Origin: Acidobacteriaceae bacterium
Lineage (GTDB): Bacteria; Acidobacteriota; Terriglobia; Terriglobales; Acidobacteriaceae
NCBI GenBank assembly: GCA_003166855.1
Contig: PMUM01000145.1
Coordinates: 1-46,386 of the forward strand
DNA: 46,386 bases
Direction of reading: 5' to 3'
Position numbers and translations under genes: made by a program. The notes under the pieces are model-generated. The model saw only the letters and a program-made list of their open reading frames with translations, was not told the origin of the DNA and did no database searches. This document shows positions 1 to 46,386 of this stretch, piece by piece (position 1 is the first letter of the stretch; each line of letters opens with the position of its first letter).

Positions 1-30
1 GCCGGCTGTCGCGAGGGCGCCTCGCCCTCG
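1..30. repeat. REP-like palindromic repeat, copy 1
   Basis: This G+C-rich 30-base unit contains the inverted arms CGAGGGCG and CGCCCTCG. It matches 29 of 30 positions at 12826-12855. It lies downstream of the TonB-like gene and is cut by the window edge, so its full extent is unknown. Confidence 0.7.
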
Positions 31-103
31 CCGCCGAGGGCAAGCACGCCGACTAGCCACTTTGCCGAAACGCCGACTCCCCGTCAGTTCGCAAGTTTCC
101 AGA

Positions 104-847
104 CTAGTTCCCCGCCAGAAGGAAATTCACCGTGATCTGCGTTTCCACCTCGATCGGCTCGCTGTTCAGGATGTAAGGCCGGTATCGCCACTGGCTCACC
201 GCATCGATCGCCGCCGGCACCAGCATGGGATGCCCAGAGATCGCGTGCACGTTCTCCATCGTCCCCGCCTTGCTGATAAGCGCATACACCACCACCGGAC
301 CCTGAACATGCGCCGTTCTCGCCAGCGGAGGATAGACCGGCTGCACCCTGCGAATCAGCATGCCTTCCAGCATGCTAGAGGTGCGGAAGGTGGGGGATGT
401 CGCGTGAGCCGGGACAGGCAGCGGCGCCGCGTGAGCCAAGGCATCGCCGATCGATTTCCAGGCTCCACCCCGACCGCCTTCGCCGGTTCCGCCGGGCACG
501 CCCAAATCCGGACGGTCGAAACTCATCTGCGGAGGTGCGACCGTTTCCTCAATCTTCGCAACATGATCAGGAACCTCCCGCGGAGCGATCAGCACGTTGT
601 CCGCAAGATTGCTCCGTACGACGGTGACGGTACGCTGATGTTGAACCCGCGGTGCGGGGGGCGCTGGAGTTCCCCACGATAGGGGACCCGAAAGAACTCG
701 CGCCGCAGGAAGTCCAATAGTCTTCCACAGCGGCAACAACAGCAGACAGCCGATGATCAACGCCTGCAGGCCGAACGACGTCAATGTCGTCCAGCTGCGG
801 CGAGTGCGTTGGGCCCAGGATGTTTCCAGCATGCTCTCGGCAAACAT
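104..847 (-). CDS. TonB family energy-transducer-like protein
   Basis: This 247-residue protein is an inner-membrane anchored periplasmic protein of the TonB C-terminal family. Such proteins pass proton-motive energy to outer-membrane receptors, or act in envelope assembly. A single membrane helix is seen at about residues 24-42, then a Pro/Gly-rich linker, then a TonB C-terminal domain over roughly 165-245 that includes the motif VQPVYPPLARTAHVQG and ends in strand-forming VETQITVNF. The start has a GGAGG site eight bases upstream. It is the last gene of the minus-strand series after bamA and ompH and has the OmpH terminator upstream, so it probably has its own promoter. No ExbB/ExbD genes are in the window. 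The specific receptor partner cannot be told. Confidence 0.85.
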   Translation of the reverse strand: MFAESMLETSWAQRTRRSWTTLTSFGLQALIIGCLLLLPLWKTIGLPAARVLSGPLSWGTPAPPAPRVQHQRTVTVVRSNLADNVLIAPREVPDHVAKIEETVAPPQMSFDRPDLGVPGGTGEGGRGGAWKSIGDALAHAAPLPVPAHATSPTFRTSSMLEGMLIRRVQPVYPPLARTAHVQGPVVVYALISKAGTMENVHAISGHPMLVPAAIDAVSQWRYRPYILNSEPIEVETQITVNFLLAGN

Positions 848-919
848 AGTGTCCTCCAGCGTGAAATCTGTTTGCTGGTATGGACACCAGGAACGCCCGC
901 GCGGGAGCTAGTGCCACAA

Positions 920-946
920 AGAAAAAGGCCGCGTTTTCACGCGGCC
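920..946 (-). terminator. Rho-independent terminator after ompH
   Basis: On the minus strand the sequence GGCCGCG-TGAAAA-CGCGGCC forms a seven-base-pair G+C stem followed by TTTTTCTTTG. It lies about 40 bases after the ompH stop codon and separates ompH from the TonB-like gene. Confidence 0.9.
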
Positions 947-983
947 TGCTGGAACTCTCGCGACACCAGAGGTGTCAGGCTCG

Positions 984-1697
984 TTATTTGGGTGGCTCGG
1001 TCGGCTTAGGCGCCGCGGGCTTCGCGGTGCCGGCCGGCTTGGGAGCAGCTGGCTTGGGAGCAGCCGCCGCTGGCGCGGCCACACCTGACTGCACGTTGTA
1101 CCCGTCAACTACGGCCTTGGTAATGTCGATCGCTTCTCCCCACCACAGCACATTGCTCTGCGGCCAGGGCTTCGAGGTGTCGACGATCATGCCAAAGCCA
1201 TTTTCCTGCGAATACTTCACGATCATGGGAGCCATCTTCTGCAGGATGCGCGTGGCAATCTCCTGATTCTGGTTCCCGAAGTCTTCCTGCGCGTCCTGCA
1301 CGGAGCGATCAAACACCTTTTGCTTGGCTTCGATCTGCTTCTTCAGGGTGGCGAGCGCCTCTTCGTTGAGCTTGTCCTGCTGGGCCGTGAGCTGCTTCTT
1401 CAAGCCTTCCAGTTCGTCGTTCTGGCCCTTCAGTTCGTTCTGTTTGGGTTCGAACTTCTTTTGCAGACCTTGGAGGTCGCGCTGGCCTTCGTTGCTGCCG
1501 AAAATCGCTTCCTGAATGTTGATGGCTCCCACCTTGGTGCCGGTGCTCAGCCCAGTGGTTGCCGGTGCTGCCGAAGAAGGATTGGCGGGCGTCGCAGCCG
1601 GACTCGACGGTGTGGCGGCGCTGCCGGTTTGGGCCAATGCGGAAATCGCGAACGTAACCGCTGTGGCCAGAAGAACTCGCAGAAACTTGCTTGTCAT
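984..1697 (-). CDS. OmpH/Skp family periplasmic chaperone
   Basis: This 237-residue protein belongs to the OmpH/Skp family, which holds unfolded outer-membrane proteins in the periplasm on the way to BamA. An N-terminal signal peptide ends near ALAQTGSA. The family domain starts at about residue 52 with KVGAINIQEAIFGSNEGQR and continues through a long charged coiled coil (roughly 75-145) to a C-terminal strand with FGMIVDTSKPWP. An Ala/Pro-rich tail (after about residue 200) exceeds the usual Skp length of about 160 and looks low-complexity. It directly follows bamA on the same strand, the classical neighbour arrangement. The terminator at 920-946 ends its transcript. Confidence 0.9.
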   Translation of the reverse strand: MTSKFLRVLLATAVTFAISALAQTGSAATPSSPAATPANPSSAAPATTGLSTGTKVGAINIQEAIFGSNEGQRDLQGLQKKFEPKQNELKGQNDELEGLKKQLTAQQDKLNEEALATLKKQIEAKQKVFDRSVQDAQEDFGNQNQEIATRILQKMAPMIVKYSQENGFGMIVDTSKPWPQSNVLWWGEAIDITKAVVDGYNVQSGVAAPAAAAPKPAAPKPAGTAKPAAPKPTEPPK

Positions 1698-1966
1698 TGG
1701 ATCGGTTGAACTCCTTGGAACATGGTTCCGGGAAAGATTTTTCGAAATTGCTCTCAGATCGCTTCTTCAGTCAACGCTGGGCCGCACTGAATTGAGGTCT
1801 CCGCTGCGCTAGCGGCCGCCGTCGGAAATGGCGCACTCGATTGCCAGCAACACACGCCGGTCTTGCGGGCGTGGCGTCCACTCCTCACAGCAGACTTGAT
1901 GGCGTGGATCATCCACATTATAGTGACCTCGCTCTCGGCTCGTCAAACAACCTTCCGGGCGCCTGG

Positions 1967-4852
1967 TTAGAACGTCGTCGCCACCGTGAACCGGAACGTC
2001 TTTCGCGGCTCCCTCAACTGGAAACTGGGGGCGTACGTGTTGACTGCCAAATGATAGGTATAGTCTCCCGCCGCACCGGCCGGGAACATGGCGCGCGTAA
2101 TCGGAATCGGCGGGTTGGCTTGCTCGTCAAGCCGCAGAGGGTTGTATGCCCAGTAAATGCGGAAGGGGGCGTTCACCACCGGCAGGAACATTTGCAGTTC
2201 GAGTCCCGTGGACATCCGCAGCTGCCAGTTCGCGGAGTTCAAAACGCTGAGATTCTGCGAGGGCCTCGGGTTCAAAATGCCTCCGCCCTGGCAGTTGTAG
2301 CCGGCATCCAGCACCGGACAGCCGAAGAGCGTCCCGATCACCTGGTCATATTGCACCGTGGCAATCTGCAACTGAGACGGCCGTAGAATCGGGTCGATGC
2401 CCGCATCCACAAAGGGCACAATCGCCACTGGCCCCGCGATCGTAATGCGATATTCAAGGTTCCCGAACACACTGAGATCGCCGCCCGGGAACACGATCTG
2501 GTCGACCGGGATAGGGATCGTCCAGTTACCCAGTCGTGGATTCGCCGGGTTCTTGGGGACGGGGGTCCCGTCTGGATTGGTCAGCGTGATCACGTTAGAA
2601 CTCGGCAGGAACGCCACCGGCGAGATCGAGCGGATATCGAATCCACGGATATCGTTTTCGCCGCCCATGAAGAAGCGCTGGAACGGCGGCGCTACCAACC
2701 CGCCATATCCGCTGATGAACGATCCCTGCACGTTGAAGCCGATCGCGTTGCGCCGGTGATTTACGGGGATGAACTGCTTATATTGAACCAACGGACGGAC
2801 CGAATGGACGGTGCCACCCAGTCCAGCCAATTGCATTCCCAGCGTCATCTGGTGCCCCTTATGTGGGGAGATTCCGCTGTCCAGAGTATTGAACGAGAAG
2901 TTGGGGAAGATCGAACTGGTGATGATTCCATTCACTGCATTCGGTCCTGAAATCCCCCGGAATGCGATGAAATCGAAAAGGCTCTTCGAAGCCGTGCTGA
3001 GGGCCACCAGGCTTGACCGGTCGAGCGAATAGGTTATGCCGACTCGCTTGAACGAGCGCCGCAGCGGGTAACTCAACGACGTGGTAAAGCCAACGCTCGA
3101 CTGCGAGTAGTTCTGCAGGTTTTGCAACTGTGCCGCAGGCAGGTTCAGGTTCTGTCCGCTGAAGATGGAAAGCTGCCGCGCCTGGTTGTAGCTGATCTTG
3201 TTGCCGAACACCGTAAAACCAAACTGCAGTGGGCGATCGAACATGTAGGGCTGCGTAAAGCCGAACATGACGCTCCGCGCCAGGTTGCCGAGGCTGATCT
3301 GAACTTGCAGGGTTTCCCCTCGTCCCAGGAAGTTATTCGTCGAGTAATTCAGCCCGATGAAGGCTCCCTCCAGCCCGCTCACGCCTCCGTTGAGTCCGAT
3401 GCTGTTCTTGCCCTTCTCCTTAACCTTCAGCGTCAGGTCGACTTGACCGTTCTTCTCATCCAGCTTTTTCTCCGTCACGTTCGGGTCGTCCGGTTTGAGC
3501 TGGTCGAAATAAGAGAGCTGATTCAGGCGCATCAGACTCAGTTCCCACAGGCGCGAGTTGTAGATGCCGCCTTCCTCCAGCGCCAGTTCGCGGCGGATCA
3601 CTTTGTCGCGCGTGGTGGTATTGCCCGTGAACTCGATGCGGCGGACGTAAAACTGCTTCCCCTCGTCGATGTCGATCTCCAGATCTGCGATCTTCTTTTC
3701 GTCGTCGAAGGTCGTGGAAGGAACGCCCGTGTAATTGATGTACCCATACTCGCCGTAAGCTTTACGCAATGCCTCGATGCCTTTGGCGATCTTTTCGCGG
3801 GAGAAGATATCTCCGTCCTTCAGCGGAAACAGCGAGCGTAGTGCCACGGTGTTCGAGATGGCCTTATTGTTCTTGAAGGTAATCTTGCCCAGTCGGTACT
3901 TGTCACCCTCCTCGACGGGCATCGTGATGTCTACGGCCTTGCCTGGACCAGCCTGCAGCAGCCAGATGTGGAAGCCCTTGTGCCCAGTGTCGTGGATCTC
4001 CGTCTTAGGATCGCTCACGCCCACCTTGAAGTAGCCGCGGTTCTGGTATTCGGCCCGCACCCGCTCGGTGTCTTCTTCCAGTTTGGTGGCGTCGTAGGTC
4101 TTCGCGAAGATGTTCTCTAGGAAGATCGAATGCGGAATGCCGATCGGCTTCAGGTTCTTCATGGCCGCCCGCAGGGTCCGCGAATTGATGTTCTTGTTGC
4201 CTTCGAACTTGATCTTGCCGACTTTGACCTTGGGTCCTTCCTTGACGACGAACGTAATACCGACCGCGGCTGGAGGAATCTGCCGTACTTCGGAACGAAT
4301 CGTCGCAAACTGCCGCCCGTGTTCGGACAGCAGATTCTTGATGGAGACTTCCGCTTTCTTGATGCGGGTGGGATCGTACTGACTCTCCACCACCAGGCCG
4401 ACTTTATCCTGCTTGAACCGGTCAAGGATGTCACTGTTAGAAACTGAACTGGCGCCGACGTAGTCGATGGTGCGGATGGTCGGCTTTTCTTTCACCTGGA
4501 AGGTCAGGCGCCAGCCCTTGGGAGTTTGCTCCCGCAGGATCTTAATGTCCTCGAAGTAGCCCGTGTTCCACAGGGAGTTGAAGTCGCGCTCCAGGGCGGC
4601 CTGATCGTAAACATCCCCCGCCTTCGTAAAGATACGCGCCCGGATGGTTTCGGCTGGAATTCGGCGGTTGCCGATGACGCTGATCTCCGAGACGATGTCG
4701 TTCTGCGCCCACGTCAGGCTTGCGCCCATCAGCCAAAACGCCGCAAAGGCTACGCACAACCAACGCGCACTCCACCTCACTCGTGGCCAAGGCCGTTGAA
4801 ATGAAGAAGATGGCACCGACAAGGCCCTGGGAAAGCAGGGGCCCTTGGGCAC
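1967..4852 (-). CDS. bamA: Outer membrane protein assembly factor BamA
   Basis: This 961-residue Omp85 protein inserts beta-barrel proteins into the outer membrane. A signal peptide ends at about residue 49 (SLTWAQ). POTRA repeats cover roughly 52-475, opening with IVSEISVIGNRRIPAETIRA. A 16-strand barrel follows from about 480, with the GGENDIRGFD lid-loop motif near residue 732, and the chain ends in phenylalanine as expected for the beta-signal. It is longer than the approximately 800 residues of Escherichia coli BamA. Part of the excess lies in POTRA region loops (for example around residues 270-300) and in extracellular loops. The start is GTG with GGAGA about ten bases upstream. A TATAAT box is present 75 bases upstream. 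Confidence 0.95.
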   Translation of the reverse strand: MPKGPCFPRALSVPSSSFQRPWPRVRWSARWLCVAFAAFWLMGASLTWAQNDIVSEISVIGNRRIPAETIRARIFTKAGDVYDQAALERDFNSLWNTGYFEDIKILREQTPKGWRLTFQVKEKPTIRTIDYVGASSVSNSDILDRFKQDKVGLVVESQYDPTRIKKAEVSIKNLLSEHGRQFATIRSEVRQIPPAAVGITFVVKEGPKVKVGKIKFEGNKNINSRTLRAAMKNLKPIGIPHSIFLENIFAKTYDATKLEEDTERVRAEYQNRGYFKVGVSDPKTEIHDTGHKGFHIWLLQAGPGKAVDITMPVEEGDKYRLGKITFKNNKAISNTVALRSLFPLKDGDIFSREKIAKGIEALRKAYGEYGYINYTGVPSTTFDDEKKIADLEIDIDEGKQFYVRRIEFTGNTTTRDKVIRRELALEEGGIYNSRLWELSLMRLNQLSYFDQLKPDDPNVTEKKLDEKNGQVDLTLKVKEKGKNSIGLNGGVSGLEGAFIGLNYSTNNFLGRGETLQVQISLGNLARSVMFGFTQPYMFDRPLQFGFTVFGNKISYNQARQLSIFSGQNLNLPAAQLQNLQNYSQSSVGFTTSLSYPLRRSFKRVGITYSLDRSSLVALSTASKSLFDFIAFRGISGPNAVNGIITSSIFPNFSFNTLDSGISPHKGHQMTLGMQLAGLGGTVHSVRPLVQYKQFIPVNHRRNAIGFNVQGSFISGYGGLVAPPFQRFFMGGENDIRGFDIRSISPVAFLPSSNVITLTNPDGTPVPKNPANPRLGNWTIPIPVDQIVFPGGDLSVFGNLEYRITIAGPVAIVPFVDAGIDPILRPSQLQIATVQYDQVIGTLFGCPVLDAGYNCQGGGILNPRPSQNLSVLNSANWQLRMSTGLELQMFLPVVNAPFRIYWAYNPLRLDEQANPPIPITRAMFPAGAAGDYTYHLAVNTYAPSFQLREPRKTFRFTVATTF

Positions 4853-4923
4853 AACAAGGTTCTCCGAATGAAAGCGAAAAGGAATCGCTACGACCTCAGC
4901 CTCTGGGATGTGAGAAAACTGTC

Positions 4924-4954
4924 ATTATACGGTAGAGCAAGGGAATGCGTCCAA
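4924..4954 (-). promoter_or_regulatory. Probable bamA promoter
   Basis: On the minus strand a perfect TATAAT occupies 4924-4929, with TTGGAC 19 bases upstream as a loose -35 element. The following transcript would carry a leader of about 65 bases before the bamA GTG. The spacing is longer than ideal, so the -35 assignment is tentative. Confidence 0.5.
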
Positions 4955-5027
4955 ACCGCAACTCTTTCTGGGTCAAAAGCTCGTCCAACCCAGCAGGTCT
5001 GATCCGATCAGCAAAACCTGCGGTTGC

Positions 5028-7304
5028 TCATGGGGATGGCTTGGATAACTCTACCTCAACCAAGACGGAATAAAACGTCGCCGAGTTGCCCATGTCGGTA
5101 AGTTTTTCTGAAGTCAGGGCATTAATGCTCTGGAAACCCGGCGTCATCTTCGCCCAATTAAGGGTCGCCGAGACGACTCCGGGCTGAACTTTGCCGTCCA
5201 CTCGCGCCCTCAAGACAATATCACCTCTGTGGTTGAAGACGCGAACCTCGTCTCCATTGCCGATGCCGCGCGCCTGAGCGTCAGCTGCAGAAATCTCCAG
5301 CAGCCCCGGTTCTTCCATTTCCCGCACCGAAGGTACGTTGGAAAAGGTGCTATTTAGGAAATTGTCAGCCTTCCGCGCCAGCAGTTCCAGAGGAAGCGTG
5401 CTCTGCTTCGTTCCGTGCCGCGATTCACTGGGAGGCGTAAAGTTCGCGACCGGATCGAGCCCCAACGCCTTCACCGCCTCACTGTAAAGCTCCGCCTTGC
5501 CAGAAGCCGTTCGAAAACCGCCCCGCGCGAACGGAAGAAACGGTTCGGCTTGTGTGGAATCGGTTTGTATGAGATCGGTTTGTGTGGGACCGGGTCTTTG
5601 ACCCGGTCGGGCGGAGCGAAGTTCCGCTGCCTGTGCATCGGCAACATGAGTCCCAAAATTCAGCCGCACCTGTCCTTGCTCAAGCCGTTCGCGGCTGATC
5701 CCCTCAAGCCACGGATCTTTCGAATCCAAAGCCGCGTCAATCATCTCGTCCACAGTCTCGACGAAGCACTCCTCTTCGAATCCCATGCGTTCCGCCAGCG
5801 CCCGGAAAACTTCGACATTGGAACGGCACTCGCCCAACGGCGCAATGGCTTGATTCGAAACCTGCAAATAATAGTGCCCGTACGCCTTCTGCAAATCCTT
5901 ATGCTCGAAGAACGTGGTCGCCGGCAGCACAATGTCGGCATAGTCGGTAGTGTCCGTGAAAAACTGCTCGTGTACCACGGTGAAAAGATCCGGACGCAGC
6001 AGCCCTCGAACCACTTCGTTGTGCCGGGGTGCGACCGCCGCCGGATTCGACCCATAGACGAACAGAGCCTTCACCGGCGGATCGTTCAACGTATTAAGCA
6101 CGCGTCCCAACTCCACCATGTTGATGGTCCGGGCTTCGCGTCCCAACGCGACCTTCATCAGGTCGGGGCGCTTCAACACCTCAGTCCTGAAAGCAGTAGC
6201 TCCGCTGGTGGACATCTGCAGCCCGCCACCGATTTCTTTCCAAGATCCCAGGATGCAGGGCAGCATGACGATGGCTCGTGTAGCCATCCCGCCGCCTTCG
6301 GACCTTTGCACCCCGTAGTTCAGCCGGATCACCGACGGTCGGACGGTGGCATATTCGAGCGCCAGCTTGCGAATATCGGCGGCCGAAATCCCCGTCCACT
6401 GCGCCGCCCGCTCCGGCGGATACTCTTTCACCTTCTCGCGGAGTTGTTCGAATCCCAGCGTGTATTTCGCAACGTAATCTGCATCGTGCAGGTTCTCGCC
6501 GATGATGACGTGCATCATCCCCAGGGCCAAAGCCGCGTCCGTCCCTGGATTGATCGGCAAATACCAGTCGGCGCAAGCTGCGGTGCGCGTGCGGTAGGGA
6601 TCGATCACCACCAGTTTCGCCCCGTTGCGCCGCGCCTCAGCAATAAACGGCCATAGGTGAACGTTGTTGGCGTGAATGTTCGATGCCCACGCAATGATGT
6701 ACTTGGAATGCCGAAACTGCTCGGGCTCGGTGCCCATCTTCACGCCCAGCACCGACTCCAGCCCAGCCTCTCCCGCAGCCGAGCAGATGGCGCGTTCCAA
6801 CTGCGACGCGCCCAGCCGGTGAAAGAATCGGCGGTCCATGGAGGCGCTGTTGAGCGCTCCCAGAGTTCCTCCAAAGGAATAAGGCAGGATGGCCTCGCTC
6901 CCAAACTCCCCCGCGATCGCCCGCAACCGGGTCGCAATCTCGTCCAAAGCCTCATCCCACGAAATCCGCTCCCAGGTTTCTCGTAGATCTTGACCGTGTG
7001 GATTTTGATTTTGTGGATTTTGACTATGTGGGAGCGGGTCTTTGACCCGGTCATGCGGAGCGAAGCTCCGCTGCCCGGCCCCTGGCCCCTTAGGCCCAAT
7101 CCGCCTCATCGGATACAACACCCGATCCGGCGAATACACCCGATCCAGATACTTCGCCACCTTCGCGCACAAAAACCCGCGGGTCACCGGATGCTCCGGA
7201 TCCCCCTGAATCTTCGTAGCCCGCCCGTCCTGCACAGTGATCAGCACTCCGCAAGCATCGGGACAGTCGTGCGGACACGCGGCATGGACGACCTGCTTCA
7301 TCAA
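5028..7304 (-). CDS. Molybdopterin-dependent oxidoreductase (formate dehydrogenase/BisC-like)
   Basis: This 758-residue protein is a DMSO-reductase family molybdoenzyme. C10, C14, C18 and C46 form the N-terminal [4Fe-4S] motif. The Mo-bisMGD domains follow (DEALDEIATRLR near 117, WASNIHANN, LVVIDPYRTRTA, YGVQRSEGGG) and the C-terminal MGD-binding domain lies around 620-750. No twin-arginine signal is seen, so it is probably cytoplasmic. Its substrate cannot be read from sequence. Two segments, residues 78-106 and about 558-590, are low-complexity inserts that encode the same palindromic repeat in frame (see the repeat entries); outside these the length is normal. It sits alone between frr and bamA with no electron-transfer subunit gene nearby. 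Confidence 0.88.
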   Translation of the reverse strand: MMKQVVHAACPHDCPDACGVLITVQDGRATKIQGDPEHPVTRGFLCAKVAKYLDRVYSPDRVLYPMRRIGPKGPGAGQRSFAPHDRVKDPLPHSQNPQNQNPHGQDLRETWERISWDEALDEIATRLRAIAGEFGSEAILPYSFGGTLGALNSASMDRRFFHRLGASQLERAICSAAGEAGLESVLGVKMGTEPEQFRHSKYIIAWASNIHANNVHLWPFIAEARRNGAKLVVIDPYRTRTAACADWYLPINPGTDAALALGMMHVIIGENLHDADYVAKYTLGFEQLREKVKEYPPERAAQWTGISAADIRKLALEYATVRPSVIRLNYGVQRSEGGGMATRAIVMLPCILGSWKEIGGGLQMSTSGATAFRTEVLKRPDLMKVALGREARTINMVELGRVLNTLNDPPVKALFVYGSNPAAVAPRHNEVVRGLLRPDLFTVVHEQFFTDTTDYADIVLPATTFFEHKDLQKAYGHYYLQVSNQAIAPLGECRSNVEVFRALAERMGFEEECFVETVDEMIDAALDSKDPWLEGISRERLEQGQVRLNFGTHVADAQAAELRSARPGQRPGPTQTDLIQTDSTQAEPFLPFARGGFRTASGKAELYSEAVKALGLDPVANFTPPSESRHGTKQSTLPLELLARKADNFLNSTFSNVPSVREMEEPGLLEISAADAQARGIGNGDEVRVFNHRGDIVLRARVDGKVQPGVVSATLNWAKMTPGFQSINALTSEKLTDMGNSATFYSVLVEVELSKPSP
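5583..5631. repeat. Palindromic repeat inserted in frame in the oxidoreductase gene, copy 1
   Basis: This 49-base unit contains the stems CGGGTC-TTTG-GACCCG-like and GCGGA-GCGAAGT-TCCGC. It matches 7027-7075 at 45 of 49 positions. It is flanked at 5535-5582 by about three degenerate 15-base tandem units (TCGGTTTGTGTGGGA type) that encode a five-residue repeat. The reading frame stays open through it. Confidence 0.8.
7027..7075. repeat. Palindromic repeat inserted in frame in the oxidoreductase gene, copy 2
   Basis: This is the second copy of the 49-base unit at 5583-5631. It is again preceded by short tandem TGTGGATTTTGA-type units (about 6995-7026). It encodes part of the linker between the iron-sulphur domain and the first molybdopterin domain, an exposed position that would tolerate an insertion. 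Confidence 0.8.
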
Positions 7305-7344
7305 GCCTTAATTATATGTGAGGAAACACGGGGTGTTCGTGGGG

Positions 7345-7385
7345 GGTTTATGTGGGGACAGCCGCCTTCGGCTGGCCCCGGGTTG
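7345..7385. repeat. Hairpin repeat upstream of the oxidoreductase gene
   Basis: TTTATGTGGGGACAGCCG is followed by CCTT and CGGCTG, giving a six-base-pair palindrome at 7359-7374. A related TTTATGTGGGG-headed element occurs at 16443-16516. It lies in the short spacer between frr and the oxidoreductase gene. Confidence 0.55.
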
Positions 7386-7416
7386 AATGTCAATTCCGAC
7401 TTCAAAATTGAACGCC

Positions 7417-7992
7417 CTAGTTCAACTCCAACACCTCCTTCTCTTTCCCCTTGCTCATCTCTTCCATCTTCTTGATTTCGCCGTCGGTCAACTTCTGAAT
7501 CTCATCGAGCGAACGCTTCTCTTCGTCTTCGGTAATCTTCTTGTCTTTCAGCGCTTTCTTGATGGCGTCGTTGCCGTCGCGGCGGATATTGCGCACCGCC
7601 GTGCGGTGCTCTTCCAGCACCCGGTGCAGGTGCTTCACCATGTCCTGCCGCCGCTCCTGGGTGAGCGCGGGGACCGGCACGCGAATGAGTTTGCCGTCGT
7701 TCATCGGATTCAATCCCATATCCCCGGCGCGGATCGCTTTCTCAATCGCTCCCAACTGCGACGGATCAAACGGCTGCACCGTGATCAACTGCGCCTCCGG
7801 AGCGTGCACCTGCGCCACCTGGTTCAGCGGCATCTGCGAGCCGTAGTAATCGACGTTCACGTTATCGAGCATGTGCACGTTCGCGCGCCCGGTCCGCACG
7901 CCCGCCATCGCCTTGCGGAAATCGCCGACTGCCTTATCCATTCGCGTTTTCAGTTGAACTCGAATTTCTTTTAGAGGCGCGCTATCAGCCAT
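7417..7992 (-). CDS. frr: Ribosome recycling factor
   Basis: This 191-residue protein splits post-termination ribosomes together with EF-G and IF3. The three-helix bundle domain is clear: N-terminal MDKAVGDFRKAMAGVRTGRA, the domain-II part VDYYGSQMPLNQVAQV, and the C-terminal helix with VRNIRRDGNDAIKKALKDK. Its length is close to the usual 185 residues. It follows pyrH by about 207 bases, and the spacer contains a GTCATCCTGAG-family repeat. The pyrH-frr order is standard in bacteria. Confidence 0.97.
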   Translation of the reverse strand: MADSAPLKEIRVQLKTRMDKAVGDFRKAMAGVRTGRANVHMLDNVNVDYYGSQMPLNQVAQVHAPEAQLITVQPFDPSQLGAIEKAIRAGDMGLNPMNDGKLIRVPVPALTQERRQDMVKHLHRVLEEHRTAVRNIRRDGNDAIKKALKDKKITEDEEKRSLDEIQKLTDGEIKKMEEMSKGKEKEVLELN

Positions 7993-8120
7993 GGGTCCGC
8001 TCCGTACACTTCAAGAATCAAAACGTTGAATTATAAACCGAACCTGAAAGCCAGCTACAGAATTGAGTGAATCAGGTGGCAGCTTAGTTTGGAAAAGGAG
8101 TAGCAAATTTTTTCAAGGGG

Positions 8121-8166
8121 CGTCATCCTGAGCGAAGCCGTTTTTCAGGCGGAGCGAAGGATCTGG
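8121..8166. repeat. GTCATCCTGAG / GAAGGATCT interspersed repeat
   Basis: The left unit GTCATCCTGAGCGAAGCCG and the right unit GCGGAGCGAAGGATCT bracket a short T-rich centre. Related elements occur at 17150-17206, 17898-17960, 18926-19013, 23402-23495 and 40229-40336. This copy lies between pyrH and frr within one gene series. Confidence 0.8.
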
Positions 8167-8199
8167 CGCGGACCAAAGCGCTCCCGACTGACGCAAGAC

Positions 8200-8931
8200 T
8201 CACTCACCCTTCGCGCTGACCCTCGATCCAATCTTCTCCCCCAGCACCACCCGCCGGATGTTCCCGTGCTGGTTCAAGTTGAAGACGATGATCGGCAGGT
8301 TATTGTCCTTGCACAGGCTGATGGCGGTGGAGTCCATCACTTTCAGCCCCAGCTTCAGAACGTCCATATAGGAGATATGGTTGAACTTCTTGGCGCCGTC
8401 GACCTTCAGCGGATCGGCGTCGTAAATTCCATCCACCCGCGTGGCCTTGAGAATCGCCTCAGCCTTGATCTCCATGGCACGCAGCGACGCCGCAGTGTCG
8501 GTAGAAAAATAGGGGTTGCCGGTCCCACCGGCAAAGATGACCACGCGCCCCTTCTCCAGATGACGAATCGCCCGGCGGCGAATGAAAGGCTCGGCCACCT
8601 GCTTCATCTCGATGGCCGACTGCACCCGCGTGTAGACGCCCTGCTTCTCCAGCGCATCCTGCAGCGCGAGGCCATTAATGACGGTCGCGAGCATGCCCAT
8701 GTGATCGGCGGATACCCGGTCCATGTCTTTCGCCTGCTGCGCCACGCCACGGAAGAAGTTCCCTCCGCCCACGACGATGGCCAGTTGCACGCCCAGCTTA
8801 TGAACGTCGGCCAACTCCGCCGCCACTTCATGAATGCGCGCGGTGTCGACGCCAAAGCCCTGGTTCGCCGCCAGAGCTTCACCGGAAATCTTGAGAAGAA
8901 CTCTTTTGAAGGCAGGGGTTGGAGTCGTCAT
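8200..8931 (-). CDS. pyrH: UMP kinase
   Basis: This 243-residue amino-acid-kinase-fold enzyme phosphorylates UMP to UDP with ATP in the cytoplasm. Seen motifs are [12 protein letters not shown] at residues 9-20, the glycine-rich [11 protein letters not shown] around 52-62, the UMP-binding [16 protein letters not shown] around 134-149, and the conserved DGIYDADP near 169-176. The length fits the bacterial family (about 240). There is no Shine-Dalgarno sequence before the ATG, because a heptad-like repeat (8942-9030) ends only about ten bases upstream. It lies between tsf and frr, the canonical order. Confidence 0.97.
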
Positions 8932-8941
8932 GAGTGAACAC

Positions 8942-9030
8942 GTTTCAAGGTTTCAGAGTTACAAGGTTTCAATGTCCCTTTCAGGCTACTCTACTTTGAA
9001 ACACTGAAACCTTGAAACTTTGAAACCTTA
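8942..9030. repeat. Heptad-like inverted repeat between tsf and pyrH
   Basis: The left arm (8942-8972) is built of degenerate GTTTCAAG units and the right arm (8994-9030) of complementary CTTGAAAC units, so the RNA could fold into a long irregular hairpin. The same family recurs at 9730-9818 between tsf and rpsB. Confidence 0.8.
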
Positions 9031-9036
9031 ACTCAC

Positions 9037-9060
9037 AAAAAAGGCGCCCCGCAGGGCACC
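9037..9060 (-). terminator. Rho-independent terminator after tsf
   Basis: On the minus strand GGTGCCC-TGCG-GGGCGCC forms a seven-base-pair stem (one G-U pair) followed by TTTTTTGTG, starting a few bases after the tsf stop. It implies that pyrH is at least partly transcribed from its own start or by read-through. Confidence 0.85.
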
Positions 9061-9066
9061 CTTGAA

Positions 9067-9723
9067 TTATTCGCCTTTCGGCTCTGTCGGCTTCGTGACA
9101 GCGACGGTCTCGCCCACGTCACCTACCTTGAAGCGCGCAAAGCGCCGCACGGCGATGTTCTCGCCCAGCTTGCCGATCTTGGCTGCAATCAGCTGCGAGA
9201 TCGAGATGGTCTGGTCCTTGATGAAGGGCTGCTCAAGCAGGCAGACCTCTTCATAGAACTTTTCCATCTTGCCGTTCACCATCTTCTCGGCAATATTGGC
9301 GGGCTTTCCGCTGGCAATCGCCTGCGCGAGGAAAATTTCCTTCTCGCGCGCGAAATCCGCAGCCGTCACGTCTTCCTTGCGCACGTACTTCGGATCGCTG
9401 GCCGCAATGTGCATCGCGACATCATGCACCAGTTCCTTGAAGTCGTCGGTGCGCGCCACGAAATCGCTCTCGCAGTTCACTTCGACGAGCACACCAATCT
9501 TGCCGCCGGCGTGGATGTAGCTGGCCACCGATCCTTCACTGGTCACGCGCGCCGCCTTCTTGGCTGCCACCGAAACGCCCTTCTTGCGCAGAATTACGAC
9601 CGCCTGCTCCATGTCACCTTTGGCTTCGGTCAGGGCCTGCTTGCAATCCATCATCGGAGCCCCGGTCTTCTCCCGGAGGTCCTTCACTTGTGCCGCTGAA
9701 ATATTCACTGTAGTCGTACCCAT
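9067..9723 (-). CDS. tsf: Elongation factor Ts
   Basis: This 218-residue protein is the guanine nucleotide exchange factor for EF-Tu. The N-terminal UBA-like domain has the signature VKDLREKTGAPMMDCKQAL (about residues 11-29). The EF-Tu-contacting core contains VLVEVNCESDFVARTDDF (about 76-93). It is shorter than the E. coli protein (283) and resembles the compact form found in several phyla. A GAGGA ribosome site precedes the ATG. It follows rpsB, as in nearly all bacteria, and a strong terminator follows it. Confidence 0.97.
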   Translation of the reverse strand: MGTTTVNISAAQVKDLREKTGAPMMDCKQALTEAKGDMEQAVVILRKKGVSVAAKKAARVTSEGSVASYIHAGGKIGVLVEVNCESDFVARTDDFKELVHDVAMHIAASDPKYVRKEDVTAADFAREKEIFLAQAIASGKPANIAEKMVNGKMEKFYEEVCLLEQPFIKDQTISISQLIAAKIGKLGENIAVRRFARFKVGDVGETVAVTKPTEPKGE

Positions 9724-9729
9724 AATTCC

Positions 9730-9818
9730 TCAAGTTTCAAAGTTGCAACGTTTCAATGTTTCAAGGCAAATCAGAATCTCAATCTTTGAAACCTTGAAAC
9801 TCTGAAACCTTGAAACCT
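9730..9818. repeat. Heptad-like inverted repeat between rpsB and tsf
   Basis: A left arm at 9730-9765 (CAAGTTTCAAAGTTGCAACG type) is matched by a right arm at 9784-9818 (TTTGAAACCTTGAAAC type). The arms belong to the same TTGAAAC family as 8942-9030 and could pair in RNA. Confidence 0.8.
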
Positions 9819-9822
9819 ATAA

Positions 9823-9857
9823 AATTAAACCCGCGCCGGACGACTCGCGCGGGTCTC
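9823..9857 (-). terminator. Rho-independent terminator after rpsB
   Basis: On the minus strand ACCCGCGC and GCGCGGGT form an eight-base-pair stem around a ten-base loop, followed by TTAATTTTA. It lies about 85 bases downstream of the rpsB stop. Confidence 0.75.
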
Positions 9858-9907
9858 ATATCAAATGCTCGGTTTGTTACGAACTCAAGCTCGTCAGTCT
9901 TCTTTAA

Positions 9908-9938
9908 CTGAGTACCGAGTACTGACAACTGAGTACTG
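9908..9938. repeat. GAGTACY heptad array downstream of rpsB
   Basis: Four consecutive seven-base units are visible: GAGTACC, GAGTACT, GACAACT, GAGTACT. Similar arrays occur at 10849-10920, 11025-11051, 14072-14085 and 23983-24014. Confidence 0.85.
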
Positions 9939-9941
9939 CCC

Positions 9942-10817
9942 TTAAACCGTCTGGCTCTCGACCTTCGGCAACTCGGCTTCTTCGGTCGCCACCGGCTTCT
10001 TGTGCGTCCCCGGACCCAGCACTTCTTCCATGCTGATATCTTCCGCCGCATCCACCGCAACTTCCGCCGGAGCTGCCGACGCAGCCTGTGCCGCATCCGC
10101 GGCCGCCTGCATGTCGGCGACCTGCTTATCGGTCATCAACTGCGCGCCTTCCGCAATCGATTCCGAAATCTTCGAGGTGAACAGTCGGATTGCCCGCAAC
10201 GCATCATCGTTGCCAGGAATCACATAATCCACTTCGCTGGGATCGCAATTTGTATCGACCACCGCGACCACCGGAATGCCCAGCTTGCGCGCCTCGCGCA
10301 CCGCGATCTGCTCCTTGTTGGAGTCAATCACAAAGATCGCGTCGGGCAAGCGGCTCATATTCTTGATGCCAGCCAAGTTGGCCTGCAAATGTTTGCGCTC
10401 GCGTTCGAGCTTGATAACTTCCTTCTTGGGGAGCAGCTCGTAGCGGCCATCCGTGGCCATCTCGTCGAGCTCCTTCAGCCGCTTCACCGACTTCTGTACA
10501 GTAACCCAGTTGGTGAGCAGTCCACCCAGCCAGCGCTGGTTGATGTAGAACATCCCGCAACGCTGCGCCTCTTCGGCAATCGCATCCTGCGCCTGGCGCT
10601 TCGTGCCCACGAACAGCACAATGCGGCCGTCGTTCGCCAGATCCTGCACGAACTTCGACGCCTCTTTGAACATCTTCAGCGTCTTCTGCAGATCGATGAT
10701 GTAAATCCCGTTGCGCTCTCCGAAGATGTATTCCTTCATCTTAGGATTCCAGCGCTTGGTCTGATGCCCGAAGTGAACGCCCGCTTCGAGCAACTCCTTC
10801 ATGGTAATGGTTGCCAA
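9942..10817 (-). CDS. rpsB: 30S ribosomal protein S2
   Basis: This 291-residue protein is S2, the ribosomal protein of the small-subunit head/body junction. The N-terminus [30 protein letters not shown] (about 95-104), and [13 protein letters not shown] are diagnostic. Beyond residue about 230 there is an Ala/Glu-rich tail with no counterpart in E. coli S2 (241 residues). The start codon is TTG, chosen because the N-terminus then matches the family and GAGGAGG lies five bases upstream. tsf follows, and two heptad arrays plus a terminator lie in the spacer. Confidence 0.97.
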
Positions 10818-10848
10818 TGAACCTCCTCTTTAGTCTGCATCGGAAGCT

Positions 10849-10920
10849 AGTTGTCAGTACCTAGTACCCAGTACTCAGCAAAACCTCTGTTGGTGACTGG
10901 ATACTGGCAACTGGGCACTG
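10849..10920. repeat. Paired heptad arrays upstream of rpsB
   Basis: The left arm (10849-10877) reads AGTTGTC, AGTACCT, AGTACCC, AGTACTC. The right arm (10892-10920) reads GTGACTG, GATACTG, GCAACTG, GGCACTG. The arms are roughly complementary in inverted orientation, so the rpsB leader could form a long hairpin. Confidence 0.8.
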
Positions 10921-11024
10921 CTCACCGATTGCCATTCCCGTCCCCGCGCCGCGAGGCACGAGAAGAATTGAACACCTAAAAAAAAGTTGCCGTCCTCAGT
11001 CGTCATACCCGGTTGATTCTCACG

Positions 11025-11051
11025 GGCGAGTGCCAACCGAGTACCGAGTAC
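11025..11051. repeat. Short GAGTACC heptad array after rpsI
   Basis: GAGTGCC, AACC, GAGTACC and GAGTACT follow one another and end at the rpsI stop codon. This belongs to the same family as 9908-9938. Confidence 0.7.
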
Positions 11052-11446
11052 TATCTCTTCGAGAACTGGAACCGCTTGCGAGCGCCCTTCTGTCCGTACT
11101 TCTTGCGCTCTTTGCCGCGCGAGTCCCGGCTGACCATGCCCTCAGCCTTCAGCTTCTTGCGCAGCTCCGCATTGAACTGCATCAACGCACGAGCAATGCC
11201 CAACTTCACCGCGTCGGCCTGACCGCGCACGCCGCCGCCCAATACACTGGCGATCACGTTGAACGTCGCTGCCGTATCCGAAGACGCCAGAGGCGACTTC
11301 GCCGCCGAACGCTGCGCCGGGGTCACGAAATACTCTTCGAACGCGCGCCCGTTCACCTTGAAATCACCGCTGCCCGGACGCAAATACACACGGGCAATCG
11401 CCCTCTTGCGGCGTCCCGTTCCGTAGTATTGAACTAGTTCTGCCAT
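11051..11446 (-). CDS. rpsI: 30S ribosomal protein S9
   Basis: This 131-residue protein is S9, whose C-terminal tail reaches the P-site tRNA. The N-terminal [19 protein letters not shown], the core [21 protein letters not shown] and the basic terminus RKRFQFSKR are family signatures. No Shine-Dalgarno sequence is visible: a GCTTCGA heptad array runs up to a few bases before the ATG. It follows rplM, the universal pairing. Confidence 0.97.
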
Positions 11447-11451
11447 TTTTC

Positions 11452-11580
11452 GCTTCGAGCTTCGAGCCGCGAGCTTCGAGCAAAACCACGTGCCCAGAAC
11501 TCTCGCCCCTCGGACTCTTAACCTTTCAAAGTGTTCGATATTGCCCGTAGCTCAGAGCTCATGGCTCGTAGCTCGTAGCT
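11452..11580. repeat. Paired heptad arrays between rplM and rpsI
   Basis: At 11452-11480 the units are GCTTCGA, GCTTCGA, GCCGCGA, GCTTCGA. At 11547-11580 they are GTAGCTC, AGAGCTC, ATGGCTC, GTAGCTC, GTAGCT. The first array can pair in part with the second. The sequence family differs from the GAGTACY and TTGAAAC arrays nearby but keeps the seven-base period. Confidence 0.85.
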
Positions 11581-11584
11581 GAAC

Positions 11585-12052
11585 TTACGAAACTGCAACT
11601 TTGCGCGCCTTGTACTCGCGCACTTCCAGCTTCAAATCCTGCGGCTTCTGCGCCTGGTGCGGATGCTTGTCGCCCTTGTACACGTTCAGCTTCGAAAGCA
11701 TGTGCGCCGCCAGCTTGTTCTTCGGCAGCATCCGCTTCACGGCGGCTTCAATCACCGCCTCGGGCCGGCGAATCATCCGATTCTTGAAATCTTCCGTGCG
11801 CAGACCACCCGGATACCCCGTGTAGTGGTGATACTGCTTCTGCTCCGCCTTCACACCCGTCGTCTTGATCTTCTCGGCATTGATCACAATCACGTGATCA
11901 CCGGTATCCAGAAACGGCGTATATTGCGGGTTTTCTTTGCCCATGAGGATGCGCGCCACTTGCGAAGCCAAGCGTCCGAGCGTCTGCCCGTCTGCATCCA
12001 CGACGTACCACTTGCGCACAATTTCCCCCTCTTTGGGGAAATAGGTTGACAT
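11585..12052 (-). CDS. rplM: 50S ribosomal protein L13
   Basis: This 155-residue protein is L13, an early-assembly protein of the large subunit. Signatures are [20 protein letters not shown] (about 14-33), [16 protein letters not shown] (about 51-66), YHHTGYPGG and the C-terminal [16 protein letters not shown]. The length is slightly above the usual 142. GGGAGA lies about eight bases before the ATG. It is the first gene of the minus-strand ribosomal series, so the main promoter is expected in 12053-12238, where I could not identify convincing boxes. Confidence 0.97.
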
Positions 12053-12244
12053 CAGAGTTCTCCCAGATTGAATAAAAGCTGCGAAAGAAGACCGCTCGTT
12101 GATTCCCCGGCGAGGACGCCAAGACCATCAGGCGGGCAACCACACGACTACCAAGTCTTTAAGATAGCGTAACGTGCAAAGAATTGTCAACGCTGTGTTA
12201 CTTCGAAACCAGCAATGCTTTAAGGTAACCGTCGGAGGATGCTT

Positions 12245-12766
12245 ATGAGACTTTTCCCCAGACTCTTGGCAGTAATTGCGATCGCTTCACTCCCCGCGTT
12301 GGCACAACACAATAACCACCAAAGCCCCGTCGGCGGCGGATACGTTCCTCATCACGGGCCCCCTCCCTCTCACGGCGCGCCGCACGGGGCGCCTCCACCC
12401 GCTACCTATCGCGACCATGAAGGTCATCCCGAAGCTCCCCACGTCCACCACAACGGCCAGTGGGTCGGACACGACTACGGACGCGACGATGCCCGCTTCC
12501 ACATCGATCGTCCTTGGGAGCACGGCCACTTCACCGGCGGCATCGGCCGCGGTCACATTTGGCGCCTCGGCGGAGGCGGTCCCAACCGCTTTTGGTTTGG
12601 AGGTTTTTACTTCGGCGTTGGCGCCTTTGACCTCGCCTACTGCAATGACTGGCTCTGGGATAGCGACGACATCGTCATCTACGACGACCCCGACCACGAC
12701 GGCTGGTACCTCGCCTACAACGTGAGGCTGGGCACCTACGTCCACGTGCAGTACATGGGAAGGTAG
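12245..12766 (+). CDS. His/Gly-rich secreted protein of unknown function
   Basis: The 173-residue product has a signal peptide ([20 protein letters not shown]) followed by a segment very rich in His, Pro and Gly (about 20-85), and then an aromatic, Asp-rich C-terminal part containing [22 protein letters not shown]. The composition suggests metal binding, or an RcnB/YXWGXW-like secreted protein, but I cannot name the family. The second ATG was chosen because GGAGG lies six bases upstream of it; an ATG six bases earlier directly abuts that site. It is transcribed away from rplM. Repeat 12826-12855 follows it. Confidence 0.75.
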
Positions 12767-12825
12767 TTAGGCCAATCAACTAGGGCAAGGGGCGAGACGG
12801 TTTACCTTGGTGGCGCCGGCATCCT

Positions 12826-12855
12826 GCCGGCTGTCGCGAGGGCGTCTCGCCCTCG
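12826..12855. repeat. REP-like palindromic repeat, copy 2
   Basis: This repeat matches 1-30 at 29 of 30 bases and contains inverted arms CGAGGGCG/CGCCCTCG. It lies between two convergent genes. Confidence 0.75.
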
Positions 12856-12877
12856 CTGCCTGTGCTAAGGACTTTCC

Positions 12878-13981
12878 TTATTCGTACGCTAACGCGTCAA
12901 TCGGATCGCGTTGCGCCGCCTTGAACGCCGGATACAACGCTCCCGCTAGCGCACCCACCACCGCAATCAGCGAAGCTCGCAGCGCCCACTCGTTGCTCCA
13001 GAAAAGATCCAGCACGGGCTTTTCGATCATAATCAAACGGCGGGTTACCAAACTAATGATGATCCCCCCAACAATCCCCGCAATCGCCAGCAGCACGGTT
13101 TCTCGCAGCACCACATTGACGATGTACCACTTCGACGCGCCCATCGACTTCAAAATTCCGATCTCGCGCGTCCGCTCCATCACAGCCGTGTACATCGACT
13201 GGAAGATCACCAAAAAGCCGACCACCACCGCCACCCAAATCACGACCTTGATCGCAAGATCAAACCCGGGAAGGTTGTCGGGCGTCATCGTCGACAGATA
13301 TTCCGGCATGGAACGCACGGAATACTTTTCCATCCCCGGTATCTGCAAGATCGCCTTTTCCACCTGATCGGCATTCGCAAGGTCATCCAGTTTGAGATAA
13401 AAGACAGACGCGCGCCCCTCTACGCTCTCAAGTTCCTGCAACGTTTCCAAGGGCAGACACTTGCGGCAACCCTTTCCGTGCGGAACAATCCCCGAGATGC
13501 GAAACTCGTTCGCCAGGATCTCGATTTTGTCGCCCACCTTCGCGTGGTTCATCCCCGCATAGTAATCGTCCACGATCACGTCATAAGGCCCCTGAAAGGG
13601 TCCGCCGGAAAGATAGCGGAACTTCGGAGGAAGCGTGTCATAGCTGGCCACGTCAATGCCGTAAATGATCTCCAGCGGCTTCTGCGTGAACCACCACACC
13701 GCCGGTACGGCCGACACCACGTGCGGCACGCGCCTCAGAATATCTCCCACCTTGATCGGGATGGGCGCTCCGGAGAGACCGATTATCCCTGCCGCCCCCG
13801 GCGGCATGACCATTAAATCTGCTCCGACACCCAGCTGGCTTTTCTTAGATCCGTTCAGCAATCCATAGAAAAGCGCGACCACCATCAAGATCATGGTGAC
13901 CTCCAGCGCAATCGCGCTCATCGCGATAAATGACCGTGTAGGCCGGTGCACCAGGTTGGCGACAACCATCTTGTTCATCAT
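12878..13981 (-). CDS. FtsX/MacB-type ABC transporter permease
   Basis: This 367-residue membrane protein has an N-terminal helix (about 20-42), a large extracytoplasmic MacB-like domain (about 45-245), then three C-terminal helices (about 250-275, 298-325, 338-360). These include the family motif RTREIGILKSMGASKWYIV and a final AAQRDPIDALAYE. Such permeases act with a MacB/LolD-like ATPase in mechanotransmission or lipoprotein export rather than classical transport. No ATPase gene is adjacent. It follows a lipoprotein gene on the same strand with a gap of about 100 bases, which suggests the two act together at the envelope. A palindromic repeat fills the gap. Confidence 0.85.
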   Translation of the reverse strand: MMNKMVVANLVHRPTRSFIAMSAIALEVTMILMVVALFYGLLNGSKKSQLGVGADLMVMPPGAAGIIGLSGAPIPIKVGDILRRVPHVVSAVPAVWWFTQKPLEIIYGIDVASYDTLPPKFRYLSGGPFQGPYDVIVDDYYAGMNHAKVGDKIEILANEFRISGIVPHGKGCRKCLPLETLQELESVEGRASVFYLKLDDLANADQVEKAILQIPGMEKYSVRSMPEYLSTMTPDNLPGFDLAIKVVIWVAVVVGFLVIFQSMYTAVMERTREIGILKSMGASKWYIVNVVLRETVLLAIAGIVGGIIISLVTRRLIMIEKPVLDLFWSNEWALRASLIAVVGALAGALYPAFKAAQRDPIDALAYE

Positions 13982-13989
13982 ATCTGCTT

Positions 13990-14031
13990 GGGTGCCCCAT
14001 CCTTCTCGCGCTCTTTGCGAGAGGGTGGGGA
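13990..14031. repeat. Nested palindrome between lipoprotein and permease genes
   Basis: CCCCAT...GGTGGGG encloses CTCGC-GCTCTTT-GCGAG, giving a two-part hairpin. It resembles the other dispersed palindromes and could also act as a weak terminator or mRNA stabiliser. Confidence 0.55.
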
Positions 14032-14071
14032 TTTTGAGTTCTCAGGCGCAACCGAATGCTGAGCCTAAGAT

Positions 14072-14085
14072 ACTGAGTACTGGAC
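14072..14085. repeat. Short GATACTGAGTACTG heptad pair
   Basis: Two seven-base units (GATACTG, AGTACTG) lie immediately downstream of the lipoprotein stop codon. They belong to the GAGTACY family of the ribosomal cluster. Confidence 0.5.
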
Positions 14086-15039
14086 TTACTTCTTCTCCAG
14101 CGGCATCGCCAGGCTCGACTGCGGGCGGTCCAGATGTATCACCACTGCGCCCGGCGGCTGCTCCAGTGTGAACTGATCGTCTGTCAGCGGCTTGTTGATG
14201 TCCACCTTCAGCATGTTCAGCGTAATGTCATACTCCTCTTGGGGCCGGAAGATCTCGATCCGCGAGGCAAAGCTGAACCCGTCGTAGTCCTTGTATTCCG
14301 CGTATTTCGCATCCGTCGCCACTCGGCCGTCCTCATCATAGATGACCTGCCGGTACGGTTTCAGGTCCGTGCGCCCGAAGATAATCTTGCGCTCCAGCCA
14401 CGGGTGCTCAACACACATCTGTGTGCAACCCTTCTCGTACCTCTGAATCACCGTCAGCTCATAGTCGTCCTGCAGCACGCGATGCCCCTTACCGTCATGC
14501 AGCGTCTCATAGCCGTTCTCCAGCACCGCAATCTCGGATTTCGGATCAATCTGCCGGATCAGCAGCGCCTCGTAGATATTCTGCGGGCGGATGTTCTCCA
14601 TCGGCTGGTCGGTGTTGGGCGTCGCCACGTCGTTCTTGCCGATCACGAACTTGTTCTTCGTCGGGATCCACACCTTGAAATCCTGACCGTCGCTGACCAT
14701 GTCGAACGCCGTGGTGCGCACGATCGGCATCAGCCCGATCATGTGCAGCGCATCCGGCTGCCGCGCCAGCACGATGCCGCGAATTTCCTTGTAGTCGGTG
14801 ACGTGCCCCTTCTTCATGCCCCCTACGGAGCTATCAATATCCACCGTCGCCTTCAGCGAGTGGATCGCCTCGGCCTGCTGGTTGATGCTGTCGATCAGCC
14901 CCTGCTGCGTGGACTCCTTCAGCGGGACCTTCGAATACTGCTCTTCGACCGGACGCGTGCGAAACAGGCACCCCGTCGTCGACAGCACGGCAAGAAACAG
15001 GGGTAGAGCCAATAAGGACAAACTGCTACGTCTCATCAA
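14086..15039 (-). CDS. Outer-membrane-type lipoprotein, DUF4292-like
   Basis: The 317-residue product starts with a lipoprotein signal whose lipobox is STTGC (Cys24). The mature part has the beta-rich character of the LolA/LolB-like fold (for example TVDIDSSVGGMKKG, HMIGLMPIVRTTAFDMVSDG, FKVWIPTKNKFVIG), as found in DUF4292 proteins. The assignment is from pattern, not a search. Its position upstream of an FtsX-type permease fits a role in lipoprotein or lipid handling at the outer membrane. It is divergent from mltG. Confidence 0.7.
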   Translation of the reverse strand: MMRRSSLSLLALPLFLAVLSTTGCLFRTRPVEEQYSKVPLKESTQQGLIDSINQQAEAIHSLKATVDIDSSVGGMKKGHVTDYKEIRGIVLARQPDALHMIGLMPIVRTTAFDMVSDGQDFKVWIPTKNKFVIGKNDVATPNTDQPMENIRPQNIYEALLIRQIDPKSEIAVLENGYETLHDGKGHRVLQDDYELTVIQRYEKGCTQMCVEHPWLERKIIFGRTDLKPYRQVIYDEDGRVATDAKYAEYKDYDGFSFASRIEIFRPQEEYDITLNMLKVDINKPLTDDQFTLEQPPGAVVIHLDRPQSSLAMPLEKK

Positions 15040-15381
15040 GATATAAGAATTCCTCTAAGTCATTTGAGTATACCGCGCCGAGAAGGTTGCAAAAGCTGGG
15101 CGGGACGCTTTTTAAAGTGTACGGGTCCAGCTGTATTAACGAACCAGGCACGCGAACAAACGGCAAAGGGCTCCGGGTTTGGCCGTTTGTCACCTCTGCA
15201 AATGGCAAACTCGCCGCTGGCCCATAAATCGCTCCTGTCCCTCGGCAGACGGGTTTTTTCAGGTTCTAGCAAGGTACCGCCCTGCTTACGAAAGGCGGTC
15301 GCACTATCGTCAGGTCGCGGTCGGGTAAACCGTCATCTAAACTGGGACTATCGTATTCTGAAAAACACTTCGTGATCAGAG
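15040..15381. other. Divergent non-coding region before mltG
   Basis: No credible gene is visible in these 342 bases. One nine-base-pair inverted repeat, ACAAACGGC at 15156-15164 and GCCGTTTGT at 15182-15190, is present and could be an operator or a hairpin. Promoters for both flanking genes should be here, but no strong -10/-35 pair stands out. Confidence 0.5.
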
Positions 15382-16440
15382 ATGCGCAAGATCATCTGGC
15401 TCATTCTCGTCGCGGTTTTGGGAACATCCGGATGGCTCGCCTGGGCTGTCTTGACGCCCACCCAGCCTTCCGGGCAGGTGTTCGTCATGCTGCACCCCGG
15501 ATATTCCACGCACCGCATCGCTGCTGAACTTAAAAGCGCCGGCATCATTCGCAGCGAGGAAGCCTTCGTCCTCTGGCACTACTACCATCACGGCCGTTCC
15601 CTCAAGGCCGGCGAATATTTGTTCAATAAGCCGTCGAACATCATCGACATTCAAAAGCGCCTGCGCCGAGGCGATGTCTATGTCCATACCGTAGTCGTGC
15701 CCGAGGGCTACACCATGTTCGACATCGCGCGCTCCGTCGAAGCCGCGGGCCTGGGGCCGGCTGACGACTTCCTGAAAGTAGCCCAGTCCGACACCGCGCT
15801 GATTGCTGACATCGCTCCCGGAGCCCGCTCCCTCGAGGGCTATCTCTTCCCAGACACCTACGAATTCTCCCGCATGATGACCATGCACGATATGGCCGCA
15901 GCCATGGTCAAGCAGTTCCGGCAAGTCGCGCACCAGATGAATTTGATCTCGGCCGAGTCTGCACAGGCAAGGTTGAGAGTAATCGCGGACCGCGCGCCTC
16001 AAGCCGCAGCCTCACCTGAAGCTCCGAACGATGTAGAGCGCACCGTGATCATGGCCTCAATCGTCGAAAAGGAAACCGCCGTGTCCGAAGAACGCCCCAT
16101 GGTCGCTAGCGTCTACTACAACCGCTTGGCGAAAAACATCGCCCTCGACGCCGACCCCAGCATCATCTACGCAGAACTTCTGGCTGGGACGTACCAAGGC
16201 GCGCTGCATCACGCAGACATGCAGTTCCATTCGCCCTACAACACATATCGCAATGCGGGTCTGCCCCCCGGCCCAATCGGCAACCCCGGACGGAGCGCCC
16301 TCGAAGCGGCCATGCACCCCGCGCAAAGCGACTACTACTACTTCGTCGCCGACGCCCAAGGCCATCACCGCTTCGCCCGCACCATGGAAGAACACAACAA
16401 GAATGTAGCGGCCTACCGCAAAGCCATGCGCGGCCACTGA
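15382..16440 (+). CDS. mltG: Endolytic murein transglycosylase MltG
   Basis: This 352-residue membrane-anchored enzyme cleaves nascent peptidoglycan glycan strands and so sets chain length. It has one N-terminal helix (about 4-23), a LysM-like region with VFVMLHPGYSTHRIAAEL, and the YceG catalytic domain. The motif MASIVEKET places the catalytic glutamate at E229, and YYNRLA, ALHHADMQFHSPYNTYRNAGLPPGPI-type and YYYFVAD motifs follow. A stretch at about 206-216 (APQAAASPEAP) is an unusual Ala/Pro-rich insert. mltG is followed convergently by ruvX, a frequent neighbour. Confidence 0.95.
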   Translation: MRKIIWLILVAVLGTSGWLAWAVLTPTQPSGQVFVMLHPGYSTHRIAAELKSAGIIRSEEAFVLWHYYHHGRSLKAGEYLFNKPSNIIDIQKRLRRGDVYVHTVVVPEGYTMFDIARSVEAAGLGPADDFLKVAQSDTALIADIAPGARSLEGYLFPDTYEFSRMMTMHDMAAAMVKQFRQVAHQMNLISAESAQARLRVIADRAPQAAASPEAPNDVERTVIMASIVEKETAVSEERPMVASVYYNRLAKNIALDADPSIIYAELLAGTYQGALHHADMQFHSPYNTYRNAGLPPGPIGNPGRSALEAAMHPAQSDYYYFVADAQGHHRFARTMEEHNKNVAAYRKAMRGH

Positions 16441-16442
16441 TG

Positions 16443-16516
16443 TTTATGTGGGGAAATGTTAGCGTGGGGCGGCCGCCTCGGCCGTCCGTGGAGCTCAGCT
16501 CCGCGAGGGCAGCAGG
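16443..16516. repeat. Multi-palindrome repeat between mltG and ruvX
   Basis: The stretch starts TTTATGTGGGG like 7345-7385, then has CGGCCG-CCT-CGGCCG and GGAGCT-C-AGCTCC palindromes. It separates two convergent genes and may serve as a bidirectional terminator. Confidence 0.55.
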
Positions 16517-16536
16517 GATCACCTAACCCGGATAAT

Positions 16537-17046
16537 TCAACTTCGTGGACCTGAGGCACGGTTTTCCATCCACCCTTGCAGGATCAAGATTGCTGCCATG
16601 CGGTCCACTGCCTTCCCCCGCTTCTCGATCGACAAATCAGCCTCGCGCAACAACCTATTGGCTTCCACCGACGTGAGCCGCTCATCCCACAAATGCACGG
16701 GCAGCCGAAACCTCTTGCGCAGCTCCTCAGCGAACACTTGCATCTTGTCCGACTGAATCCCTTCCGCTCCGCTCATCCGCAGCGGCAGACCCACCACAAT
16801 TTCCCGCACGTCATACTCCTGAATCACCCGCTGCAAATGATCGAAGTCGCGCCGCTTCGTCGTGCGCTGCAAGGTATCCAGCCCCTGTGCGGTAATCCCT
16901 AGCGGATCCGACACCGCGACGCCAATCCTGCGGGAGCCCACATCGAGTCCAAGCACCCGCCCCACGGGCACCTCACGCCCACTTCCACCTCGGGAAGTAG
17001 CTTCCTCTGTATCGTCTGGAACTTGCTTTCTCGGCTCAAAATCCAC
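16537..17046 (-). CDS. ruvX: Putative pre-16S rRNA nuclease / Holliday junction resolvase-like RuvX
   Basis: This YqgF/RuvX-family RNase H-fold protein is implicated in 16S rRNA 5'-end maturation. Seen are GRVLGLDVGSRRIGVAVSDP (catalytic Asp), EIVVGLPLRMSG, LWDERLTSVEA and DRMAAILILQ (C-terminal Asp). The open frame continues upstream to 17253, but that part runs through a dispersed repeat (17150-17206) and has no family match. The GTG at 17046 gives 169 residues, near the family's usual 140-150. A start still further downstream is possible. Confidence 0.9.
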   Translation of the reverse strand: MDFEPRKQVPDDTEEATSRGGSGREVPVGRVLGLDVGSRRIGVAVSDPLGITAQGLDTLQRTTKRRDFDHLQRVIQEYDVREIVVGLPLRMSGAEGIQSDKMQVFAEELRKRFRLPVHLWDERLTSVEANRLLREADLSIEKRGKAVDRMAAILILQGWMENRASGPRS

Positions 17047-17149
17047 GGCCCCGATTATATGCGCGGCTCCCTCCGCCGAACGTTCCGCATTCCGATACGA
17101 ATCCGAGTCTGGTAAGACATTGTCTTTCAATAACCTACAGAAATGCCGT

Positions 17150-17206
17150 ATCTCTCCGAAGCCGTTATCCCGACGGGACCCTCCTTTCAGGCGAAAGGAG
17201 GGATCT
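17150..17206. repeat. Interspersed repeat with strong hairpin upstream of ruvX
   Basis: CTCCGAAGCCGTTATCC resembles the GTCATCCTGAGCGAAGCCG family, and the right end GGATCTGGCAC resembles the 8121-8166 copy. The centre holds CCTCCTTTC-AGGC-GAAAGGAGG, a perfect nine-base-pair stem. Confidence 0.65.
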
Positions 17207-17315
17207 GGCACCCGTCCGATTACCTTGCTTTGGACAGGACCGCGGAGTACCATACGCTTAGAACTTTTTAAGCTTCTTCCCCACGAACCATCGCCTTCCC
17301 TTTAGGTACCGAAAT

Positions 17316-17852
17316 ATGAGTGGTACGGACTTGAACTTCCACATCGGCGATAAGGTCGTCTATCCCAATCATGGGGTTGGGGTTATTGAACAGATCAGCA
17401 GCCGCTCGATCGGTACGACGGTCGAGAGGTTCTACCTGCTCAACATCAAAGCCAGCAGCCTCAAAGTGATGGTCCCTTGCCAGAACGCCGGCAGCGTCGG
17501 ACTGCGCCGCGTGGTTCGCAACGGCGAAATCCAGAAAGTCCTCGACGCCCTCTCGGTCGGCGAGAACGGCAGCAACGGCGACTGGAAAGACCGCTTCAAG
17601 GAAAACTCCGAGCGCATGCGCACCGGATCGCTCCTCGAAGTCGCCAGCGTCCTCAAGAGCCTGATCGCCCTGCATCAGGCCAAACCGCTCTCCTTCCGCG
17701 AGAAGAAAATGCTCGAGCGTGCCCGCTACCTCTTAGTCAGCGAGCTGGCGATGGCCCGCAACTGCGAAGAATCCAAAGTCGAGGAAATCCTGACCACCGC
17801 CTTGGCCAAGTGTAAGCTCCGCTTCCCCGAAGCCTCGGAATTCCAGGCCTAA
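17316..17852 (+). CDS. CarD family transcriptional regulator
   Basis: This 178-residue protein belongs to the CarD/CdnL group, which binds the RNA polymerase beta subunit and stabilises the open promoter complex. The RNAP-interaction Tudor-like domain (about 8-65) begins FHIGDKVVYPNHGVGVIEQI. The helical DNA-binding part (about 95-165) contains GSLLEVASVLKSL and REKKMLERARYLLVSELA. Length is typical. It is divergent from ruvX. It is probably a general regulator of rRNA-type promoters; the specific targets cannot be inferred. Confidence 0.92.
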   Translation: MSGTDLNFHIGDKVVYPNHGVGVIEQISSRSIGTTVERFYLLNIKASSLKVMVPCQNAGSVGLRRVVRNGEIQKVLDALSVGENGSNGDWKDRFKENSERMRTGSLLEVASVLKSLIALHQAKPLSFREKKMLERARYLLVSELAMARNCEESKVEEILTTALAKCKLRFPEASEFQA

Positions 17853-17897
17853 GAATTCCAAACCTAGTCCGCCTATCTGGAACCGTCTTCCTTTCCA

Positions 17898-17960
17898 TTG
17901 TCATGCTGAGCGGAGAACGAGCGGCGCGAAGCGACGGTCGTTCGTAGTCGAAGCATCCCT
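17898..17960. repeat. GTCATGCTGAG interspersed repeat
   Basis: TGTCATGCTGAGCGGAG at the left and GTAGTCGAAGCATCCCT at the right match the dispersed family, with an internal palindromic CGACGGTCG. It lies in the CarD-greA spacer. Confidence 0.7.
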
Positions 17961-18029
17961 ACCCAAACCCGATTTTGTCGGACTCACATGCACCGCGGCC
18001 CTCGTATAATCTCGCCGATGAGCGACGCC

Positions 18030-18160
18030 CCCTACCCTTCGGGATGGACCGCCTCCTCCTGCGCCTCGACCGCCAGGAACCCTACATCTCTCTGCACTTC
18101 ATCATGATTTTCGTCCGCGTTCAGGAACGCAGCCTGCGTTTCTACCTTGACCATCCAGTA
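18030..18160 (+). pseudogene. Relic of a VOC/glyoxalase-family gene
   Basis: An open stretch encodes SLHFIMIFVRVQERSLRFYL, which resembles the opening of VOC proteins (pattern FVRDQERSLRFYvdqLGF). The match breaks off after about 25 residues and no VOC core follows. The remains point at a decayed gene. There is no usable downstream frame, so no function is proposed. Confidence 0.4.
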
Positions 18161-18243
18161 CCAAATTCCTCTCCCGCACATTCCGCGTGATCGCCGCCGC
18201 TCGCTCGAACTCCGCGCGAGCTTCCTCCATCCGAGCGCACATC
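18155..18243 (-). pseudogene. Relic of an ECF42-type sigma factor C-terminus
   Basis: On the minus strand the frame encodes RMEEARAEFERAAAITRNVR, which looks like the C-terminal TPR-like end of ECF42/SigI-type sigma factors (EARAEFERAAALTRN pattern). No sigma-2 or sigma-4 domain lies upstream, so only a fragment remains. It abuts the VOC relic. An intact ECF42-YCII-VOC group exists at 41.4-43.6 kb. Confidence 0.4.
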
Positions 18244-18415
18244 CTAATCCCGCCTCTATAGATACGTCGAACGGGAAACCGCCAAATCGACACGCCCCAA
18301 ACTTCTATGGTTGCTGAGGCCCCGCCCAGCGCAGCGGATCCAACAGGACCGGTCGACTCCGGAAGCCCAAAGCCGGAAGCCCAGCGTATAATGTCCGGAG
18401 CCCGGCCGTAATCTC

Positions 18416-18913
18416 ATGACAGACGCCATCAAACGAAAACTGCAGGAAGAAATCAACGCGCTCGAACACGAGCTGATTCACGAGCTTCCTAAAGAGATTA
18501 AGAAGGCCGCCGCGCTCGGCGACCTCAGCGAGAACGCCGAGTACCACATGGCCAAGCAGCGCCAGGAGTTCGTTAAGGCGCGCGTCCGCCAGCTCGGCAA
18601 GCGCCTCGCCGATCTGTCCATGGTCAACATGAACAACATCCCCCACGACAAAGTGGGATTGGGTTCGACCGTCAAAGTTTTCGACAGCACGAAGAACGAA
18701 GAAATGCAGTACAAGCTGGTGACCAGCGAAGAATCCGATGTAGCGACCGGAAAAATTTCCACCACCTCGCCCATCGGCCGCTGCCTGCTCAACAAGAAAG
18801 TCGGCGACACCGTGATCGTCGTTAGCCCCAACGGCAAGCGCGAACTGGAGATCCTGACCCTGAGCACCATCCACGACGAAATCGCCGACGAACCGAAAGA
18901 GGCGGGCGCGTAA
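18416..18913 (+). CDS. greA: Transcription elongation factor GreA
   Basis: This 165-residue protein stimulates RNA polymerase to cleave backtracked transcripts. The N-terminal antiparallel coiled coil (about 1-75) carries the acidic-tip motif LGDLSENAEYH with the key Asp and Glu. The C-terminal FKBP-like domain (about 80-160) includes GLGSTVKVFD and SPIGRCLLNKKVGDTVIV. Length fits the family (about 158). The ATG lacks a strong ribosome site. It lies about 560 bases after the CarD gene, with repeats and relics between. Confidence 0.95.
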   Translation: MTDAIKRKLQEEINALEHELIHELPKEIKKAAALGDLSENAEYHMAKQRQEFVKARVRQLGKRLADLSMVNMNNIPHDKVGLGSTVKVFDSTKNEEMQYKLVTSEESDVATGKISTTSPIGRCLLNKKVGDTVIVVSPNGKRELEILTLSTIHDEIADEPKEAGA

Positions 18914-18925
18914 TGCTTAACCGAG

Positions 18926-19013
18926 GGCGTCATCCTGAGCGGAGCCGCCTTGGTAGACCCCCGGCTTTCAGCCGGGGGCGTGCGAAGCGCGGCGGAGCGA
19001 AGGATCTCGGGCG
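18926..19013. repeat. Nested interspersed repeat between greA and the phosphatidyltransferase gene
   Basis: The outer unit GTCATCCTGAGCGGAGCCGC ... GGCGGAGCGAAGGATCT belongs to the dispersed family. It is interrupted by a second palindrome, CCCCCGGC-TTTCA-GCCGGGGG, at about 18958-18978. This suggests one repeat inserted into another. Confidence 0.75.
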
Positions 19014-19049
19014 GATCATAGAAGAATTGTCCATCCAGGAGCCGCGACC

Positions 19050-19691
19050 GTGAGCGCCTCCTGGACTAGCGCTTTCGGCCGCGCCTGCGGAGTCCTGCTC
19101 GACACCATCGTCCGCTGGTTGGCGCTCTCCCGCATCAATCCCAACGTCCTCACCTTCATGGGACTGGTGGTCAATACTTGGGCCGCCATCCTTTTCGGCT
19201 CCTCCAACGCCAGCAACCAGCAACGCATGTTCTTCTACGCCGGACTGGTCATCATCTTCTCCGGCTTCTTCGATCTGGTCGACGGACAGGTCGCCCGCGC
19301 CACCAACCGCGTCACCCGCTTCGGAGCCTTCTTCGACTCCGTCGTCGACCGCTACTCCGACGCCTCCCAATTCCTCGGCCTGCTAGTCTTCTACGCCCGC
19401 GGAGGACGCTTCTTCTACGTCGTCCTCACCGCCTTCGTCATGATCAGCGCCATCATGGTCAGTTACACCCGAGCCCGCGCCGAAAGCCTCATCGGGTCCT
19501 GCCGCGTCGGATTCATGGAACGCCCCGAACGCCTGGTCCTCGTGATCCTCGGAGCTCTCTTTAACCGCATGGCCCCAGTCCTCTGGGTGATCGCAGTCCT
19601 AAGCACCATCACCGTAATCCACCGCATGCGCTACACCTGGACGAGAACTCAAGACTCCCCGACAACCATAAAAGCCGGCCAAGCTGCCTAG
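19050..19691 (+). CDS. CDP-alcohol phosphatidyltransferase family protein
   Basis: This 213-residue integral membrane enzyme transfers a phosphatidyl group from CDP-diacylglycerol to an alcohol. The hallmark DG-x2-AR-x8-G-x3-D-x3-D is complete in DLVDGQVARAT through FGAFFDSVVDRYSD (about residues 71-100), and six hydrophobic segments are visible. The acceptor alcohol (glycerol phosphate, inositol phosphate or other) is not determinable. The GTG start has AGGAG about nine bases upstream. The last 146 bases of the coding region recur at 22318-22463 beyond the inserted 821-residue gene, so this gene's 3' end is an integration point. Confidence 0.9.
   Translation: MSASWTSAFGRACGVLLDTIVRWLALSRINPNVLTFMGLVVNTWAAILFGSSNASNQQRMFFYAGLVIIFSGFFDLVDGQVARATNRVTRFGAFFDSVVDRYSDASQFLGLLVFYARGGRFFYVVLTAFVMISAIMVSYTRARAESLIGSCRVGFMERPERLVLVILGALFNRMAPVLWVIAVLSTITVIHRMRYTWTRTQDSPTTIKAGQAA
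19545..19690 (+). repeat. Direct repeat A: intact 3' end of the phosphatidyltransferase gene (attL-like)
   Basis: These 146 bases match 22318-22463 at 139 positions. All seven differences fall in the first half (19545-19616); the final 74 bases (19617-19690) are identical. Six of the seven differences are synonymous in the coding frame, and the exception is Leu to Phe. Confidence 0.93.
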
Positions 19692-19744
19692 GTCTTGATG
19701 TACGTGGCGCCTCCGCCTGCAAACGCTGCCCGGAAGTTGAGTTG

Positions 19745-22210
19745 CTATTGTGGTGACCCCGCTCTGGGGCGAACCGCTGCCTCCCGGCCGCGCTGCCGGA
19801 TCTTTCGAATTGCGCTGATGTTGCTCCGTAAAGATTTGCTGACGCCAGCCCAGTCCCACATGACATCCTTGTTTCCAATGGCCTGCCATTGCGAATCAAG
19901 GTAGTCGGCAAAAACCGTCGCACGGTCAAGCCGATTGTCAATGTCATCGCTGTCTCCGATTTGGACACGCACCCTGTCGTCCACTATCGGCGTATCTACG
20001 ATCATTGCGTCGACGTACGCGAAATACCTGCATAGTTGCTTGATAGTGTACGCACCGATAGTCGTTATTCGATACGCGACGGCTTCAGCTTTCTCAAGGA
20101 AAGCGGGGCTCGGCTCGATGAGCTTCTTATCCATTGCGCGCTGAATCGCAAAGTTAACCTGCGCGGGGCTAAAGCCCAATCCCTGGGCGAAATCATATAT
20201 CGGTCCAGCGTCGACATAGCCCTGTCCGGCTGTGCCTGCATTCCTCTCGATGAATGCGACGATATTCCCCGTCAGGAAGTGCTCCTTTCCATCGGGCGTT
20301 GTGATATCGAACAGATTCGCTACAGGTGTCGACGACGGGTCAAAATGCTCGAAGTCACCGAAGATGACTGCCCGCATGAACTCATGAACTGAGATTGTGT
20401 AGTGCCCTTGCTCTTCATACTTGGAAAGGATCTTCGCAGCATTCACGTGGCCACTACCGATGAACGCGTTCAAGAAATCCAACGCCCTTCGCACATTACC
20501 GCCGCTCAGATTGTCGACAAAAGAGTTAAGTTCCTCGTTCGTCTCGAAGGTGTGCAGTAGAGCGCTCATGTAGCGCGACAAGGTCTGTGAATTAACCGTG
20601 ATGTTGGTCGGAAACGCCGCTAGCTTTCCAGTTCGCTGTAGTTGATCGAGAGCGAACCGTATCCGCTTCTTAATCACAACGTCAATACGGGGAGGAGAAA
20701 TCGTGAAAACCCGTGGCTGGTACGCCGTCAGCGATCCCTTCGTTCGCGAGTGATAGAAAGTATCTGGTCGGAGTGCTATGAACACAGTCGCAGGCCAGGT
20801 CTCTGCAAGGCTCTGCCCAATCAGGAAAGCGCGCTCCTGGAACTCGAAAGGTCTCTGATCGACATTGTCCAGAAAGATCACCACCTGGCGCTTGTGGGCT
20901 TTCGAAATGTGCTCGAGCGATGCGCGAAGGTGTGCAGCCCGGTCCTCGAGTTTCGAGGCCAGAAACTCAATTTCCTTCACCAGGAAGGCATTCTCATCGA
21001 TTTTCTTCAGGTCGGCATAAATTCCCTTAGAAAAACGGACCAGATCGCCATGATAGACGCCGCGAATGAAGCCTCGGTCGCGAATGTCGACGCCGTATTC
21101 CCGAAGTTGAGCTTCGCACCTAGCTATCACGAAACGTTCCAGATCGTCCGCCAAAGCCGGCTCCTTGCCGAAGTCAACATAAAGGCTGATCGCTTTCTCA
21201 AAAATGGAACGCCCCTCCACCCTCATCAGATGACGTATGAACATTGACTTTCCTACGCCAACATCTCCAAGTAGTATGATCACGCGGCGCTTTAGCCCCG
21301 CAGACACCACGTCGGCAGTGATCTCCGACGTTAGATCAGGAGCAACCCCGTCCTTCACTCGCGCTGGTTGCATGGTGGGGACCTGAAGCTCCTTTTGCAT
21401 AATTAAGGAATATCTCGTTTCGAGGACTTGGCGGCTAATCAGGGCGTACTGCGACAGTGCGCCGCTGGAGGAGTAGCAGTCTTTCAGGAAATCGTCCTCC
21501 AATTGCGGCACTCGGCCAATATCTTCAATGAACAGCTCCCCTAGGGTCTTCAGCTCCGTTTGGAACGGGTTGCGATTCTTGAAGCCCGGGTAGTTTGCGA
21601 GCCGACGCGACAGGCGCTCGGGCGGGGGCTTGACGGCATCGGCCAGCAGTGTTGTGTGGATGTTGCGGGCAGAGATTCCGGGTTTAGACAGATCAAACCA
21701 GAGCTCCCTGAAGTGTTCACGCATCTTCCGGAGGGACGGGAACGCCAAAGCGCGTCCGTCGAGGGGAGCAATTCCATCTTGTCTACTTCCTATGAACGCT
21801 ATCAGCTGGTGTCCGTTGCACACGGCTCCAATGGGTATACCCCGACGTTGGCAATATTCGACGGCCTGCTTAATAGCGTCTCCGATTTCCTTGTCGAGAT
21901 CGAGCAGGGTCTCCAGCTTGTAGCTAATTCTGTCGAATCCAGCGGGCACTTCGAAGTAAATGCCTTCTCGCTTGGCTTCCACCAGAAACCTACGAGATGG
22001 GACACCAAATGAATAGTCGGTATATTGTCCTTCGTGGTGCTCTTCCGCAACGCAGTCTTCGCGGTCCCATCCCAGGCATTCGAAGAGGAGGCGATCGATC
22101 AAATGCAGACGGGTCGTAGCTTCGTTCCGGAGGATCTCGTCTTCGCGTGCGGCGGCCCAGACCAGAAGCTCGTCAAGCTTCTCGCGAGCCGACTCGTAGT
22201 CTAATCCCAT
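19745..22210 (-). CDS. HsdR-N-like PD-(D/E)XK nuclease fused to AAA+/STAND-like ATPase, putative defence protein
   Basis: This 821-residue protein has no signal peptide and no clear membrane helix. Residues about 20-150 resemble the HSDR_N nuclease fold: E30 in NEATTRLHLIDRLL, LGWDRED at 46-52, D65 in TDYSF and E78-A-K80 form a complete E...D...ExK set. A linker (about 160-300) is followed by a P-loop ATPase: Walker A GDVGVGKS at 315-322, Walker B VVIFLDNVD at 443-451, a sensor-like ALRPD at 479-483, and sensor-2 GGNVRRAL at 570-577, resembling the ORC/Cdc6 and STAND groups. A winged-helix-like region follows (about 650-740). This architecture suggests ATP-gated DNA cleavage triggered by an unknown signal, that is, phage or plasmid defence. 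That function is an inference. ATG is preceded by AGGCGG. Confidence 0.82.
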   Translation of the reverse strand: MGLDYESAREKLDELLVWAAAREDEILRNEATTRLHLIDRLLFECLGWDREDCVAEEHHEGQYTDYSFGVPSRRFLVEAKREGIYFEVPAGFDRISYKLETLLDLDKEIGDAIKQAVEYCQRRGIPIGAVCNGHQLIAFIGSRQDGIAPLDGRALAFPSLRKMREHFRELWFDLSKPGISARNIHTTLLADAVKPPPERLSRRLANYPGFKNRNPFQTELKTLGELFIEDIGRVPQLEDDFLKDCYSSSGALSQYALISRQVLETRYSLIMQKELQVPTMQPARVKDGVAPDLTSEITADVVSAGLKRRVIILLGDVGVGKSMFIRHLMRVEGRSIFEKAISLYVDFGKEPALADDLERFVIARCEAQLREYGVDIRDRGFIRGVYHGDLVRFSKGIYADLKKIDENAFLVKEIEFLASKLEDRAAHLRASLEHISKAHKRQVVIFLDNVDQRPFEFQERAFLIGQSLAETWPATVFIALRPDTFYHSRTKGSLTAYQPRVFTISPPRIDVVIKKRIRFALDQLQRTGKLAAFPTNITVNSQTLSRYMSALLHTFETNEELNSFVDNLSGGNVRRALDFLNAFIGSGHVNAAKILSKYEEQGHYTISVHEFMRAVIFGDFEHFDPSSTPVANLFDITTPDGKEHFLTGNIVAFIERNAGTAGQGYVDAGPIYDFAQGLGFSPAQVNFAIQRAMDKKLIEPSPAFLEKAEAVAYRITTIGAYTIKQLCRYFAYVDAMIVDTPIVDDRVRVQIGDSDDIDNRLDRATVFADYLDSQWQAIGNKDVMWDWAGVSKSLRSNISAIRKIRQRGREAAVRPRAGSPQ

Positions 22211-22317
22211 GCCACCGCCTGCTACCCGGGAGCTCGAAGTGTTGGCGTATCTTCTTTCGAGGTTCCGGAGAATCTACGCGCTTAGTGTAAACGAAATTAA
22301 GAGAGAGAGAGCTTGCA
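22211..22317 (-). promoter_or_regulatory. Upstream region of the nuclease-ATPase gene
   Basis: These 107 bases between the ATG and direct repeat B must hold the promoter if the cassette is autonomous. On the minus strand TTTCGTTTACACT and a (CT)n run (22301-22311) are present, but no clean -10/-35 pair. It is A+T-richer than the surroundings. Confidence 0.35.
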
Positions 22318-22463
22318 ATCCTCGGAGCTCTCTTCAACCGCATGGCCCCAGTTTTCTGGGTGATCGCAGTCCTCAGCACAATCACAGTCATCCACCGCAT
22401 GCGCTACACCTGGACGAGAACTCAAGACTCCCCGACAACCATAAAAGCCGGCCAAGCTGCCTA
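22318..22463 (+). pseudogene. Direct repeat B: displaced 3' end of a phosphatidyltransferase gene (attR-like)
   Basis: This is a start-less copy of the last 48 codons of the CDP-alcohol phosphatidyltransferase, ending in TAA where copy A has TAG. It keeps an open frame, and the mostly synonymous differences from copy A indicate it diverged while still part of a functional gene. It is therefore the end of an allele from another lineage rather than a decayed tandem duplicate. Confidence 0.9.
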
Positions 22464-22514
22464 ACGTTGGACTCGACATTACAAGACCCGCCGAATACCT
22501 TCTTCTTCCGAGCG

Positions 22515-22545
22515 CAAAAAAAAGGCCAGCCCCTGAGGGCCGGCC
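22515..22545 (-). terminator. Rho-independent terminator after the DUF5818-like gene
   Basis: On the minus strand GGCCGGCCC-TCA-GGGGCTGGCC is a strong stem with one mismatch, followed by TTTTTTTTTGCG. It lies 24 bases downstream of the stop codon at 22569. Confidence 0.9.
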
Positions 22546-22568
22546 CGTGAACGGTCTCACGAACATTA

Positions 22569-22976
22569 CTACTTCGTGCAAGTCTCGCTGACCATTTTTA
22601 CATCGGTAACACTCAAATTCCTGATCTGGTCTTTGCCGGACGCGTTCTGCATCTGGCCGTCCTTCTTGCCTTCGGCTTTCATTTCATGTGTGACTGTGCC
22701 GGTCACCGTTACTTGATGGCCAACGTGCTCATCAAATTTGACGGTATCGCTGCGCAGGTCATAGATCTTGCCGTCTGCTGCCGTGAGAGTTATTTCTCCC
22801 GGCTGGTCACCCTTTTGCAGACAGCCGCTTACCGTCTTTGGGGGTTTCGCCGCTTTCGTATCTGGGCTTGCTTGTGCCGAAGTTGTCGTGTTGGGTGGCG
22901 TGGCGGCGTCTTGCGCTAGCGAGACGGCGGACGCCAAAAGCGCGAAAGCAAACGTAACGAACATTAACTTCTTCAT
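22569..22976 (-). CDS. Small secreted protein, DUF5818-like
   Basis: This 135-residue protein has a clear Sec signal peptide (MKKLMFVTFAFALLASAVSLA), a Thr/Pro/Ala-rich linker (about 22-46), and a compact beta-rich domain with TVSGCLQKGDQPGEITLTA and VGHQVTVTGTV and two cysteines (about C52 and C133) that could form a disulfide. The pattern recalls DUF5818 proteins of acidobacteria; function unknown. The start was placed at 22976 because AAGGAG lies nine bases upstream and it begins a proper signal peptide. The longer frame to 23171 has neither. Confidence 0.75.
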   Translation of the reverse strand: MKKLMFVTFAFALLASAVSLAQDAATPPNTTTSAQASPDTKAAKPPKTVSGCLQKGDQPGEITLTAADGKIYDLRSDTVKFDEHVGHQVTVTGTVTHEMKAEGKKDGQMQNASGKDQIRNLSVTDVKMVSETCTK

Positions 22977-23400
22977 AATTTGGAACTCCTTCGGCCAGAA
23001 GCGAAAGATGAGTTGTCGGTCTGATGACCCCGAAACACGCTGCGACGCCAGCGTCTTCCGTTGGTCCTCCGTTACGAATATAGAGAGGGGTTTTAGCCTG
23101 AGCCAGTTCAAAGTCCCTGAGTGCTCGGCCCCGGGCATCCACAGACTCGCCCGAAGAGAAGCACGCAGCATGCGGAGCAGGCGCGTTGGGACAACCTGTC
23201 AACCAGCGCGCCACCCGCTCCGCTACAACTAACCCAGCTGACGTCAACCAGCCTAAGCTGTCGAAATCCGTGCGTCTGAGCACAATTGCACATTTCTGAG
23301 AAATGTACGGGATGCCGGACAGCAGAACCGAGTCGTCATTCCGTCCCTAACCATCGAAGGGAATGTGGCGGAATCTGCCGTCCGCCCAATCTCCGCAAGA
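22977..23400. other. Non-coding region upstream of the DUF5818-like gene
   Basis: No credible gene was found on either strand; the available frames are short and shadow-like. The promoter of the 22569-22976 gene should lie at its lower end. Confidence 0.45.
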
Positions 23401-23401
23401 G

Positions 23402-23495
23402 TCTGTCATCCTGAGCGAAGTGAGTGCTCCGCGAAGCGAAGCACCCACGCAGTCGAAGAGCCTGCCCTGAGCGCAGCCGAAGGGATCCCTACTCC
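23402..23495. repeat. TCATCCTGAGCGAAG interspersed repeat
   Basis: TGTCATCCTGAGCGAAGTGA, CAGTCGAAGAGC, GCCCTGAGCGCAGCCGAAG and GGGATCCCT mark a composite member of the dispersed family, longer than the other copies. Confidence 0.75.
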
Positions 23496-23669
23496 CACTG
23501 TCGGCCCAGCCATGCGGAGGTATCGCCCCGTGCGACACAACTTGCCGCGCGCAGATATCCACAGCAGCGCGCCTATGATGTGACATCTGACCTTGCGTTC
23601 CACAGCCCAATTGTCCGATCCTGCTCCCAGCCGAAAGGCGAGGCCGGGATTTCCGGCAGGATTGCAAGT

Positions 23670-23880
23670 CGTTATTTGACAATATTTTACGCGCAAGTCC
23701 AAGCAGCTCAAGATTTTGCGAGGGGTCAGACATATCGTCAACTCGCAACCATTTTAAAAACAATATTTTAGGGAAATAGCCAAAAAAAATCGTGGGACGC
23801 ATGTCGATATAACTCCCGTGTTCTCAATATTTTGCCCGCAAAATATTGAGCCCCATAGACTTTTTCGCGATTTCCCGCTA
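23670..23880. promoter_or_regulatory. AT-rich region with repeated CAATATTTT and a 28-base palindrome
   Basis: CAATATTTT occurs in direct orientation at 23680, 23761 and 23825 and in inverted orientation at 23842-23849. The last pair forms a palindrome of two 13-base arms (CTCAATATTTTGC) around CC at 23823-23850. The stretch is strikingly A+T-rich for this genome and has no coding frame. It may be an operator or replication/recombination-type site. It lies about 200 bases before the isoaspartyl peptidase gene. Confidence 0.55.
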
Positions 23881-23982
23881 ACTCCATGATTCCAGTAGAC
23901 CGGAGGGGGAGGGGTACCCCATGGCCGAGATCTGAAACCCCTCCACCACCGCTATCGCGGAGGAAGAAGCTGAGAAAGAACG

Positions 23983-24014
23983 ACTGAGTACCGAGTACTG
24001 AGTACCGAGTACTC
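23983..24014. repeat. GAGTACY heptad array before the isoaspartyl peptidase gene
   Basis: Four perfect seven-base units GAGTACC, GAGTACT, GAGTACC, GAGTACT are present. This is the most regular copy of the family found also around the ribosomal genes. Because GAGTACY is nearly self-complementary, it can fold back. Confidence 0.9.
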
Positions 24015-24059
24015 TTCCTGCTATCCTATCGAGTCGCATCGCTGATTCTGGGGAAACTC

Positions 24060-24995
24060 TTGCCGACAGATCCGGTTCTAGTCGTTCATGGTGGCGCGTG
24101 GGCCATGCCCGATGACATGGTCGACGCCCACATCCACGGCGTGACCAACGCGCTGACTGCGGGATGGCGCGTGCTCGAGCGCGGCGGCACAGCCCTCGAC
24201 GCCGTCGAAGAAGCCGTCGTCATCATGGAAGACGACGAGACCTTCGACGCCGGACGCGGCAGCTTCCTCAACCGCGACGGCAAAGTCCAACTCGACGCCC
24301 TCATCATGGACGGCGCCACGCTTCGCGCCGGCGGCGTCGGATGCGTCGAGCGTCTGCGCAATCCCGTGCGCGCCGCCCGCAAGATTCTCAGCGAGAGTCC
24401 GCACGTCTATTTCGTCGCGGAAGGCGCGGAACGTTTCGCCGCTGAACATGGCATCGCGCTCTGCAAGAACGAAGACCTCGTCATACCGCGCGAAGTCGAA
24501 CGCCTGCGCGAGTACCAGGCCGACGCCGCGCAACACGGCAACGATCTGTTCGCGCCCAGTTCTGACGATGTGACCATCTCGCACGACACAGTCGGAGCAG
24601 TCGCGCTCGACCGCGCCGGCAACATCGCCGCCGCCACTTCGACCGGAGGCACGCTGAACAAGGCTCCCGGACGCCTCGGCGATTCCTCTCTGATCGGCTG
24701 CGGCTGCTACGCGAACAATGAGAGCGCCGCCGTCTCCACCACCGGATGGGGCGAGCCGATCATGAAGTTAGTGCTGGCCAAGTGGACCGCCGACCGCATT
24801 CAGGCTGGCAATCTGCCCGAATGGTCCGCGCAGGAAGCAATGAACTACCTGAAGCAGCGCCTCAACGGCCACGGAGGCATCATCGTCCTGAACCCCGAAG
24901 GCCACATCGGCATCGCCCACAACACCCCGCGCATGGCCTGGGCGTACAAGACCGTAAAGAAGCAGGAAGCGGGCATCGAACGGAACGCGCCTTAG
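24060..24995 (+). CDS. Isoaspartyl peptidase/L-asparaginase (Ntn hydrolase)
   Basis: This 311-residue protein belongs to the type-2 asparaginase family, which hydrolyses isoaspartyl dipeptides and asparagine after autocleavage. The N-terminal VVHGGAW (about 8-14) and the cleavage motif HDTVGAVALD place the catalytic nucleophile at T177, giving a large (1-176) and a small (177-311) subunit. TSTGGTLNKAPGRLGDSSL-type and GWGEPIMK motifs follow. The TTG start has GGGGAAA seven bases upstream. No signal peptide is seen, so it is probably cytoplasmic. It converges on the response-regulator gene with an 18-base gap. Confidence 0.93.
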   Translation: MPTDPVLVVHGGAWAMPDDMVDAHIHGVTNALTAGWRVLERGGTALDAVEEAVVIMEDDETFDAGRGSFLNRDGKVQLDALIMDGATLRAGGVGCVERLRNPVRAARKILSESPHVYFVAEGAERFAAEHGIALCKNEDLVIPREVERLREYQADAAQHGNDLFAPSSDDVTISHDTVGAVALDRAGNIAAATSTGGTLNKAPGRLGDSSLIGCGCYANNESAAVSTTGWGEPIMKLVLAKWTADRIQAGNLPEWSAQEAMNYLKQRLNGHGGIIVLNPEGHIGIAHNTPRMAWAYKTVKKQEAGIERNAP

Positions 24996-25013
24996 CCGGC
25001 GAAACAATGACCT

Positions 25014-25658
25014 TTATAGCCAGCCCTTGGTTCTCGCGATCCGCGCCGCTTCCACCCGATTGCTCGCTCCCAGCTTGCTGATGGCTTCGGAGAGATAATT
25101 CCGCACCGTGCCGTCGGAGAGCCCCAACTCACCGGCGATGTCGCCGCTGGCCATGCCTTCCCCGGCCAGGCGCAGCACCTGCCGCTCGCGGTCGGTCAGC
25201 GGATCCATTTCACCCCAGGCTTCGGTCGCGAGTTCGGGATGGATGACGCGCAGTCCCTGATGCACGCGGCGCACGGCGTCGGCGAGTTCTTCCGCACGCA
25301 TGTCTTTCAGCAGATAGCCGGACGCTCCGGACTCGAGCGCGCGGCGCAGGTATCCCGAGCGCGCGAACGTGGTGACGATGACGACGCGCGTACCCGTCCG
25401 GCGACGCTTCAACTCCGCAGCCACGTCGAGGCCACTCATGTGCGGCATCTCAATGTCGGTGATGAAGACGTCGGGCTTGTGCGTGAGCACAGCCTGAAGC
25501 GCTTCCCTCCCGTTCGCCGCTTTGGCGACAACGGAAATGTCGCCTTCAATCTCGAGCAAGGCGGCGAGGGCGCCGAGCACCATCCCCTGATCTTCGGCCA
25601 GCACTACGCGGATGGTCTTGCGCCCTTCTTTGCCGCTTTCCTTATATGAGGGATTCAA
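25014..25658 (-). CDS. NarL/LuxR-family response regulator, DesR-like
   Basis: This 214-residue two-component regulator has a receiver domain (about 16-130) with acidic pair E22-D23, phospho-acceptor D68 (FITDIEMPHMSG) and K118. The C-terminal LuxR helix-turn-helix (about 151-212) reads LTDRERQVLRLAGEGMASGDI and SDGTVRNYLSEAISKLGA. It overlaps the kinase gene by four bases (ATGA), so the pair is translationally coupled. Family members of this type act as dimeric activators of adjacent ABC transporter genes, which fits the operon here. Confidence 0.93.
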   Translation of the reverse strand: MNPSYKESGKEGRKTIRVVLAEDQGMVLGALAALLEIEGDISVVAKAANGREALQAVLTHKPDVFITDIEMPHMSGLDVAAELKRRRTGTRVVIVTTFARSGYLRRALESGASGYLLKDMRAEELADAVRRVHQGLRVIHPELATEAWGEMDPLTDRERQVLRLAGEGMASGDIAGELGLSDGTVRNYLSEAISKLGASNRVEAARIARTKGWL

Positions 25659-26830
25659 TTCTGGCGACCTTCGACTTCGGGCGCGACTTCTTTCAGAGGC
25701 AGCGTAATGGTCAGCGTCGTGCCCGCTTCCGTGCTGCGGTTTAGCGTGCCCCCAATCATTTCCACTCGTTCCCGCATGCCGCGCAATCCGTTACCCTCGC
25801 CATTGGAACTGCCGCAACCGTCATCATGAATCTCGAGGCGGCAACTTCCGTTCTGCTGTTCCAGGCGCATGCGGCAACTGCGGGCCTGGGAATGCCGCAC
25901 CACATTCGTCACAGCCTCGCGAACCGCAAGCGATAACACGCTCTCCTGCATGGCAGGCAGCTTTACTGTGGTGGCTGCATCACATTGCACCGCGAGGCCG
26001 GCCGTTTCCAGCGTCGTCTTCGCCTGCGCCAATTCGGCCACCAACCCTTTCGAACGATATCCGCGAATTGCGTCCCTTACGTCGGTCAGTGCTTGCCGTG
26101 AAATCTGCTCGACTTCGCGGATCTCTTTTCCGGCCCGTTCCGGATCACGTTCGATCAGCTTGCCAGCGAGTTCCGACTTCAGCGTGATGACCGAGAGCGT
26201 GTGCCCCAACACATCGTGCAGATCGCGGGCAATGCGTTCCCGCTCCGCGACTTTGGCCAGGTTCTCGATCTCTTCGTTCGCCTTGCGCAATTCGCAGTTC
26301 ATGCGATTACGCTCGGCGAAAAAGATGTTTCCCGCTCCGATGAACATGGGAAAGACCGCTGCCCAGAATAGCTCCCATGCACCCGCGCGCAAAAGTAACC
26401 CTTCAATCGCAGCAATCGCCCCGATCATCACTAGTCCGGCGACGGCACGCGCTTGGGTGGCCACCATGAAAGGAATCATGGCGGCCGCAAAAATGAAGAA
26501 CGTGCATCCGCCAGGGTTGTAGGGAAGAAACAACACTCCCAGCAGCACCATGCCACCGACATGGACAAAGAGCCGAGGCCTCTCCAGCAGGAAAATTCCA
26601 AAGTAGAGGAGGAGAAAGATCGCGGCGCCGAGGATGTTAAAGAGCCACTTGGTGCGGCTGACGTGTTCTACGACGGGCTGAACAAAGAAGAAACCGAGAT
26701 AAAGCCACCAGAGCAGAGGACCCCATCCGTGATCTCGGTCGTGAAACACCGACCGAATCGGCCGCAGTTTCAGCGACCAACCACGCGACTCAGAATCCGT
26801 ATTGAATTCCCGCGAACCCATGAACGGCAT
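25655..26830 (-). CDS. Sensor histidine kinase, DesK-like (HisKA_3)
   Basis: This 391-residue protein has five or six hydrophobic segments in residues 38-170 and then a coiled region. The HisKA_3 box ERERIARDLHDVLGHTLS places the phosphorylated histidine at H205. A HATPase domain follows (about 290-375) with LEIHDDGCGSSNGEGNGLRGMRERV. The membrane part has no large sensory loop, so the signal is probably sensed within the membrane, as in DesK and related bacitracin/antibiotic-stress kinases. It is co-transcribed with the regulator and an upstream small membrane protein gene (gap 21 bases). Confidence 0.92.
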   Translation of the reverse strand: MPFMGSREFNTDSESRGWSLKLRPIRSVFHDRDHGWGPLLWWLYLGFFFVQPVVEHVSRTKWLFNILGAAIFLLLYFGIFLLERPRLFVHVGGMVLLGVLFLPYNPGGCTFFIFAAAMIPFMVATQARAVAGLVMIGAIAAIEGLLLRAGAWELFWAAVFPMFIGAGNIFFAERNRMNCELRKANEEIENLAKVAERERIARDLHDVLGHTLSVITLKSELAGKLIERDPERAGKEIREVEQISRQALTDVRDAIRGYRSKGLVAELAQAKTTLETAGLAVQCDAATTVKLPAMQESVLSLAVREAVTNVVRHSQARSCRMRLEQQNGSCRLEIHDDGCGSSNGEGNGLRGMRERVEMIGGTLNRSTEAGTTLTITLPLKEVAPEVEGRQN

Positions 26831-26851
26831 GTCTTATTTTCAATCCTCTCG

Positions 26852-27013
26852 TCAATTCCGGCCAGTTCCAAGTCTGGGCTTGGCCGTATACCACACCAGC
26901 AGGGCTGCGGGAATCAACAGCGCCAGCCATTTCGATCCGCCGTAAATTGCCGCCATTCCCATGAGGATCAGGACTACGGTCCAGCCTATCGACTTTTTCG
27001 CATCCACGCTCAT
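26852..27013 (-). CDS. 53-residue small membrane protein in the ABC/two-component operon
   Basis: The ATG at 27013 has AGGAG seven bases upstream, and the frame encodes 53 residues: a short charged start (MSVDAKKS), two closely spaced hydrophobic segments (WTVVLILMGMAAIYG, about 11-25, and WLALLIPAALLVWY, about 29-42) and a basic tail. It lies between the permease and the kinase genes on the same strand, 21 bases before the kinase. It is too short for usual gene-calling thresholds. I do not recognise the family. Its place suggests a connector between transporter and kinase or a transporter accessory subunit. Confidence 0.72.
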   Translation of the reverse strand: MSVDAKKSIGWTVVLILMGMAAIYGGSKWLALLIPAALLVWYTAKPRLGTGRN

Positions 27014-27125
27014 GGTCGTCTCCTGCTGTTCCTCTTGAGCTTTAGCTCTTGCCTAATTCGAGCCCATGGGTGCGGCGAAATAATTTGCCAAAAGCCTCGC
27101 TTCCACGAAAACTCGCTTTTGGGTG

Positions 27126-27182
27126 GCGCAGCGCTTCGAGCGCTGCGGTAAAACCCCTCCTTAAATTAGGGCTTTAGCCCCT
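27126..27182. repeat. Double-hairpin interspersed repeat
   Basis: CGCAGCGC-TTCGA-GCGCTGCG (27127-27147) is followed by GGGCTTTAGCCC (27169-27180). This two-hairpin layout, with TTAAATTA between, looks like a dispersed acidobacterial element and sits between the permease and small membrane protein genes. Confidence 0.65.
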
Positions 27183-27239
27183 GTGGCACCCGAACCGAGT
27201 TCTTCCGGCAAACCGTGAAGCCGTACTCTTGCTGAACTT

Positions 27240-28055
27240 CTAACCGTACAGTTTTCCCTTGTCGCGCTGGAACCCGATGCGCGCGGCGCCCAGGCAGATC
27301 ATGGTGAAAGCCGCGAGCACCTCCCAGTGCGTCGCGTTCGATTCATGGCGTCCTGATCCAACGATTCCCAGCGCCAGTTGCGCCAGATGATAGGGCGGCA
27401 ACGCCAGCGCAATCTGCTGCACGATCTTCGGCAGGAACATGAAGGGAACCCACAACCCGCTGCAGAACGACATGGGCAAATAGATCAGGTTGATGGTCGC
27501 GGGCGCCGAGTTCGGTCCAGTGAAATATCCCAAAGCCAATCCCATGCAAGAGAACGGCAGCGAACCAACCGCCAGGGTTCCCAGCAACTTGGCGAAATCG
27601 GTGAAAGGCATGCGCACACCGCCCACAGTGATTCCGAGCGCGAAGAGCGCAAGCACGATGATCGTGCTGAAAATTATGCTGGTCGTCACCTTGGCTGCGA
27701 AGTATGCAAATGGCGGCATGGGGCTGGCACGCTTCACCTGCAGCCATCCCAGGCCGCGGTCAGACGCCAGGCCCGCCGCAGTTCCAAACAGCGACGCGCC
27801 CATCACGCCGAACGTGCCATAGGTCGCGATCATATATGCGGGCACAGGCGTGCCCGCGAGGCTCTGCTTTGCATTCAGCACCAGCCCGAACAGAACATAG
27901 AACATGATCGGGAAGCTGAGCACCGACATCGTATACATGCGGAGGCGCAGATTCTTCAGGAACTCGTATTTCGCTTCCTTCACATAAATGGTCGCCGTAT
28001 GTCGCGGCGAACGCTCAACTCGTGTGCTGCTCAACGTCATGGTTGCGATGCTCAT
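27240..28055 (-). CDS. ABC-2 type transporter permease
   Basis: This 271-residue protein has six hydrophobic segments typical of ABC-2 exporters (for example MYTMSVLSFPIMFYVLFGLV, IIFSTIIVLALFALGITVGG, SLPFSCMGLALGYFTG) and the conserved amphipathic start KYEFLKNLRLRMYTM. The start at 28055 was chosen because GGGGGA lies seven bases upstream; an upstream in-frame ATG at 28121 would overlap the ATPase gene by 32 bases. It pairs with the ATPase upstream (gap 34 bases) as an efflux pump, plausibly for an antibiotic or lipid-like compound. Confidence 0.9.
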   Translation of the reverse strand: MSIATMTLSSTRVERSPRHTATIYVKEAKYEFLKNLRLRMYTMSVLSFPIMFYVLFGLVLNAKQSLAGTPVPAYMIATYGTFGVMGASLFGTAAGLASDRGLGWLQVKRASPMPPFAYFAAKVTTSIIFSTIIVLALFALGITVGGVRMPFTDFAKLLGTLAVGSLPFSCMGLALGYFTGPNSAPATINLIYLPMSFCSGLWVPFMFLPKIVQQIALALPPYHLAQLALGIVGSGRHESNATHWEVLAAFTMICLGAARIGFQRDKGKLYG

Positions 28056-28089
28056 TGCATTTCCCCCGTCGCACGTGGATCTGTTTGGC

Positions 28090-29043
28090 TTAGTTGGAAC
28101 GATTGCCTTCGCGTTCTGCATCCCGCGTCAAGGCGAGGAACGCTTCTTCCAGACCAGCGCTGGAGATTTCCAAGCCTGAGAGACTCGCATCCCGCTCCAG
28201 CAGTTCGCGAACGATCGACTCGGCTGCGACTACGTGAAGCTCGACGGCCTCGCGGTCTTCTCTTACGTCAGTGACTCCGGGAATCTGGCGCAGCGCATTC
28301 AGGCTGAGACTGGTGATGCAGCGAATACGCTTGCTCGCGGTTTTCGCCTTGATCTCCGACGGAGTCCCCTGCGCAATAATTTCGCCCTGGTTGATGACAG
28401 CGACGCGGTCGGCAAGCGCGTCGGCTTCCTGCAGATAGTGGGTCGTGAGCAGCACGGTCTTGCCGCGCGAAACCATCCGCCGGATTTCGTCCCACAACAT
28501 GCGCCGCGCTTCCACATCGAGTCCTACGGTAGGCTCGTCGAGAAACAGCAAGTCCGGATCGCCGCAAATGGCGAGGGCGAACAGCACTCGTTGTCTCTGG
28601 CCACCGGAAAGATCGCCAAACTTGCGATCACCCAATTTCTCAAGGCCGACGGCAGCCAGGACGTCCGCGGGGGCCATCGGTCTCGGGTAATAGCTGGAAA
28701 ACAGATCGATGTGTTCGCGGACGCGCAGCGTTTCAGGAACTCGGCCTACTTGCAACATCGCACCCGTTCTCATCCGGTTTTCAGGATTTGTGGGGTCGCC
28801 ACCGAAAACCCGCGCTCTTCCCGCATTGGGCTGCAGCAGCCCCAACAGCAACTTTACAGCGGTCGTTTTGCCCGCGCCGTTCGGTCCGAGCAAGGCGACG
28901 ACCTCACCCGTGCGGACCTGAAAATCGACTCCACGAAGCGCCCGGATGTTTCCGTAATTCATGTTGACGCCGTCGAGACTGGCGACGACCGCGTCCAGGT
29001 TGCGAAGTTCTGCGGGCTGCGATTGTTCTAAGGTAGCGATCAT
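28090..29043 (-). CDS. ABC transporter ATP-binding protein (exporter type)
   Basis: This 317-residue nucleotide-binding subunit belongs to the DrrA/CcmA-like exporter class. Walker A LLGPNGAGKT (51-60), Q-loop Q98, signature LSGGQRQR (145-152), Walker B DLLFLDEPT (164-172) and switch His in LLTTHYLQEADALADR (about 200-216) are intact. The C-terminal extension (about 235-317) is typical for the class. GGGAGG lies eight bases before the ATG at 29043; a longer frame to 29070 lacks this. It is first in the operon ATPase, permease, small protein, kinase, regulator, comparable to Bacillus subtilis yvfR-yvfS-yvfT-yvfU. Confidence 0.93.
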   Translation of the reverse strand: MIATLEQSQPAELRNLDAVVASLDGVNMNYGNIRALRGVDFQVRTGEVVALLGPNGAGKTTAVKLLLGLLQPNAGRARVFGGDPTNPENRMRTGAMLQVGRVPETLRVREHIDLFSSYYPRPMAPADVLAAVGLEKLGDRKFGDLSGGQRQRVLFALAICGDPDLLFLDEPTVGLDVEARRMLWDEIRRMVSRGKTVLLTTHYLQEADALADRVAVINQGEIIAQGTPSEIKAKTASKRIRCITSLSLNALRQIPGVTDVREDREAVELHVVAAESIVRELLERDASLSGLEISSAGLEEAFLALTRDAEREGNRSN

Positions 29044-29166
29044 CTTCAATCCTCCCAGCGCGTTTAGCACCGTCTGGCCGGGAGTCGATTTCGTCTCTTC
29101 CGTCCAGTGATTGCATCATCGCGGAAGCAGAACGAGCGCACCAGTGCCATCCATCACGCGGCGGGC

Positions 29167-29180
29167 GTGACAAATGTCAT
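29167..29180. promoter_or_regulatory. Palindrome upstream of the ABC/two-component operon, candidate operator
   Basis: GTGACAAATGTCAT contains the perfect palindrome TGACA-AA-TGTCA. It lies about 125 bases upstream of the ATPase start, a plausible place for the NarL-type regulator of this operon to bind. That link is inference. Confidence 0.4.
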
Positions 29181-29286
29181 CCTTGGATTTCTTGGGGATT
29201 TCTTGCCAGAACGGAAGCTGGTGAGAACTAAAGCGGCTAACCCCAGCCGGGAGGAGCCGGAGAAACCATTACTCTTGCGCCAGACC

Positions 29287-29304
29287 TGTTACGAAATCCG
29301 AACA
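29287..29304 (+). promoter_or_regulatory. XRE-locus operator, site 1
   Basis: TGTTACGAAATCCGAACA is an imperfect palindrome (TGTT-nn-GA-nn-TC-nn-AACA). An exact copy in inverted orientation lies at 29399-29416, and near copies lie at 30669-30686 and 30916-30933. It is about 200 bases upstream of the XRE gene. Confidence 0.7.
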
Positions 29305-29398
29305 AGCACAGAAAATCCACAACGCGGGAGAGGCGCTCGATTCAGATCGGCAAATGCAACGAACCTTCGATTCTGCGCGCCTGACAAGGCCCTCCGCA

Positions 29399-29416
29399 TG
29401 TTCGGATTTCGTAACA
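29399..29416 (-). promoter_or_regulatory. XRE-locus operator, site 2 (inverted exact copy)
   Basis: Read on the minus strand these bases are identical to site 1 over all 18 positions. The centre lies about 80 bases upstream of the start implied by a TATGAT -10-like box at 29475-29480. Confidence 0.72.
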
Positions 29417-29474
29417 ACACACCAGTGCTCAAATTTTTGCACAAATCGTTGGTCACAAGTGGTCCCGCGTTTGG

Positions 29475-29480
29475 TATGAT
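29475..29480 (+). promoter_or_regulatory. Putative -10 box of the XRE gene
   Basis: TATGAT precedes the XRE start codon by 28 bases. No good -35 hexamer is found at 17 bases (GTCACA), which would suit an activator-dependent promoter. Confidence 0.4.
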
Positions 29481-29507
29481 TCCCCCACTTTCTTAGGAGG
29501 CGCACCC

Positions 29508-30314
29508 ATGCTACCGGCGGGAAAAAGCCTTCGCACGCTGCGCGAGAAACTCGGGCTCACCATGCGTGACGTCGAGAACTCAAGCGCGCGCGTCGCCGAC
29601 AAGTATCGCAACGAGGAATTCTCCATTCCTCCCAGCCGACTGTCCGACATCGAAACCAAGGGTATTCTGCCCAGCATTTTTCGACTCTACACTTTGTCAG
29701 TCATCTACCGCCGCGATATTCGCGAGCTAATGTCGTGGTACGGCGTCGACTTGAATAATATGGCTACCGACCTCGGCTTGGTGTCTCCACCGAAGTCGCA
29801 CGTTTCGGATGCCCTGGCCGGACTGTCGTCGGTGCAGGTTCCCGTGCGCATGGATCCTGGCTTTGACGAACGCCGCACCACCAACCTGGGCCGTATGGTG
29901 GAGCAATGGGGATTGGTCCCCATCGCCTACCTGGCGCAGTTTGCCAACAGCGAGTTCACGTATGGCTACGTCGGCACCCAAGACTTCACCATGTACCCGA
30001 TTCTTCCTCCCGGCAGTTTCATCCAGGTCGACGAAGCCCGGAATAAAGTGGTGGAGGGCTCGTGGCGCTCGGAGTACGAACGTCCCATCTACTTTGTCGA
30101 GACTCGCGAGGGGCATACCTGCTGCTGGTGCAGCATGCGCCGCGAGGAGATTATTCTGCAACCGCATCCCTTGTCTCCCGTTCCGGTTCGTATCCTCCGG
30201 CACCCGCAAGAAGCTGAGGTGCTGGGTCAGGTCGTGGGGGTCGCTATGAAATTGACCGAGTGGCACGCCCTCGATTCCTCTCCAGGCTCGAAAGGGCCAG
30301 CAGCACTGAACTAA
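29508..30314 (+). CDS. XRE-family transcriptional regulator with C-terminal beta-rich domain
   Basis: This 268-residue protein starts with an XRE helix-turn-helix (about 6-75: LRTLREKLGLTMRDVENSS, RLSDIETKGILPSIFRL). A variable linker follows, then a C-terminal domain (about 165-255) with LPPGSFIQVDEARNKV, YERPIYFVETREGHTCCWCS and EAEVLGQVVGVAMKL. That domain resembles the fold of LexA/phage-repressor S24 domains but has no visible Ser-Lys pair. It contains a CCWC cluster near residue 205 that could bind metal or sense redox state. GGAGG lies eight bases before the ATG. Two operator-like sites lie upstream. Its 3' end overlaps the convergent 140-residue gene by 71 bases. Confidence 0.82.
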   Translation: MLPAGKSLRTLREKLGLTMRDVENSSARVADKYRNEEFSIPPSRLSDIETKGILPSIFRLYTLSVIYRRDIRELMSWYGVDLNNMATDLGLVSPPKSHVSDALAGLSSVQVPVRMDPGFDERRTTNLGRMVEQWGLVPIAYLAQFANSEFTYGYVGTQDFTMYPILPPGSFIQVDEARNKVVEGSWRSEYERPIYFVETREGHTCCWCSMRREEIILQPHPLSPVPVRILRHPQEAEVLGQVVGVAMKLTEWHALDSSPGSKGPAALN

Positions 30315-30666
30315 GGTGAGAGGCAGCCGGAGAATCCAGGCGCTCGCCTGGCAGCAAATCCTCGAGCCGATTGCGCATCCCCTCGACATAGGCCTGAGCA
30401 GCGACCCCGCTGCCTCGGCTGGATTCATTCAGATCCTCGACCAGCGACGCCAAAGGCGTCCGTAAAATCCCAGCCACAATTTCGGCATGGGCCGTCTTCA
30501 AGGCCCGCTCGGACCCCTCCGGCCCGTGGACCAGTTCCATACCCCAGTGTTCGTAGCGGCCTCGGGCATGGCGCAAGGACGCCAGATAGGCCAATTTCCC
30601 CAGCAGCCCTGAGACAGCCGCCAGAGTGGTCTCTTTCACGTCCTGCAGAGCAGATTTCAGCGTCAT
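30244..30666 (-). CDS. 140-residue helical protein of unknown function
   Basis: The product is all-helical in character (KSALQDVKETTLAAVSGLLG, SERALKTAHAEIVAGILRTP, GMRNRLEDLLPGER, LSSVLLALSSLERNRGRA), with no cysteine, signal peptide or membrane segment. I do not recognise the family. It converges on the XRE gene with a 71-base overlap of coding ends. Operator-like site 3 ends three bases before its ATG, and no ribosome site is present, so the transcript may be leaderless and the site would be ideally placed to repress it. An alternative is that the frame is spurious, but its length and clean composition argue for a gene. Confidence 0.6.
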   Translation of the reverse strand: MTLKSALQDVKETTLAAVSGLLGKLAYLASLRHARGRYEHWGMELVHGPEGSERALKTAHAEIVAGILRTPLASLVEDLNESSRGSGVAAQAYVEGMRNRLEDLLPGERLDSPAASHLSSVLLALSSLERNRGRATRSIS

Positions 30667-30668
30667 CT

Positions 30669-30686
30669 TGTTACGAATTCCGAACG
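30669..30686 (+). promoter_or_regulatory. XRE-locus operator, site 3
   Basis: TGTTACGAATTCCGAACG matches site 1 at 16 of 18 bases and keeps the TGTT-nn-GA-nn-TC-nn-AAC palindrome. It sits between the start of the 140-residue gene and the divergent secreted-peptide gene. Confidence 0.65.
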
Positions 30687-30771
30687 CTCAAAGGTTTGCA
30701 ACCTCTGTTGCGCCTGCGATTGCGCCATGAAATTATCACGGTCCAATTCGCAGTCACAAGGAGAAAACACC

Positions 30772-30900
30772 GTGAAACGCATGCTACTCGTCCTCGGAGC
30801 AGCCGTACTGTTTCTCAACACTTTGGTGGTTCCAACCGTAGTCCGGGCCGATGGAGGAGGAACAAGTACTAATTGTGGCAATACTCTGTGCAAGCCGTGA
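30772..30900 (+). CDS. 42-residue secreted two-cysteine micropeptide precursor
   Basis: A GTG at 30772 with AAGGAG eight bases upstream opens 42 codons. Residues 1-26 form a textbook signal peptide (KR, then LLVLGAAVLFLNTLVVPTVV, then ARA-like RA-D cleavage). The predicted mature part is only 16 residues, DGGGTSTNCGNTLCKP, with two cysteines five residues apart that could form a disulfide loop. It is too short for standard gene calling. It lies between the XRE pair and the membrane protein genes. Possible roles are a signalling peptide, a bacteriocin-like peptide or a small envelope factor; nothing in the sequence decides between them. Confidence 0.75.
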   Translation: MKRMLLVLGAAVLFLNTLVVPTVVRADGGGTSTNCGNTLCKP

Positions 30901-30915
30901 CGGCGATCTGACTTT

Positions 30916-30933
30916 TCTTACGAAAACGGAACA
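30916..30933 (+). promoter_or_regulatory. XRE-locus operator, site 4
   Basis: TCTTACGAAAACGGAACA matches site 1 at 15 of 18 bases. It ends 15 bases upstream of the -35 box at 30949, centred near -60 relative to the inferred transcription start, a typical activator position. Confidence 0.55.
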
Positions 30934-30948
30934 AGAATCACGAGAACG

Positions 30949-30977
30949 TTGCCGCCTGCGGCAAGTCGCGGTATAGT
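30949..30977 (+). promoter_or_regulatory. Promoter of the 7-TM-like membrane protein gene
   Basis: TTGCCG at 30949-30954 and TATAGT at 30972-30977 are separated by exactly 17 bases. The start codon follows 14 bases after the -10 box, implying a very short leader. Confidence 0.55.
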
Positions 30978-30991
30978 GCCTTTCTATCGCC

Positions 30992-31786
30992 ATGCTGCAG
31001 GCGCACTCATTTCTCTGGAACTACCTCTGGGTTGCGCCCAACGCCCTGCTTCTTTTGCTCGCCCTCCTGATGCGGCGGCGAGGACTACACAAGCAGTTCC
31101 GAGCTTTCTTTGCCTTCGCCATTATCTCAGCCCTGGGCCAATTGGCGGTCTACACTGCTGATATATCTCCGTCTGTCACGCCTGAGAATTTCTGGCGAAT
31201 AGACTGGGCCAGCCTGGTAACGGAGGGACTGATCAAGTTCATCCTGGTCGCAGAAATATTTGGGCAGGCGTTCGGATCCTACGCATCGCTGGCGCGACTC
31301 GGTAGGCTCCTGATCCGCGGAGTGGGAGTGGTCTTGATTCTCCTGGCAGCGTTGGCCGCGGCCTACACGCCGAAGGATGGCTTGTTCGGAATCGTCTCTG
31401 GGGCTCACATCCTAGAACAAACTATCTACCTGATAGAGGGTGGATTGCTTGTTTTTATCTTCTCCCTCGCATTCTATTTCCGCCTGCGATTGAGTCGACC
31501 AATCTTCGGAATTGCTCTCGGTCTCAGCCTTTCTGCCTGCGTACATCTTGCTATGTGGGCCATCATCGCAAATGTGGGCTTGCCCAATTCGACCCGGGCT
31601 CCCCTCGACATCATCAGGATGGCGACGTACCACATTGGCGTCTTGATCTGGTTCTACTACCTGCTCGTCCCCCCGAAAGCACTTACAAAGCCCACGGTTC
31701 CGCCGACCGACCCACCTACGGGTTCAGCACACGAAGAAGATCTCGACGTCTGGAACCGGGAACTGGAGCGTCTGGTACACCAATGA
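30992..31786 (+). CDS. 7-TM-like integral membrane protein of unknown function
   Basis: This 264-residue protein has about seven hydrophobic segments (around residues 10-27, 38-55, 75-95, 108-130, 143-167, 174-197, 212-232) and a Pro/Glu-rich cytoplasmic tail ending VWNRELERLVHQ. The fold recalls 7TM sensory or receptor-like proteins in size, but no named domain is recognised. It lies 92 bases after the secreted-peptide gene, has its own promoter with operator site 4, and its stop overlaps the next start (ATGA). A membrane protein next to a secreted peptide could be receptor, exporter or immunity protein. Confidence 0.8.
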   Translation: MLQAHSFLWNYLWVAPNALLLLLALLMRRRGLHKQFRAFFAFAIISALGQLAVYTADISPSVTPENFWRIDWASLVTEGLIKFILVAEIFGQAFGSYASLARLGRLLIRGVGVVLILLAALAAAYTPKDGLFGIVSGAHILEQTIYLIEGGLLVFIFSLAFYFRLRLSRPIFGIALGLSLSACVHLAMWAIIANVGLPNSTRAPLDIIRMATYHIGVLIWFYYLLVPPKALTKPTVPPTDPPTGSAHEEDLDVWNRELERLVHQ

Positions 31787-32322
31787 CACTCGCCATCATT
31801 CTCGTCATCGCCGCCGCACTCGCGCTGATCTTCATTCTGGGCATTACGGTCTCACGAAGCCTGCAGGTTTCCGAAGGCGCCAGTTTGGCCGGCAAGATTC
31901 AGCCCATTGACGTGTCGGCCTTCCGCAACCTCATCAACCCCGCGGAAGACGATTACCTGCGCCGCCGCTTGTCCGCGTCCGAGTTTCGCGTGGTGCGGCG
32001 GCAGCGGCTGCACGCCATGGCCGCGTACGTTCAGACGGCGGGAAGAAACGCGGCAGTCCTGGTTCGCATGGGACAAAGCGCCCTAGCCGCAGCCGATCCT
32101 CAGACCTCAGAAGCCGCACGCCAACTGGTGGACAACGCACTCCTGCTGCGCAGCAACGCGACGTTCGCGCTCGTGAGAATCTATGTCGCCCTGGCCTGGC
32201 CGAACTCCGGCCTAGCCGCGACGCCCATCCTGCACGGGTACGAGCGGTTGAATGGGTCCGCCATGTTGCTGGGCAGACTGCAAAATCCCGCGGCCCCGGT
32301 GCGCATTTCCGCCTCACTGTGA
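31783..32322 (+). CDS. Membrane-anchored protein of unknown function coupled to the 7-TM-like gene
   Basis: The 179-residue product has one N-terminal hydrophobic helix (LAIILVIAAALALIFILGI, about 3-21) and a soluble helical part rich in Arg and Ala (for example DDYLRRRLSASEFRVVRRQR). I do not recognise the family. The ATG overlaps the preceding stop in ATGA, so it is translationally coupled and very probably acts with the membrane protein. A longer frame upstream is just read-through in the previous gene's alternate frame. Confidence 0.75.
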   Translation: MTLAIILVIAAALALIFILGITVSRSLQVSEGASLAGKIQPIDVSAFRNLINPAEDDYLRRRLSASEFRVVRRQRLHAMAAYVQTAGRNAAVLVRMGQSALAAADPQTSEAARQLVDNALLLRSNATFALVRIYVALAWPNSGLAATPILHGYERLNGSAMLLGRLQNPAAPVRISASL

Positions 32323-32584
32323 TTCGCTTGAGACTCGCCCCCACAGCAAACACTCGCCTGCTGTTTCGCTATGCTCGCCTCCAGGTCAGAAGTGTTCGAA
32401 AAACTCACACCGCGTGACGTGAAAACTAACGTTCCTGATTCCTTACTTGTTTTCGGGTGCCATTCTGTTATAAAAACCACCGGGCGTTAAAGCTTTTCCA
32501 ATCGATTTCGTGAATACGTCGGCAATCTGCCGTGGGAACCGTCCCCGCCGTCTGCTCGCCTTCGCGAGTCCAAGGGAGAACCTT

Positions 32585-35500
32585 ATGATCCGCACTGTCA
32601 AAGCTGTCTCCATGTCCTGCCTTGTTCTGCTACTTTCCGCCATTTGCTTTGGTCAAGGTGGCGCTGCCACCGGAGATCTGCATGTCACCGTGAAGGACGC
32701 AAAAGGGAGCGTGGTCACGAATGCCACGGTGACCGTACGGGACGTGGCGAAGGGTCTGGAGCGCACCGCGACCAGCGACGGACAAGGCGGCTATAGCGCG
32801 CAACTTCTGCCACCGGGCAACTACTCGGTCACCGTGGAAGCCACTGGATTCACCAAGATCACCAACACCGATGTCGGCGTCACGGTCGGCGGGCTCGTGG
32901 AACTGCCCGTCACGCTGTCAGTCTCAGGTGGCAAGGAGATCGTCGAAGTCACTTCGCAGGCAGAACTGGTCGAGACCTCGCGCAGTTCGACGACCGACAC
33001 GATCGGCCAGCGGCGGATTGACAATCTTCCTATCAACGGCCGCAACTACATCAACTTCACGCTTACCGATTCGCAGGTCGTGCGCGACAACGCCCCCAAC
33101 ACCGGCGCGGCGCCTACTTCGGGCCTCAACATGAGCGGCCAGCGCGCGCGCTCCAACCTGGTCAACGTGGACGGCGCCGATGCCACCGACAACTCGACCA
33201 ACGGCGTGCGCTCCACGGTTTCACAGGAGGCCGTGCAGGAATTTCAGATCATCACCAACAGCTACGCCGCCGAATACGGACGCGCCTCCGGCGGCGTGGT
33301 CAACATCATCACCCGCTCAGGAACGAACGCCTTCCACGGCGACGTCTTCGGTTTCCTGCGCGATCGCAACCTGCAGGCAGTGAATCCCTTCAGCACGGTT
33401 CCTAACCCGGCTTATACGCGGGTGCAAGCGGGCGTGGCGTTTGGCGGACCAATCAAGAAGGACAAGACATTCTTCTACTTCGCCTATGAAATCACGCGGC
33501 GCCACGAGACCGGATTCTCCGCGATTGGGCAAGATTGCTCGACCAGCGGCGGGCAAACCTGTTTCGGGCTCAGTCCATTCGATGCTTCGGCATATTTCGG
33601 CGCGCCCGCGGGTAGCGTAGTCCTGCCACTCACGTCCGACCAGGCGTCTTTCCTGAGCAATCCCGCCGTTGCGGCCACGGCCGGGGCCAATCCAGCCTAC
33701 GCGGCTGAGGTCGGACAGTATGCCGGACTTGTCGGCGCGGCTTCCGGCATGGCTGTGAATGGCGCATGGCCGGTCGGCTTGACCGGCGGCTTCCCCGGAC
33801 TCGGCGGTTTTCCCACCAGTTGCACCACTCCCGGAAGCTGCTTCGTCCCGGGTTCCTACCAGACGCTGAACTCGCAAAGAGGCAACTTCCCCGTATTTGA
33901 AGGCACCAGCCTCTACTCGCTGCGTATCGACCACAACTTCAACAACAACAACCGTCTGACTCTGCGCGGCAACGTCAGTCCCAGCACCGTCACCGGCATC
34001 GAAGTCAGTGGCCAGGACCAACCCGCCGGACAGAACGCTTACTCGCGCACTTCACAACAAACGTATCGCGATGTAACCGGAGCTTTGCAGGACACGTGGA
34101 CAATCGGCAGCAACAAGGTGAATGAATTCCGCTTCCAGTACGCTCGCCGTGGACTCTCCTACTTCTACAACACGAAGATTCCAGGAGGCGCCGACCCAGC
34201 CGTGAATATTCCCGGCTTCGCCTATTTTGGCCGCGAGCCCTACTCGTACATTCAGCGCGTCGAGCAGCGCTACCAGTTCACCGACAACTTCACCTGGACC
34301 GTCGGTCGGCACAATATGAAGTTTGGCGGGGACGTCAACTATCTTCCGCTCACCGCGACCTTCACCGTCAACTATGGCGGCGTGTACGACTTCGGCGCTT
34401 TCAGTGCTGCTGCCTTGGGTTTTGTGAACCCCGCCCCCGGCGCGCTCCCCGATTTCCCATCCCTTTCCCCCGTACAGTCCTATGGCGCGGGTCTTCCCGG
34501 CGACTTCATTCAGGGCATTGGCAGTCCCACCGACTCGTTCAAGAACATTCCCATTGGAGCGTTCTGGCAGGATTCTTGGCGTGTCAGTCCAACGGTCACG
34601 CTGAATTACGGCGTCCGCTATGACGTAGAGATTCCTCCCAAGTTCAAGCCGCCACAAGGACTGGCTCTGCCCGCCTACAACCTGTTGGGATTGCAAAAAG
34701 GAATTCAGACCGACAAGAACAATATTCAGCCCCGGATCGGCATGGCTTGGGATCCGAGCGGGAACGGCAAGACGGTTGTGCGCGCGTCGTACGGCATGTT
34801 CTACGACCATCCGCTGCTCGGCCTATACTTTCTCGGCGATGCCTCCGACGGATCGTCCAGCGGACAGTTGGCGTTTGGTGGCACATCCGCCTGCTCGACA
34901 CCGGGCAACCCGGGAAACCTGAACGCAATCACAATTTTCCAGGGGCTGCCGATTAATGTCGCTAGTGCGGCCAATCCGTGTGCGGCTAGCCTGAGTCCGG
35001 GCACAGCCAGCGCCCTCGGATTCCTGCCCAACCAGCAGCAGTTTCAAGCTCAGAACTTTCCCCAATCTGTCTTTCTCAACCAGAATTATCTAAACCCGAG
35101 CACGTTCCTGCCGCTTGCATTCCAGCCCTTCGGCTACCCGCAGGCCAAGAACTTCGTCTATGCGTATTCGCAGCAGGCGAACCTCACTCTGGAACAAGAC
35201 CTCGGCCACGGTTATGCTCTCAGCCTTGCGTATAACCTCAACCTCGGACGGCATCTGAACCGTCCCATCAATGCGAATACGATTCGCGGCGACTTGATGG
35301 TCGCGAACTTCAACGCAGCTCTTCAGGCGGGACAAACTCCGGCGAGCCCGTTCACGGTAAGCGGTTGCGGCGCGACAGCCGGCGGCGTGCCTTATGTGGA
35401 TTCCTCGCTGATGAATTTCTTCCGTCCCGGCGGCCTGAACCCGTCAATTGCGTTTCTTTATCAGAACGTCATCTCGGGGGGGGGCGCCTGCGTGGCACTT

Positions 35501-36352
35501 GCCCAGAGCATTGAGCACAACCTATCGAGTCAGGGATTCAACACCAACTGCGATCCCACTACGTTCACCGGCTGCGTCCCCTTCGGCGACATGGACGCCA
35601 ACTACTCCAGCGGCAGTTCGAACTACAACGGCTTGACCACCAACCTGCGCAAGCGCTTCGGCAACCACTACGAATTCCTGGCGTCGTATACCTGGTCGCA
35701 TGCCATCGACGACTCAACCGACTTGCAATCGACGCTGACGCCACAAGACAGCTATTACCCTGGCAATGATCGCTCGACTTCGCTCTTCGACCAGCGTCAG
35801 CGCTTCGTGCTCAGCGGCGTGTATCAGAGCGGAACGATTGGCGGCCACGGCTTTGTTGGCAAGTTCTTCAGCGACTGGACCGTCGCCCCGCTGCTCGATG
35901 TCTCTTCGGGCCGTCCCTTCAACATCGTCACGGGCAACGGCGACAATCTTCAGCTGTCCTCTCTGACCGGCCGGCCTAACACTTTCACGAATCCTGCTTG
36001 CGGCGCCGTTTACAAATCCAAGTATTCGCCGACGGGCCAACTGCAGGAGCCTTGCATCCTTCCGTTCGTTTTGACCGGAACCAACCCGACTCTCCTGCAA
36101 CTCGATGGCACTCTCGGGCGCAACGCCGGAACTACTCCCTGGACGGTGTTCAACGACCTGCGCGTCGCCAAGCGGGTGAACTTCGGCGAGCGCTTCAGCA
36201 TGGACCTGATCACCGACATGTTCAACATCGCCAACAAGGTGAATGTGGCGGCCGTAAGCCCGCTCTGCAGTAGTTCCTCCTGCAACGCGGGACAGCCCAC
36301 TGCCGACTACGACATGCGTCAATTCCAGTTCGCCATCAAGCTGAACTGGTAG
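32585..36352 (+). CDS. Oar-like TonB-dependent outer-membrane receptor
   Basis: This 1255-residue protein has a signal peptide (VKAVSMSCLVLLLSAICFGQ), a carboxypeptidase-regulatory-like domain (about 30-110: GDLHVTVKDAKGSVVTNATV), a plug domain (about 130-250, NLPINGRNYINFTLTDSQVV, YAAEYGRASGGVVNIITRSG) and a very large beta barrel ending in QFQFAIKLNW with the terminal aromatic expected of outer-membrane proteins. Such receptors are expanded in acidobacteria and import polymer fragments or secrete peptides. The substrate is not readable. The ATG at 32585 is preceded by AGGGAGAA, whereas the frame to 32510 lacks a signal peptide start. No TonB box was recognised. Confidence 0.92.
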   Translation: MIRTVKAVSMSCLVLLLSAICFGQGGAATGDLHVTVKDAKGSVVTNATVTVRDVAKGLERTATSDGQGGYSAQLLPPGNYSVTVEATGFTKITNTDVGVTVGGLVELPVTLSVSGGKEIVEVTSQAELVETSRSSTTDTIGQRRIDNLPINGRNYINFTLTDSQVVRDNAPNTGAAPTSGLNMSGQRARSNLVNVDGADATDNSTNGVRSTVSQEAVQEFQIITNSYAAEYGRASGGVVNIITRSGTNAFHGDVFGFLRDRNLQAVNPFSTVPNPAYTRVQAGVAFGGPIKKDKTFFYFAYEITRRHETGFSAIGQDCSTSGGQTCFGLSPFDASAYFGAPAGSVVLPLTSDQASFLSNPAVAATAGANPAYAAEVGQYAGLVGAASGMAVNGAWPVGLTGGFPGLGGFPTSCTTPGSCFVPGSYQTLNSQRGNFPVFEGTSLYSLRIDHNFNNNNRLTLRGNVSPSTVTGIEVSGQDQPAGQNAYSRTSQQTYRDVTGALQDTWTIGSNKVNEFRFQYARRGLSYFYNTKIPGGADPAVNIPGFAYFGREPYSYIQRVEQRYQFTDNFTWTVGRHNMKFGGDVNYLPLTATFTVNYGGVYDFGAFSAAALGFVNPAPGALPDFPSLSPVQSYGAGLPGDFIQGIGSPTDSFKNIPIGAFWQDSWRVSPTVTLNYGVRYDVEIPPKFKPPQGLALPAYNLLGLQKGIQTDKNNIQPRIGMAWDPSGNGKTVVRASYGMFYDHPLLGLYFLGDASDGSSSGQLAFGGTSACSTPGNPGNLNAITIFQGLPINVASAANPCAASLSPGTASALGFLPNQQQFQAQNFPQSVFLNQNYLNPSTFLPLAFQPFGYPQAKNFVYAYSQQANLTLEQDLGHGYALSLAYNLNLGRHLNRPINANTIRGDLMVANFNAALQAGQTPASPFTVSGCGATAGGVPYVDSSLMNFFRPGGLNPSIAFLYQNVISGGGACVALAQSIEHNLSSQGFNTNCDPTTFTGCVPFGDMDANYSSGSSNYNGLTTNLRKRFGNHYEFLASYTWSHAIDDSTDLQSTLTPQDSYYPGNDRSTSLFDQRQRFVLSGVYQSGTIGGHGFVGKFFSDWTVAPLLDVSSGRPFNIVTGNGDNLQLSSLTGRPNTFTNPACGAVYKSKYSPTGQLQEPCILPFVLTGTNPTLLQLDGTLGRNAGTTPWTVFNDLRVAKRVNFGERFSMDLITDMFNIANKVNVAAVSPLCSSSSCNAGQPTADYDMRQFQFAIKLNW

Positions 36353-36409
36353 ACGGGCGTGGGATACACATGGGCTGAGTGTGTGGGATGCACCACAGCA
36401 GCGTTGAGT

Positions 36410-36608
36410 GAGGTCCCGGAGGGACCAATGACAATAGCCCGCCAGTTTCACTGGCGGGTTGCGGCAGCAGATTCAGAAGCTCGTGCCGTAGGCACGATTG
36501 AAACGAACCAACCAGAGCATGCGTTTCAGGCGTCCCTCCGGGACGCCGTTCCATCTTTTTCCGCGACTGCCCGGCGTTGAAACGCCGGGCTATTTTCGGA
36601 TGTCCTCG
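36410..36608. repeat. Multi-hairpin interspersed element after the receptor gene
   Basis: Four hairpins follow each other: CCCGCCAG-TTTCA-CTGGCGGG (36438-36458), CGTGCC-GTA-GGCACG (36482-36496), GGCGTCCC-TCC-GGGACGCC (36529-36547) and GCCCGGCGTT-GA-AACGCCGGGC (36569-36590). The region 36353-36691 has no gene. The element type, with GCACGATTGAAA and a GGGCTATTTTCGGATGTCC-like end, is of a kind dispersed in acidobacterial genomes (from memory). Confidence 0.8.
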
Positions 36609-36691
36609 CGGACAATGCCCCGCGAACTTCGTCCCGGCAGATTGCGTAACCTCGGTAGAATGATTTTGACGTTTCTGAAGGCGAGGCAAGA

Positions 36692-37672
36692 ATGCCCGAT
36701 CAGGAAATCCTCCCAACGCTGGAGCCGCCCACTCTGACCGCTCCACCTTCACCGCCGCCACCGAACACGATCTTCCGCGGGCCCAACGGCATCCGCGCCG
36801 GATGGCGCGTCCTAATCTTCCTGGCATTGGTCGCTGTCATTGGGATTGTCTTCACGATTCCGTTCCTGTTGATGCGCGTACTGAGCAAAGGCGGCGATCA
36901 GTCACTAGTGGGCATTGCCGTCTCCGGCCTCACTCCTCTGGGACTTAGCATCACCGAAGGAGTTCTCTTCGTCATCCCATCGATCGCGGCGCTCATCATG
37001 GCGCGCATCGAACGCCGCAAGTACGGCCAATACGGATTGCCCGCCCGCTTCGCATTTCGCAAAGACTTCTGGATCGGCATCCTGGTTGGATTCCTCTCGA
37101 TCAGCAGCAGCCTGCTCGGAATCTTCGCGTTTCACGGCTTCCATCTCACTGGCTTGGCGATCCACGGTAGCACGATCATATCCGCGACCGCCGCATGGGG
37201 CGCAACGTTCGTGATCGTCGGCCTCGCCGAAGAATTTTCTTTCCGCGGATACCTGCAATACACGCTCACTACCGGCATGGGATTCTGGCCCACCGCGATT
37301 CTGCTTTCGGGTCTCTTCGGCCTGGCTCACAAGTCCAATCCCGGCGAGTCCACGTTCGGTCTGTTCTCGGTCGTGCTCTTCGGATTGCTGTTCTGCCTGT
37401 TCCTGCGCCGCACCGGCAATCTGTGGTGGGCCGTCGGATTTCACGCCGGATGGGATTGGGGCCAGACGTTCTTCTACGGCGTCCCCGACAGCGGCATCCC
37501 GCCCTATCACAATCTGTTCGGCTCGATTTTCAACGGACCAAACTGGCTCACCGGCGGCAGCGTCGGCCCCGAGGCCAGCGTGTTTACTCCAATCGTGCTC
37601 GGGATCGTCGCGATTCTGTTCACGCGCGTCTACCGCGAGAACCGGTATCAGACGGCGGACTTCAGACCTTAG
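36692..37672 (+). CDS. CPBP family intramembrane metalloprotease
   Basis: This 326-residue membrane protein is related to CAAX prenyl endopeptidases and bacteriocin self-immunity proteins. The N-terminus is Pro-rich and cytosolic (1-30), followed by about eight membrane segments. The catalytic motifs are VGLAEEFSFRG with E180, E181 and R185, a GLAHKSNP histidine near 214 and FHAGWDWGQ near 253. Substrates are unknown. It follows the repeat element and may be co-transcribed with the next gene (gap 58 bases to its chosen start). Confidence 0.9.
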   Translation: MPDQEILPTLEPPTLTAPPSPPPPNTIFRGPNGIRAGWRVLIFLALVAVIGIVFTIPFLLMRVLSKGGDQSLVGIAVSGLTPLGLSITEGVLFVIPSIAALIMARIERRKYGQYGLPARFAFRKDFWIGILVGFLSISSSLLGIFAFHGFHLTGLAIHGSTIISATAAWGATFVIVGLAEEFSFRGYLQYTLTTGMGFWPTAILLSGLFGLAHKSNPGESTFGLFSVVLFGLLFCLFLRRTGNLWWAVGFHAGWDWGQTFFYGVPDSGIPPYHNLFGSIFNGPNWLTGGSVGPEASVFTPIVLGIVAILFTRVYRENRYQTADFRP

Positions 37673-37730
37673 ACGTCGGGTGTTACACTTTTGTTTTCCC
37701 ATCCTTGGCGCTTGCCGGAGCAGTTCCCCA

Positions 37731-38390
37731 ATGTCCGAAACTCAAATGCCCACCGCGCGGACTCGTGTCGTCCGCGAAGCCGATCGCGCGGTTTACGATC
37801 GCGAGACTGTGTACCGCATCCTCGATGAAGGATTTCTCTGCCACGCAGGTTTCGTGGTCGACGGCCAGCCGTTCGTGATCCCGACCTCCTACGGGCGGAA
37901 GGATGCCAGCCTCTACATTCACGGCTCAGCCGCCAGCCGCATGCTGCGCCAGTTAAAAGACGGCGTGCCCTTCTGCATTACGGTGACTTTGCTCGAAGGA
38001 TTGGTGCTCGCCCGCTCGATTTTCAATCACTCGATGAACTACCGCTCAGTGGTGGTTTTGGGGAAGGCAACTTTGGTGGAAGATCCTGACGAAAAGCTAG
38101 AGGCCCTGCGAATTCTTTCGGAACACATTTTGCCCGGCCGCTGGGCCGACTCGCGCCAGCCCAACGAACGCGAACTCAAAGCCACGTCGGTTCTGCGCGT
38201 CCCGATAGAAGAATTCTCTGCGAAAGTGCGCCAAGGCCCGGCCATCGACGACGAGGAAGACTACTCGTTCCCCACGTGGGCGGGAGTCGTACCCCTGGAA
38301 ATGACCGCAGGCGCGCCGATTGACGACGCGAGGCTGTTGCCGGGAAAAGAAGCGCCAGCGTACGCGAAGCATTACACTCGCAGTCGATAA
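37731..38390 (+). CDS. FMN-binding pyridoxamine 5'-phosphate oxidase-like protein (NimA-like)
   Basis: This 219-residue split-barrel flavoprotein resembles the 5-nitroimidazole resistance (NimA) and general FMN-binding family. Seen are RETVYRILDEGFLCHAGFVVDG, FVIPTSYGRKDASLYIHGS and SMNYRSVVVLGKATLVEDPD. A C-terminal extension (about 160-219) contains DYSFPTWAGVVPLE, common in this subgroup. The substrate is not known. The start at 37731 was chosen over 37680 because family homology begins just after it. Confidence 0.88.
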   Translation: MSETQMPTARTRVVREADRAVYDRETVYRILDEGFLCHAGFVVDGQPFVIPTSYGRKDASLYIHGSAASRMLRQLKDGVPFCITVTLLEGLVLARSIFNHSMNYRSVVVLGKATLVEDPDEKLEALRILSEHILPGRWADSRQPNERELKATSVLRVPIEEFSAKVRQGPAIDDEEDYSFPTWAGVVPLEMTAGAPIDDARLLPGKEAPAYAKHYTRSR

Positions 38391-38400
38391 TTGGGGATAC

Positions 38401-38443
38401 TTGACTACAGCGGTAAAGACGACTATCCTTACAGTAAAGGATA
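38401..38443 (+). promoter_or_regulatory. Autoregulated promoter/operator of the toxin-antitoxin pair
   Basis: TTGACT (38401-38406), a 17-base spacer and TATCCT (38424-38429) form a good promoter. The -10 box is part of the inverted repeat TATCCTT-ACAGTA-AAGGATA (38424-38443), so a bound antitoxin complex would block RNA polymerase. Confidence 0.7.
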
Positions 38444-38452
38444 TGAGTAAAG

Positions 38453-38704
38453 ATGAATAACTCCAGCACAATCAGCAGCAAGGGCCAGATTACGATTCCG
38501 CAAGAAATTCGGAGACGCCTCGGCTTGGAACCCGGCGACCGGGTTGAATTTGTGATGGAGGAAGGCCGCACCATTGTCCGACCGGCTCGCTCGGGGGCCA
38601 ACCCCTACGAGAAGTACATCGGAATCGCGGGCCCGTTCCCCGGAGGGGAAGAAGGAATAAAAGCTTGGATCGACGAGATGCGCAGCGATAAAGACTACGA
38701 ATAA
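38453..38704 (+). CDS. AbrB/MazE-type antitoxin (VapB-like)
   Basis: This 83-residue protein has a swapped-hairpin SpoVT-AbrB domain (about 4-48) with STISSKGQITIPQEIRRRLG and EPGDRVEFVMEEGRTIVRPA. The C-terminal part (about 49-83) is expected to wrap the toxin. It lies nine bases ahead of the PIN toxin gene and is preceded by the promoter/operator at 38401-38443, in keeping with autoregulation. Confidence 0.92.
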   Translation: MNNSSTISSKGQITIPQEIRRRLGLEPGDRVEFVMEEGRTIVRPARSGANPYEKYIGIAGPFPGGEEGIKAWIDEMRSDKDYE

Positions 38705-38713
38705 AGATCGCAA

Positions 38714-39127
38714 ATGAGGACGGCTCTTGACACGAATATCCTATCTCTTCTTTGGTCGGGAGAACCGTCGGCGGCCAGTATCGCCGCTAAGTTGTCAGAG
38801 GTTCGTGCTCAAGGAGCACTCGTGGTAAGCGCGCCCGTCTTCGTCGAGCTTGCGGCCATGCCCACGATCAATGTGCAGCGCGTTGAGAAGTTGCTTGGGG
38901 AGATGTACATCGCCGTTGACTTCGATCTTGGAGAAGACGTCTGGCGACTTGCCGCAACGAGCTTCGCGACGTATGCGATTCGCCGCCGCCGTTCCGGCGG
39001 CGGTTCGCCAAAGCGCCTGCTGGCAGATTTCACGATCGCGGCGCATGCACTGCTGAAAGCTGACCGGCTTATGACGCGCGATACCGATCGGTATGCCCAG
39101 GATTTTCCCAACCTGCGCCTGATTTGA
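38714..39127 (+). CDS. PIN-domain ribonuclease toxin (VapC family)
   Basis: This 137-residue PIN nuclease is likely an RNA-cleaving toxin held by the AbrB-type antitoxin. The acidic active-site residues are visible: D6 in ALDTNILSLLW, E in VSAPVFVELAAM near 44, D in LLADFTIAAHALLKAD near 105, and D in LMTRDTDRYAQDFPNLRLI near 122. A basic loop with RRRRSGGGSPKR (about 90-101) is an unusual insert. The target RNA is not predictable. Confidence 0.92.
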   Translation: MRTALDTNILSLLWSGEPSAASIAAKLSEVRAQGALVVSAPVFVELAAMPTINVQRVEKLLGEMYIAVDFDLGEDVWRLAATSFATYAIRRRRSGGGSPKRLLADFTIAAHALLKADRLMTRDTDRYAQDFPNLRLI

Positions 39128-39219
39128 GAGGGTCCGAAGGCATCGTCACCTAACGAAGGCGAGTCAGAGTGGATTCATGAGCGGAAGGCGCAGCCAGTAG
39201 CTGGCGTGGTGGCAGTCCC

Positions 39220-40188
39220 TCACGGGATCAACAGCAGCTTCCCCGCAAGCTTCCGCGCTTCCATGTCCTGGTGGGCCTGCGGCGCCTCCGCCAGCGGATA
39301 CGTCTTCGCAATCCGCAGCTTGAGTTTGCCGTCCGCAATCATCGCGAACAACGCACCCGTGCGCGCCAGTAGTTCTTCGCGCGTCGCCGTGAAGTGCGCG
39401 AGCGTGGTTCGCGCCATGTAGAGCGATCCCTTCTCCGACAGCTTCGCCGGATCCACCGGCGGCACCGGACCACTCGACATGCCGTAGATCACGAGCATCC
39501 CTCGAAGTCGCATCACGTTCAGATTTTTCTCGAACGTCGCCATGCCCACGCCGTCATACACCACGTCGACGCCCTTGCCGCCAGTCAGGCGCTTCACTTC
39601 AGTTTCGAAATCCTGCTTCGTGAAGATGATCACCTCATCCGCGCCGGCCTCGCGTGCCAGCTTGGCTTTCTCTTCGCTCGAAGCCGTACCGATCACACGC
39701 GCCCCGATCGCGCGGGCCATCTGCACCAGCAACAGTCCGACGCCGCCCGCAGCCGCGTGGACCAGCGCCGTCTCGCCCGCTTTCAGCTTGTGCGCGTCGT
39801 TCGCCAGATAATGCGCAGTCAATCCGTGCATCATGGCCGCGGCGGCTTGCTGGTCAGTAATCGTCGCGGGCACGGGAACCAGGCTGTCCGCAGTGGCCGC
39901 CACATATTCAGCGTAAGACCCCAACGAACCGCTCCACGCCACGCGGTCGCCAACCTTCACCGTTTTCGTCTGCGAGCCCACTGCAGACACGATTCCCGAG
40001 CCCTCCTGCCCGGGAATGAACGGCAGCGGCGTTCGCAAACTTCCGTCACGGAAGTGCCCGTCAATCGAGTTCACCCCCGCGACGGACACTTTCACCAATG
40101 CTTCGTTTGGCTTCGGTTGCGGGACGGCGACTTCGGCGAGTTCCATCACCTCGGGCCCACCCGTGCGCTGCACGCGAATTGCTTTCAT
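39220..40188 (-). CDS. NADPH:quinone oxidoreductase, MDR family (copy 1)
   Basis: This 322-residue zinc-less medium-chain reductase reduces quinones with NADPH. The N-terminal catalytic domain has KAIRVQRTGGPEVMELAEV and PFIPGQEGSGIVSAVG. The Rossmann domain has VHAAAGGVGLLLVQMARAIGA (about 138-158) and DVVYDGVGMATFEKNL. No zinc-ligand cysteines are present. It is a tandem paralogue of 40356-41324, and the pair begins with the same MKAI. The inverted repeat 40229-40336 separates the two genes. Confidence 0.93.
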   Translation of the reverse strand: MKAIRVQRTGGPEVMELAEVAVPQPKPNEALVKVSVAGVNSIDGHFRDGSLRTPLPFIPGQEGSGIVSAVGSQTKTVKVGDRVAWSGSLGSYAEYVAATADSLVPVPATITDQQAAAAMMHGLTAHYLANDAHKLKAGETALVHAAAGGVGLLLVQMARAIGARVIGTASSEEKAKLAREAGADEVIIFTKQDFETEVKRLTGGKGVDVVYDGVGMATFEKNLNVMRLRGMLVIYGMSSGPVPPVDPAKLSEKGSLYMARTTLAHFTATREELLARTGALFAMIADGKLKLRIAKTYPLAEAPQAHQDMEARKLAGKLLLIP

Positions 40189-40228
40189 GGATGATCCATC
40201 CAAAATTTTCGAGCAAGTTCAGATCTCT

Positions 40229-40336
40229 TTGTCATCCTGAGGCCGCGTTCTTTGCGGCCGAAGGATCTATGCACTCCTCGGCACCATTCCTAGCGCCGGC
40301 GAGTACATAGATCCTTCGCTTCGCTCAGGATGACAA
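40229..40336. repeat. Long inverted repeat of the GTCATCCTGAG family
   Basis: The left arm TTGTCATCCTGAG ... GAAGGATCTATG and the right arm CATAGATCCTTC ... CTCAGGATGACAAG are near-perfect complements, with an inner GGCCGC-GTTCTT-TGCGGCC hairpin in the left arm. This is the only copy with both arms intact, giving a cruciform of about 100 bases. Confidence 0.85.
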
Positions 40337-40355
40337 GTCAGATTGAGAATAGAAC

Positions 40356-41324
40356 CTACGGTATCAGCAGCAACTTCCCCGTCGTCTTCCGGCCTTCCAG
40401 ATCGCGATGCGCCCGCTGCGCTTCCGCCAGCGGATACGTGTGTTCAATTCGCAACTTGAGTTTCCCCGCCGCCATCATCCCAAACACCGCCCCCGACCGC
40501 GCCACTAATTCTTCCCGTGTCGCGATGTAATTCCCCAGCGATGGCCGCGTCAGAAACAATGACCCCTTCTGCGTGAGCACGATCGGATCAAACGGCGGCA
40601 CTGCCCCGCTCGATCCGCCGAACAGCGCCATCATCCCGCGCGGACGCAGAACATTCAGCCCCTTCTCGAACGTCGTCTTCCCCACCGAATCGTAAACCAC
40701 GTCGACGCCCTTGCCTCCCGTGAGCCGTTTGGTCTCAGCTTCGAAGTCAGATTGCGTATAGAGAATAATTTCGTCTGCTCCGGCCTCGCGGGCCAGCTTG
40801 GCCTTCTCATCGGTTGAGACCGTGGCAATCACCCGTGCGCCAATGTGGTGCGCCATCTGCACCAGCAGCAGTCCCACGCCGCCGGCCGCTGCGTGCACCA
40901 GCGCCGTCTCGCCGCGCTTCAGCGGATAGGTGTCATGCGAAAGATAGTGCGCCGTCATCCCCTGCAACATCGCAGCCGCGGCCTGCTGTTCCGTGACGCC
41001 CTGGGGAATCGACACCAGTCGGTCCGCCGCGACGCAGGTATATTCCGCGTAGGCTCCCAGCAGCCCACTCCAAGCCACGCGATCGCCGTTCTTAACGGAA
41101 GTGACCTCGGCGCCCACGGCCGTCACCACGCCCGCGCCCTCCTGACCCGGCGTAAAGGGCAACGGCACTTTATACCGGCCCTCGCGGTGATACAAATCGA
41201 TAAAGTTCACGCCCGAAGCGGCCAACTTCACCACCGCTTCATTTGCCTTCGGCTGCGGAACCGGCAACTCCACCAGTTCCATCACCTCCGGCCCGCCAGT
41301 TTGCTTAACTTGAATGGCTTTCAT
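40356..41324 (-). CDS. NADPH:quinone oxidoreductase, MDR family (copy 2)
   Basis: This 322-residue paralogue of the preceding gene has the same layout: MKAIQVKQTGGPEVMELVEL, PFTPGQEGAGVVTAVG, VHAAAGGVGLLLVQMAHHIGA and DVVYDSVGKTTFEKGLNVL. Divergence is spread along the chain, which suggests an old duplication with both copies kept. The start was chosen by alignment with copy 1; the longer frame to 41366 adds an unrelated segment. It probably protects against quinones or reactive carbonyls; no substrate can be assigned. Confidence 0.93.
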   Translation of the reverse strand: MKAIQVKQTGGPEVMELVELPVPQPKANEAVVKLAASGVNFIDLYHREGRYKVPLPFTPGQEGAGVVTAVGAEVTSVKNGDRVAWSGLLGAYAEYTCVAADRLVSIPQGVTEQQAAAAMLQGMTAHYLSHDTYPLKRGETALVHAAAGGVGLLLVQMAHHIGARVIATVSTDEKAKLAREAGADEIILYTQSDFEAETKRLTGGKGVDVVYDSVGKTTFEKGLNVLRPRGMMALFGGSSGAVPPFDPIVLTQKGSLFLTRPSLGNYIATREELVARSGAVFGMMAAGKLKLRIEHTYPLAEAQRAHRDLEGRKTTGKLLLIP

Positions 41325-41401
41325 AAGAGTTCTGGATTCGTAACGTTGCCAGATGGATTCCGGCAACAGGTGATTCTACATGCGAAAGGCTGGAGTTGGC
41401 C

Positions 41402-42688
41402 TCACCGGCCCTCCAGTGCGGACTGGCGCTTCTGCAGGAAGCGGCGGACCGCGAGATCGCGCTCCAGGCCGATTGCGATTTCGTACGCCTGGCGGGCTTC
41501 ACCGTGCGCGCCGGCCTTGGCCAGCAACTCCGCGCGCGCCGCCCAATAAGGCTGGTACTCGGCGAGCCGCGCATCGCTGGCCACCTGCTCGATCGCATTG
41601 AGTCCAGCGGTCGCCCCGTGCAGCTCCGCGACCGCCAATGCGCGATTGATCGCTACCACCGGCGATCCGGCCAGGGCGAAGAGCGCGTCGTAAATCCGCA
41701 CCACTTCCGCCCAGTTGGCGCGGCCTGTGCGGCAACGATCCACGTGCGCCGACTGCAGCGCGCCTTCCAGTTGGTAGCGCCCAATCGTCCCCAGCGCGCT
41801 GGCACGCAGCAGCAGCGCCTCGGCCTCAGCGATCATTTGCGAATCCCACAAGGCTGGATCCTGCTCGGCAAGCGGCACGTACTCGCCGTCTGCGCGCCGC
41901 CGGGCGCGACGGCGCGCCTCCGCGTGCAGCATGAGCGCGAGCAGACCCAAAGCCTCCGGTTCCGCCGGCAGCAACTCGGTGACGAGCCGCGCCAGGAACA
42001 TAGCCTCCTCGGTAAGATCGCGGCGCGCTACATCGGTTCCGCCCGGATCGCTCCAACCTTCCGCGAAGGCGGCGTAGACGGCATCGAGCACCGCGTCGAG
42101 CCGGCCAGAGAGTTCCTCGGGTTCCGGGACGCGGAATGGGATGCCGGCCTGACGGATCTTCTCCTTGGCCCGGACCAGCCGCTTCCCCATCGCCGCCGGA
42201 GACATCAGGAAAGCAGACGCAATCGCTTCCGCATTCAACCCGAGAATGACTTGCAGGATCAACGGTGCGCGTATGCCGGCATCGATCGCGGGGTGAGCAC
42301 ACACGAACATCAGAGCGAGACGTTGATCGGGAATCTGGGTTGGAGTTTCCGCCGCGATTGCTGCCGCGCTCAACCCCTCCACCGTCAGTTGCAGATCCTC
42401 GCCCGAAATCTCGCGCCGTTGCCCGCGGAAGGAATCGATCATTTTCCGCCGCGCGACGGTCAGCAGCCACGCTTCGGGGTTTGACGGACAACCCTTCTGC
42501 GGCCAATCCGCCAGCGCCGACGCAAACGCCTCCGACAAAGCGTCCTCTGCGGCGGCCACGTCACGCGTGCGGGCCGCCAAGAAGGCGACGAGCTTTCCAT
42601 AACTACGACGCGCGACCGCTTCCGCCGTGCTACGCGCCTGCTCGTCGCCCTCGCGGGAGTCCATGGCGTCAGGCTCCAGCCCAATCAC
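41402..42688 (-). CDS. ECF42-type RNA polymerase sigma factor with C-terminal TPR-like extension
   Basis: This 428-residue protein starts with the sigma-2/sigma-4 part (about 15-185: LVAFLAARTRDVAAAEDALSE, AWLLTVARRKMIDSFRG, AEAIASAFLMSPAAMGKRLV) and has a long helical C-terminal domain (about 190-428) ending GEARQAYEIAIGLERD. This architecture and the YCII neighbour fit ECF group 42. In that group the C-terminal domain replaces an anti-sigma factor. The GTG start overlaps the YCII stop (GTGA); an ATG at 42664 is a second choice. It is likely co-expressed with the YCII gene and directs its own promoter. Confidence 0.9.
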   Translation of the reverse strand: MIGLEPDAMDSREGDEQARSTAEAVARRSYGKLVAFLAARTRDVAAAEDALSEAFASALADWPQKGCPSNPEAWLLTVARRKMIDSFRGQRREISGEDLQLTVEGLSAAAIAAETPTQIPDQRLALMFVCAHPAIDAGIRAPLILQVILGLNAEAIASAFLMSPAAMGKRLVRAKEKIRQAGIPFRVPEPEELSGRLDAVLDAVYAAFAEGWSDPGGTDVARRDLTEEAMFLARLVTELLPAEPEALGLLALMLHAEARRRARRRADGEYVPLAEQDPALWDSQMIAEAEALLLRASALGTIGRYQLEGALQSAHVDRCRTGRANWAEVVRIYDALFALAGSPVVAINRALAVAELHGATAGLNAIEQVASDARLAEYQPYWAARAELLAKAGAHGEARQAYEIAIGLERDLAVRRFLQKRQSALEGR

Positions 42689-43038
42689 GCTGCCATGTCC
42701 CAGATGGGACGGACCTCGACGACTCCGTGACCGGCCGCCGGGCAGCGCGCCGCCCATGAGATCGCCGCATCCAGATCGGCCACGTCGATCAGGAAGTAGC
42801 CGCCCAACTGCTCTTTCGAGTCAACGTATGGGCCGTCCAGCACCTGCGACTTACCGTTCGCGATCCGCACGGTCGTCGCTGCTGACGTTGGCTGCAAGCG
42901 GTTGCTACCGGCGAGCGCGCCCGCCTTCTTCAATGCCTCGCCGTACGCCATGTAAGCCGCCGCCCCCTGTTCCTGCTCGGCCTTCGTCATTTTGGGCCAC
43001 GCGCCCTCGTTCACATACGTCATCAGAATGTATTTCAT
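42685..43038 (-). CDS. YCII-related (DGPF) protein, ECF42 partner
   Basis: This 117-residue small protein has the ferredoxin-like YCII fold: MKYILMTYVNEGAW, the DGPYVDSKEQLGGYFLIDVAD motif that gives the DGPF family its name, and a C-terminal VEVRPIWDMAA. Proteins of this kind are the conserved neighbours and probable targets of ECF42 sigma factors. GGAGG lies seven bases before the ATG at 43038. It is followed with a four-base overlap by the sigma gene. Confidence 0.92.
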   Translation of the reverse strand: MKYILMTYVNEGAWPKMTKAEQEQGAAAYMAYGEALKKAGALAGSNRLQPTSAATTVRIANGKSQVLDGPYVDSKEQLGGYFLIDVADLDAAISWAARCPAAGHGVVEVRPIWDMAA

Positions 43039-43164
43039 TGGGATCCTCCGTTTGAGTCGTGTTTGCGGAATTTTCATCCGCTACTACAATGACGTTCGAA
43101 CCCGGCCGATTTGGACAGCCAGCGCGGCGCTTGCGTTCGTAATAGTAGCGCCGAACGGAGACGC

Positions 43165-43560
43165 ATGCAGACCATCGTTCCCATTCTGCGGTACAACGAC
43201 GCTCGCAGCGCGATTGCGTGGCTCTGCGAGAAATTCGGCTTCGTCGAATTGTTCTCCGTCCCAGATTCCGGATCCATGGTCCGCCATGCACAATTGAAGC
43301 TGGGTACGAACATCGTCATGCTGGGTTCTGTGCGGCCTGACGACGGCATGGTGAGTCCTCAATCACTCGGAGCCGCAACCCAGGGGCTCTGTGTGTTCGT
43401 CGATGACCTTGACGAGCATTTCGAGCGGGCGCGAGCAGCGGGCGCGGAGATCACGAGCCCACCTCAAGATACCGACTTTGGCTCACGCTTGTACCACGTT
43501 CGTGACCTCGAAGGGCACCCCTGGACCTTCGGCACTTACCTGCCTAGCCTAGGTCAGTAA
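43165..43560 (+). CDS. VOC family protein (glyoxalase/bleomycin-resistance fold)
   Basis: This 131-residue single-module VOC protein starts MQTIVPILRYNDARSAIAWLCEKFGFVE, then HAQLKLGTNIVMLGS, LCVFVDDLDEHFERARAAGA and a final RDLEGHPWTFGTYLP. The fold usually binds a divalent metal. The histidine and glutamate positions fit loosely, and the substrate is unknown. GGAG lies about six bases before the ATG. It is divergent from the YCII-ECF42 pair, and VOC genes are common partners of such groups. Confidence 0.88.
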   Translation: MQTIVPILRYNDARSAIAWLCEKFGFVELFSVPDSGSMVRHAQLKLGTNIVMLGSVRPDDGMVSPQSLGAATQGLCVFVDDLDEHFERARAAGAEITSPPQDTDFGSRLYHVRDLEGHPWTFGTYLPSLGQ

Positions 43561-43664
43561 GATTGCCCGAGAACGGTTGCCGACCGTAGAACCAAGCCGA
43601 CGCCAGCCGTCCGAACGGTCGCTGACTCTGCTACACTGGCACGTCTTCAGGCGAGGAGCCCATC

Positions 43665-44123
43665 ATGGCCGAAACGAAACCCCAGAATCTGGCGAATCAC
43701 ACGCGCTGGGACCCGCCCTTCCACTTCTACATTCTTCCCATCTTCGCGCTGGCATTGATCCTGACGCTGGTGCACTTTTTCGCTCATATCACGCACGGCG
43801 ATCTGCGCGATCACATCCATGCATTCCTGATGATTCTTCTGGCGGTCGCCTTCCTAATGCTGATGTTCAAGGTGCGACTCTACTCGCTGAAGGTGCAGGA
43901 TCGTGTCATCCGCCTGGAAGAGCGACTGCGCCTGACCCAGCTTCTGTCGGAACCATTGCGTTCGCGCATCCCCGAGCTGACGGAAGACCAACTCTGCGGA
44001 CTGCGTTTCGCCTCCGACGCCGAGATTCCAAAACTGGTCGAGCGTACGCTGAAGGAGAACCTGAAGCGCGCGGACATCAAGAAAGCGATTCAGAACTGGC
44101 GACCGGATTATTGGCGCGTGTGA
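43665..44123 (+). CDS. Small membrane protein, DUF6526-like
   Basis: This 152-residue protein has two membrane segments (about 22-42, FYILPIFALALILTLVHFFA, and 52-70, HAFLMILLAVAFLMLMFKV) followed by a long cytoplasmic helical part with RVIRLEERLRLTQLL and a C-terminal KAIQNWRPDYWRV. The pattern fits DUF6526; function unknown. GAGGAG lies five bases before the ATG. It is probably monocistronic. Confidence 0.8.
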   Translation: MAETKPQNLANHTRWDPPFHFYILPIFALALILTLVHFFAHITHGDLRDHIHAFLMILLAVAFLMLMFKVRLYSLKVQDRVIRLEERLRLTQLLSEPLRSRIPELTEDQLCGLRFASDAEIPKLVERTLKENLKRADIKKAIQNWRPDYWRV

Positions 44124-44159
44124 AGTGAACGTGAAGTATTTGGCCCTCAGTGACATCCG

Positions 44160-44310
44160 AAGGGGCGTCCCCCCCGCCTCGGTAGCAGGATTCTCAGGTG
44201 ACGAGCCGCCCCGACCGGGAACACCCTTAGGGTCGGTTCGCGTCAGACCTTTGGGAGAGTTTCACCGTCTGACTATTAAGTAACTACCGGGCCTGATGCC
44301 GAAAGTAACC
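44160..44310 (+). ncRNA. Possible structured leader RNA upstream of the MltD-like gene
   Basis: A closing stem CTCGGTAG (44176-44183) with CTACCGGG (44285-44292) encloses CCGACC...GGTCGG and the seven-base-pair GTCAGAC...GTCTGAC hairpin, giving a three-way-junction-like layout. It ends about 130 bases before the transglycosylase start. No known riboswitch consensus was recognised. A structured RNA is an inference from stem pairing alone. Confidence 0.4.
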
Positions 44311-44435
44311 GCGACTGTAAGTTTTCGGCGTTGACCCCGGCGACACTGCCGCGTACGATTTTGATAGAATTCACCGGACGTTCACACTAGGGAGAAGCGC
44401 GCAACTCATAGAGAAATAAGACGAGTAAGAGAAAA

Positions 44436-46386
44436 ATGCGATTTGCCAACCTCTATGTCCGGACCGCTGTGCTGGCTTCCCTGATTCTGGCAGCCTCTGC
44501 CTGTCAGACTGCGCAGAAGCCAGTTTCTCTTCTGCCTCCCGGAGGCGCACCAGCCCTAAAGCCCGCTCCGCCATCCGCTCCAACTCCGGCGCCTGTTCCA
44601 CAAGCCGCTGTGGCTCAGCCGCAAGAGGCTCCGGCCCAAGAACCAGCCTCCACGGAGGCCGCTTGGCCGACGACTGCCCCAGTCTCCGATCCGGTCGCCG
44701 ATCTGATCGCCCGTGCGGAAAAGGAATACCAGGCTGGATTGGCTAACCATGAGGCGGGCAAGATCGACGAAGCCAAACAGAATTTTGACAACGCGCTGAA
44801 CGCACTACTCAGCAGCAATCTCGACGTACGCTCCGACGAGCGCCTGGAGAAGGAATTCGACCGGGTTGTCGCCGGCGTCAACGAGCTCTACCCGGGCGGC
44901 ACCTCCGCCGATGCCGAGGCGCAGCAGAAGTCTGAACCGGCGCCCATCGACGTGACCAACGAACTCACCCCGGCCGCCGATGCCGGCATCAAGGCCAAGG
45001 CGCAGGCGGAAATCAAGAATACGCGCTCTGACCTGCCGCTCATGATGACCGACCAGGTCGCCGGCTACATCACTTATTTCTCAGGCCACGGACGCGGCGT
45101 CTTCGAACGCGCTTTTGCCCGCTCGGGCCGCTACCACGACATGATCGTCTCCACCTTCAAAGAGCAAGGCATCCCGCAGGATCTGATCTATCTCGCGCAG
45201 GCCGAGTCCGGATTCCATCCGCTGGCAGTTTCGCGGGTCGGCGCCCGCGGCATCTGGCAGTTTATGGCCAGCCGGGGACGCGGATACGGGCTTAGCCACA
45301 ACATGTGGGTCGACGATCGCCAGGATCCCGAGAGATCCACACGCGCCGCCGCCCGCCACCTGAAAGATCTCTACAACCAGTTCGGCGATTGGTACCTCGC
45401 GATGGCCGCCTACAACTCCGGCCCCGGCACCGTGCAGGCTGCCGTGAAACGCACCGGGTACGCCGATTTCTGGGAACTCTACCGCCGCAACGTTCTGCCC
45501 AAAGAAACTCGCAACTACGTCCCGATCATTCTGGCAGTCACCATCATGGCCAAGAATCCGTCGCAGTACGGATTGGACGACGTTGTGATGGAGCATCCGG
45601 CGGAATACGACACCGTCACCCTCACCTATCCGGTTGATCTGCGACTGGTAGCCGAGTGTGTGAATTCCACGTCGAGCGAATTGCAGGATCTGAATCCCAG
45701 CCTGTTGCGCCTGACGACTCCGCGTGACGGCAAGTTCGAGTTACACATTCCCGCCGGAACCAAAGATCAATACGAAACGGCGATCAATTCGATTCCCCGG
45801 GACATGCGCCTGTGGTGGCGCTATCACACGGTTCACTCCGGCGACACGCTCGCCTCGCTTGCGCGGAATTATCACACCACGGCCAAATCGATCTCCGAAG
45901 CCAATCACCTCGACGGCACTGAACTGGAAGCCGACGCCAAACTGGTCATCCCGGTCGCGCCCGGCAAGCATCCGATGAGTGACACGGCGACGTATGCACG
46001 CCGCATCACGCGTTACAAAGTTCACGCCGGAGATACAGTCGAAACTGTCGCCGAGAACTTCGGCGTCGCGCCGCAAATGCTCCGCCGCTGGAACGGCATT
46101 CGCGGCGACAGCCTGCGCGGACGCAAAGTCCTCGCCCTGCATCTGCCGATTTCGCCGACCGCGCACGACGGCGAAGTAACAGCGTCGCGTTCGAAATCGA
46201 AGCACCCAGGTGCCGCAGCAAAGCCCACGGAAACGGCCGTTACGAAGCCTCCCGCCACTAAATCAGCGCAGATTGAGAGAGACGAAATTGCGCAGGCCCC
46301 GGTCCTCCGTCACAAAGTGAAGTCCGGCGAAACCCTCTACTCCATCGCCAATGCATATAGAACGACCGTCGCCGCCCTCAAACGCG
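44436..46386 (+). CDS. Lytic transglycosylase with LysM repeats, MltD-like lipoprotein (3' end outside window)
   Basis: The visible 650 residues start with a lipoprotein signal (LAASAC lipobox near residue 23). A Pro/Ala-rich linker follows (about 30-90), then a helical segment (about 95-140), then the SLT domain with catalytic E257 in LAQAESGFHPLAVSRVGARG and AMAAYNSGPGTVQAA. Three LysM modules open with YHTVHSGDTLASLA, YKVHAGDTVETVAE and HKVKSGETLYSIA; the third is cut by the window edge. The enzyme cleaves peptidoglycan with 1,6-anhydro product formation from the outer-membrane side. The leader at 44160-44310 may control it. Confidence 0.93.
   Translation, partial: MRFANLYVRTAVLASLILAASACQTAQKPVSLLPPGGAPALKPAPPSAPTPAPVPQAAVAQPQEAPAQEPASTEAAWPTTAPVSDPVADLIARAEKEYQAGLANHEAGKIDEAKQNFDNALNALLSSNLDVRSDERLEKEFDRVVAGVNELYPGGTSADAEAQQKSEPAPIDVTNELTPAADAGIKAKAQAEIKNTRSDLPLMMTDQVAGYITYFSGHGRGVFERAFARSGRYHDMIVSTFKEQGIPQDLIYLAQAESGFHPLAVSRVGARGIWQFMASRGRGYGLSHNMWVDDRQDPERSTRAAARHLKDLYNQFGDWYLAMAAYNSGPGTVQAAVKRTGYADFWELYRRNVLPKETRNYVPIILAVTIMAKNPSQYGLDDVVMEHPAEYDTVTLTYPVDLRLVAECVNSTSSELQDLNPSLLRLTTPRDGKFELHIPAGTKDQYETAINSIPRDMRLWWRYHTVHSGDTLASLARNYHTTAKSISEANHLDGTELEADAKLVIPVAPGKHPMSDTATYARRITRYKVHAGDTVETVAENFGVAPQMLRRWNGIRGDSLRGRKVLALHLPISPTAHDGEVTASRSKSKHPGAAAKPTETAVTKPPATKSAQIERDEIAQAPVLRHKVKSGETLYSIANAYRTTVAALKR

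Follow-up and report, generated by a model that had tools for sequence, protein, structure and literature searches.

A predicted nuclease-ATPase gene between two copies of a phosphatidyltransferase gene end in an Acidobacteriaceae genome

The 3' end of pgs, a CDP-alcohol phosphatidyltransferase gene, is present twice in the window (the whole stretch of 46,386 nucleotides of Acidobacteriaceae DNA analyzed here), and one foreign gene encoding 821 residues is inserted between the two copies (Table 1). On balance, we favor the account that this gene is a single-gene cassette without a recombinase, probably defensive, which was imported by exchange between homologous pgs ends. How single defense genes move without a recombinase is an open practical question. 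The insertion is young enough that its two joints, the unoccupied site in a relative and a mosaic repeat with a putative exchange zone are still readable, so that the route of transfer can be tested.

Table 1. Features of the pgs locus and their positions in the window.
Feature	Position	Strand	Remarks
greA	18416..18913	+	conserved upstream neighbor; GreA_GreB E 2.9e-25
pgs (CDP-alcohol phosphatidyltransferase), intact, stop TAG	19050..19691	+	CDP-OH_P_transf PF01066 E 2.5e-17
Repeat copy 1	19545..19690	+	3' end of intact pgs
74-base identical core, copy 1 (putative exchange zone)	19617..19690	+	74/74 against 22390-22463; mosaic test
Spacer, pgs end to stop of inserted gene	19691..19744		without similarity to the genus and family loci compared
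Inserted gene, 821 aa, predicted nuclease-ATPase, phrog_14719 family	19745..22210	-	motifs, fold match, profile match
Leader of inserted gene	22211..22317		AG-rich tract beside junction; without similarity to the genus and family loci compared
Repeat copy 2	22318..22463	+	additional pgs end, runs on into native downstream flank
Divergent 72 bases of copy 2	22318..22389	+	7 differences, 6 synonymous; apparently another lineage's
74-base identical core, copy 2	22390..22463	+	base-by-base comparison
DUF5818-like gene, native downstream neighbor	22569..23171	-	PF19135 E 1.2e-5, 25.2 bits, cut-off 27
asp2 (Asparaginase_2), right landmark	24060..24995	+	PF01112 E 1.5e-96

A repeat search of the window detected the duplicated gene end as a direct repeat of 146 nt with 95% identity, confirming the first-pass annotation, which had noted that the last 146 bases of pgs recur 3' of the inserted gene. 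Base by base, 139/146 positions are identical, with 65/72 in the first 72 bases and 74/74 in the last 74. As had also been claimed, all seven mismatches are confined to the left 72 bases of the copies and six of them are synonymous; the seventh turns codon 178 from Leu into Phe in copy 2, next to a change in codon 177 (CC to TT). The repeat stops at the second base of the stop codon, which is TAG in pgs and TAA both in copy 2 and in G004, a genome of the same genus. A blastn comparison of one flank with the other (E 4.8e-63) excludes a chance origin of the repeat. The 821-residue gene is the only one between the copies, since the other listed frames (up to 201 aa) overlap it; genes for recombination or conjugation are absent there, which bears out the earlier description of the insert as one gene without a recombinase. 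A simple scan found no promoter-like site on the gene's own strand.

The surroundings of the insertion are conserved. The greA gene adjoins pgs in 32/33 genus loci, the remaining locus beginning inside pgs, and asp2 was found 3' of pgs in 30 of the 41 other genus loci. In a set of 61 genomes pgs was matched in 57, the weakest match (G050) perhaps being a paralogue. The DUF5818-like gene has the same position in G004; its true start probably lies within the annotated frame, making the gene shorter. G004 has the empty site that had been proposed as a check, with a single pgs end that is continuous with both flanks. Window positions 19061-19690 align to G004 2178-2807 and 22318-23337 to G004 2662-3667, so that the two alignments overlap on one pgs end, and after removal of the insert a single alignment crosses the junction at 89%. 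With an empty site in a close relative, the transfer of the defense-like gene thus appears not to have involved a recombinase encoded by the insert itself.

This insertion was seen in one genome only. Restriction-modification genes are known to insert with long target duplication (Nobusato 2000; Furuta 2010; both as cited in PMC3031569 and PMC4978471), and the present case is best read as a variant of that process. As far as the excerpts of these sources describe such insertions, both cases share a restriction-type gene without its own recombinase, long direct target repeats at both ends of the insert and an empty site in a relative. The window differs in having a mosaic repeat, one half of which apparently stems from another lineage, in carrying a single predicted nuclease-ATPase without a methylase as cargo, and in having a housekeeping gene's 3' end as the target.

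Three observations establish that the inserted gene is foreign. It was found in 1/45 genus genomes (E 1e-20) and, across the phylum, in 6/396 genomes including the window, where only two of the five others matched over nearly the whole length. Its GC3 of 0.627 is below that of pgs, asp2 and greA (0.79-0.82), and the protein groups with seven actinobacterial sequences (99/97). Presence of the gene together with both repeat copies in all relatives, which would have spoken against the first-pass annotation, was hence not seen. The window protein alone gave no match in a first scan of genome contigs and none in viral contigs; phage records held no match for it or for its K. aerogenes homologue, although a PHROG family exists.

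The differences between the two copies are unevenly distributed (left 7/72, right 0/74; Fisher p 0.006). To judge this pattern, the same 146 bases were compared across 28 genomes, giving 378 pairs. Every one of the 378 pairs differed at three or more of the last 74 positions, and all 20 pairs with 5-9 differences in the left half, like the two copies, had at least 10 in the right half. This comparison supports the earlier proposal that the divergent half came from another lineage: copy 2 seems to carry another lineage's sequence in its left 72 bases, and the 74-base core reads as the exchange zone. The two left halves differ from G004 at 5 and 6 positions and from each other at 7; being about equidistant, they allow the putatively imported copy to be assigned by position and not by a donor match, and no donor was found among the genomes searched. 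We consider it quite unlikely that an illegitimate insertion duplicated 74 (or 146) bases locally and that copy 2 decayed later. Long and variable target duplications are reported for restriction-modification genes in the excerpted part of PMC3031569, but drift is expected at all codon positions and in both halves, and the changes seen here are restricted to the left 72 bases, with 6/7 synonymous compared with an expected fraction of 0.269 under free drift (p 0.002).

An artificial origin of the mosaic, with contigs of two strains joined by the assembly via the 74 identical bases, appears very improbable. The source genome is a draft of 479 contigs with 6.27% contamination, and 74 identical bases are within the range of short-read graph errors, but such a join would itself require a second pgs end beside the inserted gene, and the pgs end matched no other contig of the genome.

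In the favored exchange between gene ends, the insertion would have occurred at the pgs 3' end in the window lineage after its split from G004. The cassette would have travelled with the pgs-end copy of another lineage and would have been joined via the homologous gene ends, so that the recipient pgs was retained to its stop codon, followed in order by the cassette, 72 donor bases, the 74-base core and then native flanking sequence. As the cassette has no recombinase, homologous recombination, e.g. following DNA uptake, would be the simplest route, with a recombinase acting in trans as the main alternative. Minimal mobile elements of Neisseria, which carry varied cargo between the same conserved genes, are likewise exchanged via flanking homology, but a duplicated gene end is not known to be part of that model.

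By its profile match (residues 7-774 of 821, E 5e-96) the inserted protein belongs to phrog_14719, an uncharacterized family whose function is unassigned in PHROGs. Invariant in 38 sequences are E30, R34, D65, E78-A-K80, Q115, Y119, G315, G320-K321, D448 and D451. E30, D65, E78-A-K80, Q115 and Y119 form the pattern E, D, ExK, QxxxY, which we take to be the HsdR-like PD-(D/E)XK nuclease motif. The HSDR_N and HSDR_N_2 profiles did not match the window protein (E up to 1); among eight homologues, HSDR_N_2 scored above the cut-off in L074, at the cut-off in L067 and below it in L066, L075, L077 and L079, with no match in L071 and L072. Foldseek returned ORC/Cdc6 folds as the best structural matches, with partial alignments and low TM-scores, as was also the case for viral structure models. 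A sequence search of solved structures gave a single match (E 0.61), and with a profile the best 60 of 105 matches were P-loop NTPases by name. We predict that the protein combines HsdR_N-like PD-(D/E)XK motifs with a P-loop ORC/Cdc6-like ATPase, and the fold match points to a winged helix toward the C terminus. No PADLOC family of known anti-phage systems matched the window protein at E up to 1. The gene probably encodes an anti-virus DNA-cutting enzyme that would most likely work alone: the ORC/STAND-like ATPase may sense or assemble on invading DNA, upon which the HsdR-like domain would cut. Avs/STAND nuclease defense proteins likewise fuse an N-terminal PD-(D/E)XK nuclease to a STAND-like ATPase, but the window protein has no visible C-terminal repeat sensor and its ATPase is closest to ORC/Cdc6.

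Gene 3' ends are typical integration targets; e14 and phage 21, for instance, encode an integrase and use the icd 3' end, where the incoming sequence takes the place of the original gene end. The window resembles them in the protein-gene 3' end and in a duplicated end with synonymous differences; it differs in that the divergent part is the distal copy and the insert lacks an integrase. We regard it as possible, with rather low confidence, that the insert is a stripped integrative element of this kind, or similar to a cis-mobilizable element (CIME), with the gene ends as attL and attR and a tyrosine recombinase encoded elsewhere. According to the excerpt of PMC7563491, CIMEs likewise hold cargo of 1.2-13 kb between duplicated gene 3' ends, without recombination or conjugation genes; unlike in these cases, no related ICE or IME was found at the pgs end. 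The end of homology at the stop codon fits site-specific integration, and the genome itself has 33 Phage_integrase matches over the cut-off. Other family members have similar locations, flanked by ends of tRNAs or genes: L131 comes with an integrase and lies at a tRNA-Arg end, L074 is found among phage remnants between 49-base repeats that are tRNA-like by eye, and L133, without integrase, sits between two tRNA-Cys 3' ends. An att site, however, needs no 72 gene bases upstream of the core. Moreover, in a protein search covering 69 distinct genomes (61 + 11, three common to both sets; pgs matched in 65/69), a second pgs end was seen in none of the 68 besides that of the window, and one exact 21-base core pattern had no match in viral contigs. 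Recurrent use of the pgs end for attachment is thus not supported.

Other cargo at the same gene end, which had also been anticipated, does occur: a Type IIG enzyme (G025) and a C5 methylase with Vsr (G014) lie 3' of pgs. These are the restriction-type cargo of 2/41 other genus loci, and they came without duplicated ends. The 146-base end is single-copy in 32/33 genus loci, namely the 32 where it was found, and self-repeat tests on 28 of the 41 loci gave nothing except 13-base chance matches in three. The suggested defense hot spot finds a faint hint in 3/42 loci counting the window, several loci being interrupted by contig ends and the family-library scan covering few cargo genes (the large cargo of G025, G014 and G023 and one G003 frame).

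One scan yielded 55 family loci. Among 90 neighboring frames compared with PADLOC, the best 25 of 72 families included a type IV restriction enzyme, matched beside two members of the phrog_14719 family, and HamA, matched beside one; the AriA, GajA and Old models were matched once each, perhaps by a single protein. L129 and L133 are likewise flanked by repeated ends of genes or tRNAs. Flanking repeats were found in 4/42 testable family loci and in 6/309 control windows (p 0.02), the control windows overlapping and their six positives coming from two loci, which hints at an enrichment. Among the four, L134 resembles an insertion-sequence end by eye and L121 is a duplicated integrase-gene end. 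It is a tentative and rather doubtful idea that phrog_14719 genes are self-contained mobile defense cassettes without a recombinase, repeatedly settling at gene or tRNA 3' ends with copies of host-gene ends serving either as arms for homologous exchange or as borrowed attachment sites; if true, the gene end itself would be the vehicle for interspecies transfer. The window copy lies outside any recognized prophage. A full-length relative is present in 8/5426 E. coli genomes; the four E. coli loci that were read have it in a Rac-like prophage, as one gene oriented opposite to those around it. Assays of this widespread, uncharacterized nuclease-ATPase family are feasible in laboratory E. coli.

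A repeat search within the window located a second occurrence of the 146-base end of the CDP-alcohol phosphatidyltransferase gene (pgs) behind the inserted gene, as the first-pass annotation had described. Base-by-base comparison gave 139/146 identical positions, divided into 65/72 in the left and 74/74 in the right part, and the homology runs out at base two of the stop codon. The upstream copy ends the intact pgs, and copy 2 is a fragment leading into native downstream DNA. The claim of a one-gene cassette also held, as the sole gene between the copies has 821 codons and the remaining listed frames overlap it. The predicted empty site was found in a genome of the same genus (G004), whose pgs is 99% identical to that of the window at protein level and has one gene end, continuous with both flanks. 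The window segments 19061-19690 and 22318-23337 both find their counterparts in G004, where the two aligned stretches overlap, and with the insert removed one alignment spans the junction. The inserted gene region is therefore an insertion. The gene is present in 1/45 genus genomes and in 6/396 genomes drawn across the phylum (window counted); of the five others, two are matched along almost the whole length, at 25-27%, and three in the ATPase part alone. Its GC3 is 0.627, compared with 0.79-0.82 in pgs, the Asparaginase_2 gene (asp2) to the right and the upstream neighbour greA. In a midpoint-rooted tree with one very long row (L154), the protein was placed together with seven actinobacterial proteins in a starred group (support 99/97). 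The insertion is real, recent and single-gene, with a long mosaic target duplication.

The proposed mosaic was compared with gap-free alignments of the gene end from 28 genus genomes (378 pairs; the 41 loci from which these were drawn include one truncated within the gene). Here the right part is the more variable (mean pairwise differences 18.7 vs 15.3 in the left part), none of the 378 pairs has two or fewer right-part differences, and all 20 pairs with 5-9 left differences show at least 10 on the right. The two window copies differ at 7 left and 0 right positions, so that the repeat is mosaic. Six of the seven changes are synonymous, where a fraction of 0.27 would be expected. Two of the seven form an adjacent CC to TT change in copy 2, neither codon form of which occurred among the 28 genomes; this pair may be one later event. 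Judged from pair statistics and synonymous changes, the left parts seem to have grown apart in two lineages while the genes were functional, and the right part seems to have been shared or exchanged recently. On the simplest reading the recipient supplied both 74-base cores, and the cassette brought the 72 bases with it. Against this, no donor was found, and G004 differs from the two left parts to about the same degree, by 5 and 6 bases.

The cassette would have joined by homologous exchange through the pgs gene end, which would explain the mosaic without further assumptions. DNA uptake by the host is possible, since its genome has a ComEC-type match. A recombinase acting in trans could possibly have moved the cassette instead, given 33 integrase matches over cut-off in the same genome, but no other user of this pgs end was found. 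Restriction-modification genes with long target duplications of variable length are described in PMC3031569 and PMC4978471, and CIMEs in PMC7563491. The insertion probably represents a variant of a type already described; its passenger is uncharacterised and likely to be defensive.

In 30 of 41 other genus loci asp2 lies downstream of pgs, at a distance of about nothing to 6.8 kb; the remaining 11 end early or run on with other genes. Restriction-type genes stand behind pgs in two of the 41, G025 and G014 (see table). A PADLOC search at E 0.001 gave nothing for the GHKL-ATPase protein of G014, which may act as a partner in restriction; G014 is rearranged downstream as well and shares its right flank with G062. 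Putative PIN-domain toxin genes were seen at the site in G018, G062 and G035, judged by eye like most remaining cargo. Given the differing gap sizes and the restriction genes, the pgs site is variable, sometimes with restriction genes. Of the suggested defence hot spot, the differing cargo was supported and a recurrent attachment site was not, as no second pgs end was seen in the other genomes searched (69 distinct genomes including that of the window). A long secreted-looking protein (1255-1295 aa) occupies the pgs-asp2 site in G023 and G061, with a 5'-nucleotidase C-terminal match in G023 (E 3.5e-7).

Coordinates of features at the pgs site and around members of the phrog_14719 family
Feature	Position	Remarks
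pgs end, copy 1	19545-19690	window
pgs end, copy 2	22318-22463	window
CC to TT change, codons 177-178	within 22318-22389	window, copy 2
Inserted gene	19745-22210	window, minus strand
G025 Type IIG restriction-methylase, 1317 aa	L042:8861-12814	single gene between pgs and asp2; Eco57I E 6e-23
G014 C5 cytosine methylase, Vsr and GHKL-ATPase protein	L052:10001-13672	behind pgs
G023 secreted-looking protein	L045:9887-13774	
G061 secreted-looking protein	L098:1998-5765	
L131 family member in tRNA-Arg-bounded element	2984-9857	6.8 kb; own tyrosine integrase and filamentous-phage (G2P-type) replication gene
L121 family member	2786-9159	between two copies of integrase gene 3' end plus about 300 further bases
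DUF1367-DUF977 slot of Rac-like prophages	L166:8322-11955	

The inserted protein matched phrog_14719 over residues 7-774 (E 5e-96), while Pfam gave P-loop families only, below cut-off, NCBIfam weak matches only and PADLOC none. When genome contigs were scanned with an alignment of three sequences, 55 family loci turned up, spread over Actinomycetota, Chloroflexota, Bacteroidota, Pseudomonadota, Planctomycetota, Acidobacteriota and others. The frame has 800 codons or more in 44 of them, including L112, for which no start was found close by. Frames are short or interrupted in L116, L127, L130, L140, L141 and L150, possibly by decay, sequencing error or switching. Across 38 sequences (37 of the 55 loci and the window protein) E30, D65, E78, K80, Q115, Y119, G315, G320, K321, D448 and D451 are invariant, which we take to represent an HsdR-type PD-(D/E)XK nuclease and a Walker-type ATPase. 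The HSDR_N_2 profile matched L074 above and L067 at cut-off and four other homologues below it, with no match in L071, L072 or the window protein. The predicted model (mean pLDDT 83.2) aligned best with ORC/Cdc6 ATPases, then CED-4, plant NRC proteins and RdrA, in partial alignments with low TM-scores. A literature search on this kind of protein yielded no paper that could be tied to the family, though such papers may exist.

Among the 64 family loci that extend 50 bases or more in both directions, 10 are flanked on the two sides by direct repeats within 6 kb. L131 and L121 are listed in the table; at L121 a short frame and then a helicase gene follow the repeat-bounded region. L129 adjoins a 136-codon frame without Pfam match, whose 3' end is repeated at 79% across a 4-kb insert. 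At L133 the family gene is the only one between two 3' halves of tRNA-Cys, which are accompanied by terminators. These halves were identified by comparison with tRNA-Cys genes annotated in two phage records (85% identity across 46 bases); Rfam and ARAGORN called no tRNA there. L074 is surrounded by phage remnants and bounded by repeats judged tRNA-like by eye, the L134 repeat resembles an insertion-sequence end, and those of L117, L122, L147 and L071 are unrelated or ambiguous. Flanking repeats occurred at 4/42 family loci vs 6/309 overlapping control windows, a weak comparison.

Nine of 29 plasmid records with a family match were read. Neighbours include a methylase and a restriction endonuclease in L071, an N-6 methylase in L077 and integrases in L075, L076 and L078; in the rest, nothing but transposases or unnamed genes lies close by. 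Read by eye, the G324 homologue comes after an HsdR-like gene. Phage_integrase matched 3 of 90 neighbouring frames scanned (179 collected). For the first 25 of 72 PADLOC families, raw neighbour counts without a control set were two members for a type IV restriction enzyme, one for HamA and one each for AriA, GajA and Old, the last three perhaps one protein.

In E. coli, 10 of 5426 genomes gave matches, eight of them a full-length relative. Each of the four loci read has it as a lone gene in a Rac-like prophage, in antisense orientation to the genes around it and with DUF1367 and DUF977 genes on its two sides; in one of the four (H27) it is split into two frames. Among 40 of 4656 records listed, other E. 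coli prophages carry other genes in the same slot, e.g. a Sll1717-family P-loop ATPase or a KilA-N protein. The slot is a prophage accessory slot with varying cargo that includes the phrog_14719 family.
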